A DNA stretch of 64,000 nt from Desulfohalovibrio reitneri. GTDB taxonomy: Bacteria > Desulfobacterota > Desulfovibrionia > Desulfovibrionales > Desulfovibrionaceae. A program made the translations under genes and the position numbers. This document shows positions 1 to 64,000 of this stretch, piece by piece. The number at the start of each line of letters is the position of its first letter. Positions within the stretch are counted from its first letter, which is position 1. The stretch covers positions 757,001 to 821,000 of the forward strand of contig NZ_JOMJ01000003.1 in assembly GCF_000711295.1 (NCBI RefSeq), read 5' to 3'. The notes beneath the pieces are model-generated. The model did no database searches, had not been told where the DNA came from, and saw only the letters and a program-made list of their open reading frames with translations.

Positions 1-221
1 TAGGAGCGCTTGGCGATCTCGGCGAAGAGGATGATGGTCACCCAGCGGGCGGCCGGGCCGATTCCCTGGCCGATGACCAGTTGCAGGTACATCGAGCCCG
101 GCATCATCAAGAAGCCGATGAATACGGCTCCGATCAGGGTCTTCCAATCGAAGCCCTCTTCGAATTTCTCGGGCGGCTTCAGCAGGTCCCGATATTCTTG
201 AAGTTCCTTGTCGTCGTGCAT
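1..221 (-). CDS. OPT/DUF6785-like membrane transporter, N-terminal part only (runs off left edge)
   Basis: Only the first 73 or so codons are in the window; the ATG is at 221-219 on the minus strand. The N-terminus is short, charged and cytoplasmic (about 25 residues, starting MHDDKELQEYRDLL). It is followed by a hydrophobic stretch containing GSMYLQLVIGQGIGPAA and then FAEIAKRS, the sort of start seen in OPT/DUF6785-type multi-membrane transporters. It begins 14 bases after the stop of the 660-residue transporter upstream and is almost certainly its operon partner, so the locus would carry two related transporters. Family assignment rests on these segments and the context; substrate is unknown. 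Confidence 0.6.
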   Translation of the reverse strand, partial: MHDDKELQEYRDLLKPPEKFEEGFDWKTLIGAVFIGFLMMPGSMYLQLVIGQGIGPAARWVTIILFAEIAKRS

Positions 222-235
222 TCGCTCGTCCCGAA

Positions 236-2218
236 TCAGTCAGGCAGGACCTGGTAGGTCAGGCCGGTCTCCATGCTGACCAGCGCCCATATGCCGCCCA
301 TGAGAAAGTCGCCCAGTATGAGGCCGAAGAACAGGAAGCGCACCTTGCGGTAGAGGTTGATGCCGCCGTAGCGCAGGCAGAGCTGATTGGCGGCCCAGCC
401 CACCAGAAAGTTGAACCACAGGTAGCGCATGGCCGTTGAATAGATGACCAGGTAGCCGATGGGGTGCAGCGGCCACCAGTAGAAGCGGCGGTAGCAGAGG
501 ATGAGGGTGGTCATGACTAGGCCGCCGATGACGGCGAAGGTGATGACCCATTCCTGCGGGCCGAGGGGGGCGTCCACCAGCCGCTTGACGTTCTCGTACA
601 CGCTCATGGTGGTGCGCTGGGCCCAGATGAGTTCCAGTTCCCGCAGGCCGTACTTGTAGCAAAGGGCCAGCATGGCTGCGAAAGAGACCAGTACGCCGAG
701 GAAGATGACGGCCATGACGCCGATGAGCAGCAGGCGGCGGTTGCGCACACGCTCGGAGATCTTGGCGCTGTGGATGAGCGAGGGCATGAGGGATTCGCGC
801 AGATCCAGGAAAAGAACCTTTTGGGCCACCCCCGCCAGCAGCAGCCCCGCGCTGGAGAAGAACTTGGAGCCGAAGATGGCCAGCAGTCCGTCAATGGGCG
901 CGGCCGTAAGGGTGAAGTAGGCTAGGCCGCCCTGGGTGATGACCCGGCTGGCCACCAGGGTTATGACCAGGAACATGCCCACAGTGACAACGGCCGGAAG
1001 CAGGTTCATGCCGAAATAGATGCACCATCCGGCCAGCAGGCCGAAGCCGATCACAAAGCCCCAGAAGGCGGTTCGCACCTCCATCCATTCGGATTCGCTG
1101 CGCTCCACTTTGCCTCGGCTGAAGGCGCTGCGCAGAATGAAGGCGATGTGTCCGCGTCCCAGCCAAAGGAGGAAAAGGAAGAAGATGCCGTAGGCGCCGA
1201 TCATCTGGGTTTCTTCCACCATGGCCAGGGTTGGGCCGAAGGTCACGCCCAGGGCGGAGGAGGGCAGTCCCAGGCCCATGACATCGAACACGCCGAACAT
1301 GAGCCCGCCCAGCAGGTAGAAGAACCACATGGAGAAGGAAATCTGCCTCGTGGTCAGGAAGGCGAAGCCGATGAACGCCGGGTAGATGTAGATGCGCAGC
1401 TTGTAGAAGCCGGAAAAGAGCCCGTACTTGGAGAAGTATTTGCCCGCGAAGATGAAGGTGGGGATCTGAGGAATCTGCGGGTAGAAATGGTTGAGCCCGT
1501 TGATGAGGTGCAGAAAGCAGGTCAGCCCCAGCCCGATGAGGAAATAGCGGTTGGTGAAGAAGTCCTTGAGGGCGTTCTGGTCGAAGTATTCGGTCATCAG
1601 CTGCGGCAGGCGCAGCAGAGGAAAGTTGACCCGCTCGTTCTCCACCCACTGCCTAGCCACCAAGTTGGTCAGGCAGATCATCACGAAGTAGGCCAGGAAG
1701 ATGAACACGCCCCACCACAGGAAGGGGGCCACCCAGGCCGACAGCGGAGCGTTGGACAGCACCTCCAGGGGGCCCATGGTGATGCCGCCCTCGATGCCGT
1801 CGTACAATTGCTCCACCGCCTTGTTGTCCGCCGGGTAGAGCTTGTCCGGCAGCAGGGGGCCGAGTACTTCCCTGAAGCGGTTGCCCGGCGTGGCGAAGTG
1901 CAGGGGGACGGTGAGATTGAGCAGGAAGGTGCGGACAAGTCCCGTATAGGGGATGCCGGAGACCAGCACCATGAGTATCCAGGATACCAGCAGTTCCAGC
2001 CCGCGAAAGACCGGCGGCCGTCTGGTGAGCCAGGACAGTCCCGCGGTCAGCACCGTGAGCCAGATCATGATGAAGAAGGGAGCCAGGGGGAAGTGCCCGC
2101 CACCCAGCAGCGTGGCCCGCATGAGCATGTTGTTGTACGGGGTGGCCCAGGCGATGAGCAGGCCGCCCAGCACTCCGAGCAGCACGGCCCGCAGGCGTAT
2201 GGAGTTTTGCGCAGCCAT
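236..2218 (-). CDS. DUF6785/OPT-like polytopic membrane transporter
   Basis: The 660-residue product is almost entirely hydrophobic with roughly a dozen or more membrane segments. The N-terminal TM lies near residues 10-27 and a long loop near residues 105-150 holds the motif ATPGNRF. The length and the repeated aromatic membrane segments fit the DUF6785/DUF6784 group, which is distantly related to oligopeptide/metal-chelate (OPT) transporters. The gene starts 3 bases after the stop of the giant peptidase-like permease and is followed at once by a second transporter of the same type. Substrate is not known; coupling to peptides or lipopeptides is inference from the neighbours. Confidence 0.7.
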   Translation of the reverse strand: MAAQNSIRLRAVLLGVLGGLLIAWATPYNNMLMRATLLGGGHFPLAPFFIMIWLTVLTAGLSWLTRRPPVFRGLELLVSWILMVLVSGIPYTGLVRTFLLNLTVPLHFATPGNRFREVLGPLLPDKLYPADNKAVEQLYDGIEGGITMGPLEVLSNAPLSAWVAPFLWWGVFIFLAYFVMICLTNLVARQWVENERVNFPLLRLPQLMTEYFDQNALKDFFTNRYFLIGLGLTCFLHLINGLNHFYPQIPQIPTFIFAGKYFSKYGLFSGFYKLRIYIYPAFIGFAFLTTRQISFSMWFFYLLGGLMFGVFDVMGLGLPSSALGVTFGPTLAMVEETQMIGAYGIFFLFLLWLGRGHIAFILRSAFSRGKVERSESEWMEVRTAFWGFVIGFGLLAGWCIYFGMNLLPAVVTVGMFLVITLVASRVITQGGLAYFTLTAAPIDGLLAIFGSKFFSSAGLLLAGVAQKVLFLDLRESLMPSLIHSAKISERVRNRRLLLIGVMAVIFLGVLVSFAAMLALCYKYGLRELELIWAQRTTMSVYENVKRLVDAPLGPQEWVITFAVIGGLVMTTLILCYRRFYWWPLHPIGYLVIYSTAMRYLWFNFLVGWAANQLCLRYGGINLYRKVRFLFFGLILGDFLMGGIWALVSMETGLTYQVLPD

Positions 2219-2221
2219 GGT

Positions 2222-5200
2222 CTAGCCGGTCCCCCTGGGATGTTCTTCCATGAATCTGTGCAGCACGTCCTCGTAGCTCTTTTGGGCCTGGGGTTCCAGC
2301 GAGCGCCAGACCAGAAGCTGTTTGCGGATGTCGTTGAGGAAGTTCTTGTTGATGCGACGCCAGACGCTGGCCTCGCCCGACTCGCGGGTGATGCGGATCT
2401 GGATCTCCAGGAAGCCTTCCTGCTCGGCCGAGGGGCAGAAGATCAGTTCCGTGGTCTGTTTGACTCCGAAGTCGAAGGGAGCCAGCCAGATGCGGGCGCG
2501 CAGGTTGAGGCAGGGGTCGCCGTCCCGTTCCTCCATGGCCTTGCGGCTCAGGGAGGGGTCCTTGGGCAGGGCGGGGCAGGCGAATGAGCAGCCGATGTCG
2601 TCGGCGCAGAAGAGGCCGTGGGTCACGTCCTGGTGGGCCATGTAGTAGTCCAGCAAAAATCCGCCGATGCATTCCTGCTCCGGGTACTTGAGCAGGAAGG
2701 GCAGGGTCATGAATACTTCGCTGCCTTCGCCCTCCGGCATGGTCCAGGAGCGGTTCACGTCCGGTATGGCGATGTCCGCGGCCACCTTGGAAGGATAGAT
2801 GACCGAGATAAGCGTCACGGTGATGACCAGCAGCATGGCCGCCACTCCGGCCAGGGAGGAGTAGTTGGCCGTCATGCCGGACCACAGGGCTGTGCCAGCC
2901 AGGAAGGCGGCCGCGGTCTGAGCCAGCAGATAGCCTAGCACGGCCGAGATTACGGCGAAGGCCACCGCTTCGGCGATGAACAGGTAGGAAACGTGAGTGG
3001 GGGCCATGCCTATTGAAGTGTAAACCCCGATCTCCCGTTTGCGCTCGTACACGCTGGAGATCATGGTGTTGAGCACGATGAGCACGGCGATGATAAGGGG
3101 AATGACGATGTTGGGCACGCCGGAGTAATTGATGGCGTCGGCCGCGTGGTAGGTGTAGGTGCCGTCCGGACGGCCCGCGAACAGGGTCAGTCCGAAACGG
3201 TCCGTGAGGTGTCCTGCCAGTTCGGCCACGCTCTGGTCCTTGCCGGGCTTGACCGCGAAGCCTTTGACCTTGCCGCCCAAAGCCAGGGCCGCCTGGGAGG
3301 GGACGATGATGGTCTGGGAGCCACGCACGTGCTGGTAGCGGCTCTGGAAGGCGGAGATATCCTCGCCTGATTCGATCTCTTCCATCTCCGCCTCGGTGCG
3401 CTGGACCATGGTTTCCGAGGGATAGACCACGGGCGTGGGCGGTTCGCCGTCCAGGTCGGTGAAGGCGTCCAGCTTGTCCCCGTCGAAACACCCACTGACC
3501 TTGTAGGGAATGCCCCACAGTTCGACCGTGGCGCCTTGCGGAGCGGCAGGGTCAATGCCCAGCCTCTCGGCCAGGTCCGCCGGAAGCAGTGCGGACTCCA
3601 CATCGCCCTTGCCGAACCAGGAGCCTCCCACCAGAATGCTGTCCAGGCCTGTGACCTCGGGCTCCCGCCAGGACATGCCAACCAGGCCCCTGGCCGTCTC
3701 CAGGTCCCCGGAGCGTCCTTCGCCCGGCTCCACTGGAATGAAGGCGGCCGTTGTGCGGTCCTCGTTCTCCAGCCAGACCCGGTCCGCAACCACGGCGCCG
3801 TCATGGAACTTGTTGCGGACGATGGAATCCGCCTCGCGCGGAAGATCGGCCCAGCCGAGGCCCTTCATCATGATGCCCTGGTAGGCGGCGGTGTCCGAGA
3901 AGAGCATGGCGCTCTCGCGGCGCACGGACTTGACCGCGGTAAAGCTCATGATTGTGAAAGTCAGGATGACCAGGGTGACGATGGTCAGGGACGTGCGGAT
4001 CTTGCGGCGGCGTAGGTTGGTCACGCCGATGACGAAGGCCGCGGAGAAGGCCCGCAGACGGCTGACCTCCGAGGAGGTGATGTGCCCGGAACGCTTCTGG
4101 ATCTTCTCCATCTCCTGCTCGAAACGGCGGAAGATGATGAGCGAGACGAAGGCGGATAGCCCCACGATGAAAAAGGCCAGCACGACCACCAGCGGCGAGT
4201 AGGTCAGTTGGAAGGCGGGGTGGACCGAGTAGATGACCGCGATGACCGCTGCGAGGATGACAAGAAAGCCGATGATGCGGCGGTGGATGTCCGCCGAGGC
4301 GAAGACGATGCGCTCTGCGCAGTAAGCAAAGGGCACGAACAGGGCCACGTAGAAGAGCACCCCGAAGAGTACGTCCTTCTGTGTGGCCTCCACGTCGTTG
4401 TAGACGCGCTCGGCCAGGGCCCATGATGTCCTGGAGTTTTCCAGGAAGGCGCTGTAACGCTTTTCCTCCAGGGCGCGGGTGGCTTCGGCCAGGTCGCGTT
4501 TGCCCCGTTGCTGCAATTCCCTGATGCGCTGGTTGACGATGCCGTGGGTCTCGAGGTTTTCGATGCGCGGATCGAGAAGGGACCACATGTCCATGGCCAC
4601 GCGGTACTCCGTGGCCTTGATGCGCGGCCATTCCTTGGGCAGGTAGCCGGTTCCCCTGGGGCCCTCGCCCTTGGCCCCGGTGAGGATGAGCTTGCGTTTG
4701 AGCACCGTGTCCGAGAGGGTCATCTTCATTGGGATGCCCGTGGGCAGGTAGATGGAGGCCATGGTGGAGTCGCGGGTATCGATGCGCGAATACCAGTAGC
4801 GGATGGGTTCGGACTCCCGCCGCCCGTCGTACAGTTCCAGCTTGGTCATCCAGTTGAAGGTGCGCGGTTCAAGCAGGCCGAACAAGGTGATCTGGTCGGC
4901 GTTGAACATGACCACGTCGGTTTCCATCTGCCGCCGGTACATCTTCACCCGGTAGGAATCCTTGCCGGTGAGCGGCTTGTCGATGGCCCAGACGACCTCT
5001 CCGGTGCGCTCGTCGAAGCGGTACCCCTCCAGAACCATCTTGTGGTAGGTGTTCTTCTTGTCCGCGATGCCCGTGTAGCGGAACTGACCGGCTGTGTCGG
5101 CCATGGCGTAGAAGATGGCCGGTCCCTGGTAGGCCTGCACCACGGTGCCGGGGGCGGGCTGTTCCGCGAACAATTCCCCCTGCCGCTGCAGGTTGGCCCG

Positions 5201-7036
5201 GCCGATGAGTTCGGCCAGCCCATAGCGCGGCAGCTCCCAGTAGAGATTGTCCTCGACCGTGGCCAGGTGGCCCAGCAGTCCCTTGACCAGGGTTGTCTGC
5301 TTGCGCAGGGATTCGAAGTTCACTCTGTCCGGGGTGTCGTGGGGAGTGCCCCAAGTGGGCCGAGCGTCCTCGGTGGTGGCCAGGGTCAGGCCCAGGTAGC
5401 CGGCCAGGGCCGAGACTTCGCCGCCCATGAAGGGCTTGTCCAGGAAATAGGTTCGCCAGGGGCGCAGCCGCGAGGGCCGCAAGGTCTCCTGGTAGAGGTC
5501 CAGGCCCTGCTCCGCCTGTACCTTCTCCGCGCCGTCCTTCAGAATACGGGCGATGATGTTGTAATCGGGGTGGCGGTTGCGGTCGGGGCGTATGTCGTAC
5601 ATGAAGCCGTAGTCGAAGGCTCCCACGCCATGTCCGTGGCTGGAAAGGTGCAGAGAGACCATGACCGGGGTTTCGTGCCGGGCGAATACAGCCCGCGCCC
5701 TGCGCCCCGATTTGGCCGCTTCGAGCTGGGTCTGTGCGTCCTCGAAAGCCGCCCGTTGGTCTTTTATGGCATCTGGCCGGAATCCCTGCACGATCTCCAG
5801 GGCCTTTCCGGTGAGTTGAGCGAAAGAGCCGGTGGAGGCGATGTCCCGCAACAGCATGCGGCGGTTGACCAGCCTGTTGATTTCTTGGTCCTTGTCCTTG
5901 TTGCCTTGCAGCCGCAAACGCTGCAAGCGGGTGGAGATGGCGTCGATGGCATTGCGTACCCTGTAGTCCAGAGCCTCGCCCGCCAGTTCGGCGTCCCTGC
6001 CGGTCAGTTCCCGTAAGGGGACACCGGACCGAAGGACCTCCAGGCTGGCCTTGGCGCGTTGCGCACGCCGCTGTTGCTTGCGGACGATCTCCTTGAGACG
6101 CAGGGACTTGACCTTGACCGACCAGACGAAGTCGCGCCAGCCCGCCTGGGCATGTCCCTGCCCGGCCGAAGCCACTAGGACAACGCTGCGGGCGGGCGGG
6201 TTTTCCTTGAAGTATTTGGCCACTTCCAGCAGGGCGGCGATGGAGCAGGCCTCGTCCGCGCCGGGGGATTCGCCGGGCAGGTAGTTGGAGGAGTCGTAGA
6301 AGGCCTGCACGCCCAGCATCTGTTCCTTGAGCTGCGGGTCGGTGCCCTCGATGACCGCGTAGACGTTTTCCCCGCGTACCCGCTCCCAATTGATGCGGGA
6401 GCGCACCGTGGCCTCCGAGGCCAACTCTCCGGCAGGGGCTTGGCGGAAGTCGGGAAAGAGGGAGCGGAAGCGCTCGCCCTGCATGACGAAGATGGGGAAC
6501 TGGACCGGTGTCAGTTCCTTCTTGTCCTCATAATATCCTTTGGGGTTGTCATTGAAATCCACCAGGATGCAGGCCCTGGCCCCCAGCATGGCAGCGTTTT
6601 TCCAGTGTTTGCCCGAAACCTGGTTCATAACCACGATGGCGTCTTCGATCCGGCGGCCGTTCATTTCGGCCAGGCTGCCCCCCTCTACCCAGATGAGGGG
6701 GCCGGAGTATCCCTCCGGAGGGATGGTCTGCGGAGTGACGGAGTTGTAGAGCAGGGGGTTGAGATCGATTTGCTCCCCGCGCGCCGGAAGCTCCAGGCTG
6801 GAGCCACGATGGACACGCTTGGGGTAGTGGAAAATCTGGCGGTCAGTTGAATAGCCCAGTTTCGTGAACACGGATTCCACGTGGTCGGCGGCCTTGGCCG
6901 CCCCCGGGCTGTCGAAGGAGCGGTCGCCCCACTGGCTGAACAACTCCACCGTGTCGCGCGTGTCGGCCCCGGCGTCCGTGGCCGCCAGGCCCAGTGCCAG
7001 GCAAGCCAGAAGAAGCAGACTGGCTACTCGTCTCAT
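2222..7036 (-). CDS. Giant fusion: signal peptide, M28-peptidase-like domain, FtsX-type ABC permease, cytoplasmic Cys-containing tail
   Basis: The 1604-residue protein begins with a signal peptide (residues 1-24). Residues about 25-600 resemble an M28 zinc aminopeptidase: AFYDSS at 245-250, GADEAC at 259-264, a Rossmann-like ASAGQGH at 289-295 and WGTPHDTPD at 562-570. A charged helical insertion occupies about 305-450. A further periplasmic region runs to about 880. TM segments lie near 886-906, 920-937 and 947-968, then an FtsX permease with TMs near 1016-1035, 1307-1325, 1349-1370 and 1395-1415; residues 1330-1345 hold the usual cytoplasmic coupling sequence (ERKREIGVYTSIGM). A 170-residue cytoplasmic tail has six Cys. 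The normal M28 metal ligands (His of AHxDS, the EE pair, the C-terminal His) are replaced, so it is probably not an active peptidase. Its start overlaps the ATPase stop by 4 bases. Confidence 0.8.
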   Translation of the reverse strand: MRRVASLLLLACLALGLAATDAGADTRDTVELFSQWGDRSFDSPGAAKAADHVESVFTKLGYSTDRQIFHYPKRVHRGSSLELPARGEQIDLNPLLYNSVTPQTIPPEGYSGPLIWVEGGSLAEMNGRRIEDAIVVMNQVSGKHWKNAAMLGARACILVDFNDNPKGYYEDKKELTPVQFPIFVMQGERFRSLFPDFRQAPAGELASEATVRSRINWERVRGENVYAVIEGTDPQLKEQMLGVQAFYDSSNYLPGESPGADEACSIAALLEVAKYFKENPPARSVVLVASAGQGHAQAGWRDFVWSVKVKSLRLKEIVRKQQRRAQRAKASLEVLRSGVPLRELTGRDAELAGEALDYRVRNAIDAISTRLQRLRLQGNKDKDQEINRLVNRRMLLRDIASTGSFAQLTGKALEIVQGFRPDAIKDQRAAFEDAQTQLEAAKSGRRARAVFARHETPVMVSLHLSSHGHGVGAFDYGFMYDIRPDRNRHPDYNIIARILKDGAEKVQAEQGLDLYQETLRPSRLRPWRTYFLDKPFMGGEVSALAGYLGLTLATTEDARPTWGTPHDTPDRVNFESLRKQTTLVKGLLGHLATVEDNLYWELPRYGLAELIGRANLQRQGELFAEQPAPGTVVQAYQGPAIFYAMADTAGQFRYTGIADKKNTYHKMVLEGYRFDERTGEVVWAIDKPLTGKDSYRVKMYRRQMETDVVMFNADQITLFGLLEPRTFNWMTKLELYDGRRESEPIRYWYSRIDTRDSTMASIYLPTGIPMKMTLSDTVLKRKLILTGAKGEGPRGTGYLPKEWPRIKATEYRVAMDMWSLLDPRIENLETHGIVNQRIRELQQRGKRDLAEATRALEEKRYSAFLENSRTSWALAERVYNDVEATQKDVLFGVLFYVALFVPFAYCAERIVFASADIHRRIIGFLVILAAVIAVIYSVHPAFQLTYSPLVVVLAFFIVGLSAFVSLIIFRRFEQEMEKIQKRSGHITSSEVSRLRAFSAAFVIGVTNLRRRKIRTSLTIVTLVILTFTIMSFTAVKSVRRESAMLFSDTAAYQGIMMKGLGWADLPREADSIVRNKFHDGAVVADRVWLENEDRTTAAFIPVEPGEGRSGDLETARGLVGMSWREPEVTGLDSILVGGSWFGKGDVESALLPADLAERLGIDPAAPQGATVELWGIPYKVSGCFDGDKLDAFTDLDGEPPTPVVYPSETMVQRTEAEMEEIESGEDISAFQSRYQHVRGSQTIIVPSQAALALGGKVKGFAVKPGKDQSVAELAGHLTDRFGLTLFAGRPDGTYTYHAADAINYSGVPNIVIPLIIAVLIVLNTMISSVYERKREIGVYTSIGMAPTHVSYLFIAEAVAFAVISAVLGYLLAQTAAAFLAGTALWSGMTANYSSLAGVAAMLLVITVTLISVIYPSKVAADIAIPDVNRSWTMPEGEGSEVFMTLPFLLKYPEQECIGGFLLDYYMAHQDVTHGLFCADDIGCSFACPALPKDPSLSRKAMEERDGDPCLNLRARIWLAPFDFGVKQTTELIFCPSAEQEGFLEIQIRITRESGEASVWRRINKNFLNDIRKQLLVWRSLEPQAQKSYEDVLHRFMEEHPRGTG

Positions 7037-7770
7037 GCCCTGGCGGACACCTCGCCCACCTGGATGTCCAGGTCCTCGCGATTCTCGATCTTGTCTATCT
7101 TGCCGTCCACGATCCAGACCACCCGGTCGGAGACGTTGAGCATTTTGTAGTCGTGTGTGGCGGTGATGATGGTCACGCCGCGTTCCTGGCTGAGGTTCTT
7201 GAGCAACTCGATGATCTCCGCGCCCGTGGTCAGGTCCAGGTTGCCGGTGGGTTCGTCCGCCAGAATGATATTGGGGGAATTGGCCAGCGCGCGGGCCACG
7301 GCAACGCGCTGTTGCTGGCCGCCGGAGAGTTCCTGCGGCTTATGGTTGTAGCGTCCCTCCAGCCCCACCAGGTTGAGCAGCTCCACGCCCTTGTCCTGGG
7401 CGTCGTCCTCGTTCATGCCACCGAAGGTCATGGGAAGGGTGACGTTCTCCAGGGCGGTCATGACCTGGATGAGATTGAAGGTCTGGAAGATGTAGCCGAT
7501 CTTGCGGTTGCGCAGCCAGGCCAGCTCAAAGGCGTCCAGCTGGGCGATGTCCACTTCGTCGATGAAGACCTTGCCCTCGGTTGGTTTGTCCAGTCCGCCG
7601 ATCATGTTGAATAGTGTGGACTTGCCCGAGCCGGAGGGACCCATGATGGAGAGGTATTCCCCAGTACGCACTTCCAGGGAGACGCCCTTGAGGGCCTCCA
7701 CCACGTGCTTGCCCATGGTGAAATTCTTCTTCACGTGGCTGACGCGAACGATGACGTGGCCTTCGGCCAT
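7033..7770 (-). CDS. ABC transporter ATP-binding protein, LolD/MacB type
   Basis: This 245-residue ATPase powers the FtsX-type permeases on either side. Walker A is GPSGSGKST at 44-52, the signature LSGGQ at 148-152, and Walker B ends in D172-E173 (ILADEP), with the H-loop His in TATHD. The family (LolD, MacB, FtsE) works by mechanotransmission: ATP use in the cytoplasm drives movement of periplasmic domains instead of moving substrate through a pore. The gene is 4 bases from the permease upstream and overlaps the giant permease downstream by 4 bases, so all three are translated together. Confidence 0.92.
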
Positions 7771-7774
7771 GGAA

Positions 7775-8464
7775 TCACTCCTCCGCCCGCATGGCCTCCA
7801 CGGGGCGCATGCGGGCCGCGACCAGTGCGGGATAGAAAACGCCGATCAGGCTCAGCCCCAGGCCGATGCCCACGGAAGCCAACAGGGACAGAACGAAATC
7901 AAGGCCGGGCATATGGACCATGGCCGACCAGCCGAACCGAAGCAGGCCCACGAGAAGGCCAATCAGACCGCCCAGCACAGCTCCGATGAGCGCTCCGGCA
8001 ACGCCCTGCATGCCCGCCTCCAGGAGGAAGAGGCGCAACACAAAGCTGTCCAGGGCGCCCAGGCATTTCATGGTCCCGATCTCCCGAAAGCGCTCGGTCA
8101 CGGCCATGAGTTGCGCGTTGACGATGCCCACGGCGCAGACCAGCAGGGAAAGGACCACAATCCAGCGTGACTTGGCCCCGCTGCCGACGTCCTCCGCCCC
8201 GGTTGGGACGTCGAACCCGGCGTCTTCAAGTTGGAGGCGTATGTTTGGCAGGCCGGAGTCGAGCAAACCTGAGGCGATGTCCGCGGAAACCAGAATAAAG
8301 GACAGGAAGGCCACGGCCAGAACCAGGGTCATGACCGTGATGCAGTTGCGAAAGAACCGCACCTTGAGGCTTTTGATGCTGATGTCGAGGGATTTGCGAA
8401 AAGGAAGAACGACTTCCTTGCGCACATCCTGCTCGAACCCGCCGCCCTGGTTCGCGCTGTTCAT
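7775..8464 (-). CDS. FtsX/MacB-like ABC permease, small form
   Basis: The 229-residue inner-membrane protein has an N-terminal cytoplasmic segment and a TM near residues 40-65. A short periplasmic loop (about 50 residues, much smaller than in MacB) follows, then three TMs near 105-125, 150-180 and 190-215. The coupling sequence TERFREIGTMKCLGA and the C-terminal PALVAARMRPVEAMR are typical of FtsX-family permeases. It is the first gene of the minus-strand locus and probably pairs with the permease half of the giant protein to make a heterodimer on the ATPase. Which lipid, lipoprotein or peptide it handles is unknown. Confidence 0.85.
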   Translation of the reverse strand: MNSANQGGGFEQDVRKEVVLPFRKSLDISIKSLKVRFFRNCITVMTLVLAVAFLSFILVSADIASGLLDSGLPNIRLQLEDAGFDVPTGAEDVGSGAKSRWIVVLSLLVCAVGIVNAQLMAVTERFREIGTMKCLGALDSFVLRLFLLEAGMQGVAGALIGAVLGGLIGLLVGLLRFGWSAMVHMPGLDFVLSLLASVGIGLGLSLIGVFYPALVAARMRPVEAMRAEE

Positions 8465-8515
8465 TCGTCCATGCCGGGTTGGGTTGCCAGTGGGACCATC
8501 GTGAAAACCCTACCC

Positions 8516-8545
8516 AAAAAAGAGTTCTTTGCAAACGACGAACTT
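8516..8545 (-). terminator. Possible intrinsic terminator of the glycan operon
   Basis: Read on the minus strand, a 5-bp inverted repeat (AGTTC/GAACT, plus-strand 8523-8544) with a loop containing TTTGCAAA is followed by a run of six T (8521-8516). It lies just past the deacetylase stop and before the ABC locus. The stem is short and AT-rich, so termination may be leaky. Confidence 0.35.
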
Positions 8546-8556
8546 GTGAAGAATGG

Positions 8557-9342
8557 TTAAATCATTTCACGGGCGTTGACGAAGCGTACCCGGTCGTATT
8601 CAGCCAGCGAGTCCAGCAAACGCTCCAGAAAGGAGAAGGCCGCCCCGTTCATGCGTTGGTGGTGCAGCATAAGCCCGCATTCGCCGCGGGATACCGCCCG
8701 GGACAGCTGCGATAGCAATCCCGCCAGGCAGTCTTCGGGAGACTCTTCCTTGCGGGTGTGCAGGTCCACGTTGACGGGTATCCCCCGCATGCCAGGAGGA
8801 AGCGGCGGTCCTTCCCCGCACCAGCGGGAAACGGCTCGGAAACCGGCCCTGGCCAGCATGTCCAGGGTTTCGGCGTCGGTGCGGTTCCAGGGCGGAGTGA
8901 ACAGCGGGTGGAAATATTGGCCCAGGTAGCGGGTGAGGATGTCGCGCCCCCGCTCGATGCGCCGGCCTTTCTCCTCCAGGGGCACGTCGTGCCCGAATTC
9001 GGATTTCTTGCCGCGCTGCTGCGTGTTGGCGTGGCGGAAGCCGTGCTGGTGCAGGCAGAAGATCTCTTCGGCCGGGTCCAGAGTACGGAAAAAATCCCTG
9101 TGGCGCATGGGCAGCCAAGTGGGCACCACCGCCAGGGCCAGGGGCACGGAACGGCGCCGGAAGACATCCAGCAGTTCCGGAAAGCCACGACCGGGCATGC
9201 CGATGTCGTCGGCCCGCACGAAGACGGAGACCGGGCCGCCGCGCTCCTCCATGGCCCTGTCCAGAACGTGTTCGAGCCGCGCCTCCAGATCAGCGGGCGG
9301 ATCGCGATAAAGGGCGCAGGGCGTGTGGCTCAGGGCCATCAC
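8557..9342 (-). CDS. Polysaccharide deacetylase family protein
   Basis: The 261-residue protein has the NodB-fold metal motif in recognisable form: D45-D46 in VRADDIG and the HxxxH pair H100/H104 in HQHGFRHAN, with TPPWN downstream as the substrate-groove motif and a late LHHQRMN segment. It would remove N-acetyl groups from a hexosamine in a glycan. There is no clear signal peptide, which suggests action on a cytoplasmic (lipid-linked or nucleotide-linked) sugar. It is the last gene of the minus-strand glycan operon and overlaps the glycosyltransferase stop by 4 bases. The exact glycan is unknown. Confidence 0.8.
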   Translation of the reverse strand: MMALSHTPCALYRDPPADLEARLEHVLDRAMEERGGPVSVFVRADDIGMPGRGFPELLDVFRRRSVPLALAVVPTWLPMRHRDFFRTLDPAEEIFCLHQHGFRHANTQQRGKKSEFGHDVPLEEKGRRIERGRDILTRYLGQYFHPLFTPPWNRTDAETLDMLARAGFRAVSRWCGEGPPLPPGMRGIPVNVDLHTRKEESPEDCLAGLLSQLSRAVSRGECGLMLHHQRMNGAAFSFLERLLDSLAEYDRVRFVNAREMI

Positions 9343-10487
9343 TCCCCCCCGGCCAGCGTTCGCAGAATCCTCGCCGAACGGTCGGCACCGCCGAGGTCGA
9401 CATCGTGGGAGGGACGTTGTTTGGTGACGGCCTCGCAGATGCGGGCTGCCAGCCCCTCGGGGAAGAGGTCGTAGGAGCCGAGAACGGACAGGGCGCCGAG
9501 TTCGGCCAGCTTTTCCGCCCGTTCCGCCTGTTCGGAGTTGGCGTCGAATGGCAGGACCAGGGCGGGAATGCCCGCGGCCAGCACGTCCATGCAGGTGTTG
9601 TAGCCGGCCATGGAGATTGACAGGTCGGAGGCGGCCAGAATGTCCGGAAAACGCTGGGAAAAACGGCCGGCCGTGACGCGGGGCAGCCCGTGCGCCCGCA
9701 CCCGGAGGCGCTGGTACTCATCCTCCTCCATGAAGGGGCCGCAGTACAACCGCAGGACATAGTCGGGTCTGTCACCCAGCAGGGAGAAGGCCTCCAGAAC
9801 CGAGCGCAGAAGGTAGCCGCCCACACGGCCTCCGCCGATGCTGGCCGTAATGAGGCGGTCGGACTCGCCGAGTCCAAGTTCCTCGCGCACGGCCCGCCTG
9901 GCGCCCGCGGTCCCGGGGCGGGACACGAAACCCGTGTATTCCAGTGGGCAGGGCAGGTTGGACGCGAGGGGAAAAGTTTCCTCCAGCCTGGCCACGCGGG
10001 GGTCTGAGTGGACCAGCACCATGTCGAAGCCGGTCAGCGCTTCCATCACTCTGCTCTCGAACTTGGTCTGATCGTCGCGTTCCACCAGGATGTCGCGCAG
10101 GCTGCAGACGACCTTCGTCCGGGTAGAGGCCGCGGCGCGCAGCAGGGGGTCGAGCTCGAAGCGGAACTTCTTGCGCCCGAAGGGGTAGAGCTCGATCAGC
10201 AGCAGGTCCGGCATCTCGGCTTCCAGGAGGCGGAGCAGCTCTCTCGAACGTTCCGTTTTGACCGCCTCCACGTCGCGTTCCTGCGGGGAATAGAAGCCCT
10301 TGAAGGATTCGTCCATGACCAAGGGGGAAAGGGGGGCGTGGCGCACATGCTTGGGGAGCGGGGCCGGCGCTTCCGGGCCGCCGCTGACCAACAGCACGTC
10401 GTCCGGGGCAAGGGCTTGGTCCAGGGCCAGGCTGCGGAAGAAGTGGCCCACGCCGAGAACGTGTTGGCAGTAGTGCAGAACCTTCAC
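9339..10487 (-). CDS. MurG/COG4671-like glycosyltransferase (GT28-type, GT-B fold)
   Basis: The 382-residue protein begins MKVLHYCQHVLGVGHFFRS, with the family pattern GxGHxxRxxA used for acceptor binding. In the C-terminal half SISMAGYNTCMDVLAAGIPA matches the donor-binding SxGGxNTxxE-like segment of MurG relatives. It presumably adds a sugar from a nucleotide donor to a membrane-associated acceptor. Start and stop overlap the neighbours by 4 bases on each side. Two paralogues with the same N-terminal pattern lie nearby (13461-14648 and 14750-15916). Confidence 0.8.
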   Translation of the reverse strand: MKVLHYCQHVLGVGHFFRSLALDQALAPDDVLLVSGGPEAPAPLPKHVRHAPLSPLVMDESFKGFYSPQERDVEAVKTERSRELLRLLEAEMPDLLLIELYPFGRKKFRFELDPLLRAAASTRTKVVCSLRDILVERDDQTKFESRVMEALTGFDMVLVHSDPRVARLEETFPLASNLPCPLEYTGFVSRPGTAGARRAVREELGLGESDRLITASIGGGRVGGYLLRSVLEAFSLLGDRPDYVLRLYCGPFMEEDEYQRLRVRAHGLPRVTAGRFSQRFPDILAASDLSISMAGYNTCMDVLAAGIPALVLPFDANSEQAERAEKLAELGALSVLGSYDLFPEGLAARICEAVTKQRPSHDVDLGGADRSARILRTLAGGE

Positions 10488-11092
10488 GGGACGAACTCCT
10501 TATTCAAGGATACGAGGGAAAAGCCGTCTTCGTCCAGCCGAAGGCGGTGCAGCCTGTCCCTTTCCAACGGCTTTTTCCCGCCGGGCAGCATGTCGTGCCC
10601 GACCAGGTGGTAGAGCAGGCACTTGATAACCCCCTGATGCGTGACCACCAGGATGCGTTGGCCGGAAAAACGTTCTGCCGCATCCCGCAAAGCCTCGGAC
10701 GCTCGCTGAAGTACCCGCGAGCGACTCTCTCCGCCGGGCGGGGTGAAGTCCCATCCCCTGCGCGACTGGCTCTGGAACTCCTTGCGATGGTCGTTGACGA
10801 TGCGGCAGAGGGTCAGCCCAACCCACTCGCCCCAATCCTGTTCCCGCAGGCGTGAGTCGAAGTCGAGGGCGCCGCCGACGCGCCGCCGGATGGCTTCCGC
10901 CGTGGCCACGGCCCGGCGGAGGTCGCTGGCCAGGATACGATCATAGCGCCCGGGCCGCAGGGCGTTCGCCCAGGCCTCGGCTTGCTTCTGGCCTTCCGGG
11001 GCGAGTATGGTGTCGGTTTGTCCCTGGATGCGGTGTTCCAGGTTCCAATGGGTGCGCGCGTGGCGCATGAGGGTGAACTCTGTGCTCTGCAT
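10484..11092 (-). CDS. Histidine phosphatase family protein
   Basis: The 202-residue protein shows the phosphoglycerate-mutase-like fold. The catalytic His11 is in TLMRHARTHWN, a second Arg is in ILASDLRRA, and the late catalytic His is in VVTHQGVIKCLLYH. Members act on sugar phosphates, alpha-ribazole phosphate or other small phosphoesters. Its place inside a glycosyltransferase operon, one base from the next gene and overlapping the one after, suggests a sugar-phosphate or sugar-bisphosphate substrate in glycan precursor synthesis; this is inference. Confidence 0.8.
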   Translation of the reverse strand: MQSTEFTLMRHARTHWNLEHRIQGQTDTILAPEGQKQAEAWANALRPGRYDRILASDLRRAVATAEAIRRRVGGALDFDSRLREQDWGEWVGLTLCRIVNDHRKEFQSQSRRGWDFTPPGGESRSRVLQRASEALRDAAERFSGQRILVVTHQGVIKCLLYHLVGHDMLPGGKKPLERDRLHRLRLDEDGFSLVSLNKEFVP

Positions 11093-11093
11093 G

Positions 11094-12206
11094 TCAGCCC
11101 GCGAGATCGTACAGCAGTTCCTCGAATCGGGCTAGGTTGGCTTGCAGGTCGAACTCCCTACTAACGCGCTCCGAGCCCCGAATGCCCATGGCCAGACGCG
11201 TTTCCGGCTCGTCCAGCAGACGGGCAAGGGTCGCGGCGAACGCGTCCAGGTCGAAGGGCTCCGTGAGCAGGCCGGTTTCGCCGGAGGCTACCGCCTCGGG
11301 CACCCCCCAGCCGTCGAAGGCCACCACTGGCAATCCGGCCGCTTGGGCCTCCAGATAGGCCAGGCCCAGGGCCTCGTTGATGCCGGGGAAGGCGTAGAGG
11401 TCCGCCGCGCTGTACACGCGGCGAAGGTGCTGCCCCTCCACCTTGCCGAGGAAACGCGCCCGCCCTGGAATCTCGCGCTCGGCCAACTGGCGCAATCGCT
11501 CGCGCCCCGGCCCGTCGCCGGCGAGCACGAGGCGGAAGTCGCGTCCGGTCCCTGCAAGCTGTCCGCAGGCTCGAATCAGAAACTCCAGACCGCGCGTCTT
11601 CACGTCCGAACGGAACATGGCCACGGCCAGGATGACAGAGGCAGTGTCGGGCGCCGCCCATTCCGCCCGCAGGGTTTTTCCCGCCTCGGGGTCGCGGGTG
11701 AAGTCTCCGGGGTGGATGCCCTGGCGCACCAGGGCCAGACGCTCGGCGGGCACGATGCGGCCGAGTTGCTCGAAATCCCGCCGCTTGTTGGCCGCCACCA
11801 GATCGGCGGCCAGCAGAGCGCGCCGGTTGAGGTGGAATCCTGCCCAGGTCCCGGCCCGCTTGCGCCGCTTGGTGGAGTAGGCCGCTTGGTAGATGGCGTA
11901 GGGAATGCCGAGTTTTCGGCTGACATGCGGGCCAAGTACGTCCGGGGCCTTGTAGTAGGCGTGGTAGGTCAGCCAGAGGTCGGGCGGGGTGCGTCGCAGC
12001 AGACGCGGCAACCGTGCCAACTCCAGGGCGGCCGCGGGCCAGAGCCAGGGACGGTGGGTAATCCAGCGGGTTCGCAGGGCGGAGGCGTCGATGATCTCGT
12101 GCCCCCGCTCCAGCAGCCACCGGCGGAGAGTGCGCCCGATATGCAGATCGCCTGAGGGACGGCCATGCCCCAGGGGCTTGAAGGGCATGTAGAAGGCGAT
12201 GCGCAT
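11094..12206 (-). CDS. GT4 family glycosyltransferase
   Basis: The 370-residue GT-B enzyme has an N-terminal acceptor domain (MRIAFYMPFKPLGHGRPSGD) and a C-terminal donor domain. The donor domain includes LVLAGDGPGRERL and the EX7E region in PGINEALGLAYLEAQAAGLP. GVPEAVASGETGLL follows, the usual retaining GT4 layout. It sits 4 bases after the other GT4 and 1 base before the phosphatase, in the same transcript. Donor and acceptor cannot be told from sequence. Confidence 0.85.
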   Translation of the reverse strand: MRIAFYMPFKPLGHGRPSGDLHIGRTLRRWLLERGHEIIDASALRTRWITHRPWLWPAAALELARLPRLLRRTPPDLWLTYHAYYKAPDVLGPHVSRKLGIPYAIYQAAYSTKRRKRAGTWAGFHLNRRALLAADLVAANKRRDFEQLGRIVPAERLALVRQGIHPGDFTRDPEAGKTLRAEWAAPDTASVILAVAMFRSDVKTRGLEFLIRACGQLAGTGRDFRLVLAGDGPGRERLRQLAEREIPGRARFLGKVEGQHLRRVYSAADLYAFPGINEALGLAYLEAQAAGLPVVAFDGWGVPEAVASGETGLLTEPFDLDAFAATLARLLDEPETRLAMGIRGSERVSREFDLQANLARFEELLYDLAG

Positions 12207-12210
12207 GGTA

Positions 12211-13464
12211 TCAGGACGCGGGCGGATGCAGTCCGTGGGAGCGGTAGACCTCGATGAGTTCCTCGGCGCAACGGGCGTTGTCGAAGTCGCGCAGCACCTT
12301 TTGGCGGGCTTTCGGAAGAATGGCCGCGCGGAGGTTCTTGTCGGTCAGGAGGCGGCGCAGCGCGTCGGCCATGCCGTCGGAGTCGCCCGGCTCCACCAGC
12401 AGGCCGTTTTTGCCCGATTCCACCAACTCCGGTATGCCGGAGACAGAGGTGGCCACAACCGGCACCTGCATGGCCATGGCCTCGGCCAGCACGTTGGGGA
12501 TGCCGTCGCGATCGCCGTCCGGCGCGATCTCGCACCCCAGCACGAAGGCGTGGGCCGAGGCGAGCTGCCGCATGACCTCGTCGTGAGGCTGCACGCCGAG
12601 CCACTGGGTCCGGCCCGCCAGGTCCAACTCCGTCAACATTTCGAGAATCCGCTCCCGTTCGTCGCCGTCGCCCACCAGGCAGTAGGAGAAGTCAACTCCC
12701 TGGTCAGCCAGCCTGCGAAGGGCTCGGAATACGGTGGGCAAGCCCTTTTTGGTGGTTAGGCGAGCCACGGTCAGGATGCGGAAGGGCCTGCTTGTGGGCG
12801 GGCCGCCGTTGGGGGAGAAGAGGCGGACGTCGATACCATGGTAGACGCGGTGGACCGGGGTGGAGCCCTCCTGGGTCAGTCCGGCCAGGTATTCCCGGTT
12901 GTGTTCGGTACAGGTGACAACGAATTCGGCCTGCTCGATCTTTTCCTTCAGTTGGGCCGGCTTCTGCGTCCAGACGTCCTTGGCGTGGGCGGTGAAGCTG
13001 AAGGGCAGGCCGGTGATGATAGAGGTGAAAAGCGTCACCGAAGTGGGGGAGTGCGCGAAGTGGGCGTGCAGGTGGCATATGCCCGACCCGGGCAGCACCC
13101 GCGCGGCGATCCACCCGGCTTGCAGGAGATGCTTGAGGGTGGCGATTTTGCGGGAGCGGAGCAGGCGGCGGCCGGCCAGCCCCGCCGCGCGTGTCCATCC
13201 CTTGCGATGCAGGCGGATGGCCCGGATGTTGGCGGCCAGCAGCTTGCAGATGTTGCCGCGCAGCGTGGAGGGCAGATAGTCCACCCGCGCCTTGATGGCC
13301 TTGACCGATTCATGGCTGAAACTCTCGCGCGGATGGCGCATGGAGATGATGCGTACGCGATACCCCGAGCGTTCCAGCAGGGCTATCTCGTTGGAGATGA
13401 AGGTCTCCGAGATGCGCGGGAATCCCTTGAGGACCATGCCCAACACGGGGCTGTCGCTTTTCAT
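12211..13464 (-). CDS. GT4 family glycosyltransferase (colanic-acid type)
   Basis: The 417-residue enzyme has the arrangement of the WcaL/AmsK-like GT4 group. An acceptor domain contains HLHAHFAHSPTSVTLF and FTAHAKDVW. The donor domain has RILTVARLTTKKGL, CLVGDGDERE, and the EX7E motif around DGDRDGIPNVLAEAMA, with GIPELVESGKNGLL near the end. It overlaps the preceding MurG-like gene by 4 bases. It likely extends an exported polysaccharide or lipid-linked oligosaccharide in the cytoplasm. Confidence 0.87.
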   Translation of the reverse strand: MKSDSPVLGMVLKGFPRISETFISNEIALLERSGYRVRIISMRHPRESFSHESVKAIKARVDYLPSTLRGNICKLLAANIRAIRLHRKGWTRAAGLAGRRLLRSRKIATLKHLLQAGWIAARVLPGSGICHLHAHFAHSPTSVTLFTSIITGLPFSFTAHAKDVWTQKPAQLKEKIEQAEFVVTCTEHNREYLAGLTQEGSTPVHRVYHGIDVRLFSPNGGPPTSRPFRILTVARLTTKKGLPTVFRALRRLADQGVDFSYCLVGDGDERERILEMLTELDLAGRTQWLGVQPHDEVMRQLASAHAFVLGCEIAPDGDRDGIPNVLAEAMAMQVPVVATSVSGIPELVESGKNGLLVEPGDSDGMADALRRLLTDKNLRAAILPKARQKVLRDFDNARCAEELIEVYRSHGLHPPAS

Positions 13465-14648
13465 GGCAGTTCGTTCTGGAATTTCTCCAGCCGCGACCGG
13501 ATGACTTCCAGGCCGGTGAGGGCGAAGCCGTTCACCGCCGATCGGCGCGGTTGGATGTTGGTCAGGAGTTCATCCAGCTTGCCGGCCAAGCTGGCCGGGG
13601 ACATGGAGGACCATGGGAGGAAGTCGAGCAGGGAGTGTTCCTTCATGACCTCGGCCCGGATGCGCTGTTCCAGCCTGGGCGTCTCCCTCGGCACGATGAG
13701 GGAGACCTTCTTCTGGGAGAGGATTTCGCAGATGGTGTTGTAGCCGCCCATGCTGACCACCAGGTCGGCGTTGGAGATGAACTTCTCCATGCGCCGGGAA
13801 AAATGGTGGAATTTGACACCCAGCTGCTTGGCCCGGGAAGCGATGTCTGCCCGCTCCGCCTTGGGCATAAAGGGTCCGGAGACCAGGATGGTGGCTATGT
13901 CCGAAGTTGGCGGGTTCTCCTCAAGCATGCGCAGGTAGTTGTCCAGCAGGGGATAACCATCGCCGCCTCCACCGGTGGTGACGACCACCAGTTTACGCTT
14001 GCAGGCCGGATTTGTTTGCTTCGGCTCGGAATTGGAGTTGAAGGGCCTGGGGATGTATCCGGTGAAGATCATCTTTTCGCTGATGTTCTCCGGTATCCTG
14101 TATTCCTTAATGGGGTCGTACAGTTGCTGTTTCCCGTAGACCCAGATTTCCGAATAGAATTTTTCCAGCACCGTGTAGATGTTTTTTTTACGCCAGTCGT
14201 TGATGGTCGATTCGGCGTCGTCCATGACGTCGCGCAATCCCAGCACGGTGTTGCATGTGTGGCGGCTGCGCTTGAGCATTTTCAGCGTGGGCATGATTTC
14301 GTCGTTGAGGCCGCGCGGGGCCTTGTCCACGATGAACATGTGCGGCTGAAAGGCCTTGGCCGTGGCTTTGATGATGCTCTGGCGGATGTCCAGGGCGTGC
14401 GAGGGATGGATCTTGATGGAGTGGGGGACGTAGAGGTCGTTGCTCTTTTTGATCATCCCCGGGATGCGGACGAAGTCGATCTGCTCGGGGAAGTCGTAGC
14501 GCCCTACAATGGGAGAACCGGTAAGGATGAGGATGTTGATGTTTTCCCGCTTGAGCTGCGAGGCGATAGCCATGGTTCGGCGAATATGGCCGAGTCCATA
14601 GGTATCATGGGAATACATCAGGATGTTGAAGGTGGTGGGGCTCGACAT
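13461..14648 (-). CDS. MurG/COG4671-like glycosyltransferase
   Basis: The product is 395 residues from the ATG at 14648 (MSSPTTFNILMYSHD); a GTG at 14684 would add 12 residues that look unconserved. ILMYSHDTYGLGHIRRTMA is the GxGHxxRxxA acceptor motif, VVTTGGGGDGYPLL follows, and VSMGGYNTICEILSQK is the donor-binding motif. It is the first gene of the minus-strand glycan operon. Lys, Asn and Ile are more frequent than in its neighbours, possibly a sign of a separate origin. Confidence 0.82.
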   Translation of the reverse strand: MSSPTTFNILMYSHDTYGLGHIRRTMAIASQLKRENINILILTGSPIVGRYDFPEQIDFVRIPGMIKKSNDLYVPHSIKIHPSHALDIRQSIIKATAKAFQPHMFIVDKAPRGLNDEIMPTLKMLKRSRHTCNTVLGLRDVMDDAESTINDWRKKNIYTVLEKFYSEIWVYGKQQLYDPIKEYRIPENISEKMIFTGYIPRPFNSNSEPKQTNPACKRKLVVVTTGGGGDGYPLLDNYLRMLEENPPTSDIATILVSGPFMPKAERADIASRAKQLGVKFHHFSRRMEKFISNADLVVSMGGYNTICEILSQKKVSLIVPRETPRLEQRIRAEVMKEHSLLDFLPWSSMSPASLAGKLDELLTNIQPRRSAVNGFALTGLEVIRSRLEKFQNELP

Positions 14649-14749
14649 GCGTTTTCTACCGCGTCCCTGAGACTCCCTCGGCACGGGACACGTGTCTCTT
14701 ACGCATAATCGGGCCTTGAGGCAATGACCTGATTGTTTCCCTTGGGGAA

Positions 14750-15916
14750 ATGTGCTTTCCTCCCGTCATGCGCCGTCTTGACGTCATGCTCTACGCCCAC
14801 GACGGGCGCGGGCTGGGCCACGCCTCCCGGGCGACAGCTCTGTGCCTGGCTCTTCGCCGCCTCAACCCGGGGCTTTCGGCCCTTGTTCTCACCGGAAGTC
14901 AGCACGTGGCCGACCTGGCCGCCCCCGGCTCGGCGGACTGGCTCAAACTTCCTTCCTACGCGACTGTCGTGGAGAACGGCGTCTCGCGCGGCGTCGACGG
15001 CCCCAGCGGATTGTCCGACACGGAATTGGGCGAGGCCAGGGCGGGGCTCATTCTGGATGCGGTCCGCCGCTTGCGGCCGCGCCTTGTGCTGGCGGACCAC
15101 AGCCCCCAGGGCAAGCACCGCGAACTGCTGCCCGCCCTGCGTGAATCAGGGGAGCTCGGCGTGCGCTGGTGGCTCGGCGTGCGCGGGGTGGTGGGCGGCG
15201 TGGACAAGATATTCTCCGACTTGTCCAGGAAGACGTTCCAAGCCCATTACTCCGGCCTGCTCTGGTACGGCGACGAGGCGCTGCACGGCCGGAGTGAGAG
15301 GGATGCCCTGGCGAAACACTTCGGCATTGAGCCGAGGCGGATCGGGATGGTGAACCGATTGGCTGAACTTCGCAGGCTCGGGGTCTCCGGCGGGGAGGTG
15401 TTGGGTCTGACAGCCTCGCTGCCATGGAGCGGCCCGGCCACCTCCGGGGTGCTGTCCGCCCTGGCCCGGGCTGCGAGGGAAATCGGGGCCGTCTATGGGC
15501 CGTGGCGGATTTTCGTGGACCGCGCCGAACTACGGTCGGGACGCGATGTCTTTGCCGGGCTGGAGTTCGTCCGGATCGAACAAGCCGGTCGCGGTTACGC
15601 CGAGGCCCTGCTCGGAGCGCGCGCAGCCCTTGTGTTCGGAGGAGCGAACAGTTTGGGCGACGTGCTGGCCGCCGGACTGCCCGCGGTGGTGTTGACCCGC
15701 GGCATGCGCGACGGCGAGCAGGAACGACACGCTTCCATGCTGGCCGGGGCGCGGGAGGGGCTGGAGCTTCTGCCCGAGGAACGGCTCGAATCCGATCTGC
15801 CAGGTGCTCTCCGACGCGTCCTGGACACCCGGGGCGAATCCGTGGCCAGCCCGGTGGACTTGGACGGCGCCGTCCGCGTGGCCGATCTGCTGGCCGCTGA
15901 ACTGGAGGCGACGTGA
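14750..15916 (+). CDS. MurG/COG4671-like glycosyltransferase, divergent from the glycan operon
   Basis: The 388-residue protein carries MLYAHDGRGLGHASRATAL near the start and ALVFGGANSLGDVLAAGLPA in the donor domain, so it is a third paralogue of the MurG-like type. The first ATG (14750) has a purine run (GGGG) only two bases upstream; an in-frame ATG at 14768 would give the more usual short N-terminus, so the start is uncertain. It is transcribed away from the operon at 13461 and shares about 100 bases of promoter region with it. Its last codons overlap the methyltransferase start by 4 bases. Confidence 0.78.
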   Translation: MCFPPVMRRLDVMLYAHDGRGLGHASRATALCLALRRLNPGLSALVLTGSQHVADLAAPGSADWLKLPSYATVVENGVSRGVDGPSGLSDTELGEARAGLILDAVRRLRPRLVLADHSPQGKHRELLPALRESGELGVRWWLGVRGVVGGVDKIFSDLSRKTFQAHYSGLLWYGDEALHGRSERDALAKHFGIEPRRIGMVNRLAELRRLGVSGGEVLGLTASLPWSGPATSGVLSALARAAREIGAVYGPWRIFVDRAELRSGRDVFAGLEFVRIEQAGRGYAEALLGARAALVFGGANSLGDVLAAGLPAVVLTRGMRDGEQERHASMLAGAREGLELLPEERLESDLPGALRRVLDTRGESVASPVDLDGAVRVADLLAAELEAT

Positions 15917-16617
15917 TCAACAAGGTCCGTCTGGACGCTTGGAGAAAACGGTGGTCGCGCGACGAGCGTCCCAAGGTGGAGCGCGTACTGGAAGGCCTGG
16001 ATCGCTCCCTGCCCGTGCTTGAGGCTGGTTGCGGGTACGGGGCCAAGCTGGAGCTGCTGCGTTCCCTGGGGTTCACCGATCTGACCGGGGTGGAGATCAA
16101 TCCCAGGGCCAGGGAGGCGGTGCGCGCCAAGGGGTTCCGCGTCCTGTCGCCGGACGAACTGGCGAGGGAGGGGCGGGAGTACGGCCTGTTGGTCATGGCT
16201 CACGTCATCGAGCATTTCGACTGGCGGGACCTGCTGGATTTCACCGACCCGTACCTGGAGCGTCTCGCCCCCGGCGGTCGCTGCCTCATCCTCGCGCCTC
16301 TGCCGCACCCGCTGTTCCACGAGGACTTCGACCACGTGCAGCCGTATTTTCCGCAGACGATCAAGGTTCTCTTCGGCGAGGGGGACGACCAGACCCAGGC
16401 CGTCTCCCGCCACGTGCTCAAGCTTCGGGACGTGTATTTCCGCCGTTCTCCTTTCCGTCGCAAGACCACCCGGGCGCGGCTTCTCAAGCGGGGGGACGCG
16501 CCGGACCGGATGATTGACGCCGGTCTGGCGCTTCTTTTCCGAGCGAGTTTCGGGGTGGTTGGACGCCGTACCGGCTGGATAGGGCTGTTCGAAAAGAAGG
16601 CTAGCCGGTCCGGGTGA
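15913..16617 (+). CDS. Class I SAM-dependent methyltransferase
   Basis: The 234-residue protein (GTG start within the overlap with the glycosyltransferase stop) has motif I VLEAGCGYGAKLELL, the acidic end of beta 2 in GVEINPRA, and VMAHVIEHFDW as the post-II motif of Methyltransf_11/23-type enzymes. Coupling to a glycosyltransferase suggests O- or N-methylation of a sugar, but nothing in the sequence fixes the substrate. Its 3' end overlaps the opposing methyltransferase gene by 17 bases. Confidence 0.82.
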   Translation: MINKVRLDAWRKRWSRDERPKVERVLEGLDRSLPVLEAGCGYGAKLELLRSLGFTDLTGVEINPRAREAVRAKGFRVLSPDELAREGREYGLLVMAHVIEHFDWRDLLDFTDPYLERLAPGGRCLILAPLPHPLFHEDFDHVQPYFPQTIKVLFGEGDDQTQAVSRHVLKLRDVYFRRSPFRRKTTRARLLKRGDAPDRMIDAGLALLFRASFGVVGRRTGWIGLFEKKASRSG

Positions 16618-17299
16618 AGAACACGGGATACTTGAAGCGCTGGTCCAGGTCATCGCAATGGCTTAGCACGTTGGCCGTCCATTCCGGTCCGTATATGTGC
16701 TTGGCGTAGTCCAGCAGGTGGAAGCGGCCGTCCCGAATGAAACGGTCCGGGTAGTGGCGGGCTAGTTCTTCCTTCGAGGTCCGCAGTTCATCCAGGGTGT
16801 AAACCGGCCGCATGGTGTGCAGCATCTCGCCGGAGGACATTTCCGCTACGGCCCGTAGCAGGTTCTCCGCCTTGCCCTTGGTTATGGAGCCGCGGCCGAT
16901 TATATCCACGAACAAAACCAGGTCGAATGATTCACGAGGCGGATCGATCAGCAGGTCGGCGGCGCGGAAGCGCACCCATTCGGACAGACCGTAGAGGTCC
17001 GCCAGCTCGTTGGCCGCCTCCACCACGTCCTTGTCCATGTCGAATCCGGTAACCTCCGAAGCCCCGCGCCTGACCGCCAGAAAGCTATGGTGGCCGAGGT
17101 TGCAGCCCAGGTCGGCCACCCGCTTGCCGGTGAAGTCCACGGCCACATCCTCGGGCAGGGCGTCCTCGTCCCAGCCGTGGCCGGGATGAAGGAGTCCGCC
17201 GTCCGGGGAACGCACTTCCCTCCAGACGCGTTGCGGGCCGAGCGCGGTGAGTTTGTCGCGCAAGGCGATGATTCGGCTTGTGTCCATGGAGATATACAT
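16601..17299 (-). CDS. Class I SAM-dependent methyltransferase, CmoB/DUF1698-like
   Basis: The 232-residue protein has motif I VADLGCNLGHHSFLAVRRGA followed by GFDMDKD and a later FDLVLFVDII. The long N-terminal lead-in (LHPGHGWDED) before the Rossmann fold is reminiscent of CmoB-like or sugar methyltransferases, but the distinctive tRNA-binding residues cannot be claimed. The gene converges on the preceding methyltransferase. An in-frame ATG at 17287 is an alternative start; neither has a good Shine-Dalgarno. Substrate unknown. Confidence 0.72.
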   Translation of the reverse strand: MYISMDTSRIIALRDKLTALGPQRVWREVRSPDGGLLHPGHGWDEDALPEDVAVDFTGKRVADLGCNLGHHSFLAVRRGASEVTGFDMDKDVVEAANELADLYGLSEWVRFRAADLLIDPPRESFDLVLFVDIIGRGSITKGKAENLLRAVAEMSSGEMLHTMRPVYTLDELRTSKEELARHYPDRFIRDGRFHLLDYAKHIYGPEWTANVLSHCDDLDQRFKYPVFFTRTG

Positions 17300-17450
17300 G
17301 AAGCAAGCCGGGGGCGCTGTCCAGGGGTGTTATTATTTACCGCCAACGCCTTGCTCAGCGGCGTGAAACGGGTATCCTCGGCCCGGCTCATTGCAATGGA
17401 GGGCTCCTTCCACTACTTTTGCGCGGTACGTTTTAGCCAGGGAGAATGCA

Positions 17451-19505
17451 ATGCATAGTGGGATTCCGCGCGTTTGGGTCGTCATCGTCGCCACTTTGGC
17501 CGCGCTCGCGGTGGCGCACTGGCTTCGCCTGGATTGGCTCTGGGTGGTCGGGGCGGCTGCAGGGTTGGCTGGCGTCTGGTGGACCACCAGAGGCTCCGGC
17601 TGCCGGGAGGAACTGCTGGAAGCGGTGAAAAGCGCCGCCAAAGGCGAGGACGTGACGGTTGAGGACGGCTCGTCTCCGGTGGACAGGGCTCTACTGCAGC
17701 TGGCCGCCAAAACACGCGAGTGTGGGTATTACGTCAGCGCAATGCAAAGCGTGGGCAACCCCATGCTCATGTGCGACCGGTCCGGCAAGATTGTTCATGC
17801 AAGCCGATCCCTCCTGGATGTTTTGCGCAAGCCCGGGGATCGCGTTGTGGGCCAAACCGTGAGCCAGGCCTTCTATGGCAAGGATGGAGAATCCATGACC
17901 GAAGGCGTTATGGCCGAGGGCGGTGAACTGGACAAGGAAGTGGAACTCGAACTGTATGACGGCCGCGTCGTGCTGGCGCATCTGTACGTCAACTGCATCA
18001 CAAACGTCCGGGGCGAGGTGAAGGGGGCGGTAGCCTCCTTCGTGGATATTGGCGAGCAGAAGAAGGCCCAGGCCGACCTGCGGGAACAGCAGGAACGGAT
18101 GATGCGTGTGGGCAGCGACATCAGCAACCTGGCCCAGCGTGTCGCTTCCGCCGCTGAGGAGCTTTCCGCCTCGGCCGATGAGCAAGCCAGGGGGGCGCAG
18201 AGCCAAAAGGCCCAGACCGACACGGTGGCAACGTCCATGGAGCAGATGACCGCCACCGTGCTCGAGGTTGCCCAGAACGCCTCCGGCACATCTGACGCGG
18301 CGGATCAGGCCCGGGAGGCCGCCCGCGAGGGTTCCGACCTGGTCAACCAGGCGGTGGACGGAATCGAACAGGTCTCCGACTCCTCCAAGGAGCTTTCCTC
18401 GGTACTTTCCCAGCTTGACGGGCAGGCAGATGAGATCGGCCGCATCATCGGGGTCATCAACGACATCGCCGACCAGACCAATCTGTTGGCGCTCAATGCG
18501 GCCATCGAAGCGGCCCGGGCGGGCGAAGCGGGCAAAGGCTTCGCGGTGGTGGCCGACGAGGTACGCAAGCTGGCTGAAAAAACCATGGACGCCACCAAGG
18601 AAGTGGAGAACGCCATCCGCACCATTCAGGAAAGCTCTCGCACTGCGGTGGATTCCATGGACCGTACCGCGGAGCAGGTGGCGCGAAGCACCGACCTGTC
18701 CCGCAAAGCGGGCGATTCCATCTCCCGCATCCTCGACAGCGTCAACGACATGGTGGAACGCGTTTCCCAGATCGCCACCGCGGCCGAGGAGCAAAGCTCA
18801 GCCGCCGAGGAGATCAACAGCAATATCGAGGAGATCGCGGGCATCGCCCGGGAAGCGGATGACGCCGCCGGGCAGGCCGCCGGAGCCACCCGCGACCTGG
18901 CCCAGCTGTCACAGGAACTGCTGACGCTCTCCCTGGACTTTTCCGGCAAGGACACCGGCTCCAGGCTGCGCTCGTCCGAAGGGCAGATGAAGGGTGTGCT
19001 GCCCAAGCTTATGCAGGAATACGTGCGCAAGGAATACGGCGAGGACGTCTACAAGAAAGTGCAGTCCGAACTCGGCGATCCGGTCTTTCTGGCCACCGGA
19101 AGCTATCCCGACTCGGTTCTACACCAGATGGCCGAGGCGGTGGCTGACAAGGCCGGTGTGAAGAAGCGTGACGTGCTCTTCAACCTGGGCAAGCACACCG
19201 TTCCCCGCTTCCACGATATGTACCGCCGCTACTTCAAGAACCTCGGCGACCTCAAGGAATTCTACCTGTCAATCGACAGCATCCACCGCCAGCTTACCAA
19301 GGACGATCCCAGCCTCAAACCGCCCAAGTTCAGCTACGAGGACAAGGGGAACACCCTGTATATGAATTATTCCTCCTCGCGGGGCCTGTTCGACTACTTC
19401 GAGGGTATTTTGCGCAGTGCGGCGGATTTCTTCGGCCAGAAGCCGGAAATCAAGGTCAAGCCGCTGGACGACACCACGGCCAGGGCGGAGATACGTTTCA
19501 ATTAG
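17451..19505 (+). CDS. Methyl-accepting chemotaxis protein with PAS and C-terminal H-NOX (heme) domain
   Basis: I take ATG 17451 as the start (AGGGAG six bases upstream), giving 684 residues. Two short TM segments lie within residues 5-50 with almost no periplasmic part. A PAS domain follows at about 95-210. The MCP signalling hairpin spans about 210-500, with the tip [20 protein letters not shown]. Residues 513-684 form an H-NOX domain: the start [13 protein letters not shown], proximal heme ligand His612 in [13 protein letters not shown], and the heme-propionate motif YxSxR (Y640, S642, R644). Tyr649 falls where O2-binding H-NOX proteins have a distal-pocket Tyr. It is therefore a cytoplasmic gas-sensing receptor (O2 or NO). 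It leads the chemotaxis cluster. Confidence 0.88.
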
Positions 19506-19559
19506 TCCGGCGTGTGATCGCCGGTACGACACGGGGTTAGGGAATCGTTGGGAAAAGAA

Positions 19560-21359
19560 ATGGAGCAGACGGGTTCGCCGCGCGTCCTCATTTCGCTGCA
19601 TGACCTGGGCGGAAGGGCGATTGAACTGGCCCAGCGGGCAGAGGGGCTTCTGGCCCGCAGGGAGGACAACTTCCTGGAGCTGGGTTCCACGTTGCAGGAC
19701 GCCTGGTCCAGGGCATCCGGACTGGCCGAGCGGGCCGGCCGATTGTCCGAGGCGACCAGCGGCGAGGGCATGGCCGGGGCCATCGGCGACCTGGAGGCCA
19801 AACTTGAAGAGTTGACCGGCGTCTGCCGCCTGGACACCAGCGAGGACAGTCTGGAGCAGCTCGGCCGTATTCTGGACATCGTGCAGGGGCTCGACCGGTT
19901 CATCGGCGAGTTCAGGCGTATCGTCCGCAAGCTGCAGATGCTGGGCATCTCCACCCGCATTGAATCGGCCCGCCTGGGCAACCTGGGAAGCGGCTTCTCC
20001 ACCCTGGCCGACGACGTGGAAAAGCTGTCCCACACCATCGAGGAACACTCCGCGAACATTACCGAACAGTCCGGGAAGCTGCGCGACTTGGTTTGGTCGG
20101 CCCGGGAAAAGACCTCCGAGATCATGGCCACCCAACGCGGCTGCTCCGAGGAAATTATCGAACACGTCACCGAGAATCTCGGACACCTGCGCGAAGTGGA
20201 CCGCCGCTCAACGGAGGCGGCCGCAAAGCTGCCCCATCGGTCTCGGGAAATGGCAGACAACGTGGGACACGTGGTGCAGTCCATGCAATTCCACGACATT
20301 GTGCGGCAACAAATCGAGCATGTGCAGCACGCCTTGGATGACATGGGCCGGGAACTGCTCCGACGCGAAAACGAGGTGCGCGAGGTGGACGAGTCCAGCC
20401 GCAACGCCCTGGGCTTCGCCGCGGACGTGGCCCGTTTGCAGATTTCCCAGGTACAGAACGCGCATGAACGGTTCGGAACCGCGGTGGAGACAATTCGCGA
20501 CAACCTGCGCGGTGTGGCCCTGGGGGTTCGCCGCATCGTGGACGAGGCGGCCTCCGTATTGGAGGCTGGAAGTGATGACGGCAAGACCTCGGTGTTGGAG
20601 CGCATCGAAGAAGGCATCTTCGAGGTTATGTCCGGCATCAGGGCCTTCGCCGACCAAGGGAGGGACATGGCCGATTTGATGCGGGACGTGGCCGGCACGG
20701 TGTCCGCCATGTCCGGCTTCGTCACCGACATCGAGGACGTTGGCTCCGAGATCGAACTCATCGCCCTCAACGCCAGCGTCAAGGCGGCACACACGGGCGA
20801 GGAGGGCGCTGCCCTCGGCGTTCTGGCGACCTCCATCCAGACTCTTTCCGTGGAGGCGCGAAGGGAGACGGATTCCGCCAGCACCGTTCTGCGTCAGGTG
20901 TCCGAAGCTTCCCGCACGCTGCAGGAAAACGCGGAAAGCTACATGGATACTTCCGGTGTTGAGGAAATGCTGGAGAAACTCAACAGCCTCATCGACAGGA
21001 TTCGGGGGATGAACTCCGGGGTCAGGGGGGCCTTCGACGATTTGCGGTCCACGGGTGAGCGGCTGGCCGGTGACGTCGAGGAGGTGGCGGAGTCCGTCGA
21101 CTTTCATGAGGATGTCTGCCACGACCTGCGCACTCTGGAAACGGCCCTGCGCGAAATGGAGGATGAGGCCCGGGACCTGGTGCCGGCCAACGACGACGAA
21201 TCCCGGCCCCAGCGACTGCGGGAAATGCTCTCCACCTACACCATGGAGGCGGAGCGGGACATCTACCGCAAGACCTTCGAAATGGAAGACGAACCGGAGA
21301 GCCATCCCGAGGTGTTCGAGGAGGAAGGCGAGTTCGGCGACAACGTGGAGCTGTTCTGA
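19560..21359 (+). CDS. Soluble MCP-like coiled-coil chemotaxis protein with a CheZ-like DxxxQ motif
   Basis: The product is 599 residues from ATG 19560; a TTG at 19548 is an alternative. There is no TM segment or signal peptide. The protein is almost wholly helical with long coiled coils. Two stretches resemble MCP hairpin tips: GISTRIESARLGNLGSGFST and LIALNASVKAAHTGEEGAAL. Between them, MQFHDIVRQQIEHV has the DxxxQ spacing (D246, Q250) of the CheZ phosphatase active site, and a weaker copy (VDFHEDVCHDL) follows the second hairpin. It overlaps the STAS gene by one base. It could be a soluble receptor, a scaffold or a CheY phosphatase; the sequence alone does not decide. Confidence 0.6.
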   Translation: MEQTGSPRVLISLHDLGGRAIELAQRAEGLLARREDNFLELGSTLQDAWSRASGLAERAGRLSEATSGEGMAGAIGDLEAKLEELTGVCRLDTSEDSLEQLGRILDIVQGLDRFIGEFRRIVRKLQMLGISTRIESARLGNLGSGFSTLADDVEKLSHTIEEHSANITEQSGKLRDLVWSAREKTSEIMATQRGCSEEIIEHVTENLGHLREVDRRSTEAAAKLPHRSREMADNVGHVVQSMQFHDIVRQQIEHVQHALDDMGRELLRRENEVREVDESSRNALGFAADVARLQISQVQNAHERFGTAVETIRDNLRGVALGVRRIVDEAASVLEAGSDDGKTSVLERIEEGIFEVMSGIRAFADQGRDMADLMRDVAGTVSAMSGFVTDIEDVGSEIELIALNASVKAAHTGEEGAALGVLATSIQTLSVEARRETDSASTVLRQVSEASRTLQENAESYMDTSGVEEMLEKLNSLIDRIRGMNSGVRGAFDDLRSTGERLAGDVEEVAESVDFHEDVCHDLRTLETALREMEDEARDLVPANDDESRPQRLREMLSTYTMEAERDIYRKTFEMEDEPESHPEVFEEEGEFGDNVELF

Positions 21360-21679
21360 TGGGCGGATACACCCTGGAAAGCGGCGAGGGCGCCACCAGG
21401 CTGCTTCTGGACGGGGATTTCGGCGTGCAGGACTCGGATGAGCTGCGCTCCGTTCTGCATGATGCCCTCGTCGGTGGAGACGGCTTGGCCGTGGATTTGT
21501 CCGGCGTCGGCCGCGTGGATCTGACTTTTTTTCAACTGCTCGAATCGGCCGCCAAGACCGCCGGGAACATGGGCAAGGCCTATTCCCTGGAGAGCCCATC
21601 CGGCGACGTGCTGGACGAGGCCAAGAGGCACGGCATAGCGGGTGGCGGCTGTCAAATAAGCAAGATGCTTGGAGGCTGA
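21359..21679 (+). CDS. STAS-domain protein of the chemotaxis operon
   Basis: The 106-residue single-domain protein has the STAS/anti-sigma-antagonist fold outline: LLLDGDFGVQDSDELR, then LAVDLSGVGRVDLTFFQLLE. The usual phosphoacceptor DSSG is DLTF here, so a Thr rather than a Ser would be the only nearby hydroxyl. Small STAS proteins are common in deltaproteobacterial chemotaxis operons, but their role there is not settled. It overlaps the upstream stop by one base and ends one base before the cheY ATG. Confidence 0.75.
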   Translation: MGGYTLESGEGATRLLLDGDFGVQDSDELRSVLHDALVGGDGLAVDLSGVGRVDLTFFQLLESAAKTAGNMGKAYSLESPSGDVLDEAKRHGIAGGGCQISKMLGG

Positions 21680-21680
21680 C

Positions 21681-22043
21681 ATGGCCAAGACGATCATGAC
21701 CGTGGACGATTCCGCCAGCGTGCGGCAGATGGTTTCCATGACTCTCAAAAACGCCGGGTACGACGTTATTGAAGCGGGTGACGGCAAGCAGGCCCTGGGA
21801 AAACTGGGCGGTCCCGTGGATATGATCGTGACCGACCTAAACATGCCCAACATGGATGGTATCGAGTTGATCCGCCAGGTCCGGGCCAATCCCAAGTACA
21901 AGTTCATCCCCATCGTCATGCTGACCACCGAATCCCAGGCCGGCCGGAAGCAGGAGGGCAAGGCAGCCGGAGCCACTGGCTGGATCGTCAAGCCCTTCAA
22001 GCCCGATCAGCTTCTTGGTGTTGTGCAGAAGGTCCTTCGCTAA
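21681..22043 (+). CDS. cheY: CheY-type single-domain response regulator
   Basis: The 120-residue receiver domain starts at ATG 21681 (GGAGG six bases upstream; a TTG at 21669 is less likely). The acidic pocket is D9-D10, the phosphoacceptor D52 is in VTDLNMPNMDG, the switch Thr is in VMLTTES, and the Lys is in IVKPFKP. Lying directly before cheA, it is the probable motor-binding output or phosphate sink of this pathway. Confidence 0.93.
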   Translation: MAKTIMTVDDSASVRQMVSMTLKNAGYDVIEAGDGKQALGKLGGPVDMIVTDLNMPNMDGIELIRQVRANPKYKFIPIVMLTTESQAGRKQEGKAAGATGWIVKPFKPDQLLGVVQKVLR

Positions 22044-22058
22044 CAAAGAGGCGGTAGC

Positions 22059-24149
22059 GTGTCGCAGGAAGAACTGAACCGCCAAGCGTTCAAGGAGGAG
22101 GCCCAGGATCTGCTGGGCGAATTGGAGAACGCCCTTTTGGAGCTTGAGGAGTCACCTGGAGACGCGGATCTCATCGACCGCGTTTTCCGGGCCATGCACA
22201 CCATCAAGGGCTCCGGTGCGATGTTTGGTTTCGACGACATCGCCTCCTTCACCCACGACGTGGAAACCGTTTTCGACCGCGTCCGCAATGGCGAAGTGGC
22301 CGTGGGGCGCGAACTGCTCGACCTGACCTTGGCCGCGCGCGACCGCATCCAGGATATGCTGTTCGAGACTGAGGGCGAGGACAGGGACCCGGAGCGGTCC
22401 AAGGCGATTCTCGATGGGCTGCGCCGCTACCTCGGTGAAGCGGAGGCCGCTCCCACGCCGGAGGCCGAATCCCCGGCGGAGTCCGGGGACGAGGAATCCC
22501 GCTTCTACCGTATCCGCTTCAAGCCGCCCGAGGATATGTTCCACACTGGCGGCAATCCGGTCCACCTTCTGGACGACCTGGGCGAACTGGGCCCTTGCCG
22601 CATCCTGGCCAACCTCGAGGAAGTCCCTTGGCTCGGAGAGTGCCGGGCCGAAACGTGCTATGCTTGGTGGGACGTCATCCTCTGCACCACCGCCCCGGAG
22701 CGGGAAATCCACGACGTGTTCATGTTCGTGGAGGACGAGAGCGAGCTCGCCGTCAGCCCCATCGCCGAGCCGGAGGAACTGGAGGGGGACCAGTACAAAA
22801 AACTCGGCGAGATATTGGTCGAACGCGGCGACATAAGCGCCGATGGCCTCAAGCGGGCGCTCTCCGAGCAGAAGCGGCTTGGGGAGGTGCTCCAGGAGAG
22901 CGGACTGGCTTCGGCTGAAAGGGTTCGGTCCGCTCTGGCTGAGCAGGAGGCGGTGCAGGAGATTCGGGGGCGGCGCAAGGAATCCGAGGCCGCTTCGTCC
23001 ATCCGGGTTGCCGCCAACAAGCTTGACGATCTGGTCAATTTGGTGGGTGAACTGGTCACTGTCCAGGCGCAGATAAGCCAGAAGGTGGCCGCCAAAAAAG
23101 ATCCCGCTCTGACAGCCCTAGCCGAGGAACTGGAACGGCTGTCAGACGAACTGCGCGATTCCACCCTCGGCATCCGCATGCTCCCCATAGGCACCACCTT
23201 CAGTCGGTTCCGCCGCCTGGTGCGCGACCTGTCCGTGGAGCTCGGCAAGGAGATCGAGCTGGAGACCTCCGGGGCAGAGACGGAACTGGACAAGACGGTC
23301 CTCGAACGAATGGGCGACCCGCTCGTACACCTCATTCGCAATTCCATCGACCACGGCATCGAGCCGCCGGAGGCGCGCCGGGAAAAAGGCAAGCCGGAAA
23401 CGGGAACCATCAACCTCAGCGCGGCCCATTCAGGCGGTGAGGTGGTTGTCACCATCGAGGACGACGGCAAGGGCATGGACCCCAAGGCGCTCAAAGCCAA
23501 GGCGGTTAACCGGGGGGTGTTGTCTCCCGAGGCTGATTTGACGGACAAGGAGTGCTTCAACCTCATCTTCGAGCCCGGCTTTTCCACCGCCGAGAGCGTG
23601 ACCAGCGTTTCCGGGCGCGGCGTGGGCATGGACGTGGTCAAGCGTGCCATGGACGAACTGCGGGCAGTGGTGGAAGTGGACAGCGTCCCGGGGCGTGGAA
23701 CCGCCATATCCATCCGACTGCCCCTCACTCTGGCCATCATCGACGGGTTGCAGGTCCGTGTGGGTGGCGAGCATTACGTCATCCCCCTGGCCCTGGTTGA
23801 GGAATGCGTGGAGTTGCAAGCCCAACAGGTGTCCGGGGGGGCGAACAAGCGCATCATCGACCTGCGCGGGGAAATCGTACCCTACGTCATGGTACGTGAG
23901 TGGTTCGAGGTGCCTGGAAATCCACCGCCCATCGAGCAGGTCGTGGTTACATCCACGGAGTGGGGAAGAGTCGGGTTGGTGGTGGATTCGGTCATCGGAG
24001 AGCACCAGACCGTCATCAAGTCGTTGGGCCGTGTCTACCGTGATGTGGAGGGCCTTTCCGGGGCGACCATCCGGGGCGACGGGAGTTTGGCCCTCATTCT
24101 GGACGTGCCCCGGTTGGTGCGGTCGGCGGCCCAGGAGGCCCAGCGGTGA
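22059..24149 (+). CDS. cheA: Chemotaxis histidine kinase CheA with tandem MshEN-like repeats
   Basis: The 696-residue kinase uses a GTG start. The Hpt domain carries phosphoacceptor H47 (MHTIKGSG). A P2-like or unassigned domain lies at about 145-240. Two adjacent 24-residue repeats follow at 248-271 and 273-296, of the form [KR]LGExL..xG...... ending in ALxEQ. Then come the P3 dimerisation helices (about 310-370), the HATPase core (N-box HLIRNSIDHGIEPPE, G1 DDGKGMD, G2 GRGVGMDVV) and a P5/CheW-like domain (about 545-690). No separate cheW is in the window. The stop overlaps the cheR start by 4 bases. The repeats resemble the c-di-GMP-binding MshEN (type II secretion ATPase N-terminal) motif, which would be an unusual input for a CheA. 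Confidence 0.93.
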   Translation: MSQEELNRQAFKEEAQDLLGELENALLELEESPGDADLIDRVFRAMHTIKGSGAMFGFDDIASFTHDVETVFDRVRNGEVAVGRELLDLTLAARDRIQDMLFETEGEDRDPERSKAILDGLRRYLGEAEAAPTPEAESPAESGDEESRFYRIRFKPPEDMFHTGGNPVHLLDDLGELGPCRILANLEEVPWLGECRAETCYAWWDVILCTTAPEREIHDVFMFVEDESELAVSPIAEPEELEGDQYKKLGEILVERGDISADGLKRALSEQKRLGEVLQESGLASAERVRSALAEQEAVQEIRGRRKESEAASSIRVAANKLDDLVNLVGELVTVQAQISQKVAAKKDPALTALAEELERLSDELRDSTLGIRMLPIGTTFSRFRRLVRDLSVELGKEIELETSGAETELDKTVLERMGDPLVHLIRNSIDHGIEPPEARREKGKPETGTINLSAAHSGGEVVVTIEDDGKGMDPKALKAKAVNRGVLSPEADLTDKECFNLIFEPGFSTAESVTSVSGRGVGMDVVKRAMDELRAVVEVDSVPGRGTAISIRLPLTLAIIDGLQVRVGGEHYVIPLALVEECVELQAQQVSGGANKRIIDLRGEIVPYVMVREWFEVPGNPPPIEQVVVTSTEWGRVGLVVDSVIGEHQTVIKSLGRVYRDVEGLSGATIRGDGSLALILDVPRLVRSAAQEAQR

Positions 24150-25021
24150 ACGAGGCGTCCAAGGGACGGGACGTGGAACGGCGTGGCGGTAGCTGCCGCC
24201 TCGGTCTGCGCGAGAAGGACTTCAAGCGATTCGCGGCCTTCATTCACGACGAGTGCGGCATCAAAATGCCGCCCACCAAGCGGACCATGCTCGAGGCGCG
24301 GCTGCAGAAACGTCTGCGTGTTCTGGGCCTGGCGGATTACGCAGAGTACTGCGAGTTCGTTTTCAGTCCGGAAGGAATGGAGACGGAGCTGCACCACCTG
24401 CTCGACGTCGTGACCACCAACACCACGGACTTTTTCCGGGAGCCCAAGCACTTCGAAACGCTGGCAAACGTCCTGCTGCCCCAGTGGTCGGCCGCCACTG
24501 GCAACCGGCGCGAATACCGGGTCTGGAGCGCGGGCTGCTCCACCGGTGAAGAGCCCTACACCCTGGCCATGGTGCTCAGCGACTACGCCGAGTCGTCAGA
24601 GGGATTCGACTTCAAGGTTTTGGCCACGGATATTTCCACCCGGGTGCTGCAACACGCGGCCAAGGCCGTCTACACCGTGGACAAGGTGTCCAAGGTGCCG
24701 CAACGCCTCAAGTCCCGCTACCTGCTGCGCTCCAAGGACCGGACGAAGCAGCTGGTTCGAATGGTCCCGGAGGTGCGGCGGCGCGTCATCTTCCGCCGTC
24801 TCAACTTCATGGGCGATTTTAAGCTCAAGAAGCCGCGTGACGCCATTTTCTGCCGCAACGTCATGATTTATTTCGAACGCCCCACCCAGGAAAAGCTGCT
24901 GGGCAAACTCTGCGACAACCTCATCCAGGGCGGCCACCTGTTCATCGGCCACTCCGAGAGCCTGACCGGCCTCGATCTTCCCCTGGAGCAGGTTGCGCCG
25001 ACCGTCTATCGCCGGGTGTAA
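24146..25021 (+). CDS. cheR: Chemotaxis receptor methyltransferase CheR
   Basis: The 291-residue enzyme methylates receptor glutamates using SAM. It has an N-terminal helical domain and then [17 protein letters not shown] as the SAM-binding motif. [13 protein letters not shown] follows, then [20 protein letters not shown] and the C-terminal LFIGHSESL. All are canonical CheR signatures. The GTG start lies in the overlap with the cheA stop. With CheB downstream it forms the adaptation module for the MCPs here. Confidence 0.93.
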
Positions 25022-25031
25022 GGTCCGCCTC

Positions 25032-26099
25032 ATGTCCAAGCCCATTCGCGTCATGGTGGTGGATGACTCGGCCCTGGTCCGCCAGACCCTCTCCGATATT
25101 TTCTCCAGCGACCCGGACATCGAGGTCATGGCCGCGGCCTCAGATCCGTACGCCGCGGTCAAGAAGATGGAGAGTGCGCTGCCCGATGTCTTGACCCTGG
25201 ACATCGAAATGCCCCGCATGGACGGCCTGACCTTCCTGCGCAAGATCATGAGCCAGAACCCCATTCCGGTAATCATCTGTTCCACTCTGGCGGGCGAGGG
25301 TAGCGAAGGGTGGGTCAAGGCCATGGAATACGGAGCGGTGGACGTCATCACCAAGCCAAAGGTCGGCACGCGCAAGTTCTTCGAGGAGTCGCGCATCCGC
25401 ATCTGCGATGCGGTCAAGGCGGCGGCCAGCGCCAAGCTGAACAGGCTCAAGCCGCGCAAGGCGGTTGCGGTGGAGCCGAACCTTTCCGCCGACGCCGTGC
25501 TTCCCAAGGGGCGGCTGCGCGAGATCAAGACCACCGAGACCGTGGTCGCTGTGGGGGCGTCCACTGGCGGCACCGAGGCCTTGCGTGTTTTCCTGGAGGC
25601 CATGCCTGAAAACGCTCCGGGCATCGTCATCGTGCAGCACATGCCGGAAATGTTCACCGCCGCCTTTTCCCAGCGTCTGAACACCATCTGCCGCATCACC
25701 GTCCGGGAGGCGGTGAACAACGACACCATTCTCCGTGGGCAGGCGCTCATCGCTCCGGGCAACAAGCACATGCTGGTCAAACGCTCCGGCGCACGGTCCT
25801 ACGTGGAAGTTAAGGAAGGTCCGCTGGTTCGCAGGCACCGCCCGTCGGTGGACGTTCTGTTCCGCTCCGCCGCGCGCTACCTGGGCAAGAACGCCGTGGG
25901 CGTCATCATGACCGGAATGGGCGACGACGGGGCCCAGGGAATGCTGGAGATGCGACAGGCCGGGGCATTCACCATCGCCCAGGACGAAGCCACTTGCGTG
26001 GTTTACGGCATGCCCGGGGAGGCGGTGAAACTTGGCGGAGTGGAAAAGATTCTGCCTTTGGAGCGAATTCCCCTGGAGGTGGTGCGTGCCGCCCGTTGA
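25032..26099 (+). CDS. cheB: Chemotaxis protein-glutamate methylesterase CheB
   Basis: The product is 355 residues from ATG 25032 (AAGGT eight bases upstream); an upstream in-frame extension would run into cheR. The receiver domain has D11-D12 and phosphoacceptor D57 ([11 protein letters not shown]). The C-terminal methylesterase domain has the catalytic Ser in [10 protein letters not shown], the His in VQHMPEMF and the Asp in GMGDDGAQG. It removes methyl groups from, or deamidates, MCP glutamates and glutamines. It is the last gene of the chemotaxis run. Confidence 0.93.
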
Positions 26100-26138
26100 G
26101 CCGGCGGCGCTGTCTGCGCGCCACCCGGCGGGCGTCCG

Positions 26139-26486
26139 CTAGGCCTTCTCCCCCAGTTTGTGGCGGTAAAAGCCCACATCCACGTCCTCCACGGTGACGA
26201 GCCCTTCCTGAACCACGCCATCCAGCCAGGTGAGGAACTGGTTGATTTTTTCCCCGGCGTCCACGATCTCCACGATGAGGGGGAGGTCCTGGGAGAGGAC
26301 GAGAATCTTCGATGTCCTGACGCGGGAATTGGCCCCGAAGCCGGAGACCCCGCGCAGGACGGTGGCCCCGGCCAGACCTCGCCTGGCCGCTTCCTCGACG
26401 ATGGCCTCGTGAAGGGGCTGAGAGCCTATTTTGTCCCATTCCCCGGTGTAGACGCGCAGCCGCTTGGCTTTGCTGGGAAGATGCAT
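26139..26486 (-). CDS. DUF190 domain-containing protein
   Basis: The 115-residue protein shows the DUF190 pattern: RLRVYTGEWDKI, ATVLRGVSGFG, ILVLSQDLPLIVEIVD and a C-terminal VTVEDVDVGFYRH. The family has a PII-like ferredoxin fold and is very often found next to crcB, as here (15 bases downstream of it), so a role with fluoride export or its regulation is likely but unproved. It converges on cheB. Confidence 0.85.
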   Translation of the reverse strand: MHLPSKAKRLRVYTGEWDKIGSQPLHEAIVEEAARRGLAGATVLRGVSGFGANSRVRTSKILVLSQDLPLIVEIVDAGEKINQFLTWLDGVVQEGLVTVEDVDVGFYRHKLGEKA

Positions 26487-26501
26487 GGTCGCTCCTTGGG
26501 C

Positions 26502-26876
26502 TTACAAGAGCCTGGCCAGCCGCAGCCCCGCCAGGACCGCGGCCAGGCCGAGGACGGTCTGTCCGCCGATATTCATCCCCGCCAGCCACCACTGGCCGTT
26601 CCGCAGCAGGGCGAGGCTTTCGAACATGTAGGTGGAAAAGGTGGTGAAGGCCCCGAAGAAGCCGGTCAGGACCACCAGCTTGGTCTGAGCGGGCAACCCC
26701 AGCCGCTCTTCGGTCAATCCGAAGACGAGGCCGAAGGCCAGGGCGCCGAAGAGGTTGACCACCATTGTGCCCAGGGGAAAGTTGGGGCCGGCCAGCCGTT
26801 GCGCGGCCATGGAGACCCCGTAGCGGCTTGCTGTGCCGAGAGCGCCCGCCAGAGCGATGAGGGCCAAGTTTTGCAA
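26502..26876 (-). CDS. crcB: Fluoride channel CrcB/Fluc
   Basis: The product is 124 residues if translation begins at the TTG at 26876-26874, which has GAGGAG six bases upstream; no ATG fits. Four TM segments, GALGTASRYG at the start, GTMVVNLFGALAFGL (the conserved Asn of the fluoride path) and GFFGAFTTFSTYMFE (the Phe-box and central Na+ site region) identify it. Fluc channels work as dual-topology dimers that let fluoride leave the cell. No fluoride riboswitch consensus is visible upstream, where the opposite-strand CYTH gene begins. Confidence 0.88.
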   Translation of the reverse strand: MQNLALIALAGALGTASRYGVSMAAQRLAGPNFPLGTMVVNLFGALAFGLVFGLTEERLGLPAQTKLVVLTGFFGAFTTFSTYMFESLALLRNGQWWLAGMNIGGQTVLGLAAVLAGLRLARLL

Positions 26877-26969
26877 ATCGTCACTCCTCGGCGTACCGTT
26901 TCCCCATTGCCCTACACCCAAAGGCCCCTGGAAATCCAGGCGCGCCGGACGACAATATGGACTAAACGC

Positions 26970-27539
26970 ATGGAAACCGAGCTGAAATTCCAGACAGATG
27001 ATCTCGAAGAACTGGCCGCGCTGTTGCGCCGTCTGGGTGCCGCCGAGGTATGGCCGCGCCACTTCGAGCGGAATCTTGTTTTCGATGACAACCAGGAAAG
27101 TCTGCGCGGGCAAGGCACCCTGCTGCGCCTCCGCCTCGCCGGAGACCGGGCAAGCCTGACCCTGAAGCGTAAACCGCAAAATACGCACCCCGGGCACGCC
27201 AAGGTCATGGACGAACGCGAGACGGAAGTGGCCGACTTCGATGCCACACGGGCTATTTTGGAGGGGTTGGGCTACCGCGTCGCCTTCGCCTACGAAAAAT
27301 ACCGGCGGGAGTATCGACTGGGCGACTGCTTGGCCTGCCTGGACGAACTGCCTTTCGGGTCTTACCTGGAGCTTGAGGCGGCCGGTGAGGGCGAGTTGAT
27401 CCGGTGCGCTACAGCATTGGGACTGGAACCGGCGGAGGGGATCGTCGCCAACTATCATCAGCTCAATCTGTCCGAGCGGGAAAAGCGCGGGCTGCCGCCC
27501 GGGGACGGCTTCGTCTTCGACGGCTGGGCTGAAAAGTGA
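26970..27539 (+). CDS. CYTH-domain (class IV adenylate cyclase/thiamine-triphosphatase-like) protein
   Basis: The product is 189 residues from ATG 26970. The open frame extends far upstream but that part is antisense to crcB and DUF190. E2-x-E4-x-K6 is the ExExK signature. LLRLRLAGDRASLTLK, KYRREYRLGDCLACLDELPFGSYLELEA and the C-terminal tail complete the CYTH barrel. Relatives hydrolyse triphosphates or make cAMP; CyaB-like members are often annotated as class IV cyclases. Which applies here is not decided by the sequence. Confidence 0.83.
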   Translation: METELKFQTDDLEELAALLRRLGAAEVWPRHFERNLVFDDNQESLRGQGTLLRLRLAGDRASLTLKRKPQNTHPGHAKVMDERETEVADFDATRAILEGLGYRVAFAYEKYRREYRLGDCLACLDELPFGSYLELEAAGEGELIRCATALGLEPAEGIVANYHQLNLSEREKRGLPPGDGFVFDGWAEK

Positions 27540-27550
27540 GCTTTCCGCCT

Positions 27551-27579
27551 TTGCCTCCGGAGCCGAAGATTGCTATATT
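27551..27579 (+). promoter_or_regulatory. Sigma70-type promoter of clpS-clpA-aat
   Basis: TTGCCT (27551-27556) and TATATT (27574-27579) are separated by exactly 17 bases, in the only sizeable gap upstream of clpS. A start near 27586 would give a leader of about 85 bases. The call rests on sequence match alone. Confidence 0.5.
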
Positions 27580-27670
27580 GCGTTTTACGTGGAGGAATCA
27601 TCAAGGTCCTCTTCACAACCAGGACTCAAGCCTTATGGTCAGGCTGTTGCAAATGCGAGAGGGCTAGATA

Positions 27671-27988
27671 ATGTCAGAGGAGAAGTTGCCGCTTGAAAGG
27701 CGCGACACGGAAACCTTTGTGGAAGATGAGGTTCGTGAGCCTCGCCGATACAAGGTACTGCTCCACAACGATGACTACACCACAATGGAATTCGTGGTGA
27801 AGATACTGCGTGAAGTGTTCAGCAAGACCGAAGACGAGGCCATGCGCATCATGCTCCATGTGCATAACAACGGAAAGGGAGTGTGCGGTGTTTTCACTCA
27901 CGAGGTCGCCGAAACGAAGGTGACTCTGGTGCACAATCTGGCAAGGCAGGCCGGATACCCCCTGAAAAGCAGCATGGAAGAGGTATAA
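27671..27988 (+). CDS. clpS: ATP-dependent Clp protease adaptor ClpS
   Basis: The 105-residue adaptor has the core YKVLLHNDDYTTMEFVV, which includes the N-degron-pocket residues N-D-D, then MLHVHNNGKGVCGVF and HEVAETKV. It binds proteins with bulky hydrophobic N-termini and hands them to ClpA. GAGAGGG lies nine bases before the ATG. It is 3 bases from clpA and in one transcript with aat, which makes such N-termini. Confidence 0.95.
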   Translation: MSEEKLPLERRDTETFVEDEVREPRRYKVLLHNDDYTTMEFVVKILREVFSKTEDEAMRIMLHVHNNGKGVCGVFTHEVAETKVTLVHNLARQAGYPLKSSMEEV

Positions 27989-27991
27989 ATC

Positions 27992-30301
27992 ATGTTGAGT
28001 AAGCGACTCGAAGGCGTGTTGACCGAGGCGGTGAAGGAGGTCAAGCGTCGCAACCACGAGTTCCTGACGCTGGAGCACCTGCTCTACGCCATGGCGCAGG
28101 ACGACTCCGGGGGCGACATCCTGGAGGGCTGCGGAGCCGACGTCGCGCGCCTGAAAAACCAGTTGGAGCGCTTTTTCATGGACCACATGGAAGTGCTGCC
28201 CGAGTCCAGCCCCACGGAAGTGGTGCAGACTTTGGGCGTGCAGCGGGTCCTGCAGCGCTCCATCATGCATATGCAGTCCGCGGGCAAGGAGAAGGTCGAA
28301 GTGGGCGACGTGCTGGCCGCCCTGTTCGATGAAGAAGACTCCTACGCGGTCTACTTCCTCAAGTCCCAGGGCGTCAGCCGGTTGGACGTGCTGGAGTTCA
28401 TCTCCCACGGCACGGCCGAGGAGTTGGAAGAAGACCCCGAGCCGGTGGAAAAGAAGAGCGGCCGCGACCCCAAGGAATCCTCCAAGGAGGCAAAGTTCCT
28501 TGAACAGTACGCTGTGGACTTGGTGGCCAAGGCCAAGCGGGGCGAGGTAGACCCGCTGATCGGTCGGGAAAACGAGATGCGCCGCACCATTCAGGTGCTG
28601 GCCCGCCGCCGCAAGAACAATCCCATCTACGTGGGCGACGCCGGTGTGGGCAAGACCGCCATGGCCGAAGGGCTGGCCCTGAAGATCGTCCAGCGGCAGG
28701 TGCCGGAATCCTTTCTGGAGACCGAAATCTATGCCCTGGACATGGGCGCGTTGCTGGCTGGGACCAAGTACCGTGGTGATTTCGAGCAGCGCCTCAAGGG
28801 CGTGATCAACGCCATCAAGAACCGAGACAACGCCATCCTCTTTGTGGACGAGATTCACACCATCATCGGCGCGGGGGCCACCAGCGGCGGCACACTGGAT
28901 GCCTCCAACATTCTCAAGCCGCTGCTGGCTTCCGGTGAAATCCGCTGCATCGGCTCCACGACATACGAGGAATACAAGAACGTCTTCGAGAAGGACCGGG
29001 CCCTGTCCCGACGCTTCCAGAAAATCGAGATCGCCGAGCCGAGCGTGGAGGAGACCGTGGACATCCTCAAGGGGCTGAAGCCCTACTACGAGGAGCACCA
29101 CGGGGTGAGCTACACGGTCAACGCCATCAAGGCAGCGGCCGAACTCTCCGCCCGCTATATCAACGACCGCTTCCTGCCGGACAAGGCCATCGACGTCATC
29201 GACGAGACCGGCGCGGTGTGCATGCTCACCCGCAAGCACTGCAAGAGCAACAAGGTTTCCGTGAATGACATCGAGAAGGTCATCGCCCGCATGGCCCGCA
29301 TTCCCGTGCGGCGGGTGAACACCTCGGACCGGGGCCGCCTGTCCGATCTGGAGTCCGACCTGAAGAAGTACGTCTACGGCCAGGACAAGGCCGTGGAGAG
29401 CATCTCCAGTTCCATCAAGCGCGCCCGGGCGGGCCTGGGTAACGAGGACAAGCCGCTGGGCAGCTTCCTTCTCATGGGGCCCACCGGCGTGGGCAAGACC
29501 GAACTGGCCCGCCAGCTGGCCAACGTCATGGGCGTCAGCTTCCTGCGCTACGACATGTCCGAGTACATGGAGAAGCACGCCGTGGCCCGGCTCATCGGCT
29601 CCCCTCCGGGGTACGTGGGCTTCGAGCAGGGTGGCCTGCTGGTGGACGACGTGCGCAAGAATCCCTACAGCGTGCTGCTGCTGGACGAGATCGAGAAGGC
29701 GCATCCGGACATCTTCAACATACTCCTGCAGGTCATGGACTACGCCACGCTCACGGACAACAACGGCCGCAAGGCCGACTTCCGCCACGTGATCGTGCTC
29801 ATGACCACCAACGCTGGAGCGCGGGAAATGTCCAAGGGCGGCATCGGCTTCGGCAAATCCATGGAGACTGACGTGGAGAAGGGACTCAAGGAGTTGGAAC
29901 GTCTCTTCAGCCCTGAGTTCCGCAATCGCCTGGACTCCGTTGTCCAGTTCGGCCCGCTTTCCCAGGAGATCATGGAGATGATCGTGGACAAGTTCATCGC
30001 CGATCTGAACAAGCAGGTGAAGGACAAGCGCGTCAAGGTCACGCTTTCCCAGTCCGCCCGGGAATACTTGGCCAAGGAGGGACACGATCCCGCCTATGGC
30101 GCGCGCCCCCTGGGCCGCGTGATCCAGGAGAAGGTCAAGGACCCCCTGGCCGATGAGGTGCTCTTCGGCCGCTTGAAGAACGGCGGCCAAGTCAAGGTGG
30201 AGTATTCCTCCCAGGCCAATAAAGGTGAGAATCCCCTGCGCTTGAAGGTCAGCCAACCGACCGGGGCCAAGGGCAAGAAGAAGGCGGCCGCCGCCTCCTG
30301 A
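27992..30301 (+). CDS. clpA: ClpA, AAA+ unfoldase of ClpAP
   Basis: The 769-residue protein has the N-domain (about 1-145) that docks ClpS, a first AAA module (Walker A GDAGVGKTAMAEGLA) and a second module (GPTGVGKTELARQLA). The D2-small domain ends with YGARPLGRVIQEKVKDPLADE. There is no ClpB/ClpC-type middle coiled coil, consistent with ClpA. It unfolds substrates and feeds ClpP, which is not in this window. Confidence 0.95.
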   Translation: MLSKRLEGVLTEAVKEVKRRNHEFLTLEHLLYAMAQDDSGGDILEGCGADVARLKNQLERFFMDHMEVLPESSPTEVVQTLGVQRVLQRSIMHMQSAGKEKVEVGDVLAALFDEEDSYAVYFLKSQGVSRLDVLEFISHGTAEELEEDPEPVEKKSGRDPKESSKEAKFLEQYAVDLVAKAKRGEVDPLIGRENEMRRTIQVLARRRKNNPIYVGDAGVGKTAMAEGLALKIVQRQVPESFLETEIYALDMGALLAGTKYRGDFEQRLKGVINAIKNRDNAILFVDEIHTIIGAGATSGGTLDASNILKPLLASGEIRCIGSTTYEEYKNVFEKDRALSRRFQKIEIAEPSVEETVDILKGLKPYYEEHHGVSYTVNAIKAAAELSARYINDRFLPDKAIDVIDETGAVCMLTRKHCKSNKVSVNDIEKVIARMARIPVRRVNTSDRGRLSDLESDLKKYVYGQDKAVESISSSIKRARAGLGNEDKPLGSFLLMGPTGVGKTELARQLANVMGVSFLRYDMSEYMEKHAVARLIGSPPGYVGFEQGGLLVDDVRKNPYSVLLLDEIEKAHPDIFNILLQVMDYATLTDNNGRKADFRHVIVLMTTNAGAREMSKGGIGFGKSMETDVEKGLKELERLFSPEFRNRLDSVVQFGPLSQEIMEMIVDKFIADLNKQVKDKRVKVTLSQSAREYLAKEGHDPAYGARPLGRVIQEKVKDPLADEVLFGRLKNGGQVKVEYSSQANKGENPLRLKVSQPTGAKGKKKAAAAS

Positions 30302-30309
30302 CGGAGACC

Positions 30310-31008
30310 ATGACCGTCTTTCTGCTGGGCGACGAACCCTTCTTCCCGGACCCCGCCCTGGCCGAGCCCGACGGGCTGCTGGCCGTGGGCGGGGACCTTT
30401 CTTTGGAGAGACTCGTATCCGCCTATTGCCGGGGGATTTTCCCCTGGTACGGCGAGGATACGCCCATCCTCTGGTGGTCCCCCGACCCCAGGCCACTTCT
30501 CACGCCGCAGGGAGTGCACGTCTCGCGCTCCCTGCGGCGCTGCCTGAACCGCGAGCCATTCACGGTCACTTTCGACCACGCCTTCGAGCGGGTTCTGGCG
30601 GGCTGCGCCAAGACGCCCCGCCCGCAAGGGGAGGGTACTTGGCTTGTCAGCGACATGATCGAGGCCTATTGCCACCTACACGACCTGGGTCTGGCCCACA
30701 GCGTGGAGGCTTGGTGCGGCGGGGAGTTGGTGGGCGGCCTGTACGGCGTCTCCCTGGGGCGCGCCTTCTTCGGCGAATCCATGTTCCATCTGGAACCCAA
30801 CGCTTCCAAGGCCTGCTTCGTTCGGCTCTGCCGCTTGCTGGCCGCCTGGGATTTCGATTTCATCGACTGCCAGCAGACCACGCCGCATATGACCGCTTTC
30901 GGCGCGACGGAAGTGCCGAGGGAGGAGTTCATGGAAAAGCTGGGCGCGGCCCTGGAGGGCCCAACGCGGCGCGGCTCCTGGAGTCGCCAGGCCAGCCTGT
31001 ACTGCTGA
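30310..31008 (+). CDS. aat: Leucyl/phenylalanyl-tRNA-protein transferase
   Basis: The 232-residue enzyme transfers Leu or Phe from aminoacyl-tRNA to N-terminal Arg or Lys, creating the degron read by ClpS. Signatures are FPDPALAEPDGLLAVGGDLS, YCRGIFPWYGEDTPILWWSP, and GGLYGVSLGRAFFGESMF. FDFIDCQQTTPHM lies near the C-terminus. The length is typical. It starts 8 bases after clpA. Confidence 0.95.
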   Translation: MTVFLLGDEPFFPDPALAEPDGLLAVGGDLSLERLVSAYCRGIFPWYGEDTPILWWSPDPRPLLTPQGVHVSRSLRRCLNREPFTVTFDHAFERVLAGCAKTPRPQGEGTWLVSDMIEAYCHLHDLGLAHSVEAWCGGELVGGLYGVSLGRAFFGESMFHLEPNASKACFVRLCRLLAAWDFDFIDCQQTTPHMTAFGATEVPREEFMEKLGAALEGPTRRGSWSRQASLYC

Positions 31009-31015
31009 TTTCCAT

Positions 31016-31035
31016 GCCGGGCTTTCCCGCCCGGC
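31016..31035. terminator. Perfect hairpin between convergent aat and GT9 genes
   Basis: A 7-bp perfect GC stem (GCCGGGC/GCCCGGC) with a 6-base loop lies in the 41-base gap between the two converging genes. No T run follows on either side, so it would be a weak or factor-assisted stop. Confidence 0.35.
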
Positions 31036-31049
31036 GGATGAGCAACCCG

Positions 31050-32087
31050 CTAGATACGGCCCAGGAGCGCGTCGGCCACGATCTCCGGGTCCAAATCGCG
31101 CAGGCAGGCGATGTGCCCCTCCGGGCAGACGTTCTCGTTGCAGGGGCGGCAGGGCAGGGGTGAGGCGATGGTCTGGTGTTCCTCCGAGGGGAAAGACCAG
31201 GCGTCGGACGTGGAGCCGTGCACCACCAGGGACGGCGTGTTCACGGCCACGGCCATGTGGCGTGGGGCGGAACAGGTGCCCACGTGCAGCCGCGCGCTTT
31301 GGATGACCGCGGCCATCTCCCGCAGGTTCAGCACGCGGCCCGGCACGATGAGATTTTCCGGGTGGGCCACGCCTTCGGTAATGGGCCGCACCGCTTCCTC
31401 CTCACCCGGGCCGTGTAGCAACACGAAACGGACGTCGGGCCGTTTCTCCGCGACCATGTCCACCATGCTGGCGAAGTGTTCGGCGGGCCATCGGCGGGTT
31501 TCCCTGCGGTGGGTGGGGTCGAGGGTGATGACGGCGTGTTCTTCCGTGAGCCCGTGCTGCTGGTGGAAGTGACCGGCCCAGGCCCGCTCCAGCGGAAGCA
31601 GGTGAATCCTGGGCCTCTCCCCTTCCCATACGAGACCCAGGGGCTTGAGCACGCTGGCCTTGGCCATGGCCGCGTAGCCCGGGTCCATGCAGGCGGAGTG
31701 GGTGTAGAGGCTCTTGGTGTACCACGGCGGGGAGTAGCTTAAACGCACCTTGGCTGCGGAAAAGGCCACCACCCAGCGAATGCGGGGCAGTTGCTGGAAG
31801 TCCACCACCAGGTCGTAGTTCTGCCGGGCCACTTTCCAGGAGAAGGCCAATTCCTTGCCGAAGTGGGAGAGCGCCTTCTTGTCCAGTTCCCAGATGGCGT
31901 CGATGTCCGGGTTGTTTTCAAGGACCGGGGAGCATTTCTTTTCGGTGAGGAAATGGATTGTCCCCTCCGGCCAGCGTTTCTTGAGCATGCGCACGGCCGG
32001 AGTGGACAACAGCACATCCCCGATCTGCCGCAATTGGCAGACCAGGATGCGCGGTTTATCTGGAAGGCGTGGCGGCCTCGGAGGCAC
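31050..32087 (-). CDS. GT9 (heptosyltransferase-like) glycosyltransferase
   Basis: The product is 345 residues from the GTG at 32087, which has AGGAG five bases upstream; longer frames run through the next gene. ILVCQLRQIGDVLLSTPAVRML is the hallmark N-terminus of the ADP-heptose:LPS heptosyltransferase family (the visible core is RQIGDVLLSTP). VITLDPTHRRETRRWP and LHVGTCSAPRHMAVAV are the donor-binding C-terminal motifs. It probably adds heptose or another sugar to the lipopolysaccharide core in the cytoplasm. It follows the unknown gene by 2 bases. Confidence 0.85.
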   Translation of the reverse strand: MPPRPPRLPDKPRILVCQLRQIGDVLLSTPAVRMLKKRWPEGTIHFLTEKKCSPVLENNPDIDAIWELDKKALSHFGKELAFSWKVARQNYDLVVDFQQLPRIRWVVAFSAAKVRLSYSPPWYTKSLYTHSACMDPGYAAMAKASVLKPLGLVWEGERPRIHLLPLERAWAGHFHQQHGLTEEHAVITLDPTHRRETRRWPAEHFASMVDMVAEKRPDVRFVLLHGPGEEEAVRPITEGVAHPENLIVPGRVLNLREMAAVIQSARLHVGTCSAPRHMAVAVNTPSLVVHGSTSDAWSFPSEEHQTIASPLPCRPCNENVCPEGHIACLRDLDPEIVADALLGRI

Positions 32088-32089
32088 GG

Positions 32090-32572
32090 CTACTCCTGGG
32101 CTTCGGCGATGGGCTCGTGCTGCGAAAGATCGTAAAGCCCGTGCAGGGGCACGTCCAGCGTGTAGCTGGGGATCTTCTCGAAGCGGATGAGGCCGATGTC
32201 CTTGCCCTCGGGCACGTCGCTCAGGGCGGTCAGGCCCAAGGGAATGGGGAAGGTCAGGGGTTGCGCGGTGATGCTTTTCAGCTTGTCGGCGTATACCTCG
32301 GCGAGGTATGCAACCACGCGGTCCCGCTCGAACGGGGTGAAGCTCTCCATGTACACCTTGCGGGAGCCGGACGGCTCGGTGCGGCCCTGTTCGATGGGTG
32401 CGCCCAGCAGGCGTTCCCACATGGCTTCCTTTTCCTCGGTGGCGTCCCATTCCGGGCGGAAGAGATGGACCTCAACGTCCTTGCGCCCCTTGAAGCTTTT
32501 GATGACCATGGAAACAGTGAAACCCCGGTCGATTTCCGGGGGAAAATCATGTTCAATGACGTCGATCTCCAT
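32090..32572 (-). CDS. Conserved-looking protein of unknown function
   Basis: The 160-residue protein has an excellent Shine-Dalgarno (AAGGAGGG five bases before the ATG) and good codon use. It is acidic and soluble with no TM or signal peptide. It opens [20 protein letters not shown], has an alternating beta pattern in the first 45 residues, then [18 protein letters not shown] and a C-terminal [13 protein letters not shown] do not recognise a family. It is co-transcribed with the GT9 enzyme (2-base gap) and diverges from uvrB. Confidence 0.7.
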
Positions 32573-32661
32573 GCTACCCTCCTTTTCGGCTCAATGCGGT
32601 CGTGTGGCGGATTCCTTTGCATAATCCGGCGCGACTGAAAAGAGCAACCTTTGGACGAACC

Positions 32662-34665
<2,004 letters not shown>

Positions 34666-34666
34666 C

Positions 34667-38070
<3,404 letters not shown>

Positions 38071-38078
38071 GAGGAGAA

Positions 38079-38855
38079 ATGAGCATCCCCGTCATCATTC
38101 ACGGCGCGGCAGGCCGCATGGGGCAGACCCTGGTCAATCTGGCGCTTCACGATCCGGGCCTTGCATTGGCCGGGGTCGTTGACCGGCACACGGATTCGGA
38201 GAAGCTCACCGCCCTCGATTGTCCTGTCGCCGGGGAGGTGGGGGAGCTTTCGCCGCCTTCGGGCGCGGTGGTAGTGGACTTCTCCGCCCCCGAAGCAACC
38301 ATGCACTTGGCTGAATCCCTGGCCGGGACCGGTCTCGCTGCGGTTGTGGGCACCACCGGGCTGAGCGATGAGCAGTCGGCCCGACTGCGGACCATCGCTC
38401 GCGACGTGCCTATTTTCTGGGCCCCGAACATGAGCGTGGGCGTCAATGTGCTCTTGCAGGTCCTGCCCGACCTCGTGCGAAAGCTGGGCGAGGACTATGA
38501 CCTGGAGATCACCGAAATCCATCACAACAAGAAGGCGGACGCTCCCTCCGGCACGGCCATCAAACTGGCCGACTGCCTGGCCCGGGCAAGGGGGTGGACC
38601 GTGAGCGAGCAGGGCGCCTTCTGCCGCCAGGGCATCATCGGACCGCGCCCCAAGAAAGAGTTGGGCGTCATGACCGTGCGCGGCGGCGACGTGGTGGGGG
38701 ACCACACCGTGTATTTCCTCGGCCCAGGCGAACGCATCGAGATCACCCACCGGGCCCATTCCCGTGAGACCTTCGCCCAGGGCGCCCTGCGGGCCGCAAA
38801 GTGGCTCAGCGGCAAACAGCCAGGCCAACTTTACAGCATGCCCGACATGTTCTAG
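38079..38855 (+). CDS. dapB: 4-hydroxy-tetrahydrodipicolinate reductase
   Basis: The 258-residue enzyme reduces the DapA product in lysine/diaminopimelate synthesis. It has the NAD(P)-binding start [24 protein letters not shown], and [32 protein letters not shown] is the catalytic His/Lys motif, and [11 protein letters not shown] follows. GGAGG precedes the ATG. It closes the uvrB-kch-ligA-dapB run and is followed by a strong terminator. Confidence 0.95.
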
Positions 38856-38882
38856 CCAGTTCGATATTGATGGCTGCTCTCA

Positions 38883-38917
38883 AGCCGCGCCCGCCAATCG
38901 GTGGGCGCGGCTTTTTT
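38883..38917 (+). terminator. Rho-independent terminator after dapB
   Basis: A 13-bp GC-rich stem (AGCCGCGCCCGCC with GGTGGGCGCGGCT, one G-U pair), a 4-base loop and six T form a textbook terminator. It separates dapB from the downstream MCP. Confidence 0.85.
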
Positions 38918-39000
38918 CTCGCCGAGCGGCTTTCCGACCTCCTTGGTCTGGTGTTATGAGCAAGGTAGCGCTGGAAGGCATTGAAAGAGGGGGAAAGCGC

Positions 39001-40824
39001 ATGAAAAGCCGACTCAGTTTCAAGGTTCTGCTGCTTGTGGCCGCATCCCTGGCGGTGCTCGCCGGAGTGGTCATCTTCACGTTGACCGCCAACCTGAATC
39101 GTTTCGCGGAGAGCCAGGTTCAAGAGGACGCGGACTTTATCTTCTCCCGAGCCAGGGAAAAATTGAGCGATCAGGTGCAGTTGGCCTATTCTCTTGTGGA
39201 GGAGTTCCACCGGCGGGCCCAAGCTGGAGAGATGTCCGAAGATCAGGCCAAACAAGCCGCTCTGGACATGATTGCCGCCATGCGGCTGGAGGATGGCAAC
39301 TACCTCTGGGTCAACGACATGCACCCCCGCATGATCATGCATCCCATAAAACCCTCGCTCGACGGCCAGGACCTCAGCGGGTTCGAGGACCCCGAGGGCA
39401 AGAAGCTCTTTGTGGAGATGGTCGAGGCAGTGCGCGACGGCGGCAGCGGGTTCGTGGAATACATGTGGCCCAAGCCGGACCAGGAAAAGAATTTCTCCAA
39501 GCTTTCCCACGTTAAACGATTCCAGCCATGGGGATGGGTAGTGGGCATGGGGGCCTATGTGGACGAGCTTGAAGGCGTTGTGGCCAGCAAGCGGACCGCC
39601 TTCCGGGACAAGCTTTCCGAGCTGTCGCATCAGACAGCCATGGAGGCCGGCCTCATCGGCCTGGTTGTGCTGGCGGCCATATTCCTGGCCTTGCGGCGCA
39701 TGCTGACCAGTCCGCTTAGCAGGCTGGTGGAATACGCGGGCCGTGTTTCCAAGGGTGATCTTGAAGCCGAACCTCGGGGGGCCTTCAAGGATGAAATGCT
39801 GGTGCTCATGGAGTCCATCCGCTCCATGGTGGGCAAGCTGCGGGAAAGCCTGCACGAGGCCGAGGAGGAGAAGCACAAGGCGGATGCCGAAGCGGAACGG
39901 GCCGTAAGCTGCATGAATGACGCCGAAGCGGCCAGAAGCGAGGCCGAACAAGCTCGCAAGGATGGCATGGCGAAGGCCGCCGACCTCATGGAAGAGGCTG
40001 TGGATCAGCTCTCACGGGAAACGTCCGACCTGTCCCGTTTGGCTGCCGAAGCGGCGCGGGGAGCTTCCAGGCAAAGCGACCGCAGCAAGGAAACGGCCAC
40101 AGCCATGGAGGAGATGAACGCCACCGTGCTGGAAGTGGCCCGGAACGCCTCACAGGCCGCGGAAAACTCCGAGAAGACGCGAGTCAAAGCCGACGAGGGG
40201 CGGGATGTCGTGGAGGAGGCCATGGAAGCCATATCCACTGTGCAGAACCAGACCCGGGAGCTTGCCGGGCACATGGAGCGCCTGGGTGAGCGCGCCGAGG
40301 GCATCGGTCGAATTATCACCGTTATTGAGGACATCGCGGACCAGACCAACCTGCTGGCGCTCAACGCGGCCATCGAGGCCGCTCGCGCGGGCGATGCGGG
40401 GCGCGGCTTCGCAGTGGTGGCCGACGAGGTGCGCAAATTGGCGGAGAAGACAATGGGCGCCACCAAGGAGGTCTCCGAGGCAATCCAGGGGATTCAGGAA
40501 GTGACCCGAACCAGCCTCGACGTTACGGAGCAGGCGGGGCGGTCAGTTGAGCGTAGCACGGAACAGGCCAGGAATTCCGGCGATGCCTTGCGGGAGATAG
40601 TGGCTTACGCGGAGGAGACCGCCTCCCAAGTCAGCTCCATCGCCACGGCCAGCGAGGAACAGTCCGCCGCCAGCGAGGAGATCAATCAGGCCACCGAGGA
40701 GGTGGATCGCATATCCGGTGAAACGGCCCAGAGCATGGCCCGGGCCGAAGAAGTCGCGGGAAGGCTCTCGGAGCTGAGCGGCAGGTTGAGCCAGGCTGTC
40801 GAACGCCTCCGCCAGGAGCCGTAG
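39001..40824 (+). CDS. Methyl-accepting chemotaxis protein with periplasmic single-Cache domain
   Basis: The product is 607 residues from ATG 39001, preceded by a strong AGAGGGGG; ATG 38956 is in frame but less likely. TM1 is at about 8-30. The periplasmic sCache_2 domain (about 35-200) includes the core [16 protein letters not shown] and [17 protein letters not shown]2 is at about 217-237, then come HAMP, a charged coiled coil and the signalling hairpin [20 protein letters not shown]. sCache_2 receptors commonly bind small carboxylates, but the ligand here is unknown. It stands alone between two terminators and would signal through a CheA such as the one at 22059. Confidence 0.93.
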
Positions 40825-40857
40825 ACGCGAACAGGCGGTTCGAAAGAGGGCCAATGT

Positions 40858-40898
40858 GAAAAAAACCGTCAAGTCTCGGCTTGGCGGGTTTTTTTTAT
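40858..40898. terminator. Bidirectional terminator between MCP and hybrid kinase
   Basis: An 8-bp stem (CCGTCAAG with CTTGGCGG, one U-G pair) is flanked by an A run on the left and eight T on the right. It can therefore stop transcripts from both converging genes. Confidence 0.75.
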
Positions 40899-40912
40899 TG
40901 GAGAAAAGGGCA

Positions 40913-43216
40913 TTAGGATTTTTCTTCCGCCAAGTACTCCCGCATGAAGTTGAGCAGGTTGTCCATATCCCGCTCCAGCGTGGCGAGGTTGTCGGTCACG
41001 GCCCGCCGGTCATGTTCCCTCGCCGCGAGATCCAGCCGTTTGGCGCTTTCTCCAACGGACATGGCTCCCAGTGTGGTGGCCGCGCCCTTGAGGGAGTGGG
41101 CGAGGTAGCTGAGGCGGTTGAAGTCCTCCCGTTCGGCGGCTTCCCGGATTTCCTCAAGCCGGGCAGGTTCCTCCCGCTGGAAGACGTCGAACATGCGCCG
41201 CAGGAATCCCGCGCGGGAGCGCCGCATCCGTTCCAGCCATTCCCGGTCCATGACCTCTTCAGTCCCATGATCCCCGGAGTCGACCTCCTCCCGACTCGGA
41301 GCGTCCTCGCCCCTGCCACGCAAGACCCTGGACATGGTCGCCAGGACCTCGCCAAGGTTCATGGGCTTGGAGACGTAATCGTCCATTCCGGATTCCAGAA
41401 AACGCTGCCTGTCGCCTCGCAAGGCGTGCGCGGTCATGGCGATGATGGGAATGTGTGGATTGCGGACGCCCTGTTCACCGCCACGAATGCGCCGGGTGAC
41501 TTCCATGCCGTCGATGTCCGGGAGCTGGATGTCCATGAGGACCAGGTCGTAGTCGGCCCGGGCCAGATGGCTGAGTGCGGTGCGGCCGTTGTTGACCGGC
41601 ACCACGCGGTGTCCTTCCTGGCTGAGGATTTCCCCGGCGTACATCTGGTTCACCGGATTGTCCTCCACCAGCAGGATGCGCTGCTTGCGCATGCTGCCGT
41701 GTTCCGCCTCCCCTCCGGTCGCCGCGGCTTTGCCCCCAGTCCGTTCGCCTGAAATGCGGAAGTTGGCGGTAAAACGGAACTCGCTCCCCTTGCCTTCCTC
41801 GGAGCGGACGGAGATGTCTCCACCCATGAGTCGCACGAGCTGTCTTGAAATGGACAATCCAAGGCCGGAGCCGAGGGAGCGACGTTCACCGGAGCCGACC
41901 TGGGTGAAGTTTTCGAAAATTTGCTCGCGCTCCTGCTCGGACATGCCGATGCCGGTGTCGCGCACGGAAAAGCGCAGACAGACAGGATCCCCAGGTGATT
42001 CCGGTGTCTGGTCAACGACTTCCGCCAACGAGACGGTCAGAATGATCTCCCCCTGGTCGGTGAATTTGACTGCGTTGGAGAGGAGATTGTTTATTACTTG
42101 GCGCAGACGGACCGGGTCGCCTTCAAGCTTGCGGGGCACCCATCCCTCCACCAGGCTTTTCATGGCAAGCCCTTTCTTGTGGGACAGGTTGCGGAAAATC
42201 TGGATGGAGCTTTCCAGGGTCTTGAACAGGTCGAAGGGGCGTTCGTCCAGTTCCAGCCTTCCCGCCTCGATGCGGGAGAAGTCCAGGATGTCGTTGAGTA
42301 TGGAGAGGAGGGAGTTGGCCGACTGGTGGACCATCTCCAGGTAATCGCGTTGCTGTGGGGAGAGATCGGTGGCCAACACCAGTTCGGTCATGCCGATTAC
42401 GCCGGTCATGGGAGTGCGAACCTCGTGGCTCATCTTGGCCAGAAACTCGCTTTTGGCGCGGTTGGCCGCCTCCGCCTCCTCCTTGGCCCGGGCCAGTTCC
42501 ATCTCCATGCGCTTGCGCTCGGTGATGTCGCGAAGGGAGGAAAGGGTGGCCGTGTCTCCGTCCCACTCGATCTCCACCACACGCATTTCCACGACTTTGG
42601 GGCCCTGACGGGTGAATACGTCGATCTCGGTTGATTCTCCCGCCACCACGGGAAAACCGAAGTGCTGCCCCACCAGTTCGTCCGCCGGCATGTCGAAAAT
42701 CGCCATAGCGGCGGGGTTGACGAATAGAATCCGTCCGGAAGCATCCATGATGAGGATGCCGTCGGCGTTGTTGGCGATGATCTTTTCCACCCAGTGATTG
42801 CCGGCGGGTGGCAGGGTGGGGCGGGAGCGCTGCCGGGTATCGACGGAGTCGAGGGTGGAGCGCACGGCTTCCAGCAGTTCCGGGCCGTATTCGTCGCGCT
42901 TGAGGAGCGCATGGCCACTGCCGTGCTCGGCCGCGAGTTCCCGAAGCCGCACGTTTTCCTCGAAGAGCAGGGGGACCACACCGATGCCGGTGGGATTGGA
43001 CAACACACGGCGCATCATGCGGCTGGCGGCTTCTTCGTCCTCGGGCAGTCCCAGCAGGATGAGGTCGTACTGGGGGGCCTTGTCGGCAAGCGTCCCCTCG
43101 AGACTGTCGAAATGGCGCAACTGGATGTCCGGGATCCCGGCCAGTCCCCGCATGACGGCTTCCGCCGCTTTCGGGGAGTCCTCGATGAGCATGATCGTCT
43201 TGTCCGGCATGGGCAT
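40913..43216 (-). CDS. Hybrid sensor histidine kinase: pseudo-receiver, PAS, HisKA, HATPase, receiver, Hpt
   Basis: The product is 767 residues from ATG 43216; TTG 43222 is the longest start. The N-terminal receiver-like domain has E12-D13 but Gly56 (LILLGLPED) in place of the phosphoacceptor Asp. A PAS domain follows ([19 protein letters not shown]). The HisKA His is H264 ([10 protein letters not shown]). The HATPase has the N-box [13 protein letters not shown] and [10 protein letters not shown]. The second receiver has D562 in [11 protein letters not shown], and the C-terminal Hpt has H707 ([11 protein letters not shown]). No TM segment is present, so it senses something cytoplasmic. No cognate output regulator is adjacent. 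Confidence 0.92.
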
Positions 43217-43269
43217 TTCCAAGGAATAGGCAGGGTTCTACCCTCGGGAAAGGAATTTGGCAACGACGA

Positions 43270-44697
43270 TCAGCCCTTGATACAGGCCAGTGGCCGGAGG
43301 CGCGCCACCACTCGGGCCAGCCCGCCCCCTTCCGAGGAGCGGGCCACGGCATCCACGTCCTTGTAGGCCTCAGGGGCTTCCTCGGCCAGCCCGGACATGG
43401 ATCCGCTGCGAACGACCACGCCCAGAGATTTGAGTTCACCCAGCAGCTTTTTCCCCTTGTACCGCTTTTTGGCCTGGCTGCGGGAAAGCGAGCGACCGGC
43501 TCCGTGACAGGCGGAATGGAAAGCGGGATTGCCCAACATTCCGGCCAGAATGTAGGACCCAGTTCCCATGCTGCCTCCAACCGGTACGGGTTGGCCCCAG
43601 GTGCGAAGGGAAGAGGGCAGGTCGGGGTGCCCTGGGGGCAGCGCGCGGGTGGCCCCCTTGCGGTGCACCAGGAGGGAGCGCGGAGAGCCGCCGAGTTCGT
43701 GGTTTTCCCACAGGCAGAGGTTGTGGCTGACGTCGAAAAGCAGGGGCATGCGGCTTACGGGCAGCAAGTCGGCCAGGATATTCCGCGCCCGGGCGCATAT
43801 GACCTGCCGGTTGGCCAAGGCGAAGTTGGCCGCCGAGGCCATGGCGGCCAGGTAGTCGTTGGCTGCGGGGGAGCCGAGCGGGGCCGCGGCGAGGTTTTTG
43901 CCGTACGAGGCAAGCCCGTGGCGTGACGCCTCGGCCTCCATGCGGGCCATGGAGTCCGAGGCTATCTGGTGGCCGAAACCGCGCGAGCCGCAGTGGATGG
44001 AGACGGCCGTCATTCCCCGGCGCAAATCGAAGCCCGAGGCGGTTTCGGAATCACCCGGCGATTCGACCTCCTGGACTTCCAGGTAGTGGTTGCCGGAACC
44101 AAGTGAACCCAGTTGTCCCTGGAGCCGCCGCAGGGCGGAAGTGGAAACGGTGGTGGGATCGGCCCCGGGCAGGCGTCCGCCGTGTTCGATGCGCTCCAGG
44201 TCCGCAGGCTCGCCGTATCCCGCGTTCACCGCCCAGACCGCGCCTCCCAGGAGCATGTCCAGGGTCTCGTCCTCATTCAGGTCGAGCCCCCTGGAGGAGG
44301 AGCCGGTGCCAGAGGGGATGTTGCGAAAGAGAGCGTCGGCCACGCTGTCCAGCTTTGGGCGCACCGCACTGGCCGGACAATCCAGCAGGAATGTGCGGAC
44401 CCCGCAAGCGATGTCGAAGCCCACGGCTCCGGCGGAAACGAGGCCAGTCTTGGGATGAAAGGCGGCCACGCCGCCGATGGGGAAGCCGAAGCCCTGGTGG
44501 GCGTCGGGCATTGCGTGGACGCGGCCAACCACGCCGGGGAGGGAAGCCGCGGCAGCCAGTTGGTCGAGGGTGATGTCGTCGAGGTGGCGCACTAACTCAG
44601 GGGCCATGTGCACCACCCCTTCGACGCGCATGCCCCCTGTGCGCGGCAAGAGCCAGGCGAAGTCGTTCAGCCGCTCGAGTCGCGCCAGGGCGGACAT
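43270..44697 (-). CDS. rtcB: RtcB-family RNA ligase
   Basis: The 475-residue protein carries the RtcB signatures: VHAMPDAHQGFGFPIGGVAA, the Mn-binding GFDIACGVR (Asp, Cys), HCGSRGFGHQIASD, DVSHNLC, and the guanylated His in ACHGAGRSLSR. The C-terminus YKDVDAVARSSEGGGLARVVARLRP is typical. RtcB joins 2',3'-cyclic phosphate (or 3'-P) and 5'-OH RNA ends using GTP. No archease or RtcR neighbour is present; instead it follows the ACT-domain gene by 12 bases. Confidence 0.93.
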   Translation of the reverse strand: MSALARLERLNDFAWLLPRTGGMRVEGVVHMAPELVRHLDDITLDQLAAAASLPGVVGRVHAMPDAHQGFGFPIGGVAAFHPKTGLVSAGAVGFDIACGVRTFLLDCPASAVRPKLDSVADALFRNIPSGTGSSSRGLDLNEDETLDMLLGGAVWAVNAGYGEPADLERIEHGGRLPGADPTTVSTSALRRLQGQLGSLGSGNHYLEVQEVESPGDSETASGFDLRRGMTAVSIHCGSRGFGHQIASDSMARMEAEASRHGLASYGKNLAAAPLGSPAANDYLAAMASAANFALANRQVICARARNILADLLPVSRMPLLFDVSHNLCLWENHELGGSPRSLLVHRKGATRALPPGHPDLPSSLRTWGQPVPVGGSMGTGSYILAGMLGNPAFHSACHGAGRSLSRSQAKKRYKGKKLLGELKSLGVVVRSGSMSGLAEEAPEAYKDVDAVARSSEGGGLARVVARLRPLACIKG

Positions 44698-44709
44698 GGC
44701 CAGGTTCTC

Positions 44710-45141
44710 CTACATGCCGTAGAGGGTTTCCCCCGGTATGATGCGGACACCGTTTTTCTCCAGGGTCTGCAGGGCCTGGTCGGTGCGGTCGAAGCGGAAG
44801 ATGATGACGGCGTGCTGGCCGCTCTGCTGCACGAAGGCGTACATGTATTCCACGTTGACGTCCTCGTTATCCAGCATTTCCAGGAGTTTGTGCAGGCCGC
44901 CCGGAGTGTCCGGCACTTCCACGGCCACCACGGAGGTCCGTCCCACGGTGAAGCCCTTGTCCTTGAGGGCGTTCTTGGCCTTCTCGAAATCGGAGACTAT
45001 GAGGCGCAGGATGCCGAAATCCGAGGTATCGGCCAGGGAGAGGGCGCGGATGTTGATCTTCGCGTCGCTCAGGACCTTGGTGACTTCGGCCAGGCGGCCG
45101 GCGCGGTTTTCCAGAAAGACGGAGAGTTGATCGACCTTCAT
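44710..45141 (-). CDS. Tandem ACT-domain protein associated with PaaK
   Basis: The 143-residue protein is made of two ACT domains: [20 protein letters not shown] (about 1-67) and [19 protein letters not shown] (about 70-143). The gene is 15 bases downstream of the phenylacetate-CoA-ligase-like gene, a pairing common in anaerobes. ACT domains usually bind amino acids, so an aromatic amino acid or keto-acid signal modulating the ligase is a reasonable guess. Confidence 0.88.
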
Positions 45142-45156
45142 TGTCGTCCTCGCTTG

Positions 45157-46464
45157 TTAGGCCGTGTTGATGCGACGGTCCAGGATGCGCTTGGCCTTGC
45201 CCTGGCTGCGTTCGATGCTGCGGGGCTCGACCAGCTTCACCTTGGCGGAGACGCCGAGGAAATCCTTGATGTTGCGCTGGATTTCCCCTTCGCGCCGCTG
45301 GAGGTTCTTGATCTCGTCGGAGAAGAGTTCCTCGTCCACTTCCACCTCGATGGTCAGAGTGTCCATGCTGCCCGCGCGGTCCACGATGAGCTGATAGTGG
45401 GGCGTCAGGCCATGGGTTTCAAGGAGCAGGGACTCGATCTGGGAGGGGAACACGTTGACGCCACGGATGATGAGCATGTCGTCGCTGCGGCCCATGATGC
45501 GCTTCATGCGCGTGAAGGTTCGGCCACAGCGGCAGGGCTCGGGAATCAGGGATGTCAGATCGCGGGTACGGTAGCGAACGAGGGGGATGGCTTCCTTGGT
45601 CAGGGTGGTGATGACCAGCTCGCCGGTTTCCCCCATGGGCAGTTGTTCGCCGGAGACTGGATCGATTATCTCCAGCAGGAAGTGGTCCTCCTGCATGTGC
45701 AGGCCAGCCTGGGCCTCGGCGCATTCCATGCCCACGCCCGGCCCCATGACTTCGGAGAGCCCGTAGATGTCCAGGGCTTTGATGTCCAGCTTGCGCTCGA
45801 TGTCATGGCGCATTTCCTCGGTCCAGGGCTCGGCGCCGAAGATTCCCGCCCGGAGGGGCAACTCGGCCAGGTTTATTCCGATATCCAGAGCGGTTTCGTA
45901 CAGATGCAGCACGTAGGATGGGGTGCAGCAGATGAAGTCGGCTCCGAAATCCCGCAGCAACATGGCTTGGCGCTTGGTGCCTCCGCCGGAAACCGGTACG
46001 GTGGTGGCGCCCAGCCGTTCGCAGCCGTAGTGCGCGCCCAGGCCGCCGGTGAAGAGGCCGTAGCCGTAACCGTTGTGGATGACGTCCTTGGGGGTGGCCC
46101 CGGCCATGGCCAGGCAACGGGCCATGAGTTCGGCCCAGGTGTCGATGTCGCGCTGGGTATAGCCGACCACGGTGGCCTTGCCCGTGGTGCCGGAAGAGGC
46201 GTGTACGCGAACCACGTTTTCCCTTGGCACGGCGAACATGCCAAAGGGGTAATGGTTGCGAAGATCCTGCTTCTCGGTGAACGGAAGCAGGTTGAGCTGG
46301 GAAAGGCTGCTCACATCGTCGGGCTTGACCCCGGCCTCGTCGAACTGTTTCCGGTAAAAGGGAACGTTGGCGTAGACGCGGGCGAGCTGGTTCTTGAGGC
46401 GGGAAAGTTGCAGCGCCTCGAGTTCCTCCCTGGGCATCGTCTCCTTCTTGACGTCGAACAACAT
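45157..46464 (-). CDS. Phenylacetate-CoA ligase family enzyme
   Basis: The 435-residue adenylate-forming enzyme has [16 protein letters not shown] as the P-loop-like A3 motif. [17 protein letters not shown] is the A5 region and [19 protein letters not shown] the A7/A8 region. The C-terminal Lys-bearing part ([17 protein letters not shown]) completes it. The length fits PaaK. In anaerobes such enzymes activate aryl acids made from aromatic amino acids, giving ATP when run in reverse with indolepyruvate/phenylpyruvate oxidoreductases. GGAGCCGCT precedes the ATG. Its substrate is not fixed by the sequence. Confidence 0.88.
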
Positions 46465-46638
46465 AGCGGCTCCTTGGCGGGATGAAAAAGGGCAAGCTGC
46501 ATGCCCGAATTCATTTAAGTGCCCGAAGTCGCCGGTCTACGTCAAGAATGCCTCCCGGTTCTTCTTGCCAACGTCCCTTTGCCGTGGGATAGGGGAGGCT
46601 CCCGCAACGCCAAACCCTTTCCTCAAGATATCAGAACC

Positions 46639-47460
46639 ATGCGCAAGACCTTCTTTTTTCTTGTTTTTCTTTGCCTAGTTTCGCCGGTTTCCGCGTCCGG
46701 GGATGCCTCGTCCATCCGTATTGACTTCGACAACCTCGACGGGTTCGAGCATATCGAGTTTCCCAATAACGAGCCCACGGTTTTCGAGATCGTGGAGAAG
46801 GACGACGGTTCGGTGCTTCGGATGGCGGCCAACGCCACCATGTCCGGCATGCTCTACGACAAGACGATCGACATTTACGAGACACCCTACATGACTTGGC
46901 GCTGGAAAGTGAGCAACGTCTACGAAAAGGGCGACATCACGGAGAAGGATACGGACGACAGCCCGTTGCGGATCTTTCTCCTGTTTGACACCGGTCCGGA
47001 TTTCGAGAGCTTTTTCGCCCGCATGAAGTACAATGTTTTCAAGACGTTTTATGGCGACGCCGCTCCGCGCAGTTCCCTGATTTACATGTGGGGCAGTCAA
47101 GAGCGCGACGGCCGCATCATCGAGGATTGGGAGTCCAATCTCATCAACCTGGTTCTGCAGCAACAGGGCAGCGGGAACGTTGGCAAATGGATGGTTGAAC
47201 GCGCCAACCTTCTGGAGGATTACCGCCAAGCCTTCGGCATGGAACCTTCCCATACCGCCCGCCTCATGGTCAGCGCCGATTCCGACGACACGGAGGAAGA
47301 GGCCGTATCCTGCGTCGATTTCATCGAGTTTTCCGCCGCTCCCTTGCCTTCGGCCAATGGGGAAGGCATAGAATCAGGTATGAAGTCCCCGGATGAACCG
47401 GGGAAGGATACCAGCCAAGCCGCCAACGCCAGTCTGGCCAACGCGGCTTCGTCCGAGTAA
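46639..47460 (+). CDS. DUF3047 domain-containing exported protein
   Basis: The product is 273 residues from ATG 46639. A clear signal peptide (about 1-20, MRKTFFFLVFLCLVSPVSAS) is followed by a DUF3047-like domain. Its features are MTWRWKVSNVYEKGDITEKD, PLRIFLLFD, LIYMWGSQERDGRI and ARLMVSADSDDTEEEA. The fold is thought to be a beta-sandwich; function is not known. A low-complexity Ala/Ser-rich tail of about 45 residues closes it. It heads the transcript that leads into gnd-zwf-pgl. Confidence 0.8.
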   Translation: MRKTFFFLVFLCLVSPVSASGDASSIRIDFDNLDGFEHIEFPNNEPTVFEIVEKDDGSVLRMAANATMSGMLYDKTIDIYETPYMTWRWKVSNVYEKGDITEKDTDDSPLRIFLLFDTGPDFESFFARMKYNVFKTFYGDAAPRSSLIYMWGSQERDGRIIEDWESNLINLVLQQQGSGNVGKWMVERANLLEDYRQAFGMEPSHTARLMVSADSDDTEEEAVSCVDFIEFSAAPLPSANGEGIESGMKSPDEPGKDTSQAANASLANAASSE

Positions 47461-47502
47461 CGCGGCTGCCCCGGCCGTCTCCTCGGACGAAGGGGAGACG
47501 AC

Positions 47503-48276
47503 ATGGCGGAGCAAACGCGGGCATTCAGTATCCTTGTTCTGACGTGTTGCCTGCTCTGTCTTCCGCTGTCCGCGGAAGGCGGCGTGGATAATTCGTTGTA
47601 CGCGGACCTCCTGGCCGAGCACGTCACGGCCGACGGCTTGGTGGACTACCAGGGATTGCGGGCGGATCAGGCGAAGCTCGCGAACTATTTGGATGTTCTC
47701 GCGAGGACCGAACCGGACGTCTTGCCCAGGTTGGAACGTAAAGCGTTTTTCATCAACACATATAACGCCTGGACCCTCAAGCTCATCCTCGACCACTGGC
47801 CGGTGGACTCCATCAAGGACATCGGCGGCTGGTTCGGAAGCCCTTGGGATATCGAATTCATCCCCTTGGACGAGAATCAAGTCTCCCTGGATCACATCGA
47901 GCACGACATCCTGCGTCCCGAATTCAATGACCCGCGCATCCACTTCGCGGTCAACTGCGCCTCCATGGGCTGTCCCAAGCTCATGGACGAACCGTTTTCC
48001 GCGGGCAGGCTTGATGAACAACTTGATCGACGCACCTGGGCCACCATCAACGATCCCGACTATGTACGACTGGAAGGAGGCACGCTGTATGTCAGCGAAA
48101 TATTCGACTGGTTCCAGGAGGACTGGGGCGGCGAGGATGAGGTAGCGCTCTTTGTGAAACGCTTCGCGGACAAGGGGTTGGCTTCCCGCATCGGGGCCGT
48201 GGGGAATGATCTGGAGTTGAAGTACATCGACTACGACTGGTCACTCAACGATGCCCGCAAGGGAGGCACTAAATGA
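47503..48276 (+). CDS. DUF547 domain-containing exported protein
   Basis: The 257-residue protein has a signal peptide (about 1-26). DUF547 motifs include LVDYQGLRADQ, AFFINTYNAWTLKLILDHWP, and IHFAVNCASMGCPKL, where a Cys pair marks a possible active site. LYVSEIFDWFQEDWGG lies near the end. DUF547 is distantly related to papain/transglutaminase-like folds by fold prediction in the literature, but its activity is not established. Its stop overlaps the gnd ATG by 4 bases. Confidence 0.85.
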   Translation: MAEQTRAFSILVLTCCLLCLPLSAEGGVDNSLYADLLAEHVTADGLVDYQGLRADQAKLANYLDVLARTEPDVLPRLERKAFFINTYNAWTLKLILDHWPVDSIKDIGGWFGSPWDIEFIPLDENQVSLDHIEHDILRPEFNDPRIHFAVNCASMGCPKLMDEPFSAGRLDEQLDRRTWATINDPDYVRLEGGTLYVSEIFDWFQEDWGGEDEVALFVKRFADKGLASRIGAVGNDLELKYIDYDWSLNDARKGGTK

Positions 48277-49178
48277 AGCTGGCAATGATCGGACTTGGCC
48301 GCATGGGCTACAACATGGCCGCGCGGCTGGCCAGGGGAGGACACGAGGTGGTGGCGTACAACCGGACTTTCGAAAAGGCCAGGGAACTGGCCGATGCGGA
48401 GAAGGGCGTCACGCCGGTCGAAACGCTTGAAGATACGGTGGCGGAACTCGATACGCCCCGAGTCATCTGGATGATGCTCCCTGCTGGCGAAGTGGTGGAC
48501 GAGAACGTGGACGCGCTGCTCCCCATGCTGTCCAAAGGCGACCTGCTCGTGGACGGGGGCAACTCCTGGTACAAGGACGCCCCGCTCAGAGCCGCCCAGG
48601 CGGGTGAACGGGGGGTCGGCTTCATGGACGTGGGCACCAGCGGTGGCGTCTGGGGGCTGACAGAAGGGTACTGCCTTATGGCCGGTGGGACACGGGACGA
48701 TTTCAGACTGCTGGAACCGGCACTGCGGGTCCTGGCCCCAGAGCGCGGCTACATCCATTGCGGCGGCCCGGGAGCGGGACATTTCGTGAAGATGGTCCAC
48801 AACGGCATCGAGTACGGCATGATGCAGGCCTACGCGGAAGGATTCGCCATCATGGAGGACTCGGAATACGCAGCGGGCATCGACTACTCAACCCTTTCGG
48901 AAACCTGGAACCACGGCAGCGTCATTCGTTCCTGGCTTCTGGAACTGGCCAGGGATGCCTTTCGCGAGGACCCGGGGCTGGATTCCATCAAGGGGTGGGT
49001 CGAGGACTCAGGCGAAGGCCGGTGGACAGTGCAGCAGGCCGTGGAGAGCGGCACCCCGGCTCCGGTCATTACCCTTTCGCTCATGGAGCGTTTCCGTTCC
49101 CGCCGGGAAAACGCCTTTGCCGATCGGGTGCTGGCCGCCTTGCGCCACGCCTTCGGCGGGCACGCCGTGAAAAGGTAG
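48273..49178 (+). CDS. gnd: 6-phosphogluconate dehydrogenase, decarboxylating (short YqeC/GntZ type)
   Basis: The 301-residue enzyme converts 6-phosphogluconate to ribulose 5-phosphate and CO2. The Rossmann motif is GLGRMG. N30-R31-T32 after beta 2 resembles the 2'-phosphate site of NADP-using members. FMDVGTSGGVWGL and CGGPGAGHFVKMVHNGIEYG carry the catalytic Lys and His-Asn. It is the short form (about 300 residues) rather than the 470-residue E. coli type. It is followed 7 bases later by zwf. Confidence 0.93.
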   Translation: MKLAMIGLGRMGYNMAARLARGGHEVVAYNRTFEKARELADAEKGVTPVETLEDTVAELDTPRVIWMMLPAGEVVDENVDALLPMLSKGDLLVDGGNSWYKDAPLRAAQAGERGVGFMDVGTSGGVWGLTEGYCLMAGGTRDDFRLLEPALRVLAPERGYIHCGGPGAGHFVKMVHNGIEYGMMQAYAEGFAIMEDSEYAAGIDYSTLSETWNHGSVIRSWLLELARDAFREDPGLDSIKGWVEDSGEGRWTVQQAVESGTPAPVITLSLMERFRSRRENAFADRVLAALRHAFGGHAVKR

Positions 49179-49185
49179 GTGAACC

Positions 49186-50751
49186 ATGCCCAAAAAGGAT
49201 ACGGGGATACCCGACAAGCCTTCCGCCTTCATCGAGGGCGAGGCCCAGGGCGGCGTGGAGACCGGCCAATGTCTGCTGGAGCGCGTTACCGAGCCCTGCT
49301 GCATCGTCATCTTCGGCGCCACGGGCGACCTGACCTCGCGCAAGCTCTTTCCGGCCCTGCACCATCTCTTCGTCAGCGGCGGGCTGCCTGAGCGGTTCGC
49401 CGTGGTTGGCGCCTCCCGCAGCGAGTTGGACCACGACGCCTTCCGCGAGAAGATGCGGGAAGCCGCGGCCAATGGCGGTGGCCAGCCCGGCCACTGGGAA
49501 GCCATGGCCAGGCACGTGTTCTACCAATCAATCGATTACTCCAAGCCTGAATCTTTTGATCGGCTGGCGGTGTTTCTCGGCGAACTTGACGAGGAAATGG
49601 GGCTTGCCGGCAACCGGGTGTTCTATTTGGCCGTGCCTCCCACGGCGTACAAGGTGATTTCCAGCCGGTTGGGCGGAGCCGGCATGACCCGGGAGCGTTC
49701 GCCCGATGAGGGGTACTCCCGGTTGGTGGTGGAGAAGCCCTTCGGTCATGACCTGGACTCGGCCATGGCCTTGGACGCCGCACTCCACGAGAGTTTCGAG
49801 GAACATCAGATTTACCGCATCGACCACTATCTGGCCAAGGAGACGGTGCAGAATGTGGCCCTGCTGCGATTCGCCAACTCCATCTTCGAGCCCATATGGA
49901 ACCGCCGTTACATTCAGTCGGTGCGCATCACGGCTGCCGAAAGCCTGGGCGTGGGGCACCGGGCTGGCTACTACGACCATGCCGGCGTGCTGCGGGACAT
50001 GTTCCAGAACCACATGATGCAGTTGCTGTCCCTGTGCGCCATGGAGCCGCCGTCCATTTTCGAGGGAGAGCGGGTTCGCGACGAAAAGACCAAGGTGTAC
50101 GGCGCGTTGCAGCCCATGAATCTGGACCGGCTTGAGAATCGGCTCGTGTTGGGGCAGTATTCTTCCGGAGTGGTGGAAGGCGAGAAGGTCGCTTCCTACA
50201 TCGACGAACCAGGCGTGGCCGAGGACTCCCGCACCCCGACCTACGCCGCCATGAAGGTCCACTTGGACAACTGGCGCTGGCAAGGAGTTCCGTTCTATCT
50301 CATTTCCGGTAAGAGGCTGGCTGAGAAGCGCACAGAGATCGCGGTGCAGTTCAAGGAAGTGCCCTGTTCCATGTTCCGCCACATTCTCGGCGAACATATC
50401 ACGACCAACCGCCTTACCCTTGGCATCCAACCGCGCGAGGAAATCAGCCTGACCTTCCAAACCAAGGCGCCGGGACCCAAGGTGTGCCTGCGCAGCGTGC
50501 TTATGCACTTCGACTATTACCAGGGGCATCAGGGCCCGGTGCTGGACGCCTACGAGAAGGTTCTGCTGGACGTGATGATGGGCGACCACACGCTTTTTTG
50601 GCGGCAGGACGGGGTCAACCTCTGCTGGAGTTTCCTCACGCCGATACTCGATGCCTGCGGCGAGAGGAACATGCTGTATCTTTACCGCGCGGGATCCTGG
50701 GGGCCCCAGGAAGCCTCACGCGTCATACCGGAAGACATGGAGTTGCGATGA
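49186..50751 (+). CDS. zwf: Glucose-6-phosphate 1-dehydrogenase
   Basis: The 521-residue enzyme oxidises glucose 6-phosphate with NAD(P). It has the dinucleotide-binding IFGATGDLTSRKLFPALHHL, VVEKPFGHDLDSA, and the active-site RIDHYLAKETVQN with catalytic His. GVPFYLISGKRLAEKRTEI lies near the substrate site. The stop overlaps the pgl ATG by 4 bases, so the three oxidative-branch enzymes are coupled in the order gnd-zwf-pgl. Confidence 0.95.
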   Translation: MPKKDTGIPDKPSAFIEGEAQGGVETGQCLLERVTEPCCIVIFGATGDLTSRKLFPALHHLFVSGGLPERFAVVGASRSELDHDAFREKMREAAANGGGQPGHWEAMARHVFYQSIDYSKPESFDRLAVFLGELDEEMGLAGNRVFYLAVPPTAYKVISSRLGGAGMTRERSPDEGYSRLVVEKPFGHDLDSAMALDAALHESFEEHQIYRIDHYLAKETVQNVALLRFANSIFEPIWNRRYIQSVRITAAESLGVGHRAGYYDHAGVLRDMFQNHMMQLLSLCAMEPPSIFEGERVRDEKTKVYGALQPMNLDRLENRLVLGQYSSGVVEGEKVASYIDEPGVAEDSRTPTYAAMKVHLDNWRWQGVPFYLISGKRLAEKRTEIAVQFKEVPCSMFRHILGEHITTNRLTLGIQPREEISLTFQTKAPGPKVCLRSVLMHFDYYQGHQGPVLDAYEKVLLDVMMGDHTLFWRQDGVNLCWSFLTPILDACGERNMLYLYRAGSWGPQEASRVIPEDMELR

Positions 50752-51455
50752 CCGCCAATCTGAAGACGTACGACAATCGGGAGGACTTCGTATTCGCCGC
50801 GGTGCAGGCCATGCATACGGCATGTGCCGGGGCTGTCGGGCAGCGAGGGATATTCACTGTGGCCGTGCCAGGAGGCACTACCCCGAAGCCGCTTTTCGAG
50901 GCGTTGGCCCAGAGTCCGGGGGAGATGGACTGGGAGAGAACGCACGTGTTCTTTACGGATGAGCGCTGCGTGGACCCGGCCGACAGCCGAAGCAATTATT
51001 TCAACGCGGATTCTCTTTGCCTTTCGCGGGTGGGCGTGTCTGAATACAACGTCCACCGCATCCCCGGCGAGAAGGGGGCGGGCGAGGCGGTCAGAGAGGC
51101 TGAAGCCGACACCAGGGCTTTTTTCGGAGGAGACGGGATGCCCGCTTTGGACTTGGTGGTTCTGGGGATGGGGCCTGACGGCCACGTGGCCTCGCTGTTC
51201 CCCGGCAGTCAGGCGCTTGAGGCGGACGGTTCGCTCTACGTGGCCGAGGAGGAGCCCGGCCGTGATCCCCGTGTGCCCCGGGTTTCCATGAGCATGCCCT
51301 TCATTCTGGCCGCCCGGAAGGTTGTGGTGCTGGTTCGGCGCAAGGGCAAGGAGAAGATGGTGGACGCCGTCATGCGCGGCGAGCTGGACCGGAGCGTGCC
51401 CGCCGCCAGGGTGGCCCCGTCCGCCACCGTGGAGTGGCTGGTGCGGGCCGACTAG
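50748..51455 (+). CDS. pgl: 6-phosphogluconolactonase
   Basis: The product is 235 residues from ATG 50748; the open frame upstream belongs to zwf's shadow. IFTVAVPGGTTPKPLFEAL, HVFFTDERCVDPADSRSN and DLVVLGMGPDGHVASLFPG are the DevB/SOL-type 6PGL motifs. It hydrolyses the lactone made by Zwf to feed Gnd. It converges on serB 12 bases later. Confidence 0.93.
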   Translation: MTANLKTYDNREDFVFAAVQAMHTACAGAVGQRGIFTVAVPGGTTPKPLFEALAQSPGEMDWERTHVFFTDERCVDPADSRSNYFNADSLCLSRVGVSEYNVHRIPGEKGAGEAVREAEADTRAFFGGDGMPALDLVVLGMGPDGHVASLFPGSQALEADGSLYVAEEEPGRDPRVPRVSMSMPFILAARKVVVLVRRKGKEKMVDAVMRGELDRSVPAARVAPSATVEWLVRAD

Positions 51456-51467
51456 AAAAAGCGTTCG

Positions 51468-52682
51468 TCAGGAGAGGGTTTCCCGCTCCCGCATGCCGAT
51501 GAGGTAGAGGATGGAGTCCAGGCCCAGGGTGGAAATGGCCTGCCTGGCTCCCTCTTTCACCTTGGGTTTGGCGTGGAAGGCGATGCCCAGGCCCGCCAGG
51601 TTGAGCATGGGCAGGTCGTTGGCACCGTCGCCCACGGCGATGACCTGTTGCAGGCTGATGTCCTCGCTCTCGGCGATGCCCCGCAGAAGCTCCGCCTTGC
51701 GCTCGGCGTCCACGATGGGGCCGTTGACCTCGCCAGTGACTTTGCCGTCAGCCACTTCCAACTCGTTGGCGTGCAGATAGTCGATGCCCAGCCGCTCCTG
51801 CAGCCTGCGGCCGAAGTAGGTGAAGCCGCCGGAGATGATGGCGATCTTGTAGCCGAACCGCTTGAGATTGGTGATGAGCCGCTCGGCTCCCTCGGTCAGG
51901 GGAATGCGCTCCGCCACCCGCTCCAACGCCTCTTCATTCAGGCCGCGCAGAAGCCGCAGGCGGCTGCGCAGGCTTTCCTGGAAGTCAAGTTCCCCGCGCA
52001 TGGCCGACTCGGTGATGGCGGCCACCTGATCACCCACTCCAGCCTCGGCGGCCAGTTCGTCGATGACTTCTGCCTGGATGAGGGTGGAGTCCATGTCGAA
52101 GGCAACCAGTCGGCGGTTGCGACGGAATACGTTGTCCTCCTGCAGGGCGATGTCCACGCCCATTTCGTGGGAGATGCGCAAAAACTCCGTGCGCAGCTCT
52201 TCCAGATTCCTGGGTTCGCCCTGGGCGAAGAACTCGATGCAGGCGGGTCGGCCGTTTTCCGACGGGTCCAGGGGCTGGCGGGAGGAAAGCCGGGTAATGA
52301 CCTCGATGTTCAGTCCGCTCTGTTCCATCGCCCGCGACACGGCGGCCACCTGGGCAGAGTCAACCCGCCGTCCAAGCAGGGTGACGATGTGGCGCATGCG
52401 GTCCTCCAGGGCGGCCCATTTCTGATAATCCCCGGCGCTGATCGGAATGCATTTGAGCTTGATGCCAAGCTCATGGGCGAGAAAGAGCATGTCCTTGATG
52501 AGGGCCGCGGCGTCAGCTTCCGGGTGCAGCCTTACCAGGATGCCCAGGGAAAGCATGTCGTGGATGACCGCCTGTCCCATGTCCAGGATGTCGGCCCCGT
52601 GGGGGGCCATGGCCTCGGTCAAGCGGGCGGTCAGGCCCGGCCTGTCCTCTCCGGAAATCTGGATGAGAATCAGTTCATTCAT
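51468..52682 (-). CDS. serB: Phosphoserine phosphatase with two ACT domains
   Basis: The product is 404 residues from ATG 52682; the frame extends upstream without support. The N-terminal half has two ACT-like domains (LILIQISGEDRPGLTARL; RHIVTLLGRRVDSAQVAAVS). The HAD domain carries the nucleophile in VAFDMDSTLIQAE, then AIISGGFTYFG and VGDGANDLPML. It makes serine from phosphoserine. The ACT half probably senses serine. Confidence 0.93.
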   Translation of the reverse strand: MNELILIQISGEDRPGLTARLTEAMAPHGADILDMGQAVIHDMLSLGILVRLHPEADAAALIKDMLFLAHELGIKLKCIPISAGDYQKWAALEDRMRHIVTLLGRRVDSAQVAAVSRAMEQSGLNIEVITRLSSRQPLDPSENGRPACIEFFAQGEPRNLEELRTEFLRISHEMGVDIALQEDNVFRRNRRLVAFDMDSTLIQAEVIDELAAEAGVGDQVAAITESAMRGELDFQESLRSRLRLLRGLNEEALERVAERIPLTEGAERLITNLKRFGYKIAIISGGFTYFGRRLQERLGIDYLHANELEVADGKVTGEVNGPIVDAERKAELLRGIAESEDISLQQVIAVGDGANDLPMLNLAGLGIAFHAKPKVKEGARQAISTLGLDSILYLIGMRERETLS

Positions 52683-52787
52683 GGCGATGCGGGGGTGAAG
52701 GGAAACGGAGGTAGTTGTTTCATACTTTGGCCCGGCAGTAAACGCCGCCTCTTCCGGAGGGAAAAGCGGCCGAAAGTCACCGGCGCA

Positions 52788-52816
52788 TTGCGACCGGCCA
52801 CGCTTTGCATTATGGT
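52788..52816 (+). promoter_or_regulatory. Possible sigma70 promoter for the rsfS-gpmI-kdsB transcript
   Basis: TTGCGA (52788-52793) and TATGGT (52811-52816) are 17 bases apart in the 185-base gap between diverging serB and rsfS. Each hexamer matches only four of six consensus bases. A small inverted repeat (GGCGG ... CCGCC) lies between it and rsfS. Confidence 0.3.
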
Positions 52817-52867
52817 TTCTCGTTGCGGCGGGTTTTGAACCGCCAATCCATTGCAGACAAGGTGCCA

Positions 52868-53254
52868 ATGAGCAAACGCAAAGAGATTCGAGACCACTGG
52901 GACCCCGAGGACAAGGCGCGGGAAGTCTCGTCTTGGCTGAATGAAAAGAAGGCCTCCGACGTAATGGCCGTGGATGTCCGAGGCAGCTGCCCCATCACCG
53001 AGTTCCTGGTGTTGTGCACCGCGCAAGGACCCAGACACGCCAAGGGCATTGCCTCCCATGTCATCGACAAGGCGGGGGAGAGCGATATGAACCTGCTGGG
53101 CGTGGAAGGGCAGCGGGAAGCCCAGTGGATTCTGGTGGACCTTAACGACGTGCTGGTGCACATCTTCCTGCCAGACCAGCGGCAGCTCTACGACCTGGAA
53201 GGGCTGTGGTCCGAGGGAAAGCGGTTGGAGCTGGAGACCGATGCCGCGGAATGA
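52868..53254 (+). CDS. rsfS: Ribosomal silencing factor RsfS
   Basis: The product is 128 residues from ATG 52868. It has the Iojap/RsfS pattern: EVSSWLNEKKASDVMAVDV, SCPITEFLVLCTAQGPRHA, and GVEGQREAQWILVDLNDVLVH. IFLPDQRQLYDLEGLW closes it. It binds uL14 and keeps 50S subunits from joining 30S in poor conditions. Its last 14 bases are shared with the gpmI start. Confidence 0.93.
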   Translation: MSKRKEIRDHWDPEDKAREVSSWLNEKKASDVMAVDVRGSCPITEFLVLCTAQGPRHAKGIASHVIDKAGESDMNLLGVEGQREAQWILVDLNDVLVHIFLPDQRQLYDLEGLWSEGKRLELETDAAE

Positions 53255-54788
53255 CCCCCTTCTGCTGCTGATCCTGGACGGCTGGGGCGTGGCCCCGGAA
53301 GGCGAGGGCAACGCCGTTCTCCGGGCGGCCACTCCGACACTGGACTCCCTGCAGCAAAGCTACCCCGGAACCACCCTGGCCTGTTCCGGTCGGGCCGTGG
53401 GCCTGCCGGAAGGATTCATGGGCAACTCCGAGGTGGGGCACATGAATATCGGCGCAGGCCGCGTGGTCTACCAGGACATGACCCGCATCGACCTGGCCAT
53501 CGAGGACGGCTCCATCAAGGAGAACGAGGTCCTGGCCGGAGCCATGAACGCCGCCAGGGAATCCGGCGGCAGGCTCCACCTCATGGGACTCGTTTCCGAC
53601 GGCGGCGTACACAGCCATCTGCGTCACCTCTTCGCCCTGCTGGCAATGGCCAAGGAGCGCGGAGTGGAGGTTGTCCTGCACGCCTTTCTGGACGGCCGCG
53701 ACACCGCTCCCACCAGCGGTGCCGGCTTTCTTGAGGATACGCTCGCCGAAATGAGGCGGCTGGGCGCGGGGCGTATAGCCACGGTCAGCGGCCGCTACTA
53801 CGCCATGGATCGAGATACCCGTTTCGACCGCACCAAGCAGGCGTATGACGCGCTGGTTATGGGCCGCGGGCATGAGATCGGGGATCCCGTGGCGGCGGTT
53901 TGGCAGGCCTATGAGGAAGGCGAGAACGATGAATTCGTCAAGCCTCGGGTGGTGGTTGAGAACGGCCGCCCGGTGGCCCGCCTTAAAGACGGCGATAGCT
54001 TGGTATTCTTCAACTTCCGCGCCGACCGCGCCCGGCAGATCAGCCGGGCCATCTTTGACGACGGATTCGACGAGTTCGAACGGGAGGGGCGGCCCGCCCT
54101 CTCCAGCTTCGTGACCATGACCCGCTACGACAAAAGCTTTCCCATGCCTGTGGCGTTTCCGCCGCAGTCCATTGAGCATACCCTTGGGCAGACCGTTTCC
54201 GAGGCCGGGCTGAAGCAACTCCGCATCGCCGAGACCGAAAAGTACGCCCACGTCACGTTCTTCCTCAATTGCGGGCGGGAGGACTCCTTCCCGGGCGAGG
54301 AACGAATTCTGGTGCCGTCGCCCAGGGAGGTCAGCACCTACGACCAAAAGCCGGAGATGAGTGCCGCTGAAGTCACCGACCAGCTTCTGGAGAATTGGCG
54401 CGCGTTCGACCTCATGGTCTGCAATCTGGCCAACCTCGATATGGTTGGCCACACCGGATTCATGGACGCGGTCATCCAGGCCTGCCAGGCGGTGGACGAG
54501 TGCGTGGGCCGCATCGTCAAGGAGTTCCTGGACGGCGGCGGCCGCATTCTGCTGACGGCGGACCACGGCAACTCCGAGGAAATGCTCGATCCGGGCGGCT
54601 CCACCCAGACGGCCCATTCCACCAATCCGGTTCCCCTGGTCTACATCGCCGCCGACGCGGAGGAGGTTGCGCTGGCCCCCAAGGGCCGCCTGTGCGACAT
54701 CGCGCCCACCATCCTGCATCTTCTCGGCGTGGAGCAGCCCGAAGATATGAGCGGAAAAAACCTCATCACCCGAGAGCCCAATGGCTGA
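53241..54788 (+). CDS. gpmI: 2,3-bisphosphoglycerate-independent phosphoglycerate mutase
   Basis: The 515-residue two-metal enzyme interconverts 3- and 2-phosphoglycerate. LLLILDGWGVAPEGEGNAV opens the phosphatase domain. The catalytic Ser is in FMGNSEVGHMNIGAGR, and VHAFLDGRDTAP follows. MVCNLANLDMVGHTG and ILLTADHGNSEEM supply metal ligands. The start codon lies inside rsfS and the 3' end overlaps the zinc-ribbon gene by 8 bases. Confidence 0.95.
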   Translation: MPRNDPLLLLILDGWGVAPEGEGNAVLRAATPTLDSLQQSYPGTTLACSGRAVGLPEGFMGNSEVGHMNIGAGRVVYQDMTRIDLAIEDGSIKENEVLAGAMNAARESGGRLHLMGLVSDGGVHSHLRHLFALLAMAKERGVEVVLHAFLDGRDTAPTSGAGFLEDTLAEMRRLGAGRIATVSGRYYAMDRDTRFDRTKQAYDALVMGRGHEIGDPVAAVWQAYEEGENDEFVKPRVVVENGRPVARLKDGDSLVFFNFRADRARQISRAIFDDGFDEFEREGRPALSSFVTMTRYDKSFPMPVAFPPQSIEHTLGQTVSEAGLKQLRIAETEKYAHVTFFLNCGREDSFPGEERILVPSPREVSTYDQKPEMSAAEVTDQLLENWRAFDLMVCNLANLDMVGHTGFMDAVIQACQAVDECVGRIVKEFLDGGGRILLTADHGNSEEMLDPGGSTQTAHSTNPVPLVYIAADAEEVALAPKGRLCDIAPTILHLLGVEQPEDMSGKNLITREPNG

Positions 54789-55023
54789 AAACGAAAAGCC
54801 CCTCACACCGGTCCACCCCAGCGGGCTGGAACTCGTCTATCTCTATGCCTGTCCCAACTGCGGCCGGGAGGTCCCTCTCATCGCCCCCACCCAGCCCTCC
54901 ATGGCCAGGTGCGACGCCTGCTCCACCCGGTTTCCCATCGTCCCTGTGGACGACAAGAGCGTGCGCTACATCAAAACAATGACCGCGAGCGGCAAGGCGG
55001 GGATCGATCCCGACTTCCTCTGA
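54781..55023 (+). CDS. Small zinc-ribbon protein of unknown function
   Basis: The 80-residue protein has one treble-clef/zinc-ribbon pair: C24-P-N-C27 and C44-D-A-C47. Short flanks hold it between gpmI (8-base overlap) and a glycosyltransferase (1-base overlap). It has no catalytic motif and could bind nucleic acid or a partner protein. The overlaps argue for a real translated gene. Confidence 0.75.
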   Translation: MAENEKPLTPVHPSGLELVYLYACPNCGREVPLIAPTQPSMARCDACSTRFPIVPVDDKSVRYIKTMTASGKAGIDPDFL

Positions 55024-56009
55024 TGCACCGGGTCGTCTTTCTCACCCAGTCCGGCGACACTCTGCCTTCCGTGCGCTTTCGGGTGCTGCCCCTGCTGGAA
55101 GCCGCCAGGGATGCCGGTGTGGAGGCCGAGCGTCGATCGATTCCCGGCTCGCTCGCCAAGCGTCTGCCGTTTCTTCTTTCTTTGCCCCAAGGGGCTACGG
55201 TGGTTTTGCAGAAGAAGCTGCTCAACCCGCTTGATCTGGCCCTTTTGCGGCGCGGGGCGGGCAGGTTGGTCTACGATTTCGACGACGCGGTTTGGACCTG
55301 CCACCCCAACACTCCGGCCGGGTCCCGGCGCACGCGCAAGGAGCTCGCGCAGACCGCGCGATTCCGGGCCGTATGCCGGGCCGTGGATCTGGTGGTGGCG
55401 GGCAACCGTTTCCTGGCCCAAAAGGCCGGCCCGTTCGCCAAGCGGGTGGAGGTTCTGCCCACGCCGCTGGACACCTCCGCCTACACCCCAGGCCTGGAGC
55501 GGGACGAGGCGGTAACGGTTGGGTGGATGGGAACCTCCTGCAATCTCTTCTTTCTGCCGGAAATCATGCCGCTTCTGCGTGGCATGGGGCTGGACAGGCT
55601 GGTGGTTTCGGACGCCCCCTATACCGGCCCGGGAGAGGAGGGCGTGCGGTTCGAGCCGTGGAGCGGCGAGCGCGAGGTCGATCTGCTGCGGCAGATGGAC
55701 GTGGGGCTTATGCCGCTGACCGATGACGAGTACACCCGTGGCAAGTGCGGTTTCAAGCTGTTGCAGTACATGGCTTGCGGCGTGGTGCCCGTGGCCTCGG
55801 ACGTCGGCTTCAACCGCGAAGTGATCCGTCATGGCGAAACCGGTTTTCTCGTGCGTCGCCCGGAGGAGTGGCGGGAGCACGTGCAGACCCTGGCGGAATC
55901 GCCCGATTTGCGGCACAAAATGGCCCGGGCGGCGCGGCGCGACGTGGTGGAGCGGTTCGACCTGCGCCCGGCCGCTGAACGTTTTCTGGACTGGATGAAG
56001 GAGGGCTAG
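55023..56009 (+). CDS. Glycosyltransferase (GT4-like, GT-B fold)
   Basis: The 328-residue protein opens MHRVVFLTQSGDTLPSVRFR, has LVYDFDDAVW, VVAGNRFLA, and GWMGTSCNLFF in the donor half. CGFKLLQYMACGVVPVASDV (the EX7E-equivalent zone) and NREVIRHGETGFLV follow. It resembles the GT4 enzymes of surface glycan synthesis. Neighbouring kdsB suggests a role with keto-deoxy sugars of the LPS or capsule, but donor and acceptor are unknown. Confidence 0.82.
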   Translation: MHRVVFLTQSGDTLPSVRFRVLPLLEAARDAGVEAERRSIPGSLAKRLPFLLSLPQGATVVLQKKLLNPLDLALLRRGAGRLVYDFDDAVWTCHPNTPAGSRRTRKELAQTARFRAVCRAVDLVVAGNRFLAQKAGPFAKRVEVLPTPLDTSAYTPGLERDEAVTVGWMGTSCNLFFLPEIMPLLRGMGLDRLVVSDAPYTGPGEEGVRFEPWSGEREVDLLRQMDVGLMPLTDDEYTRGKCGFKLLQYMACGVVPVASDVGFNREVIRHGETGFLVRRPEEWREHVQTLAESPDLRHKMARAARRDVVERFDLRPAAERFLDWMKEG

Positions 56010-56774
56010 GTGAACGACCTCAAGCAGACCCTGCGCTCGGGCGGCGCGGCCCTGGGCTCCTGGATCACCCTGGCGCACCCGGCCGTGGCCGAGATCATGG
56101 CCCGGTCCGGGTTTTCCTGGCTGGCCGTGGACCTGGAACACAGTTCCATAACCCTGGGCGAGGCGGAGCGGCTCATACGCACCATCGACCTGTGCGGCGC
56201 TTCCCCCATGGTGCGGCTGTCCAGCAACGACCCGGTGCAGATCAAGCGGGTCATGGACGCCGGGGCCCACGGCCTGATCGTGCCCATGGTCAACACGCCG
56301 GACGAGGCCCGGGCGGCGGCCTCGGCCATGCACTATCCCCCGCGCGGCACGCGTGGCGTTGGGTTGTACCGCGCGCAGGCATACGGCGTTTCTTTTCCCG
56401 AGTACAAGCAGGCCCTGGCCGAGCGGGGCGTCCTCATCGTGCAGGTGGAGCATATCGAGGCGGTGCGCAATCTGGAAGCCATCCTGGCTGTCGACGACGT
56501 GGACGGCTTCATCGTCGGCCCCTACGACCTGTCCGCTTCTCTGGGGCATCCGGGCGAGTTTGAACACCCCGACGTCCTGGCCGCCCTTCGCCGCATCGAG
56601 GAGGTGGGCATGGCCTCGGACAAGGCTCCGGGCATCCACATCATCGAACCCCGGCCTGAAGAGCTTTCCTCACGGATGGAGCAAGGCTACCGTTTCGTGG
56701 CCTATTCCCTGGACATAAGAATGCTGGACGCGGCCTCGCGCGGCGGGGTGGCGGCCTTTTCGGAGACGAACTGA
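56010..56774 (+). CDS. HpcH/HpaI-type class II aldolase
   Basis: The 254-residue protein (GTG start directly after the glycosyltransferase stop) has GSWITLAHPAVAEIMARSGF and LAVDLEHSSITLGEAER, with the catalytic His. The metal ligands lie in VQVEHIEAVRN (Glu) and FIVGPYDLSASLG (Asp). The family joins or splits pyruvate (or a 2-keto acid) and an aldehyde. Here it lies between a glycosyltransferase and kdsB, so it may make a 4-hydroxy-2-ulosonic acid rather than degrade aromatics; that is inference. Confidence 0.85.
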   Translation: MNDLKQTLRSGGAALGSWITLAHPAVAEIMARSGFSWLAVDLEHSSITLGEAERLIRTIDLCGASPMVRLSSNDPVQIKRVMDAGAHGLIVPMVNTPDEARAAASAMHYPPRGTRGVGLYRAQAYGVSFPEYKQALAERGVLIVQVEHIEAVRNLEAILAVDDVDGFIVGPYDLSASLGHPGEFEHPDVLAALRRIEEVGMASDKAPGIHIIEPRPEELSSRMEQGYRFVAYSLDIRMLDAASRGGVAAFSETN

Positions 56775-57544
56775 TGGGCAAGACGATAGCCATTATTCCG
56801 GCCCGCATGGGGTCATCCCGCTTTCCGGGCAAGCCCCTGGCGGACATCCACGGCGTGCCCATGGTGGGGCACGTGGCCTTTCGCACCCGCATGTGCGAGT
56901 TGCTGGACGAGACCCTGGTGGCCACCTGCGACCAGGAGATATACGACTACTGCCTTTCGGTGGGACTCAAACCCATCATGACCGCGGACACCCACGAGCG
57001 CTGCACCGACCGTACGTCCGAGGCCATGCTGGCCTACGAGGCGGAAATAGGCGAGCAAGTGGAGACCGTGGTCATGGTGCAGGGCGACGAGCCCATGGTC
57101 ACACCGGAGATGATCACCCAGTCCTTGCTGCCTTTGCGCGAGGACCAGGATCTGCAGGTGGTCAACCTCATGGCGGACATGGCCACGGTGGAGGAGTTCG
57201 AAGATCCCAACGAGGTAAAAGTGGTGGTGGACCTGACCGGGGATGCCCTCTACTTCTCCCGCGAGCCCGTTCCCTCCCGCAAGAAGGGCGCGGGCGAGGT
57301 GCCCATGCGCAAGCAGGTCTGCATCATCCCCTTCCGCCGGGATTTCCTGCTGCGTTTCAACGAGATGGACGAGACCCCGCTGGAGCGCATCGAGTCCGTG
57401 GACATGATGCGCATCCTGGAGAACGGCGGCCGGGTGCGCATGGTGCATACCGACGCCAAGAGCCTGAGCGTGGACACCCAGGCTGATCTGGAGCGGGTGC
57501 GGGAGATGATGCGCGGCGATCCCCTCATGGGGAAGTACGCTTAA
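56774..57544 (+). CDS. kdsB: 3-deoxy-manno-octulosonate cytidylyltransferase
   Basis: The 256-residue enzyme activates Kdo as CMP-Kdo for LPS inner-core assembly. IAIIPARMGSSRFPGKPLA is the nucleotide-binding start. ATCDQEIYDY, VVMVQGDEPMVTPEM and YFSREPVPS follow. Its ATG overlaps the aldolase stop by one base. It marks the organism as LPS-bearing. Confidence 0.93.
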   Translation: MGKTIAIIPARMGSSRFPGKPLADIHGVPMVGHVAFRTRMCELLDETLVATCDQEIYDYCLSVGLKPIMTADTHERCTDRTSEAMLAYEAEIGEQVETVVMVQGDEPMVTPEMITQSLLPLREDQDLQVVNLMADMATVEEFEDPNEVKVVVDLTGDALYFSREPVPSRKKGAGEVPMRKQVCIIPFRRDFLLRFNEMDETPLERIESVDMMRILENGGRVRMVHTDAKSLSVDTQADLERVREMMRGDPLMGKYA

Positions 57545-57545
57545 C

Positions 57546-58172
57546 TCACCCCTGCATTCTCAGCCATTCCGTGAGGCCGGTGAGGTCCTCCGCCCACTCG
57601 TGCGGCGCGGGGAACTTTCCACGGCCATAGAAGCGCGTCCCAACGGCCTCGGCAGCCTCCAGGTCGGTTGAGGAGTCGCCGATCATGAGGGTTTCGTTTG
57701 GCTGCGCGCCGGACTCCATGAGGATGCGGCGCAGCAACTCCGCTTTCTCCGGCGGAGAGCCGTAGATGCCCTGGAAATAACGCGTCAGCCCCTTCACCTG
57801 GCAGATGGCCCGCAACTCCTCCTGGGGAGCGCCCGAGGCCACGTAGATCGGATACGTCCGGTGCGCTTCCTCGATGGCCTCCCGCGCGCCGGTGACGAAG
57901 GGGGCTTCAAGCAGCTCCTCCTCCGCGGCTTGCAGAAAGCGCCCCACCAGCATGTCGATGTCGGGCTGGGTGATGTCCCGGCCCAGGTATTCCTCGTAAA
58001 AGCGGCGGAACTTCTCATACCGTGAAACCCCGCCGTGGCGCAGGTGCAACTCGGTCAGCCAGTCAACCGCCTCTGGACCGAAATCCTCCACGCTGCGGGC
58101 GAAGGCGCGGGTCTTGACCGCCACCGTTTCCATGATCACCCCGTCGAAATCAAAGACCAGCACCCGGATCAT
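57546..58172 (-). CDS. HAD-superfamily hydrolase (subfamily IA phosphatase-like)
   Basis: The 208-residue protein has motif I VFDFDGVIMETV (nucleophile and acid/base Asp), a helical cap domain (about 20-90), motif II YVASGAPQEEL, and motif IV MIGDSSTDLEAAEAVG. It resembles phosphoglycolate- or sugar-phosphate phosphatases. It overlaps the dehydrogenase stop by 4 bases and converges on kdsB. Substrate is unknown; a sugar phosphate is likely. Confidence 0.85.
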   Translation of the reverse strand: MIRVLVFDFDGVIMETVAVKTRAFARSVEDFGPEAVDWLTELHLRHGGVSRYEKFRRFYEEYLGRDITQPDIDMLVGRFLQAAEEELLEAPFVTGAREAIEEAHRTYPIYVASGAPQEELRAICQVKGLTRYFQGIYGSPPEKAELLRRILMESGAQPNETLMIGDSSTDLEAAEAVGTRFYGRGKFPAPHEWAEDLTGLTEWLRMQG

Positions 58173-59080
58173 TTCGTTTTCTCCAAGGCTTCAAGCAGGT
58201 TGCTCACCGCGTCGGCCTCCATTCGCACACGCCCCTCGCGGGCGTAGGAGCCGATGTGCGGGGTCAGGATGACTGAGTCCAACTCCCGCAGCCGTCCCTG
58301 GTAGGGCTCCTCGCAGAAGCAGTCCACAGCCGCTCCGGCCAGGTGTCCGGCGGAGAGCAGGTCGTACAGGGCCTCCTCGTCCACCAGCCCGCCGCGTCCG
58401 GCGTTGATGAGCCAGGAGCCCGGCTTCATGGAAACCAGCCGCTGGCGGTCCAGCAGAGCGCAGTCCATGCCGGTGCGGGAGCAGTGCAGACTGACGATGT
58501 CAGCCCAGGGGAGCAGTTCCTCCATCCCCATCTTGGTGTATCCCGGGACGGTGGAAACAGGGTCGGCGTAACCTATCTCCACGTCGAAGGGCGTGAGCAG
58601 CTCGGCAACCGCCACGCCAATGCGGCCCATGCCGATAATGCCCACACGCTTTCCCTGCAGAAGGTTGCCCATGCGCTTTTTCCAGACGCCGGCCCGCAGT
58701 TCCCGGTCCATGCGGGTGACTTGGCGCAGCAGGTCCATGGCCAGGCCGACGATGAGTTCGGCCACGGCGCGGGTGGGACCAAGCGGGGTGTTGCGCACCA
58801 GCACGCCCAGTTCCTCGGCCGCCTCCAGGTCCACGTTGTCCATGCCCACGCCGCAGCGGGAGAGGACTTTGAGGTTGGGCAATCGTGAGAGCACCGAGCG
58901 GTCCAGGGGTTCGGTTCCGGCCACCAGACCGTCGCAGCCGGCGGCCAGCTCCACCACCTCGTCCGGGGTCAGTTTGCGGCCGTGGGGGTTGAGAATGAAA
59001 TCCGCCCCGGCCCGCTCCAGCAGGTCCAGCGGCTCGCGCCCGTACTGGGCGAATGATGATGTTGATATGGCGACGCGCAT
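58169..59080 (-). CDS. D-isomer-specific 2-hydroxyacid dehydrogenase (SerA-like)
   Basis: The 303-residue protein has the split catalytic domain and the NAD-binding GIIGMGRIGVAVAEL, then INAGRGGLVDEEAL. Catalytic residues are in SRCGVGMDN (Arg region), CEEPY (Glu) and LTPHIGSY (His). It lacks the C-terminal ACT domain of full phosphoglycerate dehydrogenase. A good AAAGGAG precedes the ATG. It may reduce a keto acid for sugar or serine synthesis. Confidence 0.87.
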   Translation of the reverse strand: MRVAISTSSFAQYGREPLDLLERAGADFILNPHGRKLTPDEVVELAAGCDGLVAGTEPLDRSVLSRLPNLKVLSRCGVGMDNVDLEAAEELGVLVRNTPLGPTRAVAELIVGLAMDLLRQVTRMDRELRAGVWKKRMGNLLQGKRVGIIGMGRIGVAVAELLTPFDVEIGYADPVSTVPGYTKMGMEELLPWADIVSLHCSRTGMDCALLDRQRLVSMKPGSWLINAGRGGLVDEEALYDLLSAGHLAGAAVDCFCEEPYQGRLRELDSVILTPHIGSYAREGRVRMEADAVSNLLEALEKTK

Positions 59081-59140
59081 TGTAGCTCCTTTGTTTCCAT
59101 GCGGGCGGCCAGGGTAGCCGAAAGGTGCTGGGCTGAAAAC

Positions 59141-60034
59141 CTAGCCCGTTTTCTCTCGACTCAATTGCTGCAAGGCCAGCCCGCCGATGATGCAGACCAG
59201 CCCCCACACTGTGGAGGCCAGAATTGCCTCGCCCACCAGGTAGTGAATGAAGACCAGCGAAAGGAAGGGCGAAATGAAGATGAGATTGCCCACGCGGGAT
59301 GCGCTCTCGGCCAGCCGCAGGGCGGTAAACCAGGTGATGAAGGTCACGCCCATCTCGAATACTCCGACGTAAGCCGCGGCCAGCAGGCCATTCAGATTGG
59401 TTGGCAGTCCGGCGGTGAACAGGCAGGCCATCAGGATGAAGGGTAGGGCGAAGAGGAAATTCAGGAAGAGGGCGGCCACGGGGTCGCGACCGTCCCGGGC
59501 GGCGCGGGCGGAGAAAAGCCAGTACAGCGCCCAAATGATTGTGCTGCCCAAGGCCAGGCCGACGCCAAGGGGCGAGGCGAAGCGCAGGGAGAGGATATCG
59601 CCCCGGGTGGCGATGACCACCACCCCGGCATAGCTGATCAGGGTGGCCAAGCCGTCGCGCCATGTGGGGCGCTGCCCGAGGATGGGAATGGAAAGCAGGG
59701 TCAGGGTGATGGCCCAGGTGTAGTTCAGCGGTTGGGCTTCCTGCGCGGGTAGGAGGTCGTAGGCCTTGAAGAGGACGAGGTAGTAGAGGAATGGGTTGAG
59801 CACGCCCAGGGCCAGCGAAGTGCCCACCTGCCGGGGAGTAGCCTGGAAAACGAGGTGCAGCCTGCCCCTGACCGCCAGCACCGCTCCCATGACCAGCAAT
59901 GAGACCAGCGACGCGATGAGCAGCAACTGCACCGGCTCAAGATGGCGCAGGCTGAGCTTAAAGGCCGTGGCCACGGTGGACCAGAGCAGGACCGTGACCA
60001 GTCCCCAGGCCATGGCGCGGCGCTGGTTTTTCAC
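59141..60034 (-). CDS. EamA/DMT-family transporter
   Basis: The 297-residue membrane protein has about ten TM segments in two EamA repeats. The first begins AWGLVTVLLWSTVATAFKLSL and the second contains LGVGLALGSTIIWALYWL. DMT exporters move amino acids, sugars or other small metabolites. It starts with a one-base overlap at the LOG-family gene's stop. Substrate unknown. Confidence 0.87.
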   Translation of the reverse strand: MKNQRRAMAWGLVTVLLWSTVATAFKLSLRHLEPVQLLLIASLVSLLVMGAVLAVRGRLHLVFQATPRQVGTSLALGVLNPFLYYLVLFKAYDLLPAQEAQPLNYTWAITLTLLSIPILGQRPTWRDGLATLISYAGVVVIATRGDILSLRFASPLGVGLALGSTIIWALYWLFSARAARDGRDPVAALFLNFLFALPFILMACLFTAGLPTNLNGLLAAAYVGVFEMGVTFITWFTALRLAESASRVGNLIFISPFLSLVFIHYLVGEAILASTVWGLVCIIGGLALQQLSREKTG

Positions 60035-60690
60035 TAGACCACGACGTGCCGGCGGATGAAGATGGCGGCCTCCTCCGGGGTGTCCACCACCCTGAACAAC
60101 TCAAGGTCCTCGGGCGAGACGTAGCCGTTGGCCACCAAATTGTCTTTGAACCAGTCGATGAGGCCGGACCAGAACTGGCTGCCCAGAAGCACCACGGGGA
60201 AGGGCTTGATGCGCTTGGTCTGGATGAGCACCAGCGCCTCGGCCAGCTCGTCCAGGGTGCCGAAACCGCCGGGCAGGGCGACGTAGGCGGTGGCGTATTT
60301 GACGAACATGACCTTGCGGATGAAAAAATACCGGAAAGAGACCTGCAAATCCAGGAACTCGTTGCACTGCTGCTCCAGTGGGAGTTCGATGTGCAGTCCT
60401 ATGGATTTCGCCCCGGAGTCCTGGGCCCCCTTGTTGGCCGCCTCCATGAGTCCAGGCCCGCCGCCGGTGATGATGTCGAAGCCTTTTTCACCCAGCTGCC
60501 TGGCTAGTTCGCGGGTCAGCTTGTAGTTCTCGTCGTCCGGCTTGGCCCGCGCGGAGCCGAACAGGGACACTGCCGGCCCCACGTCGCTGAGCTCCTCGAA
60601 GCCGTCCACGATCTCCGCCATGATGCGGAAAAGCCGCCAGGATTCCTTGATGGACAGTTCGTCGATGAGGTATTGCCTCGAGTCGGCCAT
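60034..60690 (-). CDS. LOG-family (TIGR00730) Rossmann-fold protein
   Basis: The product is 218 residues from ATG 60690, with GGAG eight bases upstream. GGGPGLMEAANKGA and PGGFGTLDELAEALVLIQ (the PGGxGTxxE nucleotide motif) place it in the LOG/lysine-decarboxylase-like family. Members are cytokinin-activating phosphoribohydrolases or nucleotide 5'-monophosphate N-glycosidases. It overlaps the EamA gene and diverges from the MBL-fold gene. Confidence 0.87.
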   Translation of the reverse strand: MADSRQYLIDELSIKESWRLFRIMAEIVDGFEELSDVGPAVSLFGSARAKPDDENYKLTRELARQLGEKGFDIITGGGPGLMEAANKGAQDSGAKSIGLHIELPLEQQCNEFLDLQVSFRYFFIRKVMFVKYATAYVALPGGFGTLDELAEALVLIQTKRIKPFPVVLLGSQFWSGLIDWFKDNLVANGYVSPEDLELFRVVDTPEEAAIFIRRHVVV

Positions 60691-60707
60691 GTGATTGCTC
60701 CAGTTTT

Positions 60708-60728
60708 GGGGTCCCACGCGTGTACCCC
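60708..60728. promoter_or_regulatory. Possible operator in the 72-base LOG/MBL divergent gap
   Basis: GGGGT and ACCCC flank a central ACGCGT palindrome in the 72-base gap between the two diverging genes. The arms are offset by one base (spacers of 3 and 2). It looks like a two-fold-symmetric binding site, but no regulator is identified. Confidence 0.25.
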
Positions 60729-60762
60729 CACCAGGGCCGAGTGTAAACAACAGGAGTGCTTC

Positions 60763-62370
60763 GTGAAGATATCCTTTCTCGGCGCGGCCCGGACCGTGAC
60801 CGGGTCCTGTTTTCTGTGTGAGGCTGATGGCCGCAAATTCGCCATTGATTGCGGCATGCACCAGGGCAACCGCGAAATCGACAAGCGCAACCTGGACATG
60901 ACGCCATACAAGCCGGAAGAGTTGGAGTTCGTCTGCGTTACCCACGCCCACATCGACCATTCAGGCCTTTTACCGAAGTTGGTCAAGGAGGGGTTTAAGG
61001 GCGACATCTACTGCACCGCGCCCACTCGCGACCTGCTTGAGATCATGCTCCTGGATTCGGCCCACATCCAGGAGATGGAGGCGGAGTGGGAAAACAAGAA
61101 GCGCCGCCGCCACGGCAAGCAGCCCATTGATGCCCTCTATACCCAGGAGGACGCCGAGGCGGTCATGCCGCTCTTCAAGACCGTGGAGTACGATGAGGCC
61201 CTTGAGCCCATCAAAGGCGTGCGCATCAGGTATTGCGACGCCGGGCACATTCTCGGCTCCGCCTTCATCCGTGTGGAAGTCCGGGAGGACGACGACTCCT
61301 ACAGGCTCGTCTTTTCAGGCGATCTCGGCCGTCCGAACCAACTGCTCGTATCTGACCCGGAGATCACCAAGAACGCCGACTACCTTTTCGTGGAGTCCAC
61401 CTACGGCGACCGTGACCACAAGGACGAGGAAAACAGTCGCGAGGAGTTGGCTCAGGCCATCAAGCGGGCCTACCGCAACAATGAAAAATGCATCATTCCG
61501 GCCTTCGCCGTGGAGCGCAGCCAGGAAATAATCTATGTGTTGCACCAGCTCCGCAAGGAGGGGAAACTGCCGGAGGACATGCCTGTTTACCTGGATAGCC
61601 CCCTGGCCATCCGGGCCACAAAGATATTCAAGCGCCACCCGGAGTTTCTGGACGAGGAGACGCGCAACCTCATCGAGAACGGGGAGCATCCCCTGGAGTT
61701 GCCCAACCTCAAGTTCACGACCACGGCCAAAGAGTCCATGGCCATTAACGAAACCCGCGAACCTGCGGTGATCATTTCCGCCAGCGGCATGTGCAACGCT
61801 GGGCGCGTCAAACACCATCTCAAGCACAACCTTTGGCGGCACGGGGCCTCGGTGGTCTTTGTGGGGTTTCAGGCCATGGGGACGCCGGGGCGGCGCATCG
61901 TGGACGGGGCGGAGTCCATCCGCATCTTCGGAGAGGACGTGGCGGTGCACGCCAAGGTGTACACCATTGGCGGTTTTTCCGCCCACGCCGGTCAAAGTCA
62001 GATTCTGGAGTGGCTGGGCAACTTCACCAACGAGGCCATGGAAATATTCCTGGTGCATGGCGAAGCCTCGGCACAGGACACCCTGGCAGAACTCATTCGG
62101 GATAGGTTGGGTTTCACCGTGCACGTGCCGGATTATCTGGAGGAAGTCACCCTGGCTCCGGGAGTGGAGCCGGAAGTGCGGGTTCACCCGGAGCAGGCCA
62201 GGCCGGGCATCGATTGGGAATATCTGCTCAGCGATACCGAGCGTCTGCTGGCGGAATTCAAAACCCGGATGGAGGACGTGCGGGAAAAGCCCTGGGTTGA
62301 CCAGACCGACCTGCGGGACCGCCTGCTGGAGACCAATCGCTCCCTGCTGGAACTCATATCGGAGACCTGA
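60763..62370 (+). CDS. MBL-fold beta-CASP RNA-processing-type hydrolase
   Basis: The product is 535 residues from the GTG at 60763 (AGGAG seven bases upstream). H61-x-H63-x-D65-H66 is the metal motif. ILGSAFIRVEV and FSGDLGRPNQLL follow, then a beta-CASP insertion (SQEIIYVLHQLR; VIISASGMCNAGRVKHHLKH) and the zinc-ligating GGFSAHAGQSQILEW. It resembles YSH1/CPSF73-like ribonucleases of bacteria. The stop abuts the rsmD start. Confidence 0.9.
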   Translation: MKISFLGAARTVTGSCFLCEADGRKFAIDCGMHQGNREIDKRNLDMTPYKPEELEFVCVTHAHIDHSGLLPKLVKEGFKGDIYCTAPTRDLLEIMLLDSAHIQEMEAEWENKKRRRHGKQPIDALYTQEDAEAVMPLFKTVEYDEALEPIKGVRIRYCDAGHILGSAFIRVEVREDDDSYRLVFSGDLGRPNQLLVSDPEITKNADYLFVESTYGDRDHKDEENSREELAQAIKRAYRNNEKCIIPAFAVERSQEIIYVLHQLRKEGKLPEDMPVYLDSPLAIRATKIFKRHPEFLDEETRNLIENGEHPLELPNLKFTTTAKESMAINETREPAVIISASGMCNAGRVKHHLKHNLWRHGASVVFVGFQAMGTPGRRIVDGAESIRIFGEDVAVHAKVYTIGGFSAHAGQSQILEWLGNFTNEAMEIFLVHGEASAQDTLAELIRDRLGFTVHVPDYLEEVTLAPGVEPEVRVHPEQARPGIDWEYLLSDTERLLAEFKTRMEDVREKPWVDQTDLRDRLLETNRSLLELISET

Positions 62371-62940
62371 GTGCGCATCACAGGTGGCCGCTTTCGCGGG
62401 CGGCGCATTCATACTGGGGAAGGGGAGGGCTACCGCCCGGCAACGGCCAAGGTGCGCGAGGCCTTGTTTTCAATGCTTTCCGCCCGCGGGGTGGACTGGT
62501 CGAGCTGCAGGGTGTTGGACGTGTTCGCCGGCAGCGGTTCCCTTGGCCTGGAGGCGGCCAGCCGGGGTGCGCCATTCATCCGATTTGTGGAGCGGGACAA
62601 GCGGGCGGCTGGGTTGATCCGCAAGAGCTGCAAGGAACTGGGGCTGCAACCCGGTGACTGGCTCATGAGCCAGGACGAGGCCGCGCGTGTTCTGGCGAAG
62701 GGGCCGGACTTGCCGTATGATGTTGCCTTTGTCGATCCGCCCTACGGCCAAAATTTGCTTGCCTCAGCCTTGGCCCAGATTGTGGGCAAGGGGTGGCTGC
62801 GTGGCGGGGCTTGGCTGGTTTGCGAAATAAGCGCGGATGAGGATTTGGGCGACCTGCCCGAGGAACTGGGCCCGCCCGAAACAGACAAACGGTACGGACA
62901 GACCAGGATTCTGCTATGGCGAACGGACCAAGCTGCGTAG
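62371..62940 (+). CDS. rsmD: 16S rRNA (guanine-966-N2)-methyltransferase RsmD
   Basis: The 189-residue enzyme starts at GTG 62371. RITGGRFRGRRIHTGEG, RPATAKVREALFSML, VLDVFAGSGSLGLEAASRGA (motif I) and VAFVDPPYGQNLL (the N6/N2-MTase DPPY) are diagnostic. It methylates G966 in 16S rRNA. Its last 25 bases overlap coaD. Confidence 0.95.
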   Translation: MRITGGRFRGRRIHTGEGEGYRPATAKVREALFSMLSARGVDWSSCRVLDVFAGSGSLGLEAASRGAPFIRFVERDKRAAGLIRKSCKELGLQPGDWLMSQDEAARVLAKGPDLPYDVAFVDPPYGQNLLASALAQIVGKGWLRGGAWLVCEISADEDLGDLPEELGPPETDKRYGQTRILLWRTDQAA

Positions 62941-63437
62941 CCGTCTACCCCGGCACCTTCGACCCCCTGACCAACGGACACGTTTCCCTTGTTCGGCGTG
63001 GGCTCACCATTTTCAAAAAGGTTGTCGTGGCTGTGGCCAAGGAATCGAGCAAAAACCCTCTCTTTAACCTGGACGAACGGGTTGAGATGGCCAGGGAGGT
63101 GTTCGCCCGCGACGAGGGGGTGGAGGTGGAGCCGTTCCACGGACTGTTGGTGGACTATGTCTCCAAGCGGGGAGCCAACGTCATACTGCGTGGCATGCGG
63201 GCGGTGTCGGACTTCGAATACGAATTTCAGATGGCGCTCATGAACCGCAAGCTCAACCGCGAGGTCCAGACAGTCTTTCTGATGACCGACTTCAAGTGGA
63301 TGTATCTCAGTTCCACCATAATCAAGCAGACCGCCAGGCTGGACGCCAACATCAAGGGGCTGGTGCCGGACGAGGTCCTGCCTCGAATTTACGCGCGGTA
63401 CGCCGACATGAACCGGCAAGAGGGGGAGGGCTCGTGA
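62916..63437 (+). CDS. coaD: Phosphopantetheine adenylyltransferase
   Basis: The 173-residue enzyme makes dephospho-CoA from 4'-phosphopantetheine and ATP. AVYPGTFDPLTNGHVSLV is the nucleotidyltransferase HxGH region (TNGH). VILRGMRAVSDFEYEFQMA and YLSSTIIKQTARLDANI close the active site. It starts inside rsmD, so translation is probably coupled, and overlaps miaA by 4 bases. Confidence 0.95.
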   Translation: MANGPSCVAVYPGTFDPLTNGHVSLVRRGLTIFKKVVVAVAKESSKNPLFNLDERVEMAREVFARDEGVEVEPFHGLLVDYVSKRGANVILRGMRAVSDFEYEFQMALMNRKLNREVQTVFLMTDFKWMYLSSTIIKQTARLDANIKGLVPDEVLPRIYARYADMNRQEGEGS

Positions 63438-64000
63438 GCTTGCCTCCATCCGTCTGCCTGCTGGGTCCCACCGGCGCGGGCAAGACCAGTGTTTCCCTGG
63501 CCCTGGCGGAAGAGTTCGGTGGAGCTGTGATCAACATCGACTCCCGGCAGGTCTACCGTGGATTGGAAACGGTCACCGCCCAGCCCAGCTCCGAGGAGCA
63601 GGCCAGTTGCCCGCATCACCTCTTCGGCTTTCTTGATCCGTGCCAAGGTGTCAACGCGGGAGCTTTCACCACCATGGCGGAGCAGGCCATGCTGGAATGC
63701 GCGGAAAACGGGTTGCTCCCACTGTTGACCGGTGGAACCGGCCTATACCTGGACGCGCTGGTCTATGGTTTGGACCCCGTGCCGGACACCCCGGATCTGG
63801 TGCGTCATCAGATTCAAGCGGGTTATGACGCCCTTGGGCCGGAGACAATGTATTCTTTTTTGGAGCAAATCGACCCCGATTACGCGGCCAAGATACACCC
63901 CAACGACCGGCACCGCGTCACCCGCGCTCTGGAAGTCTACGAATCAACCGGCCGTGTCTTTTCCTCCTTCCACACCCGCGATGAGAGCCAGCCCCGTTTC
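63434..64000 (+). CDS. miaA: tRNA dimethylallyltransferase MiaA, 5' part (runs off right edge)
   Basis: The first 189 codons are in the window; the start is the GTG at 63434 within the coaD stop overlap. CLLGPTGAGKTSVSLALA is the P-loop, INIDSRQVYRGLETVTAQPS the DSxQxY motif, and LLTGGTGLYLDALVYGLD the substrate-channel region. It adds dimethylallyl to A37 of tRNAs reading UNN codons. The frame is open to the edge. Confidence 0.93.
   Translation, partial: MSLPPSVCLLGPTGAGKTSVSLALAEEFGGAVINIDSRQVYRGLETVTAQPSSEEQASCPHHLFGFLDPCQGVNAGAFTTMAEQAMLECAENGLLPLLTGGTGLYLDALVYGLDPVPDTPDLVRHQIQAGYDALGPETMYSFLEQIDPDYAAKIHPNDRHRVTRALEVYESTGRVFSSFHTRDESQPRF

Follow-up and report, generated by a model that had tools for sequence, protein, structure and literature searches.

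Can a chemotaxis kinase carry a cyclic di-GMP (c-di-GMP) input within its own chain? The question was raised by a cheA gene of Desulfohalovibrio reitneri, which lies in the 64,000-nucleotide stretch of DNA analyzed here (referred to as the window). In its product, the original prediction had placed two tandem 24-residue repeats resembling the c-di-GMP-binding motif pair of MshE-type ATPases (MshEN), separated by one residue instead of five. The coordinates and residue numbers of the repeats were found to be exact, and the features of the locus are compiled in Table 1.

Table 1. Coordinates of the CheA gene, its domains and repeats, and neighboring genes in the window
Feature	Residues	Position in the window	Strand	Basis or remark
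STAS-domain protein, upstream of CheA in the gene cluster		21359..21679	+	
CheY-like response regulator, adjoining CheA on the upstream side		21669..22043	+	
CheA histidine kinase, GTG start	696 aa	22059..24149	+	Pfam domains and signature motifs
Hpt	9-99			Pfam, above cut-off
MshEN-like motif I, KLGEILVERGDISADGLKRALSEQ	248-271 (K248-Q271)	22800..22871	+	
One-residue spacer (canonical, 5)	K272	22872..22874	+	
MshEN-like motif II, RLGEVLQESGLASAERVRSALAEQ	273-296 (R273-Q296)	22875..22946	+	
Connecting segment	297-313	22947..22997	+	Predicted (AlphaFold) to prolong the last module helix to the P3 start
P3 dimerization domain (H-kinase_dim)	313-369	22995..23165	+	Pfam, above cut-off
HATPase_c	421-557			Pfam, above cut-off
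CheW domain	563-690			Pfam, above cut-off
CheR		24146..25021	+	
CheB		24993..26099	+	

The gene product was identified as CheA from four Pfam matches (Hpt, H-kinase_dim, HATPase_c, and CheW, in this order) and from the signatures HTIKGSG (the phospho-acceptor site, starting at residue 47), RNSIDHG, DDGKGMD, and GRGVGMD. No Pfam match was found for residues ~148-240 (22500-22778), between P1 and the repeats; this segment is perhaps a P2-like domain and is covered when the closest orthologues are aligned. The gene cluster also encodes a protein with PAS, MCP-signaling, and C-terminal haem-NO-binding (HNOB) domains in this order (17391-19505; Pfam). Between this HNOB receptor gene and the STAS gene is the gene for a receptor-like protein (19548-21359) in which MCP-signal is matched by two stretches, the best of them covering residues 373-520 (62.8 bits). 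Among CheA loci carrying the repeat module, a CheY-like gene was located immediately 5′ of the kinase gene in 47 of the 77 loci with sufficient flank, and a STAS gene was located upstream in 25 of 68. Downstream, cheR was immediately next in 15 of 65 loci and cheB in 17 of 65. Apart from CheY, the neighborhood is not strongly conserved.

The predicted one-residue spacer is real. The 49-residue layout was identical in 140 of 140 CheA loci, which were the best 30 of a class search, 30 of a phylum search, and 80 named records. A peculiarity of this genome or a frame error was thereby ruled out as the origin of the short spacer. These loci were partly redundant, with the window gene represented twice, and yielded 125 distinct 49-mers from a sampling biased to close relatives. 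The segment between motif II and P3 was 17 residues long in 77 of these 125 sequences. Judged by record titles, the CheA proteins with the module come from relatives of Desulfovibrio and Geobacter, from Nitrospirae and SAR324, and from some other groups, mostly as metagenome bins. In two of the loci (L101 and L109, CheA of Nitrospirae and BMS3Abin06), an extra degenerate repeat-like stretch was observed just 5′ of motif I.

Twenty lower-scoring open reading frames, recognized as CheA-like by their P3 match, were added to this set. The motif pair stood directly before P3 in all 20, with spacers of 1 (six frames), 2 (three), 5 (three), 6 (one), 7 (five), 11 (one), and 16 (one) residues; 18 of these were parsed by script and two (L189 and L196) by eye. 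The place of the module before P3 is constant among the loci read, and the spacer length is variable. For the canonical set, spacers of five residues were found in 21 and of seven residues in three of the 24 loci parsed out of 30, the range allowed by the script being 3-7.

The NCBIfam model NF053729 (c-di-GMP_motif), which is MshE-related and has 53 positions, matched residues 248-296 of CheA at 44.4 bits (curated cut-off of 38; E = 1.1e-11), the CheA form being four residues shorter; the excised repeat region scored 49.2 bits. In an alignment of 92 sequences (A2, comprising the window CheA and 91 relatives), every member was matched by this model at E ≤ 0.001, with a best E of 3.6e-20. The model for E. 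coli-type NfrB, a cyclic di-GMP-activated glycosyltransferase, matched partially in 81 of the 92 members, with scores well short of the cut-off set for the whole protein, which is what a single domain should give. When the A2 profile was compared with PDB sequences, 14 PilF, PilB, and MshE sequences ranked before the first unrelated chain (E = 0.29). The E-values were 3.1e-23 for PilF (6f8l; for the whole chain, in three stretches), 1e-8 for PilB, and 3.1e-8 for MshE (5htl_A). An hhalign comparison with 20 canonical MshE/PilB domains gave a probability of 98.3 (E = 2.5e-14), and the sole gap was one of four residues at the spacer.

Two other families gave lower scores for the same region of the window CheA, namely DUF4388 (16.3 bits, under the cut-off of 25) and FumaraseC_C (16.0 bits, under the cut-off of 32.5). 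Weak matches to them occurred in 37 (best E of 9.9e-5) and 16 (best E of 1.8e-4) of the 92 A2 members, respectively; both were rejected as the alternative family because NF053729 matched all 92 far better. These weak matches and the short, helical, E/K/L-rich character of the sequence would be expected if the repeats were a chance or compositional similarity. Judged by the sequence comparisons, this explanation is refuted for practical purposes by the NF053729 E-value and its matches throughout A2, by the constant layout, and by the PDB-sequence search, the top of which consisted of MshEN-family chains only.

The Pfam search proposed with the original prediction gave a different outcome. Pfam MshEN (PF05157; T2SSE_N) had no match in the window CheA at E ≤ 1, in any of the 92 A2 members at E ≤ 0.01, or in the whole D. 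reitneri genome at E ≤ 0.001; the same model does match in 95 of the 99 genomes of the phylum sample. The relaxed motif pattern of Wang et al. 2016 was satisfied by motif I in 3, by motif II in 53, and by both in 1 of the 125 distinct sequences. In the window CheA, it was satisfied by neither repeat; by our reading, each departs from it at one core position, with Asp at the hydrophobic position 11 in motif I and Gln at position 7 in motif II. The tail L..AL..Q given in the original prediction was exact in the first repeat, while position 17 of the second is V289. The predicted kinship with MshEN was borne out by NF053729, the profile searches, and hhalign, and had no counterpart in Pfam MshEN or the published relaxed pattern. 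From these comparisons, we firmly regard the CheA repeats as related to the c-di-GMP motif pair of MshEN.

According to excerpts of PMC5013675 and PMC11731258, the side chain at motif position 1 of MshE and PilF lies over the guanine, whose Hoogsteen edge is hydrogen-bonded by the amides of Gly3 and the residue after it; the leucines are arranged in two clusters that each link both motifs, and two glutamines hold the ribose and phosphate. Among the 125 distinct CheA sequences, the mean entropy of the 12 ligand positions was 0.81 bits, compared with 1.82 bits for the other 37 positions (p = 0.0016, uncorrected for relatedness). Both motifs had Gly3 without exception, Gln24 of motif II (Gln296) was Gln in all 125, and Leu21 was retained in 118 (motif I) and 120 (motif II) sequences. 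Position 1 of motif I was Lys in 69, Arg in 47, and Leu in 9 (Lys or Arg in 116), and that of motif II was mainly Arg (69), Pro (28), Lys (13), or Leu (8), with neither Arg nor Lys in 43. Position 24 of motif I was Gln in 95, Lys in 14, Arg in 10, His in 5, and Gly in 1. The spacer residue was Lys in 99, Arg in 19, Gln in 5, and Pro in 2 (Lys or Arg in 118). In the window CheA, the ligand-contact positions are consensus or conservative, the only departures being K248 (Lys for Arg) and V289 (Val for Leu).

In the 20 lower-scoring CheA-like frames, read by eye, Gln24 was Gln in all 20 for motif II and in 15 for motif I. The loss of the motif I glutamine purely from a short spacer was weakened as an explanation by three loci (L194, L195, and L198) that have lost it with spacers of five or six residues. 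Gln24 of motif I and position 1 of motif II, on either side of the spacer, were found to covary (Fisher p = 9e-7, uncorrected for relatedness). Such a joint drift, with Gln24 of motif II and position 1 of motif I being kept, could mean that the ligand is a guanine nucleotide other than c-di-GMP (pGpG, GMP, GTP, or a hybrid cyclic dinucleotide), held mainly by one well-kept half-site. We consider this improbable, since all twelve ligand positions carry residue types that we judged to be binding-compatible in 74 of the 125 sequences, so that both half-sites often look intact.

The structure of CheA residues 238-315, with P3 outside the model, was predicted by AlphaFold using 92 sequences. Four helices were predicted (249-256, 261-270, 274-281, and 286-314), with a pTM of 0.55 and pLDDT of 91-96 over the motif blocks; the last helix extends to the P3 start, where the pLDDT drops to 86 and 72. 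A canonical control of equal length (L162, 20 sequences) had a pTM of 0.66 and the same mean pLDDT as the CheA module (84.4). Helix 2 spans motif positions 14-23 in the CheA model and 14-27 in the control, so that CheA lacks one turn, and in the CheA model Gln24 of motif I lies outside any helix. Foldseek with the control retrieved 5htl (E = 2.5e-4), and MshE, PilF, and PilB chains occupied ranks 1-13. With the CheA module model, Foldseek retrieved no MshEN structure at E ≤ 10, and neither did VIA-align, limited to seven chains from Foldseek. The arrangement of the CheA module may differ from that of MshEN, or the packing of the model may be wrong. As a modeling outcome, this failed recognition speaks more strongly than any other result against a simple MshEN pocket formed in cis, and the pocket geometry is uncertain because the CheA model, unlike the control, finds no MshEN structure.

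The same result, together with the short spacer, would fit a module that is derived from MshEN and is nucleotide-free, and that would, as a helical spacer or docking surface, set the position of P1/P2 with respect to P3 or provide a contact for receptors or CheW. Protein contact is also suggested by positions that do not contact the ligand in MshE and are conserved to the same degree as those that do, namely Arg9 (111 of 125) and Asp11 (115) in motif I and Ala20 (124) and Glu23 (121) in motif II. There is a precedent in PilF GSPII-A, an MshEN-family domain that, according to an excerpt of PMC12002112, remains a non-binder when the consensus motifs are rebuilt in the full domain. Against this, Gly3 of both motifs and Gln24 of motif II are without exception in the CheA set. 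The degenerate non-binder XpsE has lost G11, G40, and Q61, including both motif glycines (PMC5013675, in part); by analogy, the fold can presumably do without them, and the window CheA retains the residues lost in XpsE. A nucleotide-free module is possible, and we are doubtful of it.

Because the CheA model was not recognized as MshEN while the control was, a site formed in trans was also considered. Each c-di-GMP site would then be built from motif I of one chain and motif II of its dimer partner, above the P3 bundle, the one-residue spacer being too short for the two hairpins within a chain to close on each other. If this rather unlikely arrangement were true, c-di-GMP would staple the CheA dimer at the root of the signaling helices, and a second-messenger switch would exist in the chemotaxis kinase across several phyla.

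The genome of D. reitneri has 23 GGDEF matches and five flagellin matches, and GGDEF was present in all 40 of the picked genomes carrying a module CheA. This co-occurrence is weak evidence and does not discriminate, because GGDEF is common. A paralogous CheA in the same genome (C4:417281-419416) has an unrelated linker at this place, without the module, and only its P3 part was matched by a module-plus-P3 profile. Several MshEN-like repeats with five-residue spacers (read partly by eye) were observed in two other proteins of this genome, L001 (C1:48977-49303) and L002 (C3:348255-348575).

Our preferred explanation, which on balance we regard as probable, is that CheA residues 248-296 are an MshEN_N-derived module through which c-di-GMP would act at the dimer interface of CheA. 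The analysis establishes that the repeats exist, that they are homologous to the MshEN motifs, that they precede P3, and that they are conserved; ligand binding, its geometry across a one-residue spacer, and an effect on the kinase are inferred. The module would bind a guanine cyclic dinucleotide, most likely c-di-GMP. K248 and R273 would cover the bases, which would be read by the backbone amides of G250 and G275; L249, L264, L268, L274, V289, and L293 would form the stacking clusters; and Q271 and Q296 would hold the ribose and phosphate. Since the fourth predicted helix of the module reaches the P3 start, we propose that a ligand near Q296 would alter how the paired P3 helices are packed or phased and that autophosphorylation would be turned up or down as a result.

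Motor brakes are one route of c-di-GMP action on motility. Should c-di-GMP bind to the module, the messenger of the motile-to-sessile transition would act on the chemotaxis kinase itself, a route beyond the receptors or CheR partners of which the consulted excerpts of the literature hold examples. Given the spread of the module, the outcome of a single binding experiment would be relevant to a large set of environmental bacteria. A further question is how short the linker between the half-sites can be before binding is lost or takes place across two chains.

The pairing of MshEN with CheA is itself not new, as its association with CheA and CheX is stated in one sentence of Wang et al. 2016 (PMC5013675, in part). 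Among the matches listed by a literature search covering few subscription journals, titles and the beginnings of abstracts contained no test of an MshEN-bearing CheA. Excerpts of PMC5013675 describe MshEN_N as the four-helix, two-motif half of MshEN, which is sufficient alone for c-di-GMP binding; isolated MshEN_N (residues 1-62 of MshE) binds at 0.35 µM. For PilF, excerpts of PMC11731258 report that GSPII-B, with K167 and L196 at position 1 of its motifs, binds at 6 nM and that a Lys-to-Arg replacement at position 1 weakens this 25-fold. Single Gln-to-Glu replacements in GSPII-B gave 460 and 950 nM, and the double replacement abolished binding. GSPII-C, in which position 1 includes P335, is also a measured binder, so that Lys, Leu, and Pro at this position all have precedents among domains known to bind.

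The MshEN_N of Vibrio cholerae MshE (5htl; PMC5013675, in part) has two 24-residue motifs with the same contact positions as CheA. The CheA form differs from it in its spacer of one residue instead of five, in the Asp that occupies motif I position 11, and in having P3 directly after the motifs with no sign of the MshEN_C subdomain; its module is part of a kinase rather than an ATPase, and its binding is putative. GSPII-B and GSPII-C of Thermus thermophilus PilF (PMC11731258, in part) are the best match among PDB sequences, and GSPII-B shares the Lys at position 1 of motif I with the window CheA. They differ from CheA in their longer spacer (seven residues in GSPII-C, from the alignment) and in belonging to a traffic ATPase with C-terminal subdomains.
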